Shown here: in pieces, positions 1 to 64,000 of the stretch | How the letters are laid out: each line of letters starts with the position of its first letter | How positions within the stretch are numbered: position 1 is the stretch's first letter | Source: Terramyces sp. JEL0728 | Taxonomy: Eukaryota > Chytridiomycota > Chytridiomycetes > Rhizophydiales > Terramycetaceae | Reading direction: 5' to 3' | Assembly (NCBI GenBank): GCA_027603945.1 | Contig: JADIIU010000051.1 | Coordinates: 31,487 to 95,486, forward strand | DNA: 64,000 nt | Position numbers and translations under genes: made by a program | Notes under the pieces: model-generated | Database searches by the model: none | What the model saw: only the letters and a program-made list of their open reading frames with translations | What the model was told of the DNA's origin: nothing

Positions 1-1052
1 AAAGAAGCATATGAACAAATATCTTCTGGAGTTACATGGATCGTGTAGTAATACGGACCTAGCAAACCATTCGCAGAGTATCCACACGGGTCAAAGGCAT
101 AATCATCAATCAACGATTCGGGATAAATCTTTGCAATTCCAGAATCATTGTAAATTCTATGTTTTGGTCCAACGAAAACATGTTTTTTGGCATCAACATT
201 GTGCGGCTGTTTTCCTTGTGCGAGTTCTTCTTTTGTCCGCCAGAATGTCTTCATTGCGTCTTGATCCAATTCAGTCATCAGGATTTCAAGGGTAACATCG
301 TCCTCTTCATCATCTTGGTTGATATCGTCAGGGATAGAGTTTCCATCGGAATCCAACAACAGGGGAGTTCCAACGTACAGGCACCAATGATCACCATTGA
401 TTTTCCCCACCACATAACCGGCAGTTTCAAAAGATTTTGGGACAAAGATACTGTCTAAATAAGCAACCTCGTCTCCAAACTTCCCATGAGGAAATTCTTG
501 TCTTTCAGGAAACAAAAAGGACTTTCTAGAGTAGAAAATCGCTTCAACTTTGTCTAGTTTGCAATATTCCTTGGCAATTTCCAAAATACGCGGAACAGAG
601 TGCAACAAAGTGGTTGTTCCACAGGTTTTGAGAATCAATCTATTTTTGTACACAAACATGGAAGATTCGCTGAGCAAATACGCATCAACAAACTCGTTTT
701 TGAGAGTGGAGAGCACTTGGCATTGAACTATTTTCAACATGTCTTCCCAGACAGATTGTGCAACAGTTCGTAACCCAGTACGCTTGAATTTGCATAGTCC
801 ATTTTTCTTGATAATGTCTTTAGTTTCATAATGGTGAGTAGGAGCCTCCATCTCTGATAGTTCACTGTCAGATGTGTCTGTTCGTGATAATCTAGGACGG
901 TAATCAGCAGGAGGCTTTTCAAACCAAATCTCGAGCAGTTTTTCTGGTCCTTCAAACCCTGAAAGAGTAAGTTTTTGTTCGAAATCGGTTTCGGTTTGAT
1001 AAATTTGAGAGTTCATCAAGTTACTAGAAGGGCTATTGGTAACAGTAGTCAT
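1..1052 (-). CDS. SPE2: S-adenosylmethionine decarboxylase proenzyme (3' end cut by window edge)
   Basis: Makes decarboxylated AdoMet, the aminopropyl donor for spermidine and spermine. The protein reads without a break from an ATG at 1052 to the left edge, about 350 residues, so the C-terminus lies outside. Visible signatures are the pyruvoyl self-cleavage site in LSESSMFV, followed by RLILKTCGTTTLL, and downstream the family blocks FYSRKSFLFP and GDHWCLYVG. The serine after the first Glu-Ser of ESS is the one that becomes the pyruvoyl group in this family. No intron is seen in the visible part. The leader holds a 37-codon upstream frame ending one base before this start. Family assignment is very secure. 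Confidence 0.95.
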   Translation of the reverse strand, partial: MTTVTNSPSSNLMNSQIYQTETDFEQKLTLSGFEGPEKLLEIWFEKPPADYRPRLSRTDTSDSELSEMEAPTHHYETKDIIKKNGLCKFKRTGLRTVAQSVWEDMLKIVQCQVLSTLKNEFVDAYLLSESSMFVYKNRLILKTCGTTTLLHSVPRILEIAKEYCKLDKVEAIFYSRKSFLFPERQEFPHGKFGDEVAYLDSIFVPKSFETAGYVVGKINGDHWCLYVGTPLLLDSDGNSIPDDINQDDEEDDVTLEILMTELDQDAMKTFWRTKEELAQGKQPHNVDAKKHVFVGPKHRIYNDSGIAKIYPESLIDDYAFDPCGYSANGLLGPYYYTIHVTPEDICSYAS

Positions 1053-1053
1053 A

Positions 1054-1167
1054 TTACGGAGGTCTTTTAGGTGAAATGCCAATTAATAAAAGTTCAGGTT
1101 CAGATGGTGAGATATAAACTGCAGTCTTTGGATCGGTTTCTTGGTTTCCGTTCAGGCAAAATTGCAT
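1054..1167 (-). promoter_or_regulatory. Candidate uORF in the AdoMet decarboxylase leader
   Basis: A 37-codon ATG-initiated frame lies directly upstream of the AdoMet decarboxylase start. Its TAA is separated from the main ATG by a single T. AdoMet decarboxylase is controlled by uORFs in plants and animals, so polyamine-dependent control is a reasonable inference here, but the peptide (starting MQFCLNGNQ, ending SPKRPP) is not one I recognise. It may equally be a chance frame. Confidence 0.4.
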
Positions 1168-1291
1168 ACACTGGGTGTGAGGTTTCCTTGTTGAAAGTTG
1201 AGCTTTTTTTTTGTTTTTTTTTTGGAAAAATCTAGCCAAGCCACACGTCCGGACAATATTCAGAGCTTTTAACAAAAATGGAATAATCAGT

Positions 1292-2974
1292 TTATTCGTC
1301 AGATTCAAAAATGTTTAGTTTTTGAATAATTTCCGAGACTTCATTATTTTCTTCTGGAGATATTTTGTCGTAAACTGGAGTGGATTCATCGGAGAAATCC
1401 CCAATTGGTCCGCTGAAAGGATGTATCGTAGGTTTCAAAGGAAGACTACCTTTCCTTTGATAGTTTTCTTGGGTAGTATATTCCGGCAATACTTCGAGAG
1501 AATTTATTGTCGTGTGTGTGCTTGCCGTATGCACGGAGGATCTACTTTCGTTAAGAGTTCGAGTAGACGTTGAAACGCTGGATATGCCACTGTTGGATTC
1601 TTTTCTTTCACTAAACTTTTCAAAAGTTTTACTGAGTCGTGAAGATTTCCTTCGGATGGATACAATCTCAGTTGCAAAGTCAAACTTTTCATCAATCGGT
1701 GTTTTGGGAACTTTGTCCGGGATTTCAACCCCAAGTCGAGCATTATCGAACGGAAACTTGGTATGCGGTGCGCTGAGACTTGATACTGACCGAGACAAGG
1801 GGCTCCTTGGAATATTTTCGCCTGACGTTTTCCTTGGTTTGGCGGAAGGTTTGGAACTGGCCATTTCCACACTGGACTCAAAGTCTGTTTGGAAGTTGAT
1901 TGACGAAGGAGATCTAGGTTCTGGACTGCCTGTAGGGCTTTTTGCCGTTTTTTCTGTTAGTATTTTGAATAGCGTTTTTGGTCTTTTCCCCTTGTCCGGC
2001 TTTTGAGCTACTGGGGAGACTGCTGGAGATAGTGCCATATTTCCAAATGGAGAGCTTACATTGATATCAAAGGTAGAGAACGAGTCCAATGACTGCTCTA
2101 TGGAATCAAGCAATTGATTGGTTGCTTCCGACAGTGACGTGGACCGCTCTGATTGAGCAGGGAAAACACTAGTAGGCGGATTCAACTCGACATTATATTC
2201 TGCGCCAGAATATATTGAGCTTGTTCCTGTCGAGATGGGGGGTATGCTGTTATCTAGGGGGTAATAATTGCTACCTGGCACTTCTGTCCACATTGAAGTG
2301 TCTGTCCAACCTGGAGATGCGGAAAACCGTTCAATATTTGGGTCAGCAATAGCCAAGTTGGGAAAGGTTTGAGACAAAGGGCTTTTCCCTATTAGTTTTC
2401 TGGAATCCGAGAAATTTATCATATCTGGACTAAATTCCCCGCCGGGACTTGAGTTTGTAGCCGCTGATGGAGTAGAATTGACCAAGTCTGGTGTGAGATC
2501 AGATTTTTTCAGAGAGTTTCTTTTGGTTTTGCTTGTTTTCCGTGTTCGTTTTTTGACAGATCCATCGTTACTTGGTAAAGAAGCGCTGCTACTAACGTTG
2601 CTAGCATTAGAGTTGGAATGCGAGTGGGGTATAATATCTAGATGTGGAAAAGTAGCTGGTGTTGTCGGGTTACTCTTTGGCAGGATATTCATACTATTTG
2701 GGATCATCGCTCGCTCTTTTTGCCGCTGTTCCAGGTATAGCGCTAGTTCTCTATCGTATCTTGCTTTATCCGCTCGTGCCTGTAAAACGTACGGTTTCTT
2801 TTCTAACGGTGACAGCGCCTTCCAAAGTTCTGATATTTTTTTCGATCCTTGCATTCCATGGATCTTTCGCATTTCTTTATTGAATAATAAATATTCGTTG
2901 CAAGGTTTGGTGGGACACGTTAACCGCTGCTGTGTATAGTTGTTGCTTATCCCGGATATTTTAATTATGTTAAT
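1292..2974 (-). CDS. HMG-box protein 1 (MATA_HMG-type), first exon not found
   Basis: Likely sequence-specific nuclear HMG-box factor. The reading frame is open from 2974 to the stop at 1292. The box starts TKPCNEYLLFNKEMRK and continues through ISELWKALSPLEKKPYV to about residue 90. A long Ser/Thr/Pro-rich tail of about 440 residues follows, ending NIFESDE. An internal ATG at 2872 would remove helix 1 of the box, so the true start must be upstream, probably in a small exon I could not place. A short lysine-Ile-Ser block before the box (IKISG) recurs in both neighbouring HMG genes. It is one of three tandem paralogues. Confidence 0.8.
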   Translation of the reverse strand: MNIIKISGISNNYTQQRLTCPTKPCNEYLLFNKEMRKIHGMQGSKKISELWKALSPLEKKPYVLQARADKARYDRELALYLEQRQKERAMIPNSMNILPKSNPTTPATFPHLDIIPHSHSNSNASNVSSSASLPSNDGSVKKRTRKTSKTKRNSLKKSDLTPDLVNSTPSAATNSSPGGEFSPDMINFSDSRKLIGKSPLSQTFPNLAIADPNIERFSASPGWTDTSMWTEVPGSNYYPLDNSIPPISTGTSSIYSGAEYNVELNPPTSVFPAQSERSTSLSEATNQLLDSIEQSLDSFSTFDINVSSPFGNMALSPAVSPVAQKPDKGKRPKTLFKILTEKTAKSPTGSPEPRSPSSINFQTDFESSVEMASSKPSAKPRKTSGENIPRSPLSRSVSSLSAPHTKFPFDNARLGVEIPDKVPKTPIDEKFDFATEIVSIRRKSSRLSKTFEKFSERKESNSGISSVSTSTRTLNESRSSVHTASTHTTINSLEVLPEYTTQENYQRKGSLPLKPTIHPFSGPIGDFSDESTPVYDKISPEENNEVSEIIQKLNIFESDE

Positions 2975-3072
2975 TTAATTTCTCTTAATTCATTCCCATT
3001 GTCCATACCCCACGTAAACAAAAGTTTGCAAACTCATTGAATTCTTTTACTATATTTCTACTATAAAAATGT

Positions 3073-4543
3073 TTATTCGTCTCCTTCTTGAAAGCTATTA
3101 TTTATGGGAGTGAAATCTACTTCGGGGATATGGTCGTAAAAAGAGTTTCGCACCGGTGACGCTTCTTCTCTGACAGTTTCCTGAGATGGAATCCTGATTC
3201 CCACTGGTTTGGACATTCCCTCGTTGGAATTGGCAACAGCTAGGATTTAATACTATAATACGTATATTTTCCGCAGGAGGGACGTCAGTTCTAACATCTT
3301 CGTAAATCGGATATTCTGAAGTGACTAGAGTTAAATTGGGTTACAGGATTTCTTTAGTCGTCTTTGGGGCTTTAATGTCATCAAGTTCTGGCTAGAAGTC
3401 GACGTTGCATTCGGCTAATTAGTAAAAAAATACCATTAGTGATCTGACACCTCTCACACTAGAAGTGCGCCGAAGTTGAAATTGATCCATGCCTATATTA
3501 GAAGTTGCCGGGGAAACACCACCTGTTTTGCCGCCAATATTGTGAACGTTGTGTACACTTGAAAATCCATATTCCGCAATAGAATTCTGCCTTGTAGTAG
3601 TCACTGATGAATCGATAGAGTTTTTTGAAAGGGACAAAGACGCCATTGGAGATAGGGGACTGAAGAAATCTTCGTTTGATACATTAGACGACACATGTGG
3701 CATACTGCCCATTATTTTTGGGGAATAATAGTCTTGCTTGGGGGAATAATAGTCTTGCTTGGGGGAATAATAGTCTTGCTTGGGGGAATTGCTACCAGAA
3801 TGGGTAGTTGATTGAACATGCGGAAGGGCAGCTGTATTAATTCTTGGGGATATGTAGGGCTGTCGAGGCGAATTACTTCCAGAGTGCGGAACTATATAAG
3901 GAGAATTGTGTCCAGATAATTTTGGAGAGTTGTAGCCAGAATACTTTGACGACGGGTAACTTGGATTTGGTTCTCTTTCCTCAATACTGTCATCTTCAAA
4001 GTCCGAAGACGATCGATGTACAAATTTCCATTTATTTATCACTGCGGACATACTGTATCTATCTTGTTGGTGCGGCTTTATTAGGTATTGGTTTTTGTCT
4101 GTTTCAAATACATATTTCACATGAAGATCTGGATGGGAGGTATTTTGAATGGCTGGATTAGTATTTGTATTTGGCTCTGGTATCACTGATTTTTGCAGCC
4201 TTGGCGCCAATAATGGAAGTTTTTCAATAAAAGTGACAGGTCGCGCATTTTGCCGCCTGATTTTCTCCAGGTATCTTTTGTACTCTTCCATATCCTTCTT
4301 ATATTTCAATCGCTCTTGTTTTGCCATTATAACGTACGGCTTCTTTTCTTCAAATGCCATCCCCTTCCAAATCTCTGCCATTTTCTGCGAGTTGTTTGTC
4401 CCAAAATTCCTCCTGTTCTCCCGGTTAAATATCATATATTCGTTGAGCGGTCTCACCGGACATGATACTTTTTTCGGGAGAATAGGACTTTTGGAACTGC
4501 TTGTTAATTCGTTTGATGAAATTTTGTGTATTGAAAATAGGAA
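3073..4543 (-). CDS. HMG-box protein 2 (tandem paralogue), first exon not found
   Basis: Second HMG-box paralogue. The box reads VRPLNEYMIFNRENRR, then MAEIWKGMAFEEKKPYV and a basic helix. The tail is Ser/Asn/Pro-rich with a threefold SPKQDYY repeat. Three introns near the 3' end are 3415-3433 (19 nt), 3325-3344 (20 nt) and 3240-3261 (22 nt). Joining them gives a C-terminus ending FQEGDE and a stop at 3073. The frame is open back to 4543, where TTGACAAATAG directly precedes it and looks like an intron acceptor. No matching donor plus ATG was found, so the first exon is missing from the model. The block KISSNEL before the box matches its neighbours. Confidence 0.78.
3720..3785 (-). repeat. Three 21-bp direct repeats inside HMG-box gene 2
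   Basis: Three near-identical 21-bp units encode SPKQDYY repeated in tandem. Each unit keeps the reading frame. The copies differ at most by one G in the G-run, so the expansion looks recent. Confidence 0.9.
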
Positions 4544-4631
4544 CTATTTGTCAACAATGTAAATGTTTCCCCCGCTACTGGTCTGGATTCGGAAACTTGA
4601 GCATATAAATAAACATTTATTGGTTCGGTAT

Positions 4632-5701
4632 TTAGATATCACGATCTGGCTCATAGGTTTCTTCCATTGGATATGCGGACATTTCGTTCCCGAATGTTGC
4701 GATCGACGTGAAATCAGTGGACAATGGCAGAGACATAGTTGCAGTAGACTCCATCTCCCTATTTCGAGCATCTAACGTCAATATTATGGTACTGTCGTAA
4801 GGTTTCATAAATTCTATAGAGTTTGCAGATGGTGGCATTTCATCAATTTCATTGAGAGAATTAACTGCGATTAACATCAGTCGTACCTGGATTCAATCTT
4901 GACAGACTCTGTGGAGCACCGCGCCTGTGTTTAGAAGGGAATTTGGGCTAAATTAAGAACAAGTACCTGCGAAAAGGTTCTATTCAAATTTTGTGCAGGT
5001 GTATGAACATGAGTATGAGACAGCATTTCCCGAATTTGGTCGGCATCTAGATAAAGGGACTGGATACCAACATCCGGCAGCGATGCTAAAGTATTTACCG
5101 AGTCAGTAACATTGTGGGGATATTTCTCGGAAATGAGAGACCCTTGCGAGGAGGTTTTGGAGTCTTCAGAATTTGGATTGGATTGGCTGCTAGAATCTCC
5201 AAAGTCATCGACAGTTTTATGAACCCAAGTGAACCCAGACTTTTCTTTTACTGGTTTTTCTTTTTTAGCCAGCAAAGAGCCATGGGATTGTCTGTCGTAC
5301 TTTAGCGCGTTTGGATTATTATTCATTGATGGATCTAAATATACATGCGTGGTGTCACGTTTGCCTAATGGCTGAGGGGCGATTATTGGATATCCAAAAG
5401 TATTTGTTGACGACATGAGATTCCGCCTTTCCCGCTCCCTCTGCTGGTTATACGCTTCCAGATCCCTTTTATATTTGATCCTTTCTTCTTTAGCTTTCAG
5501 CACATACGGCATCTTTTCCTCCTGAGTCATGTTTTTCCATATGTCTGACATTTTTTTAGACCCATCCCCGCTGTAGTGCTTTCGCTGTTCTCTATTAAAG
5601 ATTAGGAATTCGTTAAGTGGCCGGGTTGGAGGTAGCAGCCGCTTTTGCGCTGTATCGGATAAGTTGTTTTCTGATATTTTGACAGGTTTTAGCGGGAAGG
5701 T
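4632..5701 (-). CDS. HMG-box protein 3 (tandem paralogue), first exon not found
   Basis: Third HMG-box paralogue. The box reads TRPLNEFLIFNREQRK, MSDIWKNMTQEEKMPYV and a lysine-rich helix; the tail is Ser/Asn-rich and ends YEPDRDI. Two introns are clear: 4948-4966 (19 nt, acceptor side TTAATTTAG) and 4865-4886 (22 nt, TTAATCGCAG). The frame is open to 5701 but contains no upstream ATG, so a 5' exon is missing. VKISENNL upstream of the box is the counterpart of the same block in HMG genes 1 and 2, which argues the extension is really translated in all three. Confidence 0.78.
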
Positions 5702-5801
5702 TCAAAGCTATGGTGAAATGGATATTGATCCATTGTTCAGCACAACAATAGTAACACCCACTCATAATTTCAGCAAGACATTAAAAATGCAAATAATTTA
5801 A

Positions 5802-6846
5802 TTAACAATATAACTCTTGGCATAAATCAACATACATTTGGACATTGTGGACAATCAGCATATCGCGCTTGTTTTGAGATCCGTGCAAGGAAACCAAAAG
5901 TGAGTTCAGCAATTTAGTGACTTTGCCCAAGTCTTCTTTTGTTCTGCTGATATTGAATTCACCTAAGATTAACTATTTTCTTACCAAGATCATTGAACAT
6001 TTGCGTGTACGCGCTCGATTTTTTGAACCCGCCATACGATTGTTCAAGCAATACCATAATTTCTTCTGCGGCTTTATCATAGCAATCGCCATTCCTTAAA
6101 TTAGTTTCAATCAGCTTCTTTGATTTGTAAGTCAAATTAAGCTCAAATGGAGCTTCAGGGATGACAAATTTCTTGTATAGTTGCTCGTACTTTTCCGGTT
6201 TTCCCTTGTATTCTTTGTATTCCAGCAAAAAGAACTATTGTCAACAACTAGTTACTAAATTTTCAAAAGTGTGCTCCTGCAAAAGGAAACTCAGGAAATA
6301 AAAGAGCGGCAGTTTGCTGTTCAACAAAGCTGGCAAACCAGAGTGTGAAACCGTAGCCACTGCAGTATCCGGCATGGTTTCTTTTAGCAGCATTGTAAGA
6401 CGAGCGTTGGAGTAATCTTCCAGCAACTCTGAAGAGCCCTTGGAGGACAGGCTTTCGGCAGACCTTGATTTTGTAAGTGTTTTTGCTGTTTTTACTCCGT
6501 AAAACGAACCCAGTTTCTTTTGCGAACCATCTGAAATCACAATATCTCTTTCTCCAAAGAATTGGACTACTTTATCCCTTGAGCGATGGTTGGCAGCTGT
6601 ATAAATCAAATCTTTTGGTGCTAAAACAGCATCAAATGATTGCCTTCTAAATTCGCTCTTTTGTGGTCTAATAGGAACTAAAGGCTCTCTGTCTTTAATC
6701 AAAAAATCTTCGCTTTCTGCAACTGAAATTGTCGACTCAGAGCTGGGGCTCTTTAGTTGTGTTGCTGACAATTCTTCTCCAAAGAAGCGCTTTGCTTTTT
6801 CGATAGATCTTGGAGGCAAATTCATTAAGCTCCTGTGTGTGTTCAT
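5802..6846 (-). CDS. RGS-domain protein (regulator of heterotrimeric G-protein signalling)
   Basis: 333 residues from an ATG at 6846. The first half is Ser-rich with FFGEE- and FFGERD-like segments. The C-terminal half is an RGS domain: LNSKLPLFYFLSFLLQEH, ENLFFLLEYKEYK, FELNLTYKSKKLIETNL and SAYTQMFNDLG. RGS domains speed GTP hydrolysis by G-alpha subunits. Introns are 6235-6255 (21 nt, branch TTGAC), which falls inside the RGS domain and must be removed to restore ENLFFLLEY, and 5963-5984 (22 nt). The stop is TAA at 5802. It is divergent from calcineurin A. Confidence 0.85.
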
Positions 6847-7256
6847 TGGTTGTATTTAAGTAAAACTGCCGTAAGCTGACACAAAAGGGTGAATCGCGCC
6901 ACTTGTTTCGTCCAGTGAGTATTCATCAAGGGGATTCAGTTTCATCTCCTACTATCAATCCTTTCAAATGCTTGAATCGATAAGACTGGGTGTTCCAACT
7001 GCCAATATTCCTTGCTAGTTTTATTTGCCCATCCCGTTTCTTTTGTGATGAACGAGCCCATTTAGTATAGACAGAGAGATTTGTACAGCAAGCTCCCTTT
7101 CCAAATAGGTTCTTGGTTGGCGAAACTGAGGGCGAATCATATCTTTAAATCACACGAATGCTGGAACTGATCGCAGAACGTATATCCAGGGGATTATAAA
7201 AGATGCGTTATATTCCCATTACTGTCTTGTGCATGATTCGCGCCTGGTTTTTTTGT
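6847..7256. other. Divergent intergenic region between RGS gene and calcineurin A
   Basis: About 410 bp between two start codons. I see no RNA gene or repeat. An in-frame ATG at 7203 could extend calcineurin by 18 hydrophobic residues, but this looks more like leader sequence. Confidence 0.5.
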
Positions 7257-9063
<1,807 letters not shown>

Positions 9064-9146
9064 AAGGTTTTGATTTCCATTATTTGTTGATACCGTTATC
9101 ATGTGACATTATATTGTCAAGAAAATTTTCATTTGTAATTTGTAGC

Positions 9147-10574
9147 ATGTCGTCCATACAGGAATCAAATCCGCTTAGCAGTACAAGAACACCCCCTCCG
9201 ATTTTAACAACTCAAAGGAGCAAAGGATCTATTGAAATTCCGCGAACGACACACGCGAGGCCAACATCTTCCTACGCTGACACATCAGCAATATCTTCAT
9301 CAATAGTTTCTCCGATAACGCCCAGAGTGCATAACCGAATGCATTCGCATTTGTTTGAAGGAGCCGCGAGTCCTGCAGCACCGTCACCAATCACAAAACC
9401 CCGAAGAGACAACAATTCTTGGGTAGGTGTAGGAGTTTCAGTTGAAGAAAATAGTAAAGGACAGCCAGTTATACGCAATTCTTACCAACATGTGTCAAAA
9501 CGACCATCTGCTGAACAAATATTGTTTGATGAATTAAAAAAACCAGTTTCCGCAACACTAGCTACAATTTATCCGATTGGGGCAGACGACGATAATGATC
9601 CATTTTCATTCAGTGTTATTGATCCCACACCAATTGTTTCGGACTTTCCAGATACATTTGACAAACCAAGAATAGACAGAGACTCGCGCGATTTCAGCCA
9701 AGAACCAGTAAATATTGAAAAAAGCAAATCGCCGGAAGCAGTCCCAATTACTCTTGCTAAAATTACAGAAAAAGCAGAAAGCCCAACGAAAAGAATGTTG
9801 TCTGACGAACTAGCTAATACTGAAGAAAAGAAAATCACATCAGATAGTAATTTGAAAAAGAAACCGACAGATCAAAATGCGAAAAACAAGGATGTCGAAA
9901 AGGTACCGCTGCAAGATCCTACCGCACTAGCGTCCCCAAGATTACAAAAAACAAAAAGTCGCAGCAGCTTCCTTGGATTTTTAAAGAAAAAAGAAGGTTC
10001 TACGGAAGAGCTAAGTTCTTCCAAAGGCGATCTTAAAGAACAGGACAGAAAACACCGGTCATACTTTTTTGCAAAGAAAACCAGTTCTTCAAATATGCTG
10101 GATGATAGTAAGCAAGTTATTGGATCAACTGCAGATTTGAAAGAAGGTACCGGCGAGCCCTCAAAACATGGCAAGCACCGTTCGTTCTTTGCAAAGAAAA
10201 CTAGCTCGTCAAATTTGTTGGACGACAGTAAACAAGTGGTTGGATCGACTAACGACTTGAAGGATGTCCAGGATGGAGTATTTAAAGAAAAAGATAAGCA
10301 TCGCTCATTCTTCTTTGTTAAGAGAACAAGCACAGCAAATATGCTTGAAGACCAGAAACATGCAGAAATCCCAAATGCCCCGCCGCCTCCTCCCCCAACT
10401 CTTTTAAAAGAATTAGGCGTAGAGCCAAAGATAGAAAAACTCAAACCAGAAATCGAGCTGAACAAGAAAATTGCCACGTTAGAGAATACTGTAAAGGTAC
10501 TGCAAGAAGTTGTCGACCGATTGACGAAAGAAAATGACGCTTTAAAAAAGAAATTGGAAGAAAAGATAGAGTAG
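9147..10574 (+). CDS. Repeat-containing protein with C-terminal coiled coil, function unknown
   Basis: 475 residues, no intron. I do not recognise a family. The N-terminal half is Ser/Thr/Pro-rich with SWVGVGVSVEEN. The centre holds three copies of a module KHRSxFFAKKTSSSNxLDD followed by KQVxGSTxDLK, preceded by a diverged version (SRSSFLGFLKKKEGS). Then comes a proline run (APPPPPPT) and a short leucine-heptad coiled coil ending in KKKLEEKIE. The basic-aromatic modules suggest membrane or scaffold contacts, which is inference only. The stop overlaps the apparent end of the convergent protease gene by 33 bp. Confidence 0.75.
   Translation: MSSIQESNPLSSTRTPPPILTTQRSKGSIEIPRTTHARPTSSYADTSAISSSIVSPITPRVHNRMHSHLFEGAASPAAPSPITKPRRDNNSWVGVGVSVEENSKGQPVIRNSYQHVSKRPSAEQILFDELKKPVSATLATIYPIGADDDNDPFSFSVIDPTPIVSDFPDTFDKPRIDRDSRDFSQEPVNIEKSKSPEAVPITLAKITEKAESPTKRMLSDELANTEEKKITSDSNLKKKPTDQNAKNKDVEKVPLQDPTALASPRLQKTKSRSSFLGFLKKKEGSTEELSSSKGDLKEQDRKHRSYFFAKKTSSSNMLDDSKQVIGSTADLKEGTGEPSKHGKHRSFFAKKTSSSNLLDDSKQVVGSTNDLKDVQDGVFKEKDKHRSFFFVKRTSTANMLEDQKHAEIPNAPPPPPPTLLKELGVEPKIEKLKPEIELNKKIATLENTVKVLQEVVDRLTKENDALKKKLEEKIE
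10040..10360 (+). repeat. Three tandem protein-level modules of about 40 codons
   Basis: DNA copies begin near 10041, 10171 and 10296. Each encodes a basic-aromatic start (KHRSxFF), a KKTSSSN-type block and an acidic or polar end. The copies are diverged at DNA level, so the repeat is old and likely under selection. Confidence 0.7.
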
Positions 10575-12001
10575 ATGTGTTTTATTTAGCACAAAATAAA
10601 AAAGATACACCCAGAATATTTCATAAACTTTATGGGGTTTTCCAGAGCTGCGATGGACGGTTGTTGCAATAGAGACACTAGTAGTTGTACTGACTCCGTT
10701 AGCTAATGGGTATACATCTCCAACAGTTGAATAATCGTTGGAAGGGCCGGTATCGTTACTATAATAGGATCCAGGTGCTGAGTGGATCACTGGATAATCG
10801 CTCGTTTTACAATCACACGATATTTCAAAAGAGATTTGTCCATATTCTCTGTCAAGGACGATATGAAAGGACATGAAAATAGGTAATCCCAGCGTGATAT
10901 ATCTGTTATCGGCACTTTGCACTGCGAATATGACTAAAATTAATGCATCTTACATTGGCCGTAGCCATTTGGAAGTATATAATTTTCAGGTCCAATAGTG
11001 ACGGTTAAATTGCGGGGATTTTCACCGCCAGTATTGATGGTAAATGAAATGTTTGGTAGGAGATGCCATTTAAAATCTGAATATGAGGTAGGGTATAGTT
11101 CATATAGCCAATTGTTGAAAGTGTTTGAAGCGACCAGCTGCGGAGGCAGACCATTAGAGTTCAATATTAAAGTTTGGAGATTGTACACGATATCTGCCGG
11201 CATGGCAATGTAGTTTGTGCATGAATCGAGGATTGACCAGAATTTCCCCCCTATTGCTTGTCTTGATTTACACTGAAAATTGCTTGGGAGCGGGTTAGTA
11301 ACACCTGCAATTGCTAATGATATGATATTTAGCGTGTAGTAGGTTAGTGAGGGTGAGTTTACTATTGCCGTCACATTGGAACATTGCTCTACTGGGGTTG
11401 TATTTCCGTAGTCGATCCAATAGCCTTTTGAATTGCAAGCGTGTATTGCTACTTTGTTTTGGGGTATAACTCCATCCTGAACTAGGGTATCAATAATATT
11501 ATTGGGGTTAAATGATTTGATATTCGCTAGTGCCGAGTAAGCGATGCCTAATAGACCGCCATAAGTCGTCCCATCCAAGAATACAGGGTTTGAGCTTTGG
11601 GATGTTATTACGCCTACCGGTACGCTTGTATACCCGTCGATATCATCAAGTGCAATCGCGAGCATAACTGCGCTTCCTGTCCATGAAGATCCATCCCCAT
11701 AAATGTTGAATATTCGTTCGGCACCAGAGGAAATATTCGCGTCTATTGTTGGACCATTGAAGTTATTTATCGTACTATCCGGCAATGCAGTATCACTTGA
11801 TCCTGTATCAATTTGAACCAAATATGACTGCCCATTGTAATTGATTTTCGTCAAGAGACACGTACTCAGACCCCCAGAAGTGTTTGATTTTTGTTTGTTT
11901 GAAAGTAGTTTATGATGAAAGTGGGTGGGAAGCTCTAAATGAGACTTGAGAGCTAAAATTGGTGTGAAATATTGTATAGAAAGAGCTAATAAAAGTAACA
12001 T
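10542..12001 (-). CDS. Pepsin-family (A1) aspartic protease 1
   Basis: 479 residues. A signal peptide (MLLLLALSIQYFTPILA) precedes the two-lobed fold. The first catalytic motif is QIDTGSSDTALP; the flap region is YGDGSSWTG. The second catalytic motif reads WSILDSCTN, with Cys where the family has Gly. One intron, 10934-10953 (20 nt), is removed before FAVQSADNRYITLGLP. The C-terminus is Ser/Thr-rich, then hydrophobic, suggesting a membrane or GPI-type anchor. The stop lies inside the last codons of the convergent gene. It is the first of four tandem paralogues. Confidence 0.88.
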
Positions 12002-12034
12002 TTGTATTAAAACGCGGGAAAGTTAAATTTTGAT

Positions 12035-13409
12035 TTACAAGAGCATTACCACCGAAATCACTGCCAGATAGAAAGCAACATCTACTCGTTAGTAGTTTAA
12101 AACCTCTGGCAGACGACTTTGCATTTGACTGGACATACGTTACTGGTGCCCCGGCTGTTGTGTTGCTGGTGATAATTTTAGGATACCCATTGGTAGAATA
12201 GGAGCAGGCGCATCCAATTGAAATTGTTAATTGTCCGGTTGTCAGGTCTGCCACCACATGGTATGCAGAAAAGAAAGGCAGCCCTAAAACCAAATAGTAG
12301 TCTGAACTAGAGGAAACAATGAAGCCGTCTAGGTTAAGAAGTCACTCACAATATCCAGTGCTATCCGCTTGGATATATTGTTGAGGGCCAAGGACAAACT
12401 GCACTATTGTTGGGAATAGTCCACCAGTGCTGACATTAAACGCCAAGGTTGGTAATTTTGCCCAATTAAATGAGCTGGAAGAAACCGACATGCGGATCTC
12501 CCCGTTCAGCCATTGACTCAGATATCCAGATGAGGTCAGTTGATATGGCAGACCCCCACTATTTGCCAAAGCTGTTTGCAAATTTGCAAGGACGCTTTGT
12601 GGTAAACCGATATCTGAATTGCAAGAATCCATAAAAGACCAATATCGGCCGCCATATTGATTTACTGTAGCGCTTTGGAAAGTTGATGGCAAGGCGCTCA
12701 ATGCTCCTCCAATATAAACTGCTCGTACATCTACAGTGTAGTAACTTTTGTATGGCATCGTAATTGTAGCCGATACATTTGAACAGGAGGTAAAAGGAGA
12801 CGTGTTTCCAATGTCAATATAAGCCTGAGAGATTTCTGAATATCTGCAGCCGTGAATTGCAACTTGTTTTTGAGCTATTTTGCCAGAGTTGTAGAATGCG
12901 TCCATGACTGTTTGCGGAGAAGACTTGATTGCAGCCAAAACTGGAAATGCTAGACCAATTAGTCCATTTGAAGATGCTCCATCTGCAAAAATTGGATTAG
13001 TGCTCTGTTGGGTCATCAGAGCAATGTTTGCGGTTGCACTTTGCGACGTACCGCTGATGCCAATTACCATGCTGGTTTGATACCCTGCCCAGTAGGAAGT
13101 GTCGGCGTAATGATCGCTTAGCGCTGTGGTTCCCATTGACGAAGAGTAAAAAATCGCTGGGCCGGTGTAGTTGTTTAAAATTGTAGCTGGGAGAACAGTA
13201 TCTGAGCTCCCCGTATCTACCTGCACATTGAATACCTTTCCTTGAGCAGTCAAACTTGCCAGATAACAAGTTTTAAATCCCCCGCTCATCGTTGACAGCT
13301 GTTTTGCGATCCCAGTAGTTACAATATCGACATTTGAATCTGGAATCGAGATTGAAATCCTATCTGATACAACAAAGTTAAATACACATAAATACAATAT
13401 ATTTTTCAT
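12035..13409 (-). CDS. Pepsin-family (A1) aspartic protease 2
   Basis: 443 residues with a short signal peptide. Catalytic motifs are QVDTGSSDTVLP and WSFMDSCNS; the flap reads HYADTSYWAG, changed from the usual YGDG. Introns are 12329-12349 (21 nt, donor GTGAGT) and 12082-12103 (22 nt, acceptor side CTAACGAGTAG). Removing the second gives a hydrophobic tail FYLAVISVVMLL and a stop at 12035, the pattern of a GPI-anchor signal or membrane tail. Without that splice the frame would run into the neighbouring gene's start. Confidence 0.88.
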
Positions 13410-13461
13410 TGGGAGGAAGAGGTAATATCGGAGAATTACAATCTGGAGTTACATCACCAGA

Positions 13462-14996
13462 TTAGAACAGTCCAATAGCATTTGCTAGCACTAAGAAAAA
13501 GAGATTTATGGAAGAGCTTGCAGAAGCACCTGATGTGTATGATGGGCTTGTTCCAGTGTCGCTGTTTGTCGAGCTTGGTGGCAATAGAGTCGCAGAGTAA
13601 TTTGCGACAGTTAAAGTAGGAATGCTAGAGGTTTGCTGTAACAAATAATTGCCTTGGTATGCAGCGGGTTGAGAAGTGGTCCTTGCCGTTTGTACAGCAT
13701 TTGATGTATAACTGGATGTAGTTGAAGTACTTGCAGGAGCTGCAGTGCCAGCTGGTGTGATTATTTTCGGGTAGCTAGAACTAGAAAATAAACATGAGCA
13801 GCCAAGAGAAATTTGAAGCTGCCCAAGATTTCTGTCTGCCATAACATAAAAGGCAGAAAAGAAGGGCAGCCCTAATACTGCATATTGATCTGATCCTGCA
13901 CTAACTACTATTCCCACTTAAATTAACTTTAATTACCGTAGCCGTTGGCATCAGCTTGAATATATTGCTGGGGACCAAGAACAAACACAACCAAAGACCG
14001 ATCGGCATCACCTGTACTAACCGTGATTGATATGTTTGGCAACAGGGACCACTGGAAAGAATTTAGAGATACAGCCATCCGAACTTGGCCTCCAAGCCAT
14101 TGATTGTAATAATATGAATTCGTAATTGAAGATGGAAGTCCTCCAGAGCTTCTAATTGCACTTTGCAAGTTCCCAACTACTGCGCTAGGGAGGTCGATTG
14201 CTGAATTGCAAGAGTCCAAGAATGACCAGTACCTCCCACCATACATATTATTTGTCGCGCTTTGAAACGCAGGAGGAAGTGTGACTGAAACCCCAGAGAT
14301 TTGAATACTTTGGACGTCTATGTTATAGAAAGATTTGAAAGGCATGCTAATCGTGGCAACAATATTCGAGCAGGATGTATATGGCAAAGTGTTGCCAATG
14401 TCCATCCATGCGTGTTGTATTTGGGAGTAAGGACACCCATATATTCCAACTTGGTTCTTGGTAATTGCATTTTCTGCAAGATACGCATCAATAATTGTGC
14501 GATTCCCCAAAGTAATTGCCGCGAGTATAGGAAATCCCAAACCAACCAACCCATTCGCATAAGAGCCATCAATGAAAATGCGACTAGTGCTTTGGGACGT
14601 CATCAATGCGATGGGAACTGATCCGGTGATGTTTGTTCCAGTAACAGTAACCGTATACTGTGTTTGATAACCGGCCCAACTTGAGCCATCACCATAGGTA
14701 TCAGAAACAGAAGAGGTTCCCATCGATGTAGATGAATAAGGTATAGCAGGACCGTTGTAGTTATTCAACCCCGTTGCTGGGAGTGCGGTATCTGAACTTC
14801 CAGTATCAACCTGCACCAAGAAGGTCTGGTTGTTTGCTGTCAAGCTGGCTAAAAAACAAGTTGTGAACCCACCTGCCAGTGAAGATGTTTGCTTGGCGAT
14901 CCCGTTCTCTACAATGACAGTAGAACTATCTGGCAAGGATATAGACACTCTACTCGATATTACTAGGGAAAGTAATGCAGTAAACAGGACTGGCAT
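13462..14996 (-). CDS. Pepsin-family (A1) aspartic protease 3
   Basis: 504 residues: signal peptide, QVDTGSSDTALP, flap TYGDGSSWAG, and second motif WSFLDSCNS. One intron, 13917-13936 (20 nt), lies at the position used by paralogues 1 and 2, just after the GY of the sequence before the C-terminal sheet. A long Ser/Thr-rich linker precedes a hydrophobic tail SSINLFFLVLANAIGLF, typical of GPI-anchored fungal yapsin-like enzymes. The substrate is unknown. Confidence 0.9.
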
Positions 14997-15030
14997 CTAC
15001 AAAACGGATTACGTAAGTAAATTGTAAAAA

Positions 15031-16378
15031 TTATATTGATAATAGAATCAAGAGTGCTGCGATATACGCCCTGTTTTCTAAATTAGTAATCCACTTACCA
15101 TTTTTCTTTGCAATTGATGTTGGGACGGTAGCGATACTATTTCCAACTACAATTTGAGGATATCCGTCTGTAGAATAAGAGCAAGAGCATCCTAAGGATA
15201 TGGTTGCTTGACCAAGAGAAAAATCGGCTACCAAATGGAATGCTGAAAAGAATGGCAGGCCAAATATGACAGAGTTATCATCTCCCGCGTTGTACACAAG
15301 CAACGAGTAATATCCATCTGGATCTGGCTGGATATACTGTTGCGGACCAAGAATAAAATGAACTAAAGTTGGATTGTTTCCCCCGGTGGAAATTGAGAAA
15401 TCCAGAGTTGGCAGTTTACTCCATTTAAAGTCTGAATCGGCAGCCTGGATGTTTATGTTTCCATTCAACCAATCGTTTATGTATTGGGGCGAAGAGATTA
15501 TTGCAGGGAGTCCATTGCTGTTTTTTAAAGCTGTTTCCAAAGCCGTGAATGCGTTTGTCGGGATAGAAATCAAGGAAGTGCATGAATCGAATATTGACCA
15601 GTCTCTTTCTCCCACATAGCTGCTAGTAGGCCCTTGGAAGGTTGTTGGAAGCTTCACAGCGGTACCACCGATTGAAATCCCGCGCACATCGACCGTATAG
15701 TAGCTTTCATATGGGAAATTAACTGTTACAGATGTACTGGAACAAGAACTATATGGCCTAGTATTACCAAAGTCTATAAACGCGCTACTTAATTCTGCGT
15801 ACGGACAACCATGAATTGCAATTTGGTTTTTGGAAACAGCGCCAGAAGAATACAATGCTTCCATTACTGTGAGAGGTGAATCACTGATCGAAGCCAAGCT
15901 TCCAAAACCTATTCCCATTAATCCATTCGAGGTTTGGCCGTCGGAAAAAATGGGGTCAGTTGACTGTTGATACATAATCAGAATAGGAGACGTTGCCTGT
16001 AGCACAGTGCCAGTAATTTGAATTGGCAGCCTTGCCTCGTATCCAATCCAGTAAGAATTATCGCCATACCTGCCCTCGTATGTCTTGGCATTATTTGCAG
16101 GCGTGAAGGAGAGGGTGGGGCCAGTACTGCATTAATAACTCTTACTAATTATTCAAATTGGCATTTGGGAGGATAGTGTCAGAAGATCCGGTATCCAGCA
16201 AGAGGGAAAAATTTTGATTTTGATAGGTTATATCTACAAGGAAGCAGTTTAAAAACCCACCCGTCAATGCTTCATATTGGCGTGTCACCTTATCTACTTG
16301 AATCGTATTCCTATTTGGCAGCTTCATTTTCGCTCTCCCTGCCAGGCACTGCGAGATGAAGAGGAGGATGAATTTCAT
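15031..16378 (-). CDS. Pepsin-family (A1) aspartic protease 4
   Basis: 435 residues, starting MKFILLFISQCLAGRA (signal peptide). Catalytic motifs are LLDTGSSDTILP and WSIFDSCTS. Introns differ from the other copies. One at 16127-16145 (19 nt) follows LNNY near the N-terminus and is absent from paralogues 1-3. The intron shared by those three is missing here. A second one at 15078-15098 (21 nt, a multiple of three without a stop) splits the tail close to the site of paralogue 2's last intron. The tail ends in AALLILLSI. Confidence 0.88.
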
Positions 16379-16410
16379 TTTGAAAGAATTACGTATGTAC
16401 ATGAGAAAAT

Positions 16411-17049
16411 TTATTTAAAGGAGATATTGGCTTTAGACAGAGTCTCTAATAATTTAGGATTAAAAACCTCCTCTACTTCTATTTCTGGTTCTTCTTTCAT
16501 TTCTGGAATAACATCGCCAGTTGAGGATAAGCTTTGACCGAGCTGCTTCACATTTAGAGGATCTGAAATCTTGTTTTTCGTTTTCGCATTCTTTGGAGAG
16601 ACTTTTGTAGAAAAGAAATCCGATTCGTTCATAGCGGACATTATTGCGGTATTTGGAGGATCCTGTTTCACCGGCGAAGGAGGGATAAGTGATATTTGAA
16701 GTGACGATGGAGTCGGTATAGGGAATGATGTTAATTTCGATACTTGTTCATCTGTTAATAATTCAGCTGTTGCTTGTGTCTCTTGTCCAAACAAAACATC
16801 TTCTCTGGTGGTGTCGAATGTAGGTAGAGGCTGATAGGTTGTACGAGAGTATCCGTTTGGACTAAATCTAAACAGCGAAGCGATGCTATTCCATATACTT
16901 GGTTCCTGTTGCTGACCAAATCCCCCTGTTCCTCCTTCGTTCAATAAGTTTTCAAATTCCAAATCATCTATTTCATCATAATCAAAAGAAGGAAATTGTC
17001 GTTGTTTGAAGCAGCAAAATAATGAAGCACAGCTGTTGCAAGATTTCAT
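16411..17049 (-). CDS. Hypothetical protein with cysteine-rich N-terminus
   Basis: 212 residues from MKSCNSCASLFCCF. Clustered N-terminal cysteines next to aromatic residues suggest S-acylation and membrane association, which is inference. The rest is acidic and Ser/Pro-rich without a recognised domain; the C-terminus is FNPKLLETLSKANISF. No intron was found. It lies divergent from the seven-helix protein gene. Confidence 0.6.
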   Translation of the reverse strand: MKSCNSCASLFCCFKQRQFPSFDYDEIDDLEFENLLNEGGTGGFGQQQEPSIWNSIASLFRFSPNGYSRTTYQPLPTFDTTREDVLFGQETQATAELLTDEQVSKLTSFPIPTPSSLQISLIPPSPVKQDPPNTAIMSAMNESDFFSTKVSPKNAKTKNKISDPLNVKQLGQSLSSTGDVIPEMKEEPEIEVEEVFNPKLLETLSKANISFK

Positions 17050-17305
17050 TTTTTCAATGTCAACTTTTGCCAATAAACATTCACTGACATTATCAAGACA
17101 GACAGGGCTCGTCCCAGTGTTCTAATATGCCAAGGAGAGAGCAAGTATTAAGAGAGAGCGTCTGCAATTCTCCAGTCATTGCCACGACATCCGAAAACAA
17201 CACCAGATGAAATCCAAATGGAAGCAGAAACAGCTTGAATATTTAGAAGCAACTGGCATTGTTATGGATTTTTAGGGGATCGCACACGTCACTTATAGTT
17301 GCCAA

Positions 17306-18855
17306 ATGAGTGCCAACACAGTGCTGCTGTCGACATGGCTAAACTCAAGCACATGTACAGGACCGCCATCATCAATGTATTTATTTTCAGAAGATAATCC
17401 GATTGCTCTTTACAATTTTACCATCCTTCAAAATCCGATCCCGTACTGTGGATCGTCTCCATCCGAAGTTCCAGCAGGATGCTGCATATCATCATTAGAT
17501 TTATCGCAGTCATCAAATATACCCTCCTACACAAACAGCTATATTGATGATACAATGGATGAATATCATTCTATGCCGCAAAGTGCGATGCAGAGCGAAT
17601 ACTGCAGAGTTGCAATGTATCAAAATTCCTCGTTGGAATACCAGGAAATGCTCTACCTCGGAAATGGGGTTTGTTACGACGGGAGACTGATCTGCGATTA
17701 CAAAGCAAGCCAATTGTCAATTTATAGTGAGGATGGCTGTCAGGGATATTCAGAAACGATTATAATTAACCAGGATGTTCAAGCATTTAATTCGACAATA
17801 CTAGGGAGTTTGAATATCTCGTCATATTTAGCAGTTAGTGCGATCGTACAGATATCGTGGATAACATACGAACCACAAAATTATCTGGTACCAAATTACC
17901 ACAGTGTACTGGATTATATGGCGCTATTTGATTTTATTGGTGCAGTGATAATATGCATCGTGTCCTGCGTTTACTATTCAAGATCATTCTACCTAAAAAG
18001 AAAAAAGCAGGATCTATTATTTGCTCTCAACCAGTTTTTCATTGGGATTAAAACCATATTTTCATTTGCCTACTTGAGTTTGATATTTGTCGATGACAAC
18101 ACCATCAATTACTTTACAATTACACGGGAAGCTTCGAATATACAGACGCTGTTTTCAAGTAATATCATCTTGACTTAGTTTACACAAGCCTTTTCCTTTT
18201 ATCTACTTTTTGGAATGGATATCTGCAGCCGTACCAGCTAAAGCTGATTTACGTGTTTTTTACGCTATTGCACTTTGGATTGTCATACTGGCTCATAGTC
18301 GGAATAGTATACAACATCACAACCAACGGTTACACCATATTTTATATCTACTACAACTTGAATCACTCCTTAAGTCAGGTGTGGAATTTCATTTACTTGC
18401 TGGTTGAAGCGCTGCCGTCAATGGTGGTTCTTTTCAAGGTGGTAAAAGTAGCACTTGCAAAGAAACTGGACACAGTGACTAATAACCTGAAGCGAATGGT
18501 TATTTTGTCTGTAGCACAATTAATTACAATTACAGCTTACTTGGTTTTAAGCTCTCTAACCGAAAATACTAATATCACTGGGTCGGACCGTAATTTTCTT
18601 GATGTCCAGTTTACCTATACAATAATATTTCCGCTCAACAGCATATTTAACATTATGTTGTTTGAATATCTCAAGGAAACCACTTCGTTGATGGTGAAGC
18701 GAAAGCCAACTCCGAAAGCAGATGGAAAAGCAGATGGAAAAGCAGATGGAAAAACAGATGGAAAAGCAGATGGGAATACAGATGGGAATACAAGGCTAAT
18801 CCAAAGCACACTGCCTTGTCCAGATTCTTTGGTTACTACAAAAGCTAGCCAATAA
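17306..18855 (+). CDS. Polytopic membrane protein with glycosylated ectodomain, seven-helix type
   Basis: 509 residues. About 210 N-terminal residues carry many Asn-X-Ser/Thr sites and Cys residues. About seven hydrophobic segments follow, beginning YMALFDFIGAVIICIVSCVYY and ending FTYTIIFPLNSIFNIMLF. This topology recalls seven-transmembrane receptors, but I cannot name a family. One intron, 18159-18178 (20 nt, branch TTGAC), splits the third helix and must be removed to keep the frame. The cytoplasmic tail has about seven KADG-type repeats. Confidence 0.75.
18715..18792 (+). repeat. 12-bp tandem repeat coding for KADG/NTDG
   Basis: Six to seven 12-bp units of the type aaagcagatgga sit in the tail of the seven-helix protein. 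Substitutions give KADG, KTDG and NTDG variants. The frame is kept. Confidence 0.9.
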
Positions 18856-18917
18856 AAAATTTGGTGTGATTTTCGAGATGAGAGATCATCGCCCATGATT
18901 TGCCCTTTGCAAAATAA

Positions 18918-20943
18918 ATGTTAAAAATCAAGATTTTCGCTAGATTCAAGCATTCACAGACTCTGGTCGAGAAAATCGCCCAAAAATATGCAATGGGAAC
19001 CACGGTAAAGCAGGGTGAATTCATCGCAATTAAACCGCATCATTGCATGACCCACGATAACACAGCAGCTGTAATGTCCAAATACAAGAGTATCGGCCCA
19101 AAATCATTCTTCAATAACAGACAACCAGTTTTTACGTTAGATCATGATGTTCAAAACAAGACTGAAAAGAATTTGCAGAAATATAGGAATATTGAAGAGT
19201 TTGCAAAAGCGAATGGGGTAGATTTCTATCCTGCTGGAAGAGGCATCGGACACCAGATTATGATTGAAGAAGGATATGCCTTTCCCCAAACAATGGTTGT
19301 TGCGTCTGATTCACACTCCAACATGTATGGTGGAATTGGTTGTCTAGGAACCCCAATTGTCAGGACCGATGCAGCAGCTATCTGGGCTACAGGTCAGACA
19401 TGGTGGCAAGTTCCAAGCGTCGTTAAAGTGGAATTGTTAAACAGTTTGCCTCCTGGGGTTACTGGAAAGGATGTAATTGTAACTCTATGTGGAATGTTTA
19501 ACAAGGATGAAGTTTTGAATGCAGCCGTTGAATTTACTGGACCTGGTAATGGATTGCTAATCTAGGTGTCGAAAGTTTATCCATGGACAGCCGTTTGACC
19601 ATTGCAAATATGGTAAGTGATTCTAAATTAGACTACTGAATGGGGTGCTTTAGCTGGTGTATTTCCAGTGGACAAAGTTACACTTGACTGGTTAAAGGGA
19701 CGAAATGACAGGTTTAAGAAGCTGTATCCAAATGGACATTATCGAATTAATGATCAATCAATTGGTGACTTGGAGAATGGTGTCCTAAAGGCGGACAAGG
19801 ATGCATACTATGCAAAAGAACTTTCTCTAGATTTAGCTACCATGTCGCCATATGTTTCTGGACCAAATTCAGTTAAAGTTGCGAATGCATTGTATGATTT
19901 GGAGCAAAAGAAGATTAAAATTCACAAAGCATATTTATTATCGTGTACCAATTCTAGAGTTAGTGATATCATCGAAGCTGCAAATATTATCGGAGATCAA
20001 AAGATTGCAGACGGAGTCGAGTTTTATGTTGCTGCTGCTTCATCGGAAGTGCAGCGGGATGCAGAGGTTTCCGGCCATTGGCAAAAGCTATTGAAGGCTG
20101 GTGCGAAACCGCTACCTGCTGGTTGTGGCCCGTGCATTGGATTGGGGACTGGATTGTTGAACGAAGGAGAGGTGGGAATTTCTGCTACAAACAGAAATTA
20201 CAAAGGGAGAATGGGTTCTCCAAAAGCGCTGGCTTATTTAGCATCGCCAGCTGTAGTAGCATCATCTGCTATTTCTGGATATATCACTGGAAATAACGCC
20301 GTTCCTTCAAGCAAACCGCTAACGTCCATCAAAGTAAATCCAAAGCCTATTGTCAAGCAAGAAAAGGTGGAAGCTAAAGCCGTGCCAGCGTTTCCAGCAA
20401 CTCTAGAAGGAGAATTGATCTTTTGTGATGCTGATAACCTAAACACGGATGGAATATATCCTGGAAAGTATACTTATCAGGATGACATGACCCCGGACAT
20501 GATGGCAAAGGTCGCAATGGAAAACTATGACACTAATTTCGTAAATGTTCGCAGAAAGGTTGATGTTACTAATTTAGAATGATATTTTGGTTGCTGGATA
20601 TAGCTTCGGAAGTGGTTCATCCAGGGAACAAGCTGCCACTGCACTCTTATATGCTGGTATCAGACTAGTTTTGGCAGGGTCATTCTCTGAAACATTCAAA
20701 CGCAACGCAATCAACAATGGATTGATGGTTTTGGAAGCACCAGAGCTAGTCAAGCATTTGCGTGACAAATTCAGATCTAGCGAAAAGAAATTAACTCAAA
20801 GAACTGGGTTAAATGTTGAACTAGATTTGATTAATGGGATAATTAAAGGAGATGCTGAATTCCATATTCCTAAAGTTGGGTTCGCTGCTCAAGAACTTAT
20901 CGTTGAAGGTGGATTGGAAAATTGGGTAAAGAACCGTATTTAA
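18918..20943 (+). CDS. LYS4: Homoaconitase, mitochondrial (lysine biosynthesis)
   Basis: 655 residues. Converts homocitrate-derived homoaconitate to homoisocitrate in the fungal alpha-aminoadipate pathway. The N-terminus [14 protein letters not shown] is basic, as in a mitochondrial presequence. Visible signatures are [30 protein letters not shown], the iron-sulfur cysteines in LLSCTNSR and GCGPCIGLG, and the C-terminal swivel [15 protein letters not shown]. The last part matches homoaconitase better than TCA-cycle aconitase. Introns are 19546-19565 (20 nt), 19613-19631 (19) and 20559-20577 (19); the last restores [14 protein letters not shown]. Plus strand, convergent with the next gene. Confidence 0.93.
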
Positions 20944-20957
20944 ATAAAGAGGTATTA

Positions 20958-21911
20958 TTAGCAAGATGCCAGCTTTGCAAGTTTCTTTTCATTTTTCATC
21001 CAGGTAGGAGTGATATCCAGCGCATTGATTGTTGTTGTGGTATAAAAGAAAAACATTGAAATAGCTGAAGTGGTCGCCATGCAGGCATAAAAAGGCGATC
21101 GAGACATGACAGTGAAAGGGCCCATCAGAGAAAATCCTAATATCGGTAATCCGGCAAAGTAAATCCCAAGCACCGCAGTATCCTTGTCCATTCCGGACAG
21201 CCCTGGATTGATTGAATAAGCAACAAAGTACAGGAGAAATTGCATTGCAATACCGAAAACCGATAAAATACCCCAGGTAGTGTTGTTGTCAATCAAAAGG
21301 TAGACTGCTGGGGAAATACACCGTAAACAAACTGAAATAATTTGAAATGTATAGAACCCTGCATTGATATAAAGCTTTCGCAGCACAACAATAGATCGTG
21401 AATAATTGGTAGGCTTATCATCTTGATTTACAGTAGCGGATGGATTGTCCAACAGACTTTCGTTCCGTTTAGGTTGTTCCACCATGCTGCCAACATTCAT
21501 AAAAGTAACCAGCCGAAATTCACCAAATATAGCAAATATCGCAACGATACTAAAAAATCGGGCGTATGATGATTGGGTAATCAAATATACCGGACAAATC
21601 AAAGACATCACCACCAAGACTGTCGATGCTGCAAAAATCGAAACCTTTAAGCTTGTCCGTTTCGCTGATCTGTGATTACGATAGGACAGAACATGGAGTA
21701 CTGATTGAATTAGAGACGAAACAAATGAAATGTACGCGATTGATTCTGCAGTATATCCATACATTGGTGACAAGGCAGATTTTTCATAGAAGATATAGAT
21801 TGACGGTTGGGTGGTTGCGATTATCAATCCAATCAAGGCTACCCAAAATATAATCCCGTTGCAAAGATCCTTCAATGGTGTGCATCCGTTTAAATTTCTT
21901 TGAAGTGACAT
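20958..21911 (-). CDS. Polytopic membrane protein A (tandem paralogue), unknown family
   Basis: 317 residues from MSLQRNLNG, with about eight hydrophobic segments. It shares order and motifs with the next gene: TQPSIYIFYEKS, a hydrophilic loop mid-protein, VAYSINPG and a C-terminal SAISMFFFYTTTTINAL. No intron and no recognised domain. I do not recognise a transporter or receptor signature. Confidence 0.75.
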   Translation of the reverse strand: MSLQRNLNGCTPLKDLCNGIIFWVALIGLIIATTQPSIYIFYEKSALSPMYGYTAESIAYISFVSSLIQSVLHVLSYRNHRSAKRTSLKVSIFAASTVLVVMSLICPVYLITQSSYARFFSIVAIFAIFGEFRLVTFMNVGSMVEQPKRNESLLDNPSATVNQDDKPTNYSRSIVVLRKLYINAGFYTFQIISVCLRCISPAVYLLIDNNTTWGILSVFGIAMQFLLYFVAYSINPGLSGMDKDTAVLGIYFAGLPILGFSLMGPFTVMSRSPFYACMATTSAISMFFFYTTTTINALDITPTWMKNEKKLAKLASC

Positions 21912-22026
21912 TTTCGTGGAAAGAATAGCAGGACCCAATTGAGAGGTAGCCACCAAGTGCGAGCTGTTATAAGATACTGCTGGTTCTCAAACATATATGG
22001 AAAGGTTTAATTGATCACGGCATATA

Positions 22027-22992
22027 TTATTTCTTTACCCAAAATGGAGAAATGAAAATCGCATTGATTGTATGCCCAATGTAAAAGAAGACCATCGAGA
22101 TTGCAGAAACAAAAGAGATGAAGGAGTACAAGCTCGACTGGTTCAACATTGCGTACGGCCCAGCAAGCGCAAACAGAAGGGATACTAATCCACCGATATA
22201 CACTCCAGTCGCAATAAAATCACGTTGTTTGGATTCATATCGATAGTCCAATGAATAAGCGACGTAAAATATCACTATCTGCATTACAATTCCAAATATT
22301 GAAATCGCAGCCCAAATAAAGTACCTTTCATTCTTGACCGTGTAGGCTGCAGCTTCAATGGATTTCATTGTTGGATTAGCAATTGCGTAAACTGTATAGT
22401 CGAAATAGCGAAACATTCTTGATTGAGTAAATGCGTGGTCCAGCTTTGTACCTGGTTCATCGATAAAAGTTGAGGTTGACTCAGTTAGTAGTGCAGTCTT
22501 GCTTTGTTTTTCTTCAAAAGTTAGTGCTTGGGGATCCCAATACGGTTTATCATCCTTGGCCCAAAATATCATTCGGAAAGTGGTTCCAATAGAATACAAT
22601 GAAGAAATACAGAAAAACCAAGAGTATTTTGATTCGTAAATCACATAGAGCGGACAGACGAGCGCTCCTATCATTGCTATAAAGCCAATTACAAATTCCA
22701 AGTTGTTTTTCCCCGTTCCTGTTGAAAATCTTTCTTTGCAATACGCAACCACGTATACCATGGATTGGGTGAAAGCAGATATCAATGAGACAAGAGCAAT
22801 TAAATCTGTGGTGACTCCATAATCTGCATTGATGGATCTTTGATAGAAAACATACATTGACGGTTGTACGGAACATGTAAATCCTGACAATATTCCCACA
22901 AGGAAAGTAATTGTGTAAGTTATTAATTTCCAATTGTTGAGAGTGGTTTTCGCACCTGAAAATGAGCTTGTATTTTCGATTTTGGATTGCAT
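22027..22992 (-). CDS. Polytopic membrane protein B (tandem paralogue), unknown family
   Basis: 321 residues with about eight hydrophobic segments. Paralogue of the preceding gene; matching blocks are VQPSMYVFYQRS, VAYSLDYR and SAISMVFFYIGHTINAI. The central loop is acidic and variable. No intron. The pair is a local duplication; function unknown. Confidence 0.75.
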   Translation of the reverse strand: MQSKIENTSSFSGAKTTLNNWKLITYTITFLVGILSGFTCSVQPSMYVFYQRSINADYGVTTDLIALVSLISAFTQSMVYVVAYCKERFSTGTGKNNLEFVIGFIAMIGALVCPLYVIYESKYSWFFCISSLYSIGTTFRMIFWAKDDKPYWDPQALTFEEKQSKTALLTESTSTFIDEPGTKLDHAFTQSRMFRYFDYTVYAIANPTMKSIEAAAYTVKNERYFIWAAISIFGIVMQIVIFYVAYSLDYRYESKQRDFIATGVYIGGLVSLLFALAGPYAMLNQSSLYSFISFVSAISMVFFYIGHTINAIFISPFWVKK

Positions 22993-23183
22993 GGAATGAA
23001 ATTTGACGTGGACCCAGCGGGTTTAACAGTTGGCACAAATGACTGACGAATAAATTTAGCTATTGGGAAAGCTCTGGCCGACACTGGCGATTGACTAGTA
23101 ATATTGGGGCGATGATCGCGTTCAATGAATGCCAACTTTAAAACCTTAATTTTGTATAAATACACCATATAATTTTACTCTCT

Positions 23184-24326
23184 ATGAAAATTGCAGATAT
23201 TATTGGGTCTCATTTAAATATCATTCAGTACCATCACTATAGGTTTAGCTCCGCAAACAAGTTGAAAGCAATCCCAAGGTTAACCAGTGCAGCATACAAA
23301 GATTCATCGGAAATTTTATGTGTGAGAGATCCGTCAATGTACATGATACTCAACACTACGACTCCAGAGACATTCATTTACCTGGTAATTAATCAGCACA
23401 CACGACAAATAATTCGATCAAAATGTCACATCCCGCTCTCCCTCAAACTGGAAGTGTTTAATTATTTCATTGAGCCAATTGCGCTATATTCAATCTTGGT
23501 TGATATTCTCCGAGAATCCAATTCCATTAAGATTCACATCAACTTTCAAATTCTGTTTGACAAGATGATTGACTTTGGAGATACCCTGATTATTAGATTA
23601 TTATTGCAAGACAAAAGGTTCCACCCTCAGTTCATCCATGTGAAAAGAGCTTTGAATCAGATGAATACCGGCTTAATTCACCTTTTGATTAACGAAACTA
23701 TTGTTGATTTGACTATGGAAGATAATTATCTAATACGTACTGCTTGCTGTTTGGGAATTTCTTGCGTAGTTGAACGACTATTGACTAGTCCTCTTGTCGA
23801 TCCTGGTGCCTTACAGAATGAAGGATTAAAGAATGCGTGTCTAAATGGACATGTAGATGTTGTAAAGATTCTGTTGGATGATTACAGAATTGATCCGACA
23901 TATGGAATATGCTGCAACGAATCTCTTGTTTATGGTAATTAACGGTAATACTAGCATGTACAAGTGGAAATAAGGAAATTGTAAAGTTGCTGTTACACAT
24001 GGTAGATCCCCGAATCAATGGCGATCAAACCTTGTTCAATTCTTGTTACTGGGGGCATTATGGTACTCTTGATTAAATTAGGTGTGGTCAAGGTGCTGTT
24101 GGAAGATAGCAGGATCGATCCGACTACAAACGATTATTACGCGATATTCCTTGCTTATTCAAACGAAAAATATCCTGTGGTTGAATATTTATTGAATGAC
24201 GCCAGAGTTGATCCATTCAAAGTATTTGAGCGAGCAATGATGAACAATCAGATGGGGATTACTGACTATTTGGTGAATAAGGAGTACATTAAAAAGAAGC
24301 TCACTCGACGCTGGCTGTGTTTTTAA
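23184..24326 (+). CDS. Ankyrin-repeat protein
   Basis: 367 residues. The N-terminal 130 residues look like an F-box-like or helical region without a clear call. Degenerate ankyrin repeats of the type GHVDVVKILLDDYRIDP follow, about five to six copies. Introns are 23935-23954 (20 nt) and 24063-24081 (19 nt), both within repeats; removal restores ACTSGNKEIVKLLL and GVVKVLLED. Such repeats mediate protein contacts; the partner is unknown. Confidence 0.8.
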
Positions 24327-24393
24327 TAAACATGTAGCATCGTCCTCCATATCGCTGGGTATCGGTGTATTGAAAATCTCATTTTTTTTGAAA

Positions 24394-26371
24394 ATGACTT
24401 TTGGAAAGTCAATGGAGAATACACTTCCACACGAAGACAGGACCTACCGAGACTTTTACCCAGATCTAAATCCGCTAATAACTTTAAATTTATACAAAGT
24501 GGACGACTCCAAGAACCCAACACACGCGAACTACAATGCTGGTATTTTTGATTAATACAGACCCAATACCAAAGGTACAAGTGCAATTCTTGAAACCAGT
24601 GCCTAAACCGTCATTCAGAATAATAGAAAACCCCAGTGCGAAAATGGTTCCGGATATTCCTTCTTTTGCACGATACGTTGAAGCAACTGAGGATGAGCTT
24701 GCTGAAAGGATAGAATATGATTTGGATGAACAGGACCGTATATGGCTGGACGAAAAGAAAAAGAAAGGACTGGACATTGACTGGGATTACTTTGAATTTG
24801 TAATGGATCATTTAGAAAAAGACTGGTTTGATCTAGTACATGTTATTAATACAGGTCAAGGATATTCCTAAAACGTTAAAGGAAGATATTCAGTATCCAG
24901 AAGATATTGCGTGTGCTATCTGCGACGATAACGAAGCCGAAAATAGCAATGCGATTGTGTTTTGCGACGGATGTAATTTAGCTGTACATCAAGACTGCTA
25001 CGGGGTTCCGTTTATCCCTGAAGGGCAATGGCTGTGCAGAAAGTGTATGCTGAGTCCCGAACATCCAGTTAAGTGTGTTCTTTGTCCAACAGCTGGCGGT
25101 GCCTTTAAACAAACTACTTCTAGCAAGTGGGTCCATTTACATTGTGCAATGTGGATACCAGAGTGCGGAATCCAGAATTTGGTTTACATGGAGCCTATTG
25201 AAGGAGTTGAAAATATTCCAAAAAACAGGTGGAAATTGGTAATATAGATTAACCTAGCTTTGTTATATATGCCACAAGAGATATGGGGCTCCTATTCAAT
25301 GCAGCAGCAAGCAATGTTTTGTGCCTTTCCATCCATCTTGCGCTCGAAAGGCAAAGTTGTACATGAAAATGCGGGGTATCAGTGATAGCGCTCAATTTAA
25401 GGCTTATTGCGATAGACACACTCCTAAAGAATACCGAGAAAAGGTAGATGTGGACTATCACCTGCGAGCTGCAGTGGAAGAGCTATCTAGAACTGTCTTT
25501 GAATTGGATTTTGATATTGGAGCCCGCCAAACCGACAAGAAGCCAGCAAAAGAACCGACAAAACGTCTCTCCCTTTCTGCTCCTATAATACCCGCAAAGA
25601 TATTGAAGGATGTAGTGGATTATCCTTGTAGTTATGCGCCAAAGAAAAGAAATGAAATCACAGTAGCTATAGCCAAATACTGGGCTCTTAAAAAAGAATC
25701 TCGACGAGGCGCTGCATTGCTGAAACGACTGCACTTGGAGGTATCTTGCTTTTAACCTAGCCTTGGACTGCCACTGCTTCAGCAAACAAGGAAGAGGAAG
25801 AGCAAAAGGCGCACAAATATGAATTGCTTTCTCAAATAAGAAAAGATTTGGAAAAGGCGAGGCTATTGATGGATATTGTGCGAAAAAGAGAGCGACAAAA
25901 ATTAAGGATATACAAGCAGCAGCTAGAGTTGTTTGAATACTGCAGCTTCCCGCTAAACAAAATCCTGGCGCCAATCTTGGAGAAATGCAAAGCGTAACCT
26001 GCTATTAACCAAGACATGACAAGTACAGAATATTTACAGAACCCGTGGATACAACTGCTATTCCTGACTATCTTAATTACGTTAGCAGCCCGATGGATTT
26101 CAGTACAATGACTGAGAAGCTAGAGTCGCATTCTTACAAGAACTTGGCTGAATTCCAGCAGGATATTTCCCTGCTTTGTGAGAATTGCAAACTGTACAAC
26201 AGACCAGAAACAATCTTTTACAGGCAGGCGGTTAAGTTGGAAAACTATTATGCCGGATTGATACCAGAGATTTACCAACAAGCCAAGCTGTATGGTGTAG
26301 ATCTGGAGAGCGGTTGGTGGTCCACATCGCCCATTGGCAAGCAAGTACTACAAGGATTTTCTTTTAAATAA
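24394..26371 (+). CDS. BRPF-like chromatin reader: EPL, PHD, extended PHD and bromodomain
   Basis: 626 residues; scaffold and histone-reader subunit of a MYST-type acetyltransferase complex. Order: enhancer-of-polycomb-like helix ([20 protein letters not shown]), PHD finger ([25 protein letters not shown]), Zn-knuckle and extended PHD ([11 protein letters not shown] to [11 protein letters not shown] and AYCDRH), a coiled segment, then a bromodomain ([28 protein letters not shown]). Introns: 24542-24560, 24836-24854, 25239-25257 (19 nt each), 25741-25760 and 25994-26013 (20 nt each). Budding-yeast Nto1 has the fingers but not the bromodomain, so the layout is closer to animal BRPF proteins. 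Confidence 0.9.
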
Positions 26372-26400
26372 ATAATTAATGCAGTGCATCTTAATTTTCC

Positions 26401-27441
26401 ATGAAGCGCTTTTTCAGTAATCTTGAAAAAATGGCAAGAGCAATAAGAGTTGGAGAACACGGAGGCCCATCTGCCCTTGAATACACAGACATCGCATATC
26501 CATCAATTCGGCCAACTCAAATAGTTGTAAAAAACCAATACGCAGGCGTCAATTTCATTGATACCTACCATCGCTCTGGGCTTTACAAAGTTGAATTGCC
26601 ATTCATTCCTGGCCGGTACATTTAATTTGATCTAGTGAAGCATCTGGAATAGTTGACCAGGTTGGGGACCAGGTTTCTGAATTCAAAGTGGGTGATCGAG
26701 TAGCTTATACTGGCTCGTCCACTTATGCTGAAAACACTGTTGCAGAAACAAAGAATACTATTAAAATTCCTGATAATGTGTCTTTCCAATTAGGTGCTGC
26801 GGTGCTACTGCAAGGATTAACAGCCATCGCGTTGACTAGACTTGTGCACTCGGTTCAGCCTGGACAAACTGTGTTAATTCATGCTGCTGCTGGTGGTACT
26901 GGCCAGATTTTAGTGCAGCTATGTAGATTATATGGCGCTACTGTTATCGGCACCACGTCCACTCCTGCCAAGGAGGAGTTGGCATTGAAAGCCGGCGCTC
27001 ATCATGTTATTAATTACACAAAGTTTGATATAGCCGAAGAAGTAATGAAAATTACCAATGGACAAGGCGTTGATGCGGTGTTTGACGGCGTTGGAAAGAC
27101 AACTTTCGATACTTCCTTGGCGTGTTTGAAAACGCTTGGTTCGATGGTATCCTTTGGCAACGCATCTGGCAAAGTCGATCCAGTAGATATAATGAAGCTC
27201 GTACCAAAGTGTGTCCGGCTATCGCGTCCTTCACTCTTCAATTTGATCAAAACCGAACAAGATTTCAAAAATTGTAATTCTTCTTAATTTAGACGCTTCG
27301 GAATTGTTTGAATTGATTTCTCAAGGTAAATTGGATATTACTGTTTCAAAGGTATATGATCTCCAGGATGCTGGCCAAGCGCACACCGATTTGGAGGCTA
27401 AAAATACCACTGGCAAGATCATCCTTAAATGTTTTCAATAA
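26401..27441 (+). CDS. ZTA1: Zeta-crystallin-like NADPH:quinone oxidoreductase
   Basis: 333 residues, medium-chain dehydrogenase fold without the catalytic zinc site. Visible are the GroES-like start EHGGPSALEY, NFIDTYHRSGLY, FIPGR-EASGIV across an intron, and the NADPH-binding loop HAAAGGTGQILVQL. Introns are 26616-26635 (20 nt, branch TTGAT) and 27274-27292 (19 nt). The C-terminus ends GKIILKCFQ. The start may be MKRFFSNLEK at 26401 (slightly basic, possible organelle leader) or MARAIRVGE at 26431. Confidence 0.9.
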
Positions 27442-27524
27442 ATCTCATCTACGACAGTTTATTCTCCAGTCGCACGAATTGAACGATAAATCGCGCAACC
27501 CTCGGCAATACAGTATAAAATATA

Positions 27525-28693
27525 TTAATGAAGATTCTTATCTCTTAGGAAAGTCATTGACAGACTAGTTTTAAGTACAGCAGAAGACAATCTACGAATG
27601 AGTTTGGGCTTCCTTTCCTTTTGTGGGAGGTTTGGCAAGCTAGGACTGCTATGGAGTGTCTTTTCTTTGACGGAAGCGTTGGAAGACGACCTGCTTCGGT
27701 TTGGAGTACTTGGCGCTGAACTTCTTGCTGGTGCTGTCAAAGGTACAATGCTAAACAGCTTTTCAATTCGTTTCAATTCGTTGTCGTAATGATCTATACA
27801 CAATCGGGATTCAATAGGGATCGACTTGTTGTTTCTTGTTACCATTCTAATCCTAGATTCGTATTGGCCGAAATACGGTCCTTTGCAGAACGAACACTCG
27901 TGGCTCGAGGTTAAATACTTTTGTAATTGATCATTAATAGTATAAGTAATAGGGATTTGGTTTCTGACAATAAATCGTGCCGCGAGTTCTTTCAAGGACA
28001 ATACTCTTGGTACTGAGGGTAGTGGTATATCTTGAATAAACGGACATTCGTTGGTGCGCAATAGTTTCAAACTGAAAATGCGAGATATCTCTGCTGGCAG
28101 CAATTCCAAGGGATTATTCGATACATCAATCATTTCCAATTTCTTCAACTTTCCAATTTCAACTGGCAATTCTGTCAGGTTGTTGCGTTGGAGCGATAGT
28201 GTTGTCAGGTTCTTTAATAGTCCAATTGAACAAGGAATGTAGACAAGTTCATTGTTGCTTACTGTCAATTCGGTCAACTTTTCCAAGTACCCAAGTGTAT
28301 CTGGAAGTGCGACGATTTTATTGTTTGCAAGTGAAAGATTAGTCAAATTCCGCATATATCCGATTGCATCTGGAATTTCAGCCAAAGAATTGCAACAGCT
28401 ACGATTAGTAATAATTACAGCATCAAACGAGTGGTATTTTTCAAAAACTGAATATTGTCGGAAATAACTGATAAATTACGGTTGCAAGCATTAAGGGTAA
28501 TCAGTGATTTTAATTCATTAAATTTGAAATCTTGCAGTTTCGGCTTTGGTGACACTTTATTATTTATGCCGTGGTAAGAGTGCACCAATAAATTTGATTT
28601 TTCTAGCTCTGTCTGATGGAAATCTTGGTCTGACTCTTTTTTCAGGTATCCGAATGGCTGCTGAGCTTGTTCTTTGCTTATTGTCGCTCCCAT
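27525..28693 (-). CDS. Leucine-rich-repeat protein with N-myristoylation-type start
   Basis: 382 residues starting MGATISKE, which fits an N-myristoylation site. About seven LRRs of the class LxxLxxLxLxxNxLxxLPxxIG span residues 60-215. A Cys motif CSFCKGPYF and CIDHYDNEL, a probable metal-binding or structural element, then a Ser-rich basic tail follow. One intron, 28399-28418 (20 nt), is removed to give LMLCCNSLAEIP. Likely a membrane-associated scaffold; I cannot tie it to one pathway. Confidence 0.82.
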
Positions 28694-28823
28694 TATTTAA
28701 AATGCTGTGCGCCTCTTGAAAGTTGGGAAAAGAATGGAGAACAAAAAATGTGGCAGAAAAATCACATGGCACTGGAATATGAAGACACTGATATTAAAAT
28801 ACAGCTGATTTCATTAGGTTTAT

Positions 28824-30135
28824 TTATTCTTCCATGCTGTTTGAATAGTCGCATACATTGATTTGCTAGGTTAGATCACAAATACCTTTGGAGAGCAGAT
28901 CCCCAAGTAATTTTCGCTGAACTGCATCTGCATGGCATTATTTCCTGAAATTTCATACAAGAATGCGAAATTGTCGCGATTCCACAGTTTAACCAGAGAA
29001 TCGGATACAGTGACTAGACGCGCCAAGTCGAATTGCACCCCGATTATTTCTTCACTGTGCAGTTTGACTTGTTTTATGAGTTTTCCGCGAATATCGACTA
29101 GAGATAGGAAACCGTTGGGGTGCCCTACCATGATATTTTCTCCATCGAAATGGAGGCTTGTAATTCTAAAGCCTAATTGCACCACTTGCAGAGACTTGAT
29201 TCGTAAATCACATAATATTAATTCTCGGTTAGCGTTGAACTACCTCTGGATCCGCTGGCGAGTACATTGTTGACTAGCTGCAGACAGGTGATCTGATCTG
29301 TATGGCCGCTTAGTGTGTACAACAGTTTGCCATTGTCCGCATTCCAAACTTTAATGGTTTTGTCAAGTGACCCTGTTATTATGTAATCTTCATCAAACTG
29401 TAGACAAGAAATTGAATCTGCGTGTTTCAGCTTGAATAATATCTTGCCATTGAACAAATCCCAAACTATCACAGACTTATCATTTGATCCGGATACAATT
29501 ATACTGTCATCGAATTGCAAGCAGCGAATCGCATCAGAATGGCCCTCAAATATTCGATGGCAGATTCCAGTTCCCATTCCATATATCCGGATTTTGCCAT
29601 CGACTGTCCCAACAATAAGCTTTTCATCATCAAATTGAAAGCAGCTGAATTCGATATCTTGCTCAATCAACGTAGACACAAAATACCTCTTTTGAAACCA
29701 ATTTTGGTTCACTTTACGCAATTCCTGCTGTAGCTTTCTGGTATTTTCTAAATCTATATCCGTCTCTGGTTTCTTTACAATCTTTTGAAACACAATTTCT
29801 TTATCTGGAATCTCCAAGAATAGACTCCACACGTTACTTGATCGAAGTGTTGGATCTGCAGAATAAAGAATTCCTTCCAGATATTTTGTGAGCTCCAATT
29901 TTCTTTCATTTATCAGATCTGGAGAAAAGTTTAATACTGCTTTGGGAGGTAGTGGGATTTGCGGTTGTTGTATTTCCGATAAATTCGAGTTTAGTTGAGC
30001 AAATTCTGAATATCGTCTTGAAACTTGCCAAGTTTTTAAAGGGCCGAATACAGCGATTATGTACAGTGTGTAGTGCGTAGGATCTGACACTTCTATCGTA
30101 TCATTGATTTCCACACCTGAAACAGGTTCAATCAT
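28824..30135 (-). CDS. PX-domain protein with C-terminal WD40 repeats
   Basis: 423 residues. Residues 1-115 form a PX domain (SRRYSEFAQLNSNL, IPLPPKAVL, ERKLELTKYLEGIL), predicted to bind phosphoinositides. From about residue 155 there are seven blade-like WD40 repeats (SGSNDKSVIVWDLFNGK, TGSLDKTIKVWNADNGK). The PX part closely resembles that of the Vam7 gene at 55383-56387. Introns: 29224-29243 and 28866-28885 (20 nt each). I do not know a named protein with this layout, so a role as an endosomal or vacuolar scaffold is inference. Confidence 0.85.
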
Positions 30136-30257
30136 TGGGCAAGTTTATGGTACACGGTTGTCTGAAATATTCAGCGAGTGCTCAAATAGCGATGGGAAAG
30201 GATGCTGCTCATAGATAGATCTGACAATTACATGATGAAATATATTGCTAAAATTAT

Positions 30258-31147
30258 CTAGTCTTTCTTGGTCTTGGAGAATAAGAGGGGAACAAGAATC
30301 GGAACTGCCTTCTTGTAAGCCTGGTACTCTTTGACATCCTTGAATTTCTTGTTGGAAGTCTTTTCCAAAAGATTAACTCCAGATAAATTGTTGATCAATT
30401 GATACACGAATACCGGAGATACCGCAAATGTAAGAGCAGTGCGTAATCCTACTGCACCCATGTGTGAGAATGCAGAGGAACATGTTACTGCGTTGCCTGC
30501 CCACAAAAGCATTTCTCCAAAGTAATTTGGATGTCTAGAAACGGACCATAGACCCTCATTGATAAACTTGGTATGGCGGTCGTTTCCCACCCTATTTTGC
30601 CATCTAATTTTCTGATAGTCAGCAACAGTTTCAAAGGTGAATCCCACCAACCACATGGCAAATCCTACATAATCCAACACACCAATTGGAGCTAACTCGT
30701 TCGCTGGAGTGACGTTGACAACGTAGACTGGGAATGCAGTCAGGTAGATCCATACTCCTTGCAGGAACCAAGCAACAAAGAACCTTGCGGGATTGGTTTT
30801 AATCTGGTCGAATCGTGAGTCTTTTCCATGTTTGGAGATCCTGTAGAGTAGGAAACATCCTAATCTTAAACACCATGCAATTGTGGTTGCTGATACCAGC
30901 AATTGTCTTGGATGCAATTGCTTAGTCAGTTCCAACACAGACGCAACTGAGAATTCAGCAACTCGATTCTTTGCGAGTGATGTTAATACACAAATGAGGA
31001 AAGTCATTGATCCGGTGAAATCATAAAAGCGATCAGTCTAATTAAGCCTGTGGATACCTTAAGAGGAGCCGCAATCGCATATCCTGCTAGCTGAATTGCA
31101 AAATCTGCTGATATTACAGGCAAGAGGTTCGAAAATGTGTTTCCCAT
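30258..31147 (-). CDS. DUF1295 steroid-5-alpha-reductase-like membrane protein
   Basis: 289 residues with six or more hydrophobic segments. Family signature: GLWSVSRHPNYFGEMLLWAG near the C-terminus, preceded by FETVADYQKIRW, as in DUF1295 proteins that share the fold of isoprenylcysteine methyltransferases and sterol reductases. The first exon starts at 31147 (MGNTFSNLLPV). One intron, 31038-31057 (20 nt), joins APLK to TDRFYDFTGS. The reaction is not established for most members. Confidence 0.88.
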
Positions 31148-31415
31148 TTTTCTGCGAGAAAAAGTGGAAAAATAGCTTGAGCTTTATGTACAGTATATAC
31201 CGGAAAATGGGTCAATCATATGTTGGTGTTCAACAGATACCTTAGGGAAAGGATTCCGATTAATCTTGGAACTACCGCGCAGTAAAAATATTTGAATAGT
31301 TCTCTCTGTTATTATTGAGCTTTAGCACTACGTAGATATTGACCTTGAGCGAGTGTTCAATGATTTCTCAATTTAAAGCTTATTTGGATTACGCGTCCAC
31401 ACTTGCAAAAACAAA

Positions 31416-34219
31416 ATGAGTACCCCAAAATCGAAACCAAAATCAAACGCTGGAAGCGGAGTGCCTAGCAGAGCAGGTAGCAGAGCAACTTCAATACAAA
31501 AGCTACATGAATCTAAATCAGATATAACAAAAGTTAAACCCGGTTCACGAGCAGGGTCAGCATCAACAAAAAGAATCTCACCAGGACCACAGCCAAATAT
31601 TGGATCAAAGAACGATATAATAGCAGCTATTAAGGACGAAATAGCTGCGGAAAAGCCTATTTCCACGGAATATTATCACAAAAAACAACTGGAAGGAGTC
31701 CTGCCATTATTTCTCACAGCACAATCACAACAAATTGTAAAATGTACGATAGGAGAAGATGTTACTGAAGAAAAAATGTTTCGCATGATTCCAAAGTCAG
31801 ATTTGATGCAGGATATGGCTACGAGACTTGCAATATCGGATTTTACACCAGCAAAGGAATCTATTTTGGTTATATGGTCCTAATTTAGTCTTATCCACGA
31901 GAGGAGTTGATGCTGCATTACGATCCCGAGTACAAATACACTCAAAACTTTTTCTTGGTTGTCTCGCCCGAAACAGTAGACCTGATTTTGAATGTATTTG
32001 GGTTTAATTATAGCCTCCAACAGATGAGTCAAAGGAAGCAGAGACGGAGCAACTGAAAGCGAAAGAGAGAAAGCCTTGGGCTTCGCATGGAAGCGAAAAG
32101 GATATTGAAATGGAATGGGTAAAAAACGTTGGAAGTTTGGTGAAAATTAATGTATCAAGGAAATACAGTGAATTTAAAGCTCCGTGTAAATTTGCTGATA
32201 GAGATGCACAAGATGGGTTCCTTGAAATTAAATCTTACAAAGACCCAACTTATGATTTGAATAGAATGGAATTGATGGCTGGAGTTCAGGTACTGTAAAG
32301 CTAATCAAGGCGGTGCCAGAGTTGGTGTCTAGTGAAAGCCAAACTTCCTGGTTCAGACAATTGAATTTTGCTTGCCAATATGAACCCATAGAAATGGATA
32401 TTGCGGAGCAAGAAGAGATTCAAGCCTCTACAGGAATAGAAGATTTTATGCTAAACATCTCAACCAGATTAGAGCAAAGCCTACAACAGAATGAAATTAT
32501 TAATATTTATGACGATGACTATATCAACTTGGGCGAGGAAGAAGTAGCAATCGAGCAAGGCTCTCACACCATATTACAAGTACTAGCACCTAATAATTAG
32601 GAATATCAATCATTCACCGATTTAGTCAACAGCAAAGACAAATGCATATCTTGCATAAACTGGCATCCGGCACAGAAGGGAGTACTCGCTGTTTCTTGCA
32701 CACAAGCATGCGGATTTGAAGATAAATTGCAGCAGGGCTATGCATCAAGGTCAAAACGAGCGCAAATTATTGTTTGGAGTTTCCATGACCCTATCCATCC
32801 ACAATTGATCCTGGAATCTCACGAAGAAGTAACGTGTTTTGAAATGAACCCGCAAGACTCTTCAATCATTGTTGCTGGGAGTGTTAGCGGACAAATATTG
32901 CTGTGGGATATCAGCGAGTTCCAGGAAATGTTGAGATCATCCAGAAAATCAGAGGGAGATGCACATGCTAACGACGATAATGAGACAAAGACAACACCAT
33001 CGTTACGATATGCTGTTATTTCTTCTATAGAAGCAAGTCATCGGGGGCCGGTTACCGATATAAAGTGGCTGCCTAAACATTACGAAGTACCTTGTATTAA
33101 CAAAGATTGCTCCGAATGGGGAGCCAATTGATAATGCAGAAAATGGAGATAAACAAATTGTTACTAGCTCATTAGACGGAACAGTGGCTGTTTGGGATTT
33201 ACGGTTTAAGAAAGACTGGAAATCATTAGATTTAGCATGGAGACCGTTTATTCGAGTGCCTCTTAGTTCTTTGGATAACAGTTACGACTATAGCTTGACG
33301 AGGGTTTCTTTGAAAACAGCATTCAACGAAGAAGTAGGAGCGAAACCAACAAAAGCAAGTTCGCCACCAGATGCTGCTGCAAATCCAGAGGCCAAACCTG
33401 CAAAATCGTTGATTAAATCTCTAACAACCAAATTTTACTGTGCAACTGAAGAGGGAGATTTGATATATGCGGATTGGACAACTGAAAAAGTGTCTGATGA
33501 AAAGGCATCTCGCGTAGAATTTGCATATGGAGCACACTATGGACCAATGAGCGAGATTGCAAGATCACCATTCTTCCCAGATATACTTCTTACAGTGGGC
33601 GGTTGGTCATTCCATATCTGGAAAGAAAAACACCATGTGAGTTATTGTTAATTTAGATGGGTCCATTATTGTCAAGTGCGCAGGCTGCGAGCTGCGTTAC
33701 CTGCGGAAAATGGTCTCCGACTAGACCTGGGGTTTTTTATATTGGGAGAGCTGACGGAATGCTAGAAGTTTGGGACTTGCTGGACAAAACTCACAGCCCA
33801 GCTACAGTCCAGAATGTTACGACAAGTGCGATATCGTCAATCGAAATCAAACAATACGCTGGCAAAGGAAGCCCGCAGTTTATTGCAATCGGTGACGATG
33901 CTGGAACTCTGCATATTCTGGAAACACCAAAGAATTTACAAAAGATGACAAAGAATGAAAAATTGGTAATATCGACATACTTTGACAGAGAAATAAAGCG
34001 TGTGTCTGCGACTAGCGAGAGAAAGAAGAATCACGTCAAGGACCGTGCAGCCTTTGATGCAGGAGTACTGGAACAAGCACAAGTAATTGCTACTAACCGC
34101 AGGCTGCTGCAAAAGCATTGGCTGCAAAACAAGCTGAAGAGCAGAATACAGAAAATAATGAGGAAGACGCTGCCGAATTGAAGGAAGAAAAGGCTTACCA
34201 GGCAATGGAAAGAGCGTAA
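31416..34219 (+). CDS. DNAI3: Axonemal dynein intermediate chain (WDR63/DNAI3, inner arm I1 type)
   Basis: 887 residues. The N-terminal third is low complexity then conserved (KPWASHGSEKDIEMEWV, QAVPELVSSESQTSWFR, QNEIINIYDDDY). WD40 repeats follow (CISCINWHPAQKGVLAVSC, LLSSAQAASCVTCGKWSP TRPGVFYIGRADG in pieces). These match the WDR63 family of two-headed inner dynein arm f/I1. Seven introns: 31869-31888, 31994-32013, 32290-32309 (20 nt), 32580-32600 (21), 33087-33105 (19), 33637-33656 and 34083-34102 (20). The last joins QVIEQAQ-type sequence to an alanine-lysine tail and a stop at 34219. Its presence implies a motile flagellum. Confidence 0.92.
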
Positions 34220-34300
34220 TAGACTAATTAATATAGTTTCCTTGAAGCTGAGAATATGCTCGCACCTTCTGCAGAATAAACAATTTTATGATATATATTA

Positions 34301-37122
34301 TTATAATAATCTTGAATATGCTAAATTACTTTGAGATGCCTGACGTGCGGTGTACCATTTTCTAAGCTCCTCGATCCAAAATACTGTGCTGCTGAGAACT
34401 GTCAGGTAGAGCCAATCGGCAATCGACAGTGGTTCAGTAAGAAAAATTGAGTTTAGAAATGGGAAATTTACAACTAGTAGCTGGCCAAATAGGACAAGGG
34501 ACAGTGCATAGTTGTACATTAGATTAGTTGTGAATCCTTTGGAGAATATTGATTGCCCTTCGGACCTACATGAAAGAGAGTTCCATAATGCAAAGAGTAC
34601 TATAAGAGTGAACGACTACTGTTATTCAATCATTACCATCGTCCTTGTCCTGTCATCAAGCCCATCTTCCAACTCTTCGTGTATAAATACTGTTAACGTT
34701 GCTGTGGCAATAATAATTGCATTAGTGATTACTCTGACCAGTAAGAGGTTGGTTAAAATCGGTTCATCTTTTTTCCTTGGAGGTTTGGCACAAATAACCG
34801 GATCCATCGGCTCAACGCCTAGAGATTGGGCAACAGGGCCATCACAAATAATATCTAAATTAGCAAAAAGTACTGATCCACAAAATTTGCATTGCATTAA
34901 GCGGGTTTGGCAATCCAAACAATGAGCACATCGCTACTAGAATCAAAGCAGCCAGCGAGGTACACAGCTGAAATGCCAAAAAGTTTTTGATGTTGTAAAA
35001 GATATTTTTCCCCTCATCAATGGCATAAATGATTGTGCCCAAGTTATCGTCCACCAGAATCATATCGGCTGCTTCCTTTGCAACATCTGTACCATTGCCC
35101 ATGGACACACCAATGTCAGCTAAACTTAGGGCAGGAGCGTCGTTGACTAAGTTAGTTAATGATTACCTCCATCACCAGTCATAGCAACAATATTACCGCC
35201 AGCCTGAAGTGCTTCTACAATCCTTAATTTGTGGGTCGGCGTAGTGCGATAGAAAATGCTAGACGCCAATACTGCATTTTTTAGTTCTTCCAAACTCATC
35301 GCATCCAGTTGATTTCCAGAATAGCTGGTGTGTTTTACTCTAATTCCAACCTGGTTCGCAATGGCTTTTGCTGTGCCAACTAATATTAACAGAAAATACA
35401 CGAATCCCCGGTTATCATAATAATGTGAATTCCGGCAGCGTTCAATTTCTCTATAGTCTTGTTAGTTTGCGGACGGGGCGGATCGTATACCCCAATAAAC
35501 CCTACCATAGTAAGGGAATCCAACTCAGTGCCAATGGCAAAGGTGAGTATACGCAAACCTTTGGACGAAATTTGGCTTTCGTAATTAAAAAACTCTTGCT
35601 TCATGGAATCCGTTATCGGCGACTTTACGCTGTTGCTGTGCAGATAATATTTACACTTTGCAATCACTGCTTCAATTGCACCTTTAACATAGTACTGAGT
35701 TTCAATTTGATTAGAAGCCTCCACAGCCATCCATTTTACTTCTGGATTAAACGGGATTTCTGAAATCCTTGCATGGTACTAAATAAGCAAGAATGCACCT
35801 TTCTTTCATCTTCCAACTTTGCTTTTGTAAAAAATTCCATTATCGCAACTTCTGTTGGCTGGCCATTTAGCAGTCCCTCCTCGTCATAATAGGTATTGTT
35901 GCAAATATTGCCGATACTTAATAATTTCTTTATGACTGGGTGATTAAGCTGTGGAGAAAAAGAGTAGTTTTCGATATCGATTTCAATCTTATCTGCTGCT
36001 GCAACCAGCAGAGTTGCAACCATTTTGTTTTCTGTAATTGTTCCAGTTTTGTCGATACACACTACATTGACAGATCCAAGTGATTCTACGGAAGGCAATT
36101 TCTTTACGATGGCATTGTGCGTTGTCATTCGTAGTACACCTAATGCAAGAGTAACCGCAACAACAACTGGCAATCCTTCTGGGATAGCTGCTACTGCCAA
36201 ACTCACTACCATTAAAGCAATATACCGGCGATCTGAAATACCTCCAACCACTGTTTTCCCTGGAGTATTCCGAGCAAGCTAATAATAGCAATCAAAATAA
36301 ATGAAAAGAACGATAGATGCTTTCCCAATTCATCCATCTTTAGCTGTAATGGGGTTTTCGGCTTGTCTACTTCCGACACCATCCGTAATACAGATCCAAG
36401 CTCTGTTTTGTTTGCGGTTCCAAATACTACTGCAGTTCCGTGTCCGTTCCTAACTAGCGTTCCCATGAATACCAAATTAGTTTTTTCTGCAAACGACAAG
36501 TCAGTAGAGTATGTATGAATTACTTTGATATCTTTCCTACTGGGTTCTGTTTCGCCAGTAAGATTCGACTCGTCCACCTCCAAGGAAACACTTTCCAATA
36601 ATCTGCAATCTGCCGGTATCCTATCGCCTCTACTAAATTTGACTACATCTCCTGGTACTAATTCACTAGCTAGTAATTCTACTGTATGTCCGTTTCTATC
36701 TTAGTTGCCAAATCACCTAATAACGTGGCAGTGCGGTGGGGCAAGTTTGGTCAAAGCTTCAATACTCTGACTTGATTTGTACTCTTGAACAAACGCAACT
36801 ATATTAACATCAAATACCAGTCATTACTATAAATATCGTCTGTCTTAGCTAAACTTACCATGGTAATTGATATTGCATCCGACACTTGGCCGACCAAAAG
36901 CGATAATAATGCAGACAGTAGTAGCATCAGTATAAGGGGATCCTTGAATTGCTCTATAAACTTTTCTAACATTGACTCCTTTTCTTCCAGTTCAATTTCA
37001 TTTGATCCGTATTTATTCCTACGCGGAAGAATCTGATCTGTTGTTAATCCATGAAATGTAGATTCAAGAAATTCCAGACATTCCTCTGGTGTCTTTGATG
37101 AATATTTGAACGAATCCTCCAT
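34301..37122 (-). CDS. PMR1: Golgi/secretory-pathway Ca2+/Mn2+ P-type ATPase (Pmr1/SPCA type)
   Basis: 880 residues from MEDSFKYSS. Pumps Ca2+ and Mn2+ into the secretory pathway. Visible: actuator loop DESNLTGE, helix 4 [15 protein letters not shown], phosphorylation site [13 protein letters not shown], hinge [18 protein letters not shown] and the M6-region [17 protein letters not shown]. Nine introns: 36840-36858 and 36799-36817 (19 nt), 36696-36716 (21), 36206-36225, 35779-35798, 35380-35399, 35147-35166 (20), 34855-34873 (19) and 34616-34636 (21). The exon between the first two introns is only 22 nt. Every junction restores family sequence. Confidence 0.93.
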
Positions 37123-37184
37123 GTTTTGGAGATTGCGTTTTGTGTAAAATGACAAACATTTAGGACTAAAAGATTAGAAAAAGA

Positions 37185-37782
37185 TTAGATTTTATTAACG
37201 GTATAATCAACAAACCCAACGTTCATGACGTCGTTAAATGGATCGTCTTGGAAGCTCTTTTGTAAAATTTTCGAAAGATTCTGCTCAATAATTGTGCTTT
37301 GTTCAATCTTGTTCAATCTTACTTTTAAATCCTCGCTTAGCGGATGTAATGGCAGCTAAATTAACGACAAAAACCTTTGTTTCCAAAAAGGAGTGCTGAG
37401 GAGGGTAGTTTGGAAAGTGTTTTGGAATCGATTCATCGCGGAGCACTGTTCCAAATGTCGCAGTTGATGGAAGGGGATTTGGTGCAGTTGGTGTCGCTGG
37501 CTCCATTATTTGATCTTCTCCTCTTTCCAATTGAAGCTCCTGGTGTATATATGCTTGTATTTCCTTGATATCCGACACTTGTTCTATCGCCAGCAGTATG
37601 TCCTTCCATGTAGGTTTGCTGCGATTATTCATTTCACTAAAGCACATTACTTGCTTTGTTATCAGATTAAAATAGTTTTCAAATATATTTTCAAATTCTT
37701 CCAAGACGTGCGGCCCAATTGATGTACAGTCATGCTCTATTAGGATCTGCGATAAGCAGTGTTGTGTTTGTTCCTTTAGCAT
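37185..37782 (-). CDS. TAF8: TFIID subunit TAF8-like histone-fold protein
   Basis: 192 residues. An N-terminal histone fold (HCLSQILIEHDCTSIGPHVL to WKDILLAIEQ) is followed by the TAF8 C-terminal signature IPKHFPNYPPQHSFLET. TAF8 pairs with TAF10 in general transcription factor TFIID. One intron, 37356-37374 (19 nt), joins LETK to LPLHPLSEDLK. The C-terminus ends NVGFVDYTVNKI. Its start lies 40 bp from the divergent RhoGAP gene. Confidence 0.85.
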
Positions 37783-37822
37783 TTGTGAACAAAATTTTCA
37801 AACCTCAAGCCACTAATCCGCG

Positions 37823-39649
37823 ATGCCGTCTCAAATAACTGCAGTTGCATTATGGAATTACATAGCTCAAGAGGTATCTATCGAGTAATTTTAGGACAAC
37901 GAAATCAGTTTTCGAGCTGGAGATACGATAGACATTGTAGAGTTGTGTAATCAAGTAATATCTATTAACGAAAGGATTGGTACGAAGGGTCAATCAATGG
38001 CAGCACTGGATTATTTCCCGCAAATCATGTAAAGTTAGTAGATCACAAGAATGAGAATGAAGAGAATGAAGGGTCGGAATCTGGCGAATCTGAGGGAAAT
38101 GCATGGCATGTAGTAACAACCGAAGCAGGCACCGTATATTATTGGAATGAACAGACCGGAGAAACATCATGGGAACCACCGTCAAAAGATGGCAAAAAGA
38201 TCACCACCAGCGAAGGAGCACCAAAATTAGATTTAGCAAACTTACCACCGGCTGTTTCAGTAATTATTGGTAATGTCAGGACCATATCGAAATTGTGCCT
38301 CCTGAATTAATTCGCAGAGAAGGCCAAATAGCATACAAAGCGAAAAAGGATTATGGTGGAGTGGAACCTAAAAAACAGCACTCGTGGCATAATTCTTGGG
38401 CGGTAGTATGTGTAGGATATTTGATATTTTATAAAGAAGAGCCTGCCAAATTGAAAAAGAAACAAGGTCGGCTATTTTAATTCTAGGAGACAAACCCATC
38501 ATACCGGTACATGTGCAAATGCTGGACGGAGTGACCCTGAAAAAGGAAGCAAAAGATGCAGGAAGAAAGAACTTGATATCGGTGCAGTCTAGAAGCGGTG
38601 CGGTAATGCTACTGCAACCAAATACGGAAAATGAAGTCAACGAATGGTTCACTACAATTAGCGAGTCGACCAAAGAAGCTTCCACTCAGGCTGAAGTACA
38701 TTTATATTCACATAGTATGAAAATGTAATGTCTCGGCTGTTTTTGAAGAGCGATTCCACCAATGAATTAAGGGAAGACAAGAAAAAAACACCAACCAGAG
38801 ACAACAGCAAGAAAAGTTTGACGCCATTGGACGATGATGATGCCAACAAGGGTAAAGTCAAAGCAAAGCTCAATGCATTCTTTAAAAGAGTCGGCGATAT
38901 CAAAGAAAATGTTACCAAAAAAGAAAAGGACGCGCCTGTGCCTGTGGAAAGTACTTTGTTTGTTTATAGTTAGATCCGGTTTTTGGAGGCACTTTGGAGA
39001 ACCTCGCTGCCAAGAATCTGCCAAAGAAAATACCAATATTGATAGAAAAATGCGTTGTACATGTAGAACAGCACGGAGGTATTTGATGCTAATCCAGGTC
39101 TTGAAAGCCAGGGTATTTACAGACTGTCAGGAAATGCATCCACTGTACAGAAATTCAGAGCTCAATTGAATCAAGACAACTACCAAGACATTTTCGAACC
39201 ATTGCAAGATGTAAACGTAATTGCAGCTCTCCTAAAACGTAATATTTGCTGACAATAGTATTCTTTAGAGAAGTTCAAATTCCAGTCATCCCATTCACAA
39301 TGTATAGCCAATTCATAGACAGTATGAAAATTGATGATTACAACAACCGCCTATGCACCATAAAAACACTTGTCCAGGCTTTACCAAAAGTACATTACGA
39401 TGTTCTTGAATACCTAATGCGACATTTAGTTAAGGTTAGCGCTCAAAGTGAAGTCAACAAGATGGAACCCAGCAACCTGGCAATTGTGTTTGGCCCCAGT
39501 TTAATCAGACCAATGGAAAGCGGCGAAAGTGACATGTACGCAAACATGATGAACATGTCCTTTCAAAACGGTCTGATCGAAGCCATGATCAATCAAACAG
39601 AGGTAATTTAAATTAATTGCAGTGGCTATTTGATGGCAATCCAAACTGA
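37823..39649 (+). CDS. SH3-WW-PH-RhoGAP protein (ARHGAP12/15/27-like)
   Basis: 547 residues. GTPase-activating protein for Rho/Rac/Cdc42-type GTPases. Order: SH3 (ALWNYIAQE-DNEISFRAGDTIDIVEL, WYEGSINGSTGLFPANHV), WW (WHVVTTEAGTVYYWNEQTG), PH (WAVVCVGYLIFYKE, EVNEWFTTI), RhoGAP (GIYRLSGNASTVQKFR with the arginine finger, SNLAIVFGPSLIRP). Nine introns: 37874-37894 (21), 37955-37974, 38260-38279, 38468-38487 (donor GTC), 38696-38715 (20 each), 38951-38973 (23), 39079-39097 (19), 39239-39258 and 39603-39622 (20). The last exon adds WLFDGNPN. The architecture matches animal ARHGAP27-type proteins. Confidence 0.92.
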
Positions 39650-39683
39650 GTGTTTCAATAAATTCTTTTCATGTATCAGATCT

Positions 39684-40340
39684 TTATTTTCTGTCAACAA
39701 CTGTGAATTTGATTTCCGAAAGCTCCTTGCCAGATTCGTTATCTTTAAGCAGCCCAAGCACAGTCTGCCCGCTGAATACTGGTCCAACACCACTTGGAGT
39801 ACCAGTCAAAATCAAATCGCCCTTTTCCAAAGTCATAATACCACTAACATGTTTAATCAAAGTAGGAATATCAAATATCATATCCTTGGTGCTTCCATTC
39901 TGCTTGATTTGGTTGTCCACCTTCAAAACCAACTGCAAATGCTTTGGATCCTTTATGTCTTCTTTCGGAATAAACGGTCCGATTGGAGTAAATGTGTCGT
40001 AGCCTTTAGCAACTGTCCATGGATGTCCTTTCTTTTTTGCTTGGTCTTGAACATTACGGGCAGTCATATCCAACGCCAGTACATATCCATCAACAAAACT
40101 GTCAGCATCTTTGAACGAAATATCCCTTCCTGTTTTTCCAATTACCACTCCAAGTTCAAGTTCATGGTGAACATCACAGTTTTTAGGTATTTCAATTTTA
40201 CCTCCGTTTTGGAGGAACGATGAAGTTGGCTTGAGGAACAGCATTGGTTCTGTTGGCACTGCGTTTCCGAGTTCTTTTGCATGCTCGGCATAGTTCCTGC
40301 CTATTGCTACAATCTTTTTGCAGAGGGACAATCTTGACAT
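39684..40340 (-). CDS. FAHD1: FAHD1-type fumarylacetoacetate-hydrolase-fold enzyme
   Basis: 218 residues from MSRLSLCKKIVAIGRNY. The FAH fold with metal-binding acids is seen in HHELELGVVIGKTGRDI and in ALDMTARNVQDQAKKKGHPW; LTGTPSGVG is also typical. Members act as acylpyruvase and oxaloacetate decarboxylase, usually in mitochondria. No intron. Its start codon is only 9 bp from that of the divergent methyltransferase. Confidence 0.92.
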   Translation of the reverse strand: MSRLSLCKKIVAIGRNYAEHAKELGNAVPTEPMLFLKPTSSFLQNGGKIEIPKNCDVHHELELGVVIGKTGRDISFKDADSFVDGYVLALDMTARNVQDQAKKKGHPWTVAKGYDTFTPIGPFIPKEDIKDPKHLQLVLKVDNQIKQNGSTKDMIFDIPTLIKHVSGIMTLEKGDLILTGTPSGVGPVFSGQTVLGLLKDNESGKELSEIKFTVVDRK

Positions 40341-40349
40341 TTTCTGAAA

Positions 40350-41018
40350 ATGATCTCTAATGTAGATACCGAAAAGGAAAAACAAAAGGATATTATTCAG
40401 CCTACGTTTGAAAATACGCTACCATATGAATATGAAAATGTTCAAATACAGTATGATCCAACTGGCAATCTCAAAGCTGGAACTGGAGCAACCATATGGG
40501 ATTCCTCGTTTGTATTATTAAAGTATCTAGCATTACAATTTAAAATGGGGTTGATCAAAGATAGTTTGAATATTATTGAATTGGGGGCTGGAACAGGACT
40601 GGTTGGAATAGCACTTGCGCACTTGTTGCCAAATTCTACAATCACGCTTACAGATCAAGAATCGGTAGCTCCATTATTGAAATTTAACGTTGAAAGTGCA
40701 AAATTGCCAAATTTAAAAGCAGAAATACTCGACTGGAAGCAACCGCCATTACTAGATCAATACGACATGATAATAATGAGCGACCTAATTACGTGGCCAG
40801 AGCTGTACACACCGCTCGTCAATACCATAGATCTGCTTTGTAGCAATGACACTCTGATTGTATTTTCGCATGAATGTAGGAGCTTTGAAAAAGAGCAAAA
40901 GTTTTACCAGAAACTAAGTAAAAAGTTTAAATTCAAGAATGTGGATGAAAATGATCAAGATCCGGTGTATCGATCTGACGATTTGTATCTGTTTACCGCA
41001 AAGAGAAAGTGTGAATAA
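40350..41018 (+). CDS. METTL21-like protein lysine methyltransferase
   Basis: 222 residues. Seven-beta-strand AdoMet-dependent methyltransferase: TGATIWDSSFVLLKYL, glycine motif ELGAGTGLVGIALAH, acidic TLTDQE, and MSDLITWPELYTPL in the D/E-x-x-Y/F position used by this lysine-methyltransferase group. Members methylate proteins such as VCP, HSP70 or eEF1A; the substrate here is unknown. No intron. Confidence 0.85.
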   Translation: MISNVDTEKEKQKDIIQPTFENTLPYEYENVQIQYDPTGNLKAGTGATIWDSSFVLLKYLALQFKMGLIKDSLNIIELGAGTGLVGIALAHLLPNSTITLTDQESVAPLLKFNVESAKLPNLKAEILDWKQPPLLDQYDMIIMSDLITWPELYTPLVNTIDLLCSNDTLIVFSHECRSFEKEQKFYQKLSKKFKFKNVDENDQDPVYRSDDLYLFTAKRKCE

Positions 41019-41105
41019 AAGTATTTTAAATCGGATACCAGTTTCTCTGATTGTCCGCAATTAAGGGGCACGGATTTCTCTTTAAGAGGTGCTTTCCGAA
41101 ATCCA

Positions 41106-41954
41106 ATGCTAGCTGGAACCTACAACATGTTTTCATCACTCGTAGGTAAATTGGAAGAAAAAGTAGTCGATAATGTAATCCAGCCAATCGTTCACTCAAA
41201 AGTTACTCAAAAAGTAGCTGAAATGCGTGAATGGGGATTCAAAGAGCTTCCAAATACCATCAAATCTTGCGTCAATGACACTGTTGCAGGGCCAAAAGAA
41301 GTGGAATTGCATGGAAAGAAACACACAATGTCGGGAGTTACCCATCACTTTCTTCAAAAGCACTTTGTTGAATCACCAAAGGCACAAGAGAAATTGGACA
41401 AATTCTCGGCAAAGTTCACTACGGAATTGGAACCAGTTATCATGGATGTCACTCGTACGTCGGATACTGATATTACCGATTACACTATAGTCCAACTGAA
41501 AGTAGAGCTGGGATTAGCAAAAGCGCCGCCAGTAGAAATTAAGCCTAATGACTGGCCTCCAATACCAGAACTTGCTCAAGATGCTACTACCGTTGACACA
41601 GTGTCCCATAAGGTAAGAATGACAGTCAGAGATGCAAACACCCGCATTCTCCCAGATATAGTCAAAGTAATCCCGCCAACCCTTGAATCTGTAATTACCA
41701 AATTCATCAATCAAGAAATCCAAGAAGGCTTTGAAGATTTAAAAGTTGGATGGAAGATGCTGGATGGCTTTGTTGGCTGGGCTGAAAAAGGATTGGAACA
41801 CACTCAAAAAACCATTTGCGATGAAATATTCAAGATTATCTGGGGTAAGATGGAGCCTAAAGTCACACTGGATTTGAAGTCAAAGCTGATTGAGTTGGAG
41901 CAGACAGTTGCTGACTCTGTTAAAGCCGAAATGAAATTGATTCCCGGGTTTTAA
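41106..41954 (+). CDS. Hypothetical helical protein
   Basis: 282 residues from MLAGTYNMFSSLVGK (or MFSSL at 41127). Mostly amphipathic helix, with QEIQEGFEDLKVGWKMLDGFVGWAEKGL in two parts and a C-terminus ending MKLIPGF. Low cysteine; no signal peptide or membrane segment. I do not recognise it. The composition is compatible with a lipid-associated or structural helical protein, which is a guess. Confidence 0.65.
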   Translation: MLAGTYNMFSSLVGKLEEKVVDNVIQPIVHSKVTQKVAEMREWGFKELPNTIKSCVNDTVAGPKEVELHGKKHTMSGVTHHFLQKHFVESPKAQEKLDKFSAKFTTELEPVIMDVTRTSDTDITDYTIVQLKVELGLAKAPPVEIKPNDWPPIPELAQDATTVDTVSHKVRMTVRDANTRILPDIVKVIPPTLESVITKFINQEIQEGFEDLKVGWKMLDGFVGWAEKGLEHTQKTICDEIFKIIWGKMEPKVTLDLKSKLIELEQTVADSVKAEMKLIPGF

Positions 41955-42187
41955 ATATAACTATCAATTAACGAAAATCTATTTTCGAATGCGATACTAA
42001 GCATCAAGACAAAAGGAGAGTTGCTGGGTCAGTCGCGTTTCTGTGTGGGCTGGGTCAGTAGCGTTTCTGTGCGAGCAACCAAGCCGCAAATAAGACCAAT
42101 AATATTTAACAAGTGTTACAAAATGACATCAGTCACGTGAATCGCAAATATCAAAAAAAAGAAAAAAAAGAAAAATTTAAAAAAAAT

Positions 42188-43994
42188 ATGGCTGGCGATA
42201 AAGAAAAGAAGGAAAAGAAACCAAGAAGAGTTGGAAAAAGAAACAAGGATGCCAGCGTCGAAAATATTACTGAAGCTGCTGCAAAAGTCGCTCTTGACAA
42301 CAATCGCTCATCAACTGGTGTGCTTACCTCGGAAAAGAATTCCAGAGACGTAAAGGTTCGTGAATAATTAATTGCAGATTGAATTGTACTCTTTAAATTT
42401 CTTTTCTCAAAATTTGATCAACGAAAGCACCATAGAATTGAACTATGGGAGACGGTACGGTTTAATTGGACCAAACGGCTCTGGTAAATCCACCTTTCTT
42501 CAATCTTTGGCAGCAAGAGAAGCCCCAATTCCAGAACACATAGATATTTATTTATTGAATGCGGAATACGCACCAACTGAAATGACTGCTTTGGAAGCAG
42601 TTATTAACGATGCTGAACAAGAAATCAAGAGATTGGAAAAATTGATGGAAGATATCTTGTCTGAAGATCCTGAATCTCCTTTGTTGGACGGTATTTATGA
42701 CCGTATCGAAGATTTGGATCCTTCAACATTTGAATCTAGAGCTGCGATGTTGTTGGACGGTCTTGGTTTCAGTCCACAAAGAATGAAGATGAAGACAAAG
42801 GATTTGTCTGGCGGTTGGCGTATGAGAGTAGCTTTGTCAAAGGCACTTTTCATCAAGCCTACCATGTTGATTCTTGACGAACCAACAAATCACTTGGATT
42901 TGGGTGCTTGTGTATGGCTTGAAGAATATTTATCCAAATACGACAGAATCTTGTTGTTGGTTTCCCACTCTCAAGATTTCCTGAATACTGTCTGCACCAA
43001 TATCATTGAACTTGATCACAAGAGAGAGTTGAAATATTATTCCGGTAACTACGATATGTACATCAAGACCAAGAAGGAAAACGAAGTCAACCAAATGAAA
43101 GCTTACAAGAAACAGCAAGAAGAAATTGCTGATATCAAAAAGTTTATTGCTTCTTGTGGTACCTTTGCCAACTTGGTAAAGCAAGCAAAATCCCGCCAAA
43201 AGATTTTGGACAAGATGGAAGCTGATGGTTTAATTGAAAAGGTTCCTGATGAAAAAATGTTTGATTTCGCTTTCTGGTCCGCCGGACCGCTTCCGCCGCC
43301 AGTATTGGCTTTCAATGATATGTCTTTTGCTTACAGTGGAAAAATGGAAGATTTGATCTACAAGAACTTGGAATTTGGAGTCGATACTGAATCTCGTATT
43401 GCCTTGGTAGGGCCAAATGGTGCTGGTAAATCCACTTTGTTGAAGTTGATGGCTGGCTCGCTCCATCCAACTGCTGGTACTATCAGCAGACATTCTCACT
43501 TGAAGATTGGGGTTTACTCTCAACACTCTGCTGATCAATTGACTTTGGACAAATCCGCTGTTGATTATCTACGTGGCAAGTTCCCAGAAATGCCGCAGGA
43601 TCTACCATACTGGCGTCAAAATATTGGCCGTTTTGGTCTAACTAGTAATGCTCAATTATGTCCTATTGAGCAATTGTCTGATGGTCAAAGAGCACGTATT
43701 GTTTTCTGTGAATTGTGTCTGCACAGACCTAACCTTTTACTTTTAGATGAACCAACCAACGCCCTTGATATTGAAACCATCGACTCTTTAGCGAGAGCAA
43801 TCAACAAATTCGAAGGTGGTGTAGTGCTAGTATCTCACGATTTCCGATTGATTCGCCAAGTTGCAGAGGTAACTATATATTAATAATAGCAAATTTGGGT
43901 TTGTGAAAATGGAAATATGAATTTATGGGATGCATCCATTGCGCAATACAAGGAAAAGTTGCGCAAAGAAGTTACCAAGAGTTTACCAAAGTAA
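42188..43994 (+). CDS. ARB1: ABCF ATPase ARB1 (ABCF2-like), ribosome biogenesis
   Basis: 587 residues. Two ABC ATPase domains without membrane segments. Domain 1: Walker [10 protein letters not shown], signature [15 protein letters not shown], Walker [13 protein letters not shown]. Domain 2: [36 protein letters not shown] lysine-rich N-terminus precedes them. Introns are 42356-42377 (22 nt) and 43869-43889 (21 nt); removal gives [13 protein letters not shown] and [14 protein letters not shown]. The start is taken at [11 protein letters not shown]; an A-rich stretch lies just upstream. Codon use looks stronger than in neighbours (repeated TTG, AAG), as expected for a highly expressed gene. Confidence 0.95.
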
Positions 43995-44084
43995 TTCATT
44001 TAATAAATCCTTTCTGTCCATTAATGCGGTTGCAGTTTATTTGTGGCCCGTATCGATTGTAGAACGAGGACAGCAAACTAGGCT

Positions 44085-44798
44085 TTATTTAACGTCTTTT
44101 CTAATTTTATCCTTGGTAATCCCACATTCAGTATCGTGAGCAGGGAAAACAGTCTCTGCATCCAACCCCAATATTTTCTCAACACTCTTTTTAGCATCTT
44201 CCATGCAGCAAGTAGTCATTCCAAAAATGCTACAGGAAGGACAAGAAGCAAATGGCGTATAATTCATCAGCGAATCACCGACCATTACGCTCTTACTTTC
44301 TGCATGCAAATACGACATTGAACCCAACGTATGTCCGTGAGTAGTAATACAAACCAATCCACCTACCGAATCGTTGTCAGCAACTGGCGAAAGGTACTCG
44401 GCAGGAACTTTAACCTGGCTCCCATGGTGAAACAGCTTTGTAGCATTAAACAGCAGTGTATCCCCAGAGTCCTTGTTGTATTTCTTTTCCCCAGTCAAAT
44501 AAACAAACTCTTTTTCATTTGCCATAACCTTTACTTTCGGATACTCTGTAATTAAGAGGGGAATGGCTGCAATGTGGTCCAAGTGGCCATGAGTAATGAA
44601 AATATTGGTGAGAGTATCGGCGCCTATGTGCGATTTTATATCCTGTACGAGCTGAGTTGTGTGGGAATCGTATCCTGCGTCGACTAACGACCAGCCTGAT
44701 TCATGTTTGATAAGGAAAGTGGAGACGGGGATTGAGATTGGCCCTTGTTTCCACTGGAGTGTGTTTCTGAACAGTCCTGGCTTTACTTCAGTGTACAT
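44085..44798 (-). CDS. Metallo-beta-lactamase-fold hydrolase (lactonase-like)
   Basis: 237 residues, no intron. Metal-binding motifs are complete: THGHLDHIA (HxHxDH), THGHTLGS, VGDSLM and a final PAHD. The overall layout resembles N-acyl-homoserine-lactonase-like members. The substrate is not known. Bacterial-type relatives are common, so transfer into this genome is possible but not shown. Confidence 0.88.
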   Translation of the reverse strand: MYTEVKPGLFRNTLQWKQGPISIPVSTFLIKHESGWSLVDAGYDSHTTQLVQDIKSHIGADTLTNIFITHGHLDHIAAIPLLITEYPKVKVMANEKEFVYLTGEKKYNKDSGDTLLFNATKLFHHGSQVKVPAEYLSPVADNDSVGGLVCITTHGHTLGSMSYLHAESKSVMVGDSLMNYTPFASCPSCSIFGMTTCCMEDAKKSVEKILGLDAETVFPAHDTECGITKDKIRKDVK

Positions 44799-45208
44799 TT
44801 ATCAGGTTATTTTTCAAAGTCTGTTTTATATTTGAAAACCGAGCATTGACCGCAAATTGGCACATGTTAAGGACTTTCAAAGGGAGACAGCATCTTTTGT
44901 CAATCCAAGCTTAAAGGGTTTGAACAGAAATCCGTATGCAAACTCTCGTTACTCACTAAATGGGAATAATCTCAACATTTTTTCATTTTGGATCGAAAAG
45001 GGGAGACAAGATCGCTCATCATTGGACTCGTAGAGTTGCGAAGCTGTATTCAAATACCTGCGGTGATGTTCACTCAACATTGAGAGTTGGGAATCTCAAT
45101 AAGAGTTTGAACTTTACACCGATACCAAATTGAATAAGAGTAATATGCGAAATTGATCAGAACTAACAACGCTCCCCAACCTTTCTATTTGTAATTTTTT
45201 CAATTGAC
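44799..45208. other. Intergenic region between MBL-fold gene and eS26
   Basis: About 410 bp shared upstream of two divergent genes. I see no coding frame, tRNA or clear repeat. Confidence 0.5.
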
Positions 45209-45219
45209 TAGGGTTAGGG
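45209..45219 (+). promoter_or_regulatory. Telo-box (TAGGGTTAGGG) upstream of ribosomal protein eS26
   Basis: Two overlapping TTAGGG-type units sit 50-60 bp before the eS26 start. Telo-boxes (AACCCTA) are known Tbf1/Myb-type sites in ribosomal-protein promoters of plants and many fungi. A T/C-rich stretch follows up to the ATG. Confidence 0.6.
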
Positions 45220-45269
45220 CTGCTTTTTTTTCTTCTGAATTTTTTCAGACAACTCTTTTACTTTTCAAG

Positions 45270-45668
45270 ATGGTACACCACGAATTAATAATAGACTCAA
45301 AAGCGTCGTAATAACGGAAGAAACAAGCACGGTCGTGGACATGTTAAACCAGTTCGTTGCTCCAACTGCTCTCGTTGTGTCCCAAAGGACAAGTCAATCA
45401 AGAGGGCTTCTATCAGAAACATGGTTGAACAAGCCGCCATTGGAGATATCAGCGCTGCATCAGTATTCACCGATTACGCACTTCCAAAACTTTACCTCAA
45501 GACTATTTACTGCATTTCTTGTGCAATCCACTCTAAAGTTGTCCGTGTAAGATCCAGAGTAGGTCGTCGTGACCGTGCTCCGCCAGCTCGTTTCCGTTTC
45601 AACAAGGTACACTTATTAATTAACTGTAGGACAAGAAGCCTGCTGCAGCTGCTGCCGGAAAGGCTTAA
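45270..45668 (+). CDS. RPS26: Small-subunit ribosomal protein eS26
   Basis: 117 residues: start [16 protein letters not shown], zinc cysteines in [13 protein letters not shown] and [13 protein letters not shown], ending in an alanine-lysine tail. The first intron, 45273-45294 (22 nt), begins immediately after the ATG, so the first exon codes for only methionine. The second, 45607-45629 (23 nt), lies before the last twelve codons. Component of the 40S mRNA exit channel. Confidence 0.95.
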
Positions 45669-46017
45669 TTGTATTGTATTACAGATAATATACAATTTTT
45701 CAAATATTTTATGGAATCCAGGAGTTGAACCAGTAGTTTCGTGAATGGGCACTAATTTTTATTTTTGCTCTTAGGAATCTGGGATATTGAGTCATGGTAT
45801 CGCTGACACTGTCTAGAATTTAATTAGCAGTTTCTGATAGTAGGCTTTGAAACATTTTGAGGATTGATTGACCAAGGTATGCAGTTGAGTATTCGCTTAG
45901 AGTCGCGACCTTGATGGTGCAGGTATCGTTGCATTTTGAGAGCCGCCGATCGAAATAAAATCACTTTTAAAGCAACTTGTCGGTAAACGCGTGTTTTGAG
46001 TTGAACAAACATCTCCA
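45669..46017 (+). other. Intergenic region between eS26 and CEP290
   Basis: About 350 bp holding the eS26 3' end and the CEP290 upstream region. No gene seen. Confidence 0.45.
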
Positions 46018-49000
46018 ATGTTTTCTTGGGATGAAATACTTGCGCTGACAGAAGAAAACTTTCTTCAAGTACAAACAATTAATCCAGGGAGGAAACACAG
46101 CTTCAAATATTGATACAATATATTACAACCTGGTTTCTTTCAACTTTGACAAGATCGATGATCGAGCAACTACGGATAATTTTCAGCACTTGATGAAAAT
46201 CACACAGCTAGTCCTGCAGTACCTTTGCTTAACCATAGAGCCAAGAATAACCTGCTCTTGGAATCAGAAGCACAGCTGGAAGTTGAAAAGCACAAATCGC
46301 GCGAATACGAAATTGAGCTCAAACGGTTAAGGATATATGGAAAGGGAGACAAGTTTGCGCCAGGTAACTTGCAATATAACAAGATATTCGCAATTTGCAG
46401 GAAGAGCTGATTGAATTGGAAAAGAACTATGAAAACTTGCAACGCAATTTGGAAGAGACAGAAGAAACCCTCGAGCAGGAACGACAAACGAACGCAGCTT
46501 CTCAGCAGGTGCTTTATATTAACACAGTTGGCAAAAGAAGAAAAACAAAGGTTGCTGGTTTTGCAGGACACAAACAAACGTCTCGAGGCAGACTTGCGTG
46601 AAACAAAAATGCAACTGTCAACGCAGAGAAACAAACTGCATTCAAAGAATGATGGTGAATCGCAAAAAGCAATTATTGATCAAAAGAACCATGAACTGAA
46701 TCAATTCGCAGAGGAAATTAAGCTGCTAAGCACTGAAAATCAGCAACTGAATGTTGAATTGGAGGCTGTAACTACAGAGCTGGAAGCAGCTGTTACTGAA
46801 ATAGAACAGACAACTAATGAAATCGAATCATTGCGCGTTGTTCTCGCCGAAACTGATGATAAAATTGACCAGATAAACGATGAGAGGGATGCGCTTAAAA
46901 TCAAAGTGGAAGACATGTCAGATCAACTGGAAAGCAAGGACAAGGAAAATAAAAAAGAAGTGAGAAAGATGCAAATAAAGATGGCATCTCTGCAAGACGA
47001 GCTGACGGAATATAGCATCAATAAACAACAAACCGACATTAAACTCAAAGAACTACAAGAAATAATCAACAAACTACATGAAAACGATTCAATTGAGTTT
47101 ATCGACCAGCTCAAACAAGAAATTGAAACCAAAGAAGCTACAATTGCAAAGCAAAAGAAAGAAATACAAGAGGCTGCTACTGACTTTGAATTGCTTGCAA
47201 ACGATTGGAATAGGGTGGATCAAATACTGTCGGGAATGGTAGCCATCTTTAACCTAGCAAGCAAACCCTAAAATTCAAGTGCAGAAACATAAAATTGAAT
47301 TACCAAGTGCAGTAAAACTAAAAGAAAAAATCATTTTGCTGAAACAACAACGAAGGGAGGATCAAGAACGCATAGATTCACTCTTAACCTCAATCAGCGA
47401 GAGAGAAAAAGAAATTGTAGATTTGAAAAAATATGTATTAAAGTTTGAGAATGGAGAATATGGACTTGCAGAAGCTATAAAAGAGACGAAAATCTTGAAA
47501 TCGCAAATACAGCTAATGGAAAAAGAAATTATTCGGCATACAGCCAAAATAACAGACCTGGAAGCACAAGTATACATCTCTAATCTAGTGCTCTGATATT
47601 ATTGAAGAAAACTATGGATTAAGAGGTCAATTAGGGTTAGGCGAATCTAAACTCGATTTTACCAATTTCAAAAAACTTAAAGTTATTGAGCTGGAAAAAA
47701 CTAAAGCCCTCGTTCTCGCTCTACAAAAAGAGATTGAAGCACTGGAGGAAGAGCGGTTGCAGTTTAAAGCAAAATTACGGCTACAGGCTATGGAGAGAGG
47801 CGAAAGAGCGGTTGAGCTTGGGCTAGATGTATCCGATTTGATTGCAGTTGAAGAATACGCAGACAGGTTGCGTAGAGGGGATGTCAAAAAAGACACTATT
47901 CAGGATGCAAGACCATTAATTCGTGAAACTAAATTTGAAAAACTATTGACCCAACTAGAGAATAGTTTTGTTGTGCAGACTGAAACAAGAGAAAAACTGG
48001 AAAAGAATCAGGAAAAGATGCTTGCAATGCAAACTGAGTGCGAATTACTTGAATCTACAATAATGGAATTGAGTAGAGCTTTGACTGATCAAAACGACTT
48101 GTCTGCTCCTAGCCAGCAAAAAATTGACCAATTAAACAAATTATTGACCTCCAAACATCAATCGCAAAATGTTAAAGTGAATACTGCACTCAAACTACTG
48201 GATACTAGTGTGAAAAACAAGACAAAATCATTTAAATTGGATTTAGAGTACAAAAATAAAGAGATTGCTGATTTAAAAGACAAGATCAAAACAATGGAAG
48301 ACATTAAAGTAACACAGATGGTTGATATTGAAAAATTGAATGGAAAGTTGAACAAAATGGTAGAGATTAATGAGCATCTGCAAGCTGAAAAGAAAATTAA
48401 AGTGCCAGTCGAAGAGCTCTTGGATAAACCACTTGGGTTTATGGATTTAGTTGAGCAGCTAATTGAATGTAGACAGGAAATAGAAAGAAAGAATTCAGAA
48501 ATAGAAAAATCAAACCGAGAAATGAATACACTGAAAGAAAAGTATGATCCAATAGCAGCAAAAGCGAAAGGCTTGTATGGCCAATACATACACACAAAGA
48601 AAAAATACCACGAGGAAATAGAGAGTTGCAGAAAACAGATTGAAAATCTTGAAAAATCAAACCAAGAATTGCAGATTAAAGCAAAGGGCTACGACGATTT
48701 GAATGAGGCTGCTATTTCTGGCGATCAAGCTCTTGCAAGAAAAGTAGTTCAATGGCAACGAAAAGCAGTTGTACTCGAGGTGAACGAAAAATCAACAGCT
48801 AGAAAGATAGCATCACTCAGCACTACATGCCAATTACTTGAAAAAGAAACCAAAATGTACAGGGTAAGCTTTCTAATGACACAAGGAAAATATTGACGAG
48901 ATTGAAAATGTCGCAACGCAAACTATTTCAAGGATGAACCAAAAACAAAAAGAGTTGCAAGCTACTGTGACTGATTTGCACGAAAGGCTTGCACACTCTG

Positions 49001-52000
49001 TCCCTTCAGCGCAGCACAAGGCATTGGAGAATACATTGAACATGTATATTTCAAAAGTGCAAATTTTGTCTGATAAACAACAGTATTTGGCGGAAAATGG
49101 GTCATATCCAGCTGCATCAACCGCAGAGTACCAAAAACACAAATCTGATCTTGAATCTGCGCAGTTACAATTACTAGAAACCAACATCAAAATCGCCAAA
49201 TATGAAAACTTTGACAAGCTGCCAATAGAAACTGCTCAATTACGCAAACAAAACGCAAACTTGGAAGCAAAAGCTCAGTTACTTGAAAAGAGAGTTGCAA
49301 TGGCAGATGAGAAAGCTGAGCGGGCTGTTCAATCTGAAAATAAAATGAAGGAACAAATTCAGCAAACTGACAAGCTTTATCTTGAAAGCAAAGACCAGCA
49401 AATTACTCTGCAAGAGGAAAAATTGGATTTATTAAACCAGTATGAAGGTGGAGCAACAAAAACCGAAAATGTAGCAAACCTTTCGAAAATATCAGAGCTT
49501 GAAAATTCTGTCCGATCATTGAATGCTGAAGTAGATAAATGTATTGCTTTATTAATCCAGACAAAAATTTAGCCGAAATTGCAACCAAACAAGCGTCCCA
49601 TCTAATGCTACAGCTCGGAAGTGAGGACAAGGAAATCAGTATCCTCAAAGCTGCCGTGAAAGAATTGCAAATGCATGATGATGAGAAGTTGATCATCGGA
49701 GAACTACATGAACACATATTATCACTCCAAAAATCCCAAGATCATGCCATTAACCAAGCCAAAGAATTGAAAACAAAATGTATACGATTAGAAAGTGTGA
49801 TTGTGAATGTAAATATTCTTAATTCAGCTGGAAACTGTCATTTCAAATCAAGACAAGATTATTTTCGAATTGAGAATAAAAACAAAGGAGCGGTTGCAGC
49901 AGCTACAAACAAGGTTGTCGGAACAAAGAATCAAGCTAGCTGGATCCGTTACAGCAGACAAGCATGAGGCAAGTCCAATTAATATTAGCGGATAGTAAAT
50001 TCAGCAATTAGGTCGGCTGAACGGTGTCAAGAGCTCCAAAATAAAATTGCAGACATCAAGTATCTCTACGAAAAATGCCAGAGTATCTATGAATTGATCT
50101 AGATGAAATAGATGTGTTGCGTATCAAAGACTCTCTATCGAACGACCTGGTAGAAAGTCTAAAGAATAATACAAATTCACATAGGAGAATCTTGGCCTGG
50201 CATGAAAAAACTGCTGCTGCTCAAGCACAATTGCTAGATGTCGAAAGAAAACTCGAAACATTACGCCAAGAATCTGCGAGAAGAGATGTTGATACAACAG
50301 CACAACTGAAACGGATCGAAGAATTGGAAAATACATTACTTCAACTAAACAATAAGCACGATTTCCAATTACTCGAGTGGGAAAAACAACAGGGAGAGTT
50401 TGAAAAGACTGTTGCCCAGTATGAAGAAGAAAGAGACAGGATTTACTTATCGACTACCTCGGCTGAAATGAAGGAAACTTTGCCGGATAGATCACTTCCA
50501 ATTGGCGAACAACTTGAAGTTTCGTTGAGATTGCTAGTAGAACGGACGAGACAAATTAAAGTCGTAAACGCAAGGCATGCGGAACTAGAAGAGCAATACA
50601 CTGCTACCTCCAAGGCTATAAAAACAAATCAAAACCTTGCTGATGAATATCTGGTACAAATCAAACGCTTGGAAGTGGAAAGAGACGAACTGAGGTATCA
50701 CAGTGCCAGCCTTCCTGCTACCGTTGAAGAAGTACGAAGCAATGTTGGAGATAAATCAAGGATCAGAGAATCTAATGCTCTGAAATTTGCCCAGGAAACT
50801 GTTCAATCGTTACAGAAACAATTAGTACAGAAAGGAGAATTGGTGGAAAAGTACAGGGATATGCTGCAGACAATTAGAAAAGAGTGCATGATGAAATATT
50901 CTGTTTCAGCACTAGAAGAAAAGAATAAACTGATCCATTCCCTCAACATGAAGGAAATCAATAGATATCAAAATCCAGAGTTAATGGAAGTGAAAACGCA
51001 CGAGAAGGATTCGCTTCCGGAAATAGAAATGATTGGCGAGTTACAAAAGTTGGTCAGCACAAAAGATGCACTTATAGAACAGCTAAATGCACAAATTGCA
51101 GAAAAAGAATCCAAACTTGGATCGTTGCAAAGTGATGGCAAAAAGCAGGAAAGTGATTTTACCGCCAAAGTCCATTCTCTGGAGGCAGCTATCAAAGAAT
51201 TTGAAACTAAAATTTCAACTTTGGAAAAAGAATTGCAAATACAAATTGAAGAAAACAACAAGCCGCCAATTCAGGACCTCTCTGACGTAGTTCATAGATT
51301 AGAGCAAGAAAATGATTCTAAACAGCAAACTATTAATTCATTGACGAGAGCAATCAAAAAGCTTAAAGGCCAATTGCTAAGCTTGACAAAGCAATTGGAA
51401 ACTAAGCAAATAGTCGAACAGCAGAATTTCAGTTATTCCGAAGATGTACTGAATCAAAAGACCAAACCATTGGCAGACAGAATCACACAGTTGGAAGCTA
51501 AAGTTAAAAGACTTTTAGAAAATAACGATAAACTAAAGAAAGAAAACGAAATGTTGCAGCAGGATATGGAAAGAGTTTCTTCAGAGTTGGTTTTCAAGAC
51601 TGTTGAAGAATCCAAACTACAAAATCAACTGATGGTCTGTAAAAGCAAGCTGCAGCAAGCAAACATGTTGAATGAAGATGAATTTAAAAACATAAAGACG
51701 GACTTTCAAAGACCATTTTCGAGCACCTCAAACAAACCCGCTGATAACTTTACTACCTGGGAAATTGAAAAAGTTTTGCAAAAGAAAATCGATGGGCTAA
51801 GGGGGAAGCTGAAAACAAAAACTATGGAGCTGGAATCAGCTTTGAAAACTGTTTCAACCTTAAGAGAGTCCCATAGCAGAGTTGAAAAGGATAGAGTACG
51901 GCTGCAATTGAAAATCAACAAATTGGTCCAGCAAAAAATAGATGTACCACCGCCAAAACTGCCTGAAAAGGTTAAAGAAGCAAACGAGCCTTCCACAAAC

Positions 52001-52790
52001 CTCTCACTGCTCGATTTAGGATTTACAACGCTAAAACAAAGTGAAATCAAGCTATTGGAACAGAAATCTCGCGGCGATTTGATTCAAATCATTGGAGCAT
52101 TGACTAAAGAAATCGAAAAAATGAATTTACCCAAAGAACAGTCCATGTCTCAAGTCAAGTACGCAGAGCTGCTCAAACAATTCAACAAAATGAAGACGGA
52201 CTATCAACAGACTGATCAATTGCATAAAGACTGTAGCGAATACAAAGAAACCCTCAAAAAGATGGAACAGGAGAGTGTAAAGATCAGACAAAAGCTTCGT
52301 AAAGAATCAGAAAAGACAAAAACTGTTGAAGCTAAAAATAAGGAAATCAACATTTCAAATGAAGAATTGATCAAAGAAATTGTAGAATTGCGCAAACTTG
52401 TTGGTGGAATCGATACTGCAAAAGAACCAGCCGAGGACTACGTATCCCATATTTAATCAAGGCATCGATAATTAAAGAAAAAGAGACGCTGATTCAGCAG
52501 TTAATGAATCCTGATACCAATGAAATGGCACATTTCGCATCAGAAAATAGAAACTTGAAACGGCAGGTTGACGTATTAAATTTGCGAGTTGCCAAGTTAT
52601 CCGAGAGTAAAACATTTAACCTCAAAGATCTCCAAGTGGAGAATCAACAGCTGAAAAGTAACAATATTTGATGGTAGGTCAATTGGAACAGTATATGGGC
52701 TTAAACGAAGAGTTGGAGGATTTGAGGTATAATTATAAAGAAAGTGTCAAGCAAGTCGTCATGTATGAGCAGCAACTGTCAATGAAATAA
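46018..52790 (+). CDS. CEP290: CEP290, ciliary transition-zone coiled-coil protein
   Basis: 2171 residues, nearly all coiled coil, slightly shorter than the animal protein. Collinear landmarks: N-terminal MFSWDEILALTEENF; FENGEYGLAEAIKETKILK; IEALEEERLQFKAKLRLQ; AVVLEVNEKSTARKIA; RSLPIGEQLEVSLRLL; and the C-terminal ELEDLRYNYKESVKQ. CEP290 links ciliary membrane and microtubules and gates entry to the flagellum. Thirteen introns: 46069-46087, 46219-46238, 46364-46383, 46509-46527, 47239-47257, 47570-47588, 48865-48886, 49541-49560, 49809-49827, 49969-49988 (GC-AG), 50083-50102, 52442-52461 and 52658-52677. With these removed the length is an exact multiple of three. Confidence 0.93.
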
Positions 52791-52893
52791 AGCAAGTGTA
52801 ATTTCGCCAGTGCTAATCTCTACTTATGAGAGCCTAGCTGTTAGTGTTTATGGTTTTTGGGATGCCAGTTGCTTTTTCACCACGTAATCGCAA

Positions 52894-54463
52894 ATGGTGC
52901 AAACTAGGAGCGGGAAAAGGACAGGCAAGTCAGACAAAGAAGAAACTCAGCCGCTAATACACAAAATGGAATCCAAGGACGTCAACAATCTAATCCTATT
53001 GGTGATATTATATCTTTTGCAAGGAGTACCGCTTGGTCTTAGCTTTGGCTCAGTTCCATACTTGCTCAAATCCAAGCTTAATTACAGTGACTTGGCATTA
53101 TTCTCACTTTCATCATATCCATATTCACTCAAACTGTTATGGTCGCCAATTGTAGATTCGCTGTATTTCAAATCTATTGGAAGGAGAAAATCTTGGATTT
53201 TACCTATTCAATTTATCCTAGGGTTGTGCTTGGTGTTTGTCGGGTACCATATTGATGAATTATTGGAAGGCGATATACCAGTTGCCTTGATTGCGGTTGT
53301 TTTCACGATTATGGTTTTCCTTTGTGCTACTCAGGATATTGCTGTTGATGGATGGGCTCTATCGCTTTTAACCGATGAAAATAAGGTACTTGTTGCTTGA
53401 TAGAGACCTATGCTTCGACTGCTCAGACCATTGGATTAAACACTGGATACTTTCTTTCTTTTACAGTATTTTTAGCATTCAACTCTCCGGAATTTTGCAA
53501 CGCTTATATTAGGGGCACTCCGTCAGATTTAGGATTGCTTACACTTGGGCAGTACTTGTTCTTTTGGGGAGTTATGTTTTTAGTCTGCGATTTCTGCTTA
53601 TTGTTTTTCACTGAAACAGCAGACCACCTTGAAGAAGAATCAATAACCTCTGTCTACAAGACTATTATTGATATCTGTCACATGAAGCACATGCAGAAAT
53701 TCATTGCAATCTTGATGATTTGTAAAATTGGGTTTCAAGCAAACGAGGCTGTAACAGGATTGAAGTTATTGGAGCTTGGATTCAACAAGGAGTATCTCGC
53801 GCTGTCTGTTTTGCTGGATTTCCCATTGCAAATGGTTTTCGGATACTATGCTGCAAAATGGAGCAGGTAATATGGATTAATGTAGTGGTAGACGGCCGTT
53901 ATTACCGTGGCTGTATGGATTTTATGGCAGATTGCTAGCTGCCGTGGTTGGGATGGCAGTGGTGTACAATTATCCAAAAGAAGGAGTGACAACCACTTAC
54001 CTTGTTATTGTAATGTCTGCAACTGTTCTTTCCTCATTTATGAATACAATTCAATTCGTGGGAATGGGGTCGTTCTTTACCAAGATCTCTGATCCGGCAA
54101 TTGGTATCCATTTTTAATCTAGGTGGAACGTATATGACGTTTTTGAATACTTTGAGCAATTTGGGTGGTACTTGGCCGCGCTATTTCATCTTGTTGGCTG
54201 TGGACCACTTTACCGTTGCTCCGTGCTCTGTGAATTCACCTGAAGGTCTGCCAATTAAATGTGCAGAGGACAAACATAAAGATCAATGCAGTGCTCTTGG
54301 AGGTACGTGCAATTACATCCAAGATGGTTACTACTATGTCAACACCGTTTGTTTCATTTTCGGACTGGTGAGTTTATTGCTGTACATCAAACCGCAAATC
54401 AAGAAATTAGAAGGGCTGTCTGATGAAATGTGGAGACTTTCCAAATACAAGAAAACGAAATAA
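52894..54463 (+). CDS. Acetyl-CoA transporter (SLC33A1/AT-1-like, major facilitator)
   Basis: 503 residues with about eleven hydrophobic segments. Family blocks: LYLLQGVPLGLSFGSVPYLL, WSPIVDSLYFKSIGRRKSW, ATQDIAVDGWALSLLT, GGTYMTFLNTLSNLGGTWP. Imports acetyl-CoA into the ER lumen in animals. Introns: 53386-53405 (20 nt), 53867-53885 (19) and 54104-54122 (19). The C-terminus ends WRLSKYKKTK. Confidence 0.92.
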
Positions 54464-55022
54464 AATACTTTGCACAGCGTGTAATACAGCTCCATGGCTA
54501 CTAGAGCCGTCTATCCGCTGTCAACTCGCGAGCTCTTTAAGTGTCCCGACACTCAAATGCAAAGTGAAAATCAATGATAATTTATTGGTAGAACCGTTCA
54601 GAACATATTATGAATTTCATATAACGTCATGGTCAAATCCCTGATGGTTGGTTCAGGCGCATCCTTTGGTTTCTTTACAATATTCTGGTGTTCAGCCAAA
54701 CTACATTAACACCGCTTACCTTGCTAGTTTCTTTTCCAATTTAGGATCAAACCCCATCCCAACATACTGTTCAGTACGTAAAATTGATGCACCTGGGAAC
54801 ATTCCGTTGCAAGGAGTGACAATACCAGCTTTTGGGAGTGGTTGTAGTTGGTACTGTGATGGGTTTTTGTCGAGTGAAGGTCGTCTTGGAATATCGTTAA
54901 TCACTGGTGCTGGCGATGGCATCTTGGATTTCTTGCTTTTCTGGTTTATTTATATATTTGTTAGAACAATGGCCGTGGAAAGGACCCAGTCTCAATTCAA
55001 AATGACAGCAATCATCACATGA
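54464..55022 (+). CDS. Unresolved coding locus, possible small membrane protein
   Basis: Two long overlapping plus-strand frames suggest a gene, but I could not join them. The first is open to 54644 (KCKVKINDNLLVEPFRTYYEF). The second covers 54648-55022 (PIPTYCSVRKIDAPGNIPLQ, then a hydrophobic segment and VERTQSQFKMTAIIT). A third frame encodes a hydrophobic stretch RILWFLYNILVFSQTTL and is reached by a 25-nt intron starting at the GTC near 54627. An ATG lies at about 54493. No family recognised; boundaries are approximate. Confidence 0.35.
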
Positions 55023-55382
55023 TTTCCTGTACACGGCTTTCTACTTTGTTATCAGCCGTCCCCATCTAGCACTTGGTTTTCTGCGGGTTGATTGCTGCAG
55101 TAAGCAATTACCGCGAATTCATAATTTTTTGCACATTTAGGAATAACCACCCGGTTGGATTATTATAGGTTTGCTCTCTGAGGTCCTTTAGTACCGCGAA
55201 TTGTGTCCACTAAGCTTTCTTCTCTTGCCTAAAACTCTGGAATTATTAAAATGTGCCGCCAATTGTCATATAAGAGAAATACAATATTTTGGGGCTTCAT
55301 ACCAAAGGGTGTTATATTGCAATTAAAAAAATGAGCATAAAGTACCAGACATTTGACTACGATAACATTATTATCCACTTTA
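55023..55382. other. Intergenic region
   Basis: About 360 bp between convergent genes. No RNA gene, repeat or coding frame seen. Confidence 0.45.
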
Positions 55383-56387
55383 TTACCCCCGCAAAATACG
55401 GTTGAGTTTCTTGTCGGCAGTCTTCAAAGTCCCTTCCACTCGAGTAACTCCATCATCTACCTGCTCCAACATTGTATTTTGAGCATCTAGCTCATTGGAT
55501 ATAGTAAGCCCAATTTCTTTTTGTCTCTTTACAATCTCAGCCAACGAATCTAGTTGGTTATCTTGCATTTTCATTTCTTGGTTTTGTAGCTGTAATAATT
55601 CCTGGCTATTTAGATTTCTTGTTCGTTCAGTTTCTTGTGCAACCCCAAATTTTCTTGTTGATCTTGGCGATTGAATGGCAGTGTAATTGAACTCTGGTGG
55701 TGCAGATACAGTGGAAGCGTCCGTTTGGGTTTGCTTTGCGGTTGCTTTGATATTGTCCAACAAATCCTGTCTGCGAATAATTTCTCCACTCGATAATGAA
55801 TTCTTGGAACTTGGATCATTTAAACTCGCTTCTAACTTGCCTATGATTTCGTCAACTTGTCGTAGTCCTTTTACTGCCTGAATTTTATTTGCTTGTGCAG
55901 CAGAAGTATCTCCTCCTTTCACAAATCTGTCCTTGTTGATGAGAAAAGTTTTGATATCAGATATAAATGAAACCAACGATTCATATTCTTGTATCCATTT
56001 GGAGGGATCAATTTGATTAACAGACAAGAGATTGATCTGATCTACAACTGTAGTATCTGGTAATCCCAGAAACTCTTGCCACGGTTTGCTGCGTCTCCAA
56101 GTCGAGTCTTTTGAATACAATAATGTTTGCAAATAGAGAGCCAATGCCTCCTGCCTCTCTTTGATGACTTCATTTGTAAAGTTCATCAGCGTTTTCCTTG
56201 GCAGTTCACAAGGAGGCGTTTGTATATCCAGTAACTTCTTGTGAAGATCATCAAATTCGGAATATCGTTTAGTCACTGTCCAAGATTTGACTGGGCCTCT
56301 AATATTGATTATATACACGGTGTGTTTTTTTGGTTTGAGCAATTCTCTGGTTTCTCGAATTTCAATACTTGAGATTGGTTCTTGCAT
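55383..56387 (-). CDS. VAM7: Vam7-like Qc-SNARE with PX domain
   Basis: 334 residues, no intron. PX domain at residues 1-115 (VTKRYSEFDDLHKKL, CELPRKTLMNFTNEV, KERQEALALYLQTLL), a linker with Ser-rich stretch, then a C-terminal SNARE helix (LAEIVKRQKEIGLTIS, DGVTRVEGTLKTADKKL). No membrane anchor, as in yeast Vam7, which is recruited to vacuoles by PI3P and drives homotypic fusion. Confidence 0.93.
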   Translation of the reverse strand: MQEPISSIEIRETRELLKPKKHTVYIINIRGPVKSWTVTKRYSEFDDLHKKLLDIQTPPCELPRKTLMNFTNEVIKERQEALALYLQTLLYSKDSTWRRSKPWQEFLGLPDTTVVDQINLLSVNQIDPSKWIQEYESLVSFISDIKTFLINKDRFVKGGDTSAAQANKIQAVKGLRQVDEIIGKLEASLNDPSSKNSLSSGEIIRRQDLLDNIKATAKQTQTDASTVSAPPEFNYTAIQSPRSTRKFGVAQETERTRNLNSQELLQLQNQEMKMQDNQLDSLAEIVKRQKEIGLTISNELDAQNTMLEQVDDGVTRVEGTLKTADKKLNRILRG

Positions 56388-56855
56388 GAGGGCAAGTTTT
56401 TTGAACAGTGATAAAATGCTTCTATTGGAGGTAAATTTGATTGGCCTAGAATACTGTAGAATGGTGCAAGGGAAATTACTCTAATAACTGTTATATTTCG
56501 ATTTGGTGGCACAGCAGCAATTCCATATTCTAGGAATGTCTCGTGAATTCGCAAGTAAATAGGGAATTGTATACCAGATTAGAATTTAATTTTTGAGGAT
56601 AATATCATTCGATGTAGATGTAATATCTCATTAGTAGACAAAGTAATAGGAGCTATTTCACATGTAGATCGCCTATAGAAATGTCAAGTGAAAATAACCC
56701 CAATGATTGCAATGACAGCAAATTTTGGTTTGGCCAAAATTCCGCTAGTTGGGGAATATCTACCGCAAGATAGTCTAATTTCTCGGTTCTGGATGTAGTC
56801 ACAGAATACCTTTCTTTTTTGGATTCTCCTTTCCCAATTTTTTGGAACAAGAAAA
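56388..56855. other. Intergenic region between VAM7 and velvet gene 1
   Basis: About 470 bp divergent spacer. No feature beyond chance short frames on the minus strand. Confidence 0.45.
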
Positions 56856-57436
56856 ATGATGGGCAATTTCAAAGTAATTGTCCGTCAAGTACCGCTCAAA
56901 GGCAGAGAAGCAGGATTAAAGCAGCCCTATCTTAAGAGTTTCCTGTAATTGGATTTTAACATAGATACCCCCCGCTGGTAATTCAAGTGGAATTTGATGT
57001 GCAGCAAACCGTGAAGATGGTTATTGAATTTAATATAGTTGAACGCTTACACTCTAGCTTGCACCTTGATACTATTGCCAGTTGATAAACCACAGGTGCT
57101 GTCAGCTATACAAAACTCTTACTATTGTAAAACTCCTTTTACAGCAAACGTAACAGGGGAGCTCACGACTATAGGCAGAGTGCTGATCGATCCAACAGAC
57201 AACAAACCACAGATATTTTTCATATTTAACGATATTAATATTAAACTTGAGGGCAATTATATTTTCAACTGCATTATAACGAACCTTGAAAGGTAGTCCA
57301 AGTTGACCATAGTAAACTTGTAGTTACCCGCATCGATACCTTGCCATTTACCGTATGCTCCAGAACCACTTACATAAAACCTACTGTGAAGACTCTGTTG
57401 TCTCAAGTGCTGGAAGATCAATATCTTGCAGAGTAA
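56856..57436 (+). CDS. Velvet-domain protein 1
   Basis: 173 residues, essentially a bare velvet domain. The start FKVIVRQVPLKGREAG matches the family's RQxPxxAR opening. YPPLVIQVEF follows the first splice, and PQIFFIFNDINIKLEGNY is the typical FxFxDLSIRxEGxY block. Velvet proteins are fungal transcription regulators that bind DNA through an NF-kB-like fold. Introns: 56945-56964 (20 nt), 57020-57038 (19) and 57293-57312 (20). The end is DTLPFTVCSRTTYIKP plus a short helix. Tandem with velvet gene 2. Confidence 0.85.
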
Positions 57437-58254
57437 TTTCTAAATAGAATCTTTGAACAAACCCAATAATAAATGGAATTGATTTGGCGATGGGCAAAGT
57501 ATCTTCAGAAATACAAGTGCGGGCCCTTCTATATTAGGACTGAATCGGGAGACTGACCAATCAACGTACACCATGTTAAAGTTGACGGCCACAAGGCTCG
57601 TATAGGGACAGTATCTTTGCATCAATTGTTGCCTTGTAAAGACACAAAGTCAAGGGATAATGAATATGGCAATTGAGAGTAAAAGGTGATGAATAATCTC
57701 CAATACAATTATTTTGGTGTTACCTTCCAAAAACAAAATTCACATGATCGAAAAAGTTAATGGACACAAATCAAAGAAACCTCAAATTGGTCTGCACAAC
57801 CACACAGACAAAATAATAGCTCATTATCAACCTATTTCGGCCTTCCGACTGATCTACTGCTATTTTCCACTTTCTTTGCATCCAATTTCCAAATATCCAT
57901 TTCCCAGATTTTTTAATTTCAAGTCATTGCCAGATCAATACTTACGCGAGATACTTTGGTGGTGATCAAGATCTATTGCTTAACCCATGTTCAAATTCGG
58001 AATTAGTAAGGCAGAAGCAAATATTATAGTTTGTCTTGTTTCTTTGCCATTTCTATTCCGAAAGGTGGAGCTGATCAAATATTCTGATCGATATGTAATT
58101 ATAGAATACCTACCAAAGTTTTATGTAAATTGCAAAAGTTAATTATGCAGTAAAGTGCAGATTAGAGGTCAGCAGCAATTTACATACTGTATGAAAAATA
58201 TTCAAGGTGCCAATTATCAAGATATCGCGAAATGAGTTTCCCAAATTTCAGAAA
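57437..58254. other. 818-bp gap between velvet genes without a convincing gene
   Basis: The plus strand has an open stretch at about 57732-57965 from an ATG (MIEKVNGHKSKKPQIGL), histidine- and proline-rich, that I do not recognise. It has no velvet similarity I can see. It could be a small gene, a decayed copy or chance. Confidence 0.35.
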
Positions 58255-58829
58255 ATGGCCACGGACTTCAAATTGGTAGTCAAACAGTCCCCATTTAAAG
58301 GCCGAGAATCAGGAGTAATGTCGCCGTACTTGAACAGCTTGCTGTAACCCACTACTAACCCCAGATTCCCGCCATTAATCTTGGAATTAGAATTCAGCCA
58401 TCAGCAATCATACACAAAAGTATCTCTTGCTAATTTAGTTGCAATCGTATAATATTATATGCAGTATTTCACTTAACCCGATCGACAAATCAGAAAACTT
58501 GGATGTGCTGGAAAACTCTTATTATTTTAAAACGCGGTTCATGAGAAACTTGGCAGGAGATACGATATGCACCGGAGAGGTACTGTACGATATAGACAAA
58601 ACACCAAAAATATTCTTTTTATTCAACAATCTCAATATTAAAGTGGAAGGAGAGTATTTGCTTACTTGCACTGCCATCGACATTGACCGGTAAGATGAAT
58701 TAATTCAGGCAAAGTATGGATGCAGTTGACACTAAGCCTTTTATGATTTCGCTGAGGTCTAAATACGTCAAGCCAAATCTAAAGACAAGAATATCGCAGG
58801 AGCTGGAAGACCAGCTGGATTGTATATAG
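58255..58829 (+). CDS. Velvet-domain protein 2
   Basis: 171 residues. FKLVVKQSPFKGRESG, FPPLILELEF, PKIFFLFNNLNIKVEGEY and the late block KPFMISLRSKYVKPNL show the same domain as velvet 1. Introns at equivalent places: 58344-58364 (21 nt), 58420-58438 (19) and 58690-58708 (19). The shared intron positions mark a tandem duplication. Ends ELEDQLDCI. Confidence 0.85.
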
Positions 58830-58915
58830 GGTTAATATTTATTCCCACGATACCCGACAAATAAATATAATTTGGTTTAAATGGTATTATTGGATTGTAA
58901 TCATCAAGGGATACG

Positions 58916-61900
58916 TTACCAAATTGAACTAGATTTATCGGCATTACGAGTTCTTTTTGCTGGATGGACAAGTGGTACACCAAAAACATCACAATCAGCA
59001 CTCTTTTCACTCTTGGGACTATTATACCGATTGAAATACGGTGAATATCGATGTGAAGCTTTTTCCATGCGAAAAACTTGAGTAGAATACTTTGATTTGC
59101 CACGATGATAGGGGTTGGGTATAGGTTTTGTCGGCGAGTCGTATTTGGTCGAAGAATAGATAGATTCTTTTTCGGGAAACACATCTGGGTTCTTGAATGA
59201 AGATGAGAGTTCATAAGGCAACTCTTGGTTTGGATCGCCAATCATTTCCATTTCGTAAAAATCCATGTCGTCTGAACTGAGCTGGCTCAAGGTTGAGTCT
59301 CCTGTTAATCCCAGTTCTAACAGCACTTTGTCTGTGTCATTGTTTCCAAATAGCAATTCTGACTCGCATTCAATTTCTGATCCTATATCGACTATATTAT
59401 TCAAAGGCGACATTTGTCTAGTCGAAGAATTGTACTTGATAATACTATCGCTATCTTCTGAATCAGATATTGCAATTGGTTGGCGTTTTGGTGTAGAAAG
59501 CCATAGTAATTCGCACGAACCCATTTCGATTTCGTGTGAATTTTTAATATCTGCAACACCAACCTTAATAATTTCATCAAGCCGTGTATCGGCACTTTTG
59601 CTCTGGGAGTTAATAGCCGAGTAATTCTGCGCAAGTTCGCAAGGGCTGGAACCCATTCGCTCTACTTTTCGTGATTCTGGTATACCGTTTCCACACTTTA
59701 ATGATTCAATGCCTGTATCGATTATTTCTTCGAGCTTGTCGAAAGGATTTTGAGTTTGTGGTTTTAGTCTATGATCTGAGATTGGACCTATTGCTGGGAT
59801 GGTAGGTGTGACAGGCATGGGTATATTTACAATATAGGGGTTTTCATGCACTGTGGATTTTACTGGGGAATATTCTGGTGTTGTAGATAGATTTGGAGGA
59901 TCTATTGAATAAGGCTTATTTGTATCCTCGTCTGTTTGCAAATAAGGAGTATTTATCACTGTACCGTCATCCTTGTTCAAATCAGTGTTCTGCTTTGATT
60001 CCTGCACACACAAATTGTAATCTTTGAAATCGAGATTATTCGCTACCATAAGAAGAAAATTACCAGGTGTGCTATCCAATATTTCAATATACTGTTTAAT
60101 CATTTCATCAAAAGATTCTGCAAATTCAAGAGAGCTGAATCTACTAGAATCTGTAACAGACACTTTCGGTTTACTGCTGAATATTTCTTTAATTTCTTGG
60201 TCAATTAGCTTGTCAAGGATATCATCCACCACAATAGTGGAAATGCTAGCTTGATGTTCGCTATACAGTTCGGCAGAATGCTGGTCTGTACTCACTTTCG
60301 CTGTTTGACTTGACACTTCAACAAGCTTTGGTGCATTTTGCCCTTTAGAATGATCCGCTTCATTAGTAATTTGATCATCTTGGGCATTCATAGAATAATC
60401 AAGTAAAGAGTTGCTAACATCTTGAGCCACTTGTTCCAGCAGGATCTGCAAATCCGATGTGTCTTGAAATAATTTTGTATTTTCAGCAATTTCACCGTCT
60501 TCCAAAACTTGATTGATTTCTTCTTCCGCCTTACTTTTGTCGGCTTTAATTGAATCAAAGGACTGGTTCCCTTTACCTTTCAATTCGTCGCCATAGGTAT
60601 CACTACCAACTGAATCTGATTTCATTACACAGTCCCCGATATTTAATTGTACAGTTCGATCTTTTTCAGTAGCATCCTGTGCACGTTCTGCATCTACAGA
60701 TAGATTGCGCTTGCATTTACCAAACAAATCTTGAGCAAATGAATCCCCTGGTAATTGTTCTGTATCCTTTATGTCCCTTTCTATAATATCAGCGATTTCG
60801 TCAATTTCCGATTCATTTGGACTTTTATTTCCAGATTTCATATAGTCAGTCGGGATTATCATTTCTTCACTTTTAATTATTTCGGTGTTTGTCATGCCAT
60901 TGTTGTTTATATCAACATTGTGAGTACTTGAATTATCGACATTACAAGGTAGCACCCCATCATTATGTATTTCCTCCACTAAATAGATTTTTTCTTTTGT
61001 AATGTTTGATTCCGCCTTGTCTTCAGCTGATAGATCCAATTCACACCCTTTGTTCAATTTAGCAATGAACAAATCAACAGCCTGAAATAGGTTTGATTTA
61101 CTATACTTTTGGTGCTTGTAACCTTCTAAATGTTTTCGCAAATCATCGTATTTCATATTACAGTTTTCACAATATCCAACCATCTTTCTATTTACAATAG
61201 TGCTTTTCGTCAAGTTGCTCTTTGCAGTTGAATTAGTCGTGCAGCTGTTTGAATTAGTAATACTGCTGTGGGATGAAATTGATTCTTTCAAATTGGTTTG
61301 CTTTTCCATTGAAAACGCACTTGGTTTGTCTTTTTTGTACAAGATTGACGGCTGTAGTTGCCCTTGGTATTCTAGTACAGCTCTATACTGGTTTGAGAGA
61401 TCGAGGATTTGAACAAAGGGAAGATGGAATTCTCTTTTGATCCCGCCAGTCTTTTCTAGTGATAGCAGGTGTAATAATTTATTTTTTGAATCCTTCTTTC
61501 TATCACTTTTATCTAACGATATTGGCGGACCTAGTTTTACAGGTTGTCTATTTAAACTGGTGTTCAGCTTGAGTCTTTGATCATTTCTCTGTCCTCTTGC
61601 TCTCTGTTCTCTCGTTGGTCTCTCTTCTTTACCAGATATTCGCTGATCCTGCATGTTTAAATAATCCGGATTGTTCTTGAGTACGTCCAACTTCTTCAAC
61701 ACAGCCGCTAGTTCTACAATAAGCATAAATTACTGGCTTCGCTCCAAGTAATCTTGTTTAATACCGCACAAAACTCGACAATCTCCTGTTGATTACTGAC
61801 AAAATGCGTGATTTCAAGTGAAAGATTTTGTTTAATTTTGGCTCCATAGTCTCTTAACTGATATTTGCTGGAATCTATATTGTCGAAATAAAACACAAAG

Positions 61901-61923
61901 GATTTGAATTTTTCTAATTGCAT
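58916..61923 (-). CDS. DBF4: DBF4/Dfp1/Him1-like regulatory subunit of Cdc7 kinase
   Basis: 995 residues. Motif N (BRCT-like): FKSFVFYFDNIDSSKYQLR. Motif M: REFHLPFVQILDLSNQYRAV. Motif C, the DBF4 zinc finger: VGYCENCNMKYDDLRKHLEG with a distal His pair. A long acidic, Ser/Asn-rich tail follows. DBF4 activates Cdc7 to fire replication origins. One intron, 61714-61733 (20 nt), joins the BRCT part to LAAVLKKLDVLK. The first ATG is at 61923; the frame stays open upstream to 62046 without another ATG, opposite the intron array of the divergent gene. Confidence 0.9.
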
Positions 61924-61938
61924 TGAGATTGTCCGAAA

Positions 61939-62772
61939 ATGAATTTGATTCGAAAATTCTGTTTGGGTTCTGTCGGTGAGTAGGTGTTGACAGCTAGGTA
62001 TCTGATTCGGTAACTGGTAGGAATAGGTACTTGCTGCTAACTCCAAGGTACAAGCCTTTGCTTAATTTCTAGGTAATGGGATGGTAACCTTAGGTACAAT
62101 TCCTCTCATTATTAGGTACCAGAGACACTCATTATTAGGTACCAGAGACACTCATTGACAGGTACCGAATAGAATAATCCAAAGGTATCGCTTACAGCTC
62201 AAAGGTCTATGCTGATCAACAATTGGGCCAAATACAAACCACAATTGAGCCAAATACAAAAACTCTGATCCCAAACACAGTCCTTGAAAAGTTTCACTTG
62301 GTAGGATTAGGCGCAAGAAAAGTAACTTTTCTTAATATTACTGCGTATACAATTTCATTTTACTTGCCACTAAAGAGAGTTGCAAGAGATGAAATGTACG
62401 ATGAATGCTGTCTGCAAATTATTCCATACCGGTACTTGGTGCTAATATAGGTAATGGTGAATTTACCATAGGGATACAGATGGAGCTCATCTAAGAAACG
62501 GGTTCATCCGGCTCTTGAATAAGCAGCCAGAGAAACTAAGCGAAAACGAACTCCAGGAATTCAAGGGATTACTGGCAATCAAGCATTTCAAAAAACAATC
62601 GAAATTAGTGTTTTATAAAAACAAGAACGTATTGTCTGTGTATTACAACGATCAATATATTGGCAGTATGATAGGAAAATTGGGCGAACTGTTGATCAAA
62701 GGGTATTTTACGAATGTATCGCCTTCGTTTACCGAATCCGTTCATGTTGGATTGACCAGGTTTTTGAAATAA
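61939..62772 (+). CDS. Chalcone-isomerase-like fold protein with tandem-intron array
   Basis: 194 residues after splicing; probably mitochondrial (start MNLIRKFCLGSV, basic-hydrophobic, as in Aim18/Aim46-type proteins). Visible domain blocks: KFHLVGLGARKVTFLNITAY, TDGAHLRNGFIRLLNKQ and SVYYNDQYIGSMIG. The first intervening sequence, 61976-62184 (209 nt), is a chain of nine intron-sized units. The second, 62432-62471 (40 nt), is two introns in tandem. Splicing them out gives G|GIAYSSKVY and PYR|DTDGAH, and an exact multiple of three codons. The first exon call depends on the array being one intervening region. Confidence 0.72.
61976..62184 (+). other. Array of nine contiguous GT...AG intron-like units
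   Basis: Units, each starting GT and ending AG, abut exactly: 61976-61997 (22), 61998-62026 (29), 62027-62047 (21), 62048-62072 (25), 62073-62093 (21), 62094-62115 (22), 62116-62138 (23), 62139-62161 (23) and 62162-62184 (23). Several carry branch-like TTGAC, CTAAC or TTAAT near the 3' end. Every junction is AG|GT. Confidence 0.65.
62105..62161 (+). repeat. 23-bp direct tandem repeat inside the intron array
   Basis: Two adjacent 23-bp units (62116-62138 and 62139-62161) share gtaccagagacactcatt and differ only in the last bases before AG. A partial third copy (ctcattattag) precedes them at 62105-62115. Copies meet at AG|GT. Confidence 0.9.
62432..62471 (+). other. Two back-to-back introns (19 + 21 nt) with no exon between
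   Basis: gtacttggtgctaatatag (62432-62450) is followed at once by a second unit, 62451-62471, that starts gtaatgg and ends accatag. Only removal of all 40 nt restores the frame and the conserved RDTDGAHLRNGF; leaving the second unit gives an immediate TAA. Confidence 0.8.
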
Positions 62773-62917
62773 TAAATTCAACTGTACTCCTGTGAGCTTT
62801 CTTTCGAATTATCTACAGACCTAGAATGAATTGCCAGATTAATTGTTTGCATTTACCATTTACAAGGGTTTCAGCAGATCTTCAAAATACGCGGTATCAT
62901 TTGCCAAAACTTACCAA

Positions 62918-63979
62918 ATGAAAAAAAAGTCAAAACTGGAACACCTGGAAATCGAGTATGAAGACCTGATCTGCAAGTTGAAAACCAAAGAATGGGAAAT
63001 GCGGAAACTGCAGGAACTTGTCGAGCAAACAAGAGCTCAATTCGAATCAAAGATCTGCAAGCAAGAGGAACACATAGCTTATTTGGAGAACCATCTTGCT
63101 CTTGGCGAGAATCAGCGGCTAGCAAAGAAACAGAAAGACAAAGATCTGGAATTTGTTGGAGACAAGGAGGAAATTAAACACAAGAGCAAGCAGCTCGAAT
63201 GGAAGCACAAGGACAGGGATACAGACACTGTGCCACCGTTTATTGATCCAAAAGGGAGACTGCCAGAGCATTGCTGTCAGCGTAAAGAGTCCAGCGCTAA
63301 TACCAACAATCCAAAGATATCCATTACCCAACCCACGCCAGAAGCAGCTGTGTCCGATCCAACAAACACAAACAGGAAACGACTCGAGTCTATGCACGAT
63401 GCTGCAACAGTATTTGCTCTGACACCTGAATCAAATGGCAATCAAAATCACGTTCAAAGCACTGCAAAAGAAAAGGTTGCTCCTCCAAAAGAAAGATCGA
63501 AAGCCAGTGCATTCCAGATTGATCCTAATACAGATGCAAGGCTGTTAAGCGACCATATAAACCAATTTCTAAAAGACTACGCTGCTAATAACACCAAAGC
63601 TGCCAAAGATACCGCCAAAGATACCGCCAAAGATACAGAACCGATTACACCAATTTATACCACGCCAAATACCCCTTTGCTAAAGAATATCCCTGTTGAT
63701 AACCTAGATTACCAGCTCATTCCTAAAGCCAAACCACAAGACTTGCACGACCAAACCGAATGGGATCGAATGACAATTATGGAACATAATTTCAAAAACG
63801 AAAACAATCTTGGATTGAATCTAACAGACCAAATTTATTTTGATGCAACACCCGAGCATTTAGAATATCAAATCTCTATTTTCAAAAGCCAAGATGTAGT
63901 TGTTCCATCCTTAGTTGCTCTCTTCAAGTGTATCGTGAAACTTCAAATTTCAAAGTTGCGAAAGCTGTTGAATTGTTAA
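62918..63979 (+). CDS. Coiled-coil protein, unknown, possibly continuing past the right edge
   Basis: 353 residues if it ends at 63979. The N-terminal 90 residues are coiled coil (LEHLEIEYEDLICKLKTK), then a low-complexity basic middle, a TAKD repeat and a C-terminal region DLHDQTEWDRMTIMEHNF. The reported end (KLRKLLNC) looks unnatural. Removing 26 nt from 63931 would instead give FKFAKAVELLIYPFSIG running off the window, but that intron would be longer than the others here. The start could also lie upstream of 62918. Confidence 0.5.
   Translation: MKKKSKLEHLEIEYEDLICKLKTKEWEMRKLQELVEQTRAQFESKICKQEEHIAYLENHLALGENQRLAKKQKDKDLEFVGDKEEIKHKSKQLEWKHKDRDTDTVPPFIDPKGRLPEHCCQRKESSANTNNPKISITQPTPEAAVSDPTNTNRKRLESMHDAATVFALTPESNGNQNHVQSTAKEKVAPPKERSKASAFQIDPNTDARLLSDHINQFLKDYAANNTKAAKDTAKDTAKDTEPITPIYTTPNTPLLKNIPVDNLDYQLIPKAKPQDLHDQTEWDRMTIMEHNFKNENNLGLNLTDQIYFDATPEHLEYQISIFKSQDVVVPSLVALFKCIVKLQISKLRKLLNC
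63602..63637 (+). repeat. 12-bp tandem repeat coding for AKDT
   Basis: Three copies of gccaaagatacc in frame within the coiled-coil gene at the right edge. Confidence 0.9.
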
Positions 63980-64000
63980 TATATCCTTTCAGTATTGGTA

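Follow-up and report, generated by a model that had tools for sequence, protein, structure and literature searches.

Candidate arrays of end-to-end spliceosomal mini-introns in the chytrid Terramyces sp. JEL0728

What occupies the 209 nt between the first exon and the first domain exon of an isomerase gene in Terramyces sp. JEL0728 (Chytridiomycota, Rhizophydiales, Terramycetaceae; 15.0-Mb assembly, 231 contigs)? The gene lies in a stretch of 64,000 nt (here called the window), in which an earlier note had described positions 61976 to 62184 as nine intron-sized units that abut with AG|GT at every border. The nine units were found at these positions, with lengths of 22, 29, 21, 25, 21, 22, 23, 23, and 23 nt (209 nt), and AG|GT was present at all unit borders. 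The excess of AGGT that the note claimed was also borne out: 10 AGGT occur in 61976-62190, nine at unit ends and one within unit 1 (61982), against a mean of 2.0 and a maximum of 7 in 2,000 dinucleotide-preserving shuffles; on both strands of the window, the mean is 0.56 per 215 nt. Judging from the sequence evidence given below, we consider it probable that at 61976-62184 (array A) a single intron position is occupied by a row of whole spliceosomal mini-introns, which abut so that the exons between them have zero length.

The gene was modeled on the plus strand. Exon 1 (61939 to 61975) comprises 37 nt, 12 codons plus 1 nt (MNLIRKFCLGSV-G), and appears presequence-like. Exon 2 (62185 to 62431; G-IAYSSKVYADQ...IIPY-CG) matches Pfam Chalcone_2, plus Chalcone_3 below its cutoff, and exon 3 (62472 to 62772, stop codon included) reads RDTDGAHLRNGF...VGLTRFLK*. 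Exons 2 and 3 are separated by a second array, array B, with a 19-nt unit at 62432 to 62450 (GTACTTGGTGCTAATATAG, score 11.9) and a 21-nt unit at 62451 to 62471 (GTAATGGTGAATTTACCATAG, score 9.0). When exon 1 was joined to 62185, exactly 209 nt were removed and the product read MNLIRKFCLGSVG-IAYSSKVYADQ..., with the frame open through the isomerase domain; removal of both array A and array B (62432-62471) gave a 194-residue protein. This protein matched Pfam Chalcone_2 (E 2.2e-19). The match to an AIM18 chain in PDB (8ew8) was weak (E 5.9e-5), with two AIM18 stretches that are weak taken singly. The junction left by array B, IIPYR^DTDGAHL, aligned with ITPVRNTDFKHL of the AIM18 chain and lies within Chalcone_2 (86-174), and retention of one unit or both truncated the protein. 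Without splicing, the isomerase frame stops after 14 codons, and the first in-frame methionine past exon 1 is well within the domain (RDEMYDE). This model was built by hand and frame checked, because our gene finder did not recover array A, even at a low start cost, and placed in exon 3 an intron (62740-62759) that we judged to be spurious.

Within its length limits, a search with the isomerase protein returned no annotated protein and a single relative, P0001 (112 residues), with 84% identity over 41% of the query. P0001 reads IIPYR-YSMIKK-GYGWSAYEEW, and in the +1 frame 10 of the 12 positions after YSMIKK can encode DTDGAHLRNGFI. Because of this +1-frame match, the gene for P0001, as read from its protein letters, probably carries only one intron, of 19 nt, at the position of the 19 + 21 nt found here. 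The residues TNQG just before the start of homology hint that the P0001 gene may have an intron unit at the array A site as well.

The units of array A (all on the plus strand) were scored individually as introns. Unit 1 (61976 to 61997; GTGAGTAGGTGTTGACAGCTAG, 22 nt) scored 7.2, at the 7.1 percentile of 350 solitary introns. Scores of 8.4, 8.0, and 8.7 were obtained for unit 3 (62027 to 62047; GTACTTGCTGCTAACTCCAAG, 21 nt, branch point CTAAC), unit 4 (62048 to 62072; 25 nt, branch point TTAAT), and unit 5 (62073 to 62093; 21 nt). Unit 6 (62094 to 62115; 22 nt, weak branch point CTCAT) scored 5.1, followed by unit 7 (62116 to 62138; 23 nt), which scored 4.8 and is a near-duplicate of unit 8 (a tandem repeat), unit 8 itself (62139 to 62161; 23 nt, 4.0), and unit 9 (62162 to 62184; 23 nt, 3.0), the weakest after unit 2. 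The best branch-point candidates of units 6 to 9 were CTCAT or ATAAT, not YTAAY, and five of the nine units (2 and 6 to 9) fell at or below the 0.3 percentile of the solitary introns. Taken together, the nine units had a summed intron score of 48.9, against a mean of -2.5 (standard deviation, 10; maximum, 35.3) in 5,000 shuffles of the unit interiors. Only 8 of the 512 possible subsets of retained units, including the empty subset, kept the full-length isomerase frame.

Unit 2 (61998 to 62026) stood as a span, but as a 29-nt intron it did not stand, scoring -0.1. A better parse is a 23-nt intron, GTATCTGATTCGGTAACTGGTAG (61998-62020), which scored 7.0, followed by the 6-nt remainder GAATAG (62021-62026). 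If GAATAG were retained as a microexon, array A would be split into 2 + 7 units; judging from its length and letters, the frame would be kept and Gly-Ile would be added. This variant is compatible with the end-to-end reading. We regard it as tentative and rather unlikely despite the higher score of the 23-nt unit, since a 6-nt exon would be exceptional where the shortest nonzero internal exon in our models is 21 nt.

The introns of this genome were sampled with our own gene finder (genes scoring at least 15) in 264 kb, namely the 64-kb window and 200 kb of contig C1. The intron size of 19 to 23 nt reported earlier agrees with 347 of the 351 modeled introns. This size is rigid: 350 introns are 19 to 26 nt long (79 of 19 nt, 155 of 20 nt, 80 of 21 nt, 26 of 22 nt, 7 of 23 nt, and 3 of 24 to 26 nt), and the remaining one has 180 nt. 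In the 64-kb window, 33 sites fit the pattern GTA-N7-YTAAY-N2 or N3-AG, compared with 1 site for its reverse. With a model retrained on the 350 introns, the best branch point was YTAAY or YTGAY in 272, and a distance of 5 or 6 nt after the branch A carried a weight of 0.88. A frame scan with loose criteria gave little beyond a 20-nt peak; motif-restricted scans and the gene finder, a small one, took its place. When its prior was relaxed, the gene finder proposed 17 introns of 41 to 387 nt. Twelve of these extend beyond the default models or lie entirely outside them (7 of the 12 between two models); the 5 that lie inside one model speak against the array reading. In these 264 kb, chosen regardless of arrays, 2 of 254 internal exons had zero length, and both belonged to two-unit arrays. 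Introns of Paramecium and Nyctotherus are about 25 nt long. Among the matches listed in a search of the titles and abstract beginnings of open-access literature, no report of intron size in Terramyces or Boothiomyces was found. Rfam returned no family at its gathering threshold in the 64-kb window.

Array A is not unique but is one of about 30 chains in the genome. The pattern AGGTA-N16..20-AGGTA-N16..20-AGGTA, which corresponds to two whole units of 21 to 25 nt between three borders, had 48 matches, which merge into 28 places when neighbors on one strand are combined; its reverse had 17 matches. A version for units of 18 to 20 nt added 7 matches at 4 places (control, 3). Among these 32 places, that on contig C104 resembles a coding repeat, that on C75 is doubtful, and those on C37 and C56 belong to two copies of the same gene. 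Genome-wide, an intron unit preceded by AG was followed at once by GTA in 111 cases (control, 8), by GTA 1 nt later in 20 (control, 4), by GTA 3 nt later in 30 (control, 2), and by ATA, CTA, or TTA in 95 together (control, 16). The base composition of exon starts predicts about 30 cases of GTA directly after a unit, compared with the 111 observed.

The sequence was read at 17 of the 28 places of the AGGTA pattern. Each of them parses into three or more units, and at 16 removal of the array leaves a downstream frame of at least 58 codons open; the exception, on C94 (the second array of L031), has about 10 codons open past the array and speaks against the array reading. One gene model (L024) is weak, and three (L007, L023, and L025) have no Pfam family match. 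With array B and neighboring second arrays included and the C56 copy left out, the parsed set comprises 19 arrays with 89 units, which span 40 to 209 nt (units only). Unit counts depend on the parsing parameters (6 or 7 in the SIKE family gene, 9 or 8 in the GPHR-family gene), a further point against the array reading. The units start with GTA (76), GTT (8), GTG (2), or GCA (3), have lengths of 19 to 24 nt in 87 of 89 cases, and carry a loosely defined xTxAY motif close to the 3' end in 84 of 89. GC-AG units were seen within the arrays of L006, L026, and L031. Array units show the features of spliceosomal introns, GT(A)...YTRAY...AG, 19 to 23 nt, and a frame restored on removal, with units 2 and 6 to 9 of array A showing them weakly. 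Units in arrays appear to be longer than solitary introns: those outside the matched pairs were at least 21 nt long in 31 of 42 cases, against 116 of 350 solitary introns; the AGGTA pattern itself admits only 21 to 25 nt. Arrays tended to lie early in genes, with 12 of 16 hand-entered arrays within the first 100 codons versus a fraction of 0.23 of 349 solitary introns, a tendency that is biased because 3 of the 19 arrays were not entered and the loci reach only 1.5 kb upstream. Chance or a plain tandem repeat was considered as a source of the chains and ruled out, since splice signals, spacing, and AG|GT borders are kept across units whose sequences otherwise vary, although some adjacent units are closely alike.

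The parsed arrays were examined for proteins that continue across the removed sequence. Eight of the 19 lie inside conserved domains that continue over the junction. In the Mgm101p gene, removal of four units (86 nt) gives FGPGGWAL^VPRGPH, and residues 2 to 127 fall on profile positions 45 to 170, that is, 126 residues on 126 positions (E 1.3e-57). Seven units (154 nt) interrupt the Vps34 gene within PI3K_C2 (47-172), where WNE^WITFP corresponds to WNEWLKLP of PDB chain 9rx6. In a cytoplasmic dynein heavy chain gene, three units (66 nt) leave FHATV^GFIADTG, which aligns with FHATVSFDTDTG and is gapless there. Three further arrays lie in an ING gene (six units, one of them GC-AG; Pfam 11-119 spans codon 33, and the PDB alignments across the array are weak, at 10.4 and 2.6 bits), a TPR protein gene (five units at codon 20, inside TPR_CcmH_CycH 13-114), and a Mannosyl_trans3 gene (three units at codon 141, inside 60-174). 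In the SIKE family gene, with six units (130 nt), the orthologs from Boothiomyces macroporosus and Boothiomyces sp. JEL0866 have zero residues between QKEN(N/T) and VLNHLL. The eighth is array B, within Chalcone_2. For the class, these data support the earlier suggestion of end-to-end introns with zero-length exons, with protein continuity across the eight chains. No domain spans the other 11 arrays: those of L007, L008, L011, L018, L023, L024, L025, and L027, the first of L009, the second of L031, and array A. For array A itself, reading it as an intron array is supported by the open frame, the summed score, and its membership of the class.

Two of the arrays that no domain spans can be read against other evidence. 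With its four-unit array removed, the L008 model (contig C28) is identical to NCBI protein HDV01_003934 at 264 of 264 residues. In L027, the GPHR-family gene, which had no match in PDB, a long frame opens once nine units (198 nt) are taken out, against 35 codons when eight are. Arrays seem to mislead public annotation. The NCBI model of the Terramyces SIKE protein (HDV01_000946, P0005) has TYTRYEPQ at the junction, matching the letters of units 4 and 5; since these eight array residues were kept, the annotation program cut the remainder in other pieces, against the orthologs. The Boothiomyces protein HDV06_002797 (P0003) begins past the array position. The arrays would also bear on gene prediction in these fungi, given this Terramyces protein and the lack of an annotated isomerase relative within the length limits of the search.

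Each array could instead be one long intron that is removed in one step by joining its outermost splice sites (the 5' site of the first unit and the 3' site of the last), with the internal sites being unused leftovers of tandem duplication. One-step removal predicts the identical mRNA and a conserved protein, and the residues retained in the NCBI SIKE model are in its favor. So are the scores of the internal units, which are about 7.5 to 7.6, against 9.95 for solitary introns, as if constraint on internal units were weaker, and units 6 to 9 of array A are poor. Against one long intron, 350 of 351 modeled introns in 264 kb are shorter than 30 nt, and the array units keep GT(A), AG, their length (87 of 89), and xTxAY (84 of 89). 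Moreover, the 47 distinct internal units had a mean score of 7.6, versus 0.2 for shuffled sequence, although most come from a parse that requires a score of 3. Because most units are competent as introns and almost no intron in the sample exceeds 26 nt, recognition over about 20 nt is likely and removal of 209 nt in one step is less likely. We therefore consider a single long intron improbable.

For the array A locus, a further alternative is that the region serves chiefly as promoter of the DBF4-like gene, with the isomerase mRNA starting inside or after the array, e.g., at the ATG at 62081, and only the last units serving as introns. The divergent DBF4-like neighbor mentioned in the earlier note does encode a zf-DBF domain, and its start codon (minus strand, 61923) lies 15 nt from that of the isomerase (plus strand, 61939). 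With the start codons this close, promoter sequence probably overlaps array A or the coding first exons. In addition, no ATG in 61940-62185 except that at 62081, within unit 5, frames into exon 2, and it does so with units 6 to 9 removed (MVTLGIAYSSKVY). Yet units 1 and 3 to 5 are better introns than units 6 to 9, and similar arrays lie deep in other genes, e.g., after codon 218 of the dynein model. This reading would also still require a four-unit array, and we hold it to be very improbable. The end-to-end array of complete introns is the reading that we follow from here.

Unit number and unit similarity bear on how such arrays may arise. The dynein locus is present in two copies, on C37 and C56, with 38 mismatches in 2,985 gap-free columns. 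The first dynein array has five units in one copy and four in the other, and the difference is one 21-nt unit. This unit is the only gap 3' of the start codon in the aligned overlap; upstream gaps are 1 to 20 nt. C37 and C56 may be haplotypes of one diploid; the alternative is a recent duplication. At a threshold of at least 80% likeness, 13 of 65 adjacent unit pairs were alike, compared with 5 of 127 nonadjacent pairs within one array and 1 of 400 random pairs from different arrays. This last value excludes dispersed introner elements, which were considered as a source. Alike neighbors and a variable copy number, as expected of tandem duplication, are found in C37/C56, in C128, and in the 13 adjacent pairs. 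On C128, five perfect copies of a 20-nt unit stand in a row, probably the youngest array.

Pattern matches on C128 (21740-23313) mark several arrays in about 1.6 kb on both strands. Near-identical or repeated matches were seen for C37/C56, C18 (70839 and 132613), C30/C33, C21, and C164/C223 versus positions 62819-62900 of the window. They suggest that both haplotypes or recent duplicates are present in the assembly, and such copies are a useful source of array-length polymorphism.

We propose the following mechanism. The spliceosome would recognize introns across about 20 nt, by a 5' GTA and mostly YTAAY or YTGAY, with 5 to 6 nt after the branch A. The units would most likely be excised one at a time. 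Each excision would rebuild an AG|GT border, so that the order of removal need not matter, and the exons would meet cleanly at the end. Since the border is common to both, neighboring units are probably not engaged simultaneously. Multiunit skips may happen at weak units. Arrays would arise and change in length through tandem duplication or deletion of whole units, and because each added unit can remove itself, growth of an array is probably close to neutral. The arrays likely represent a separate class of intervening sequence, with up to nine or more mini-introns at dozens of sites in one genome, unit-by-unit splicing without unit skipping, strict recognition over about 20 nt, whole-unit polymorphism within a strain, and intron multiplication caught in the act.

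The earlier statement that no array of this kind has been described was consistent with our search, in which none was found among the matches listed for titles and abstract beginnings of open-access literature. The closest systems share single features with the arrays. Recursive splicing at ratchet points in Drosophila (PMC8605326 and PMC5126111) also uses AG|GT that regenerates a donor and creates an apparent zero-length exon. Ratchet points lie mostly in long introns and require a cryptic exon that is later skipped (PMC8605326). In the arrays, the juxtaposed AG|GT is present, but in place of a long host intron there are 40 to 209 nt (units only), with steps of about 19 to 25 nt, up to nine in a row, and a branch point for each unit. 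Unlike ratchet points, the arrays are likely recognized across the intron. Stwintrons of fungi are also complex intervening sequences removed by consecutive splicing reactions, and small duplications have been proposed as their origin (PMC7138796). There, an internal intron interrupts a splicing element of an external intron, so that the two are nested and spliced from the inside out (PMC7138796). The array units, in contrast, stand side by side and none is interrupted; they abut, every unit starts with a GT or GC and ends with an AG of its own, and a branch-point-like motif is present in 84 of 89.

Two systems with tandem repeats or tandem duplication are also comparable. Tandem AGGT sites in human UBC can be used as 5' or 3' splice sites, but the repeat unit there is coding (ubiquitin) and is included in variable number (PMC10809524). 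The array unit instead looks like an intron, and conserved proteins are complete without it: 504 of the 512 isomerase subsets break the frame, and the SIKE orthologs lack the units, in these two genes. Tandem duplication is also a source of introns in the potato RdRp gene, where one new intron was reportedly gained (PMC4974935), whereas in the arrays existing mini-introns seem to multiply in place. Very small spliceosomal introns are shared with Stentor (PMC9505925), Paramecium, and Nyctotherus, which are ciliates and not fungi. The paper on Stentor, searched for "tandem," "consecutive," and "adjacent," contained no passage on contiguous introns (PMC9505925).

If the proposed reading is true, intron number can grow at one site with no cost to the coding sequence. 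The arrays would then be a natural system for the number of units, the order of their removal, and the rate of splicing failure at one site, and would test how small and crowded intron recognition can get. In the potato gene mentioned above, AGGT borders are reportedly involved in the gain.

Several features of the window are unrelated to the arrays. A tandem cluster of open reading frames with VQVDTGSSDT-like motifs lies on the minus strand at 10940-16005, and these we take to be aspartic proteases. Several neighboring open reading frames on the minus strand at 1292-5551 presumably encode proteins resembling HMG-box proteins. Short tandem repeats within open reading frames were seen at 3720-3789 (21 nt), 18715-18785 (12 nt), and 63602-63636 (12 nt).
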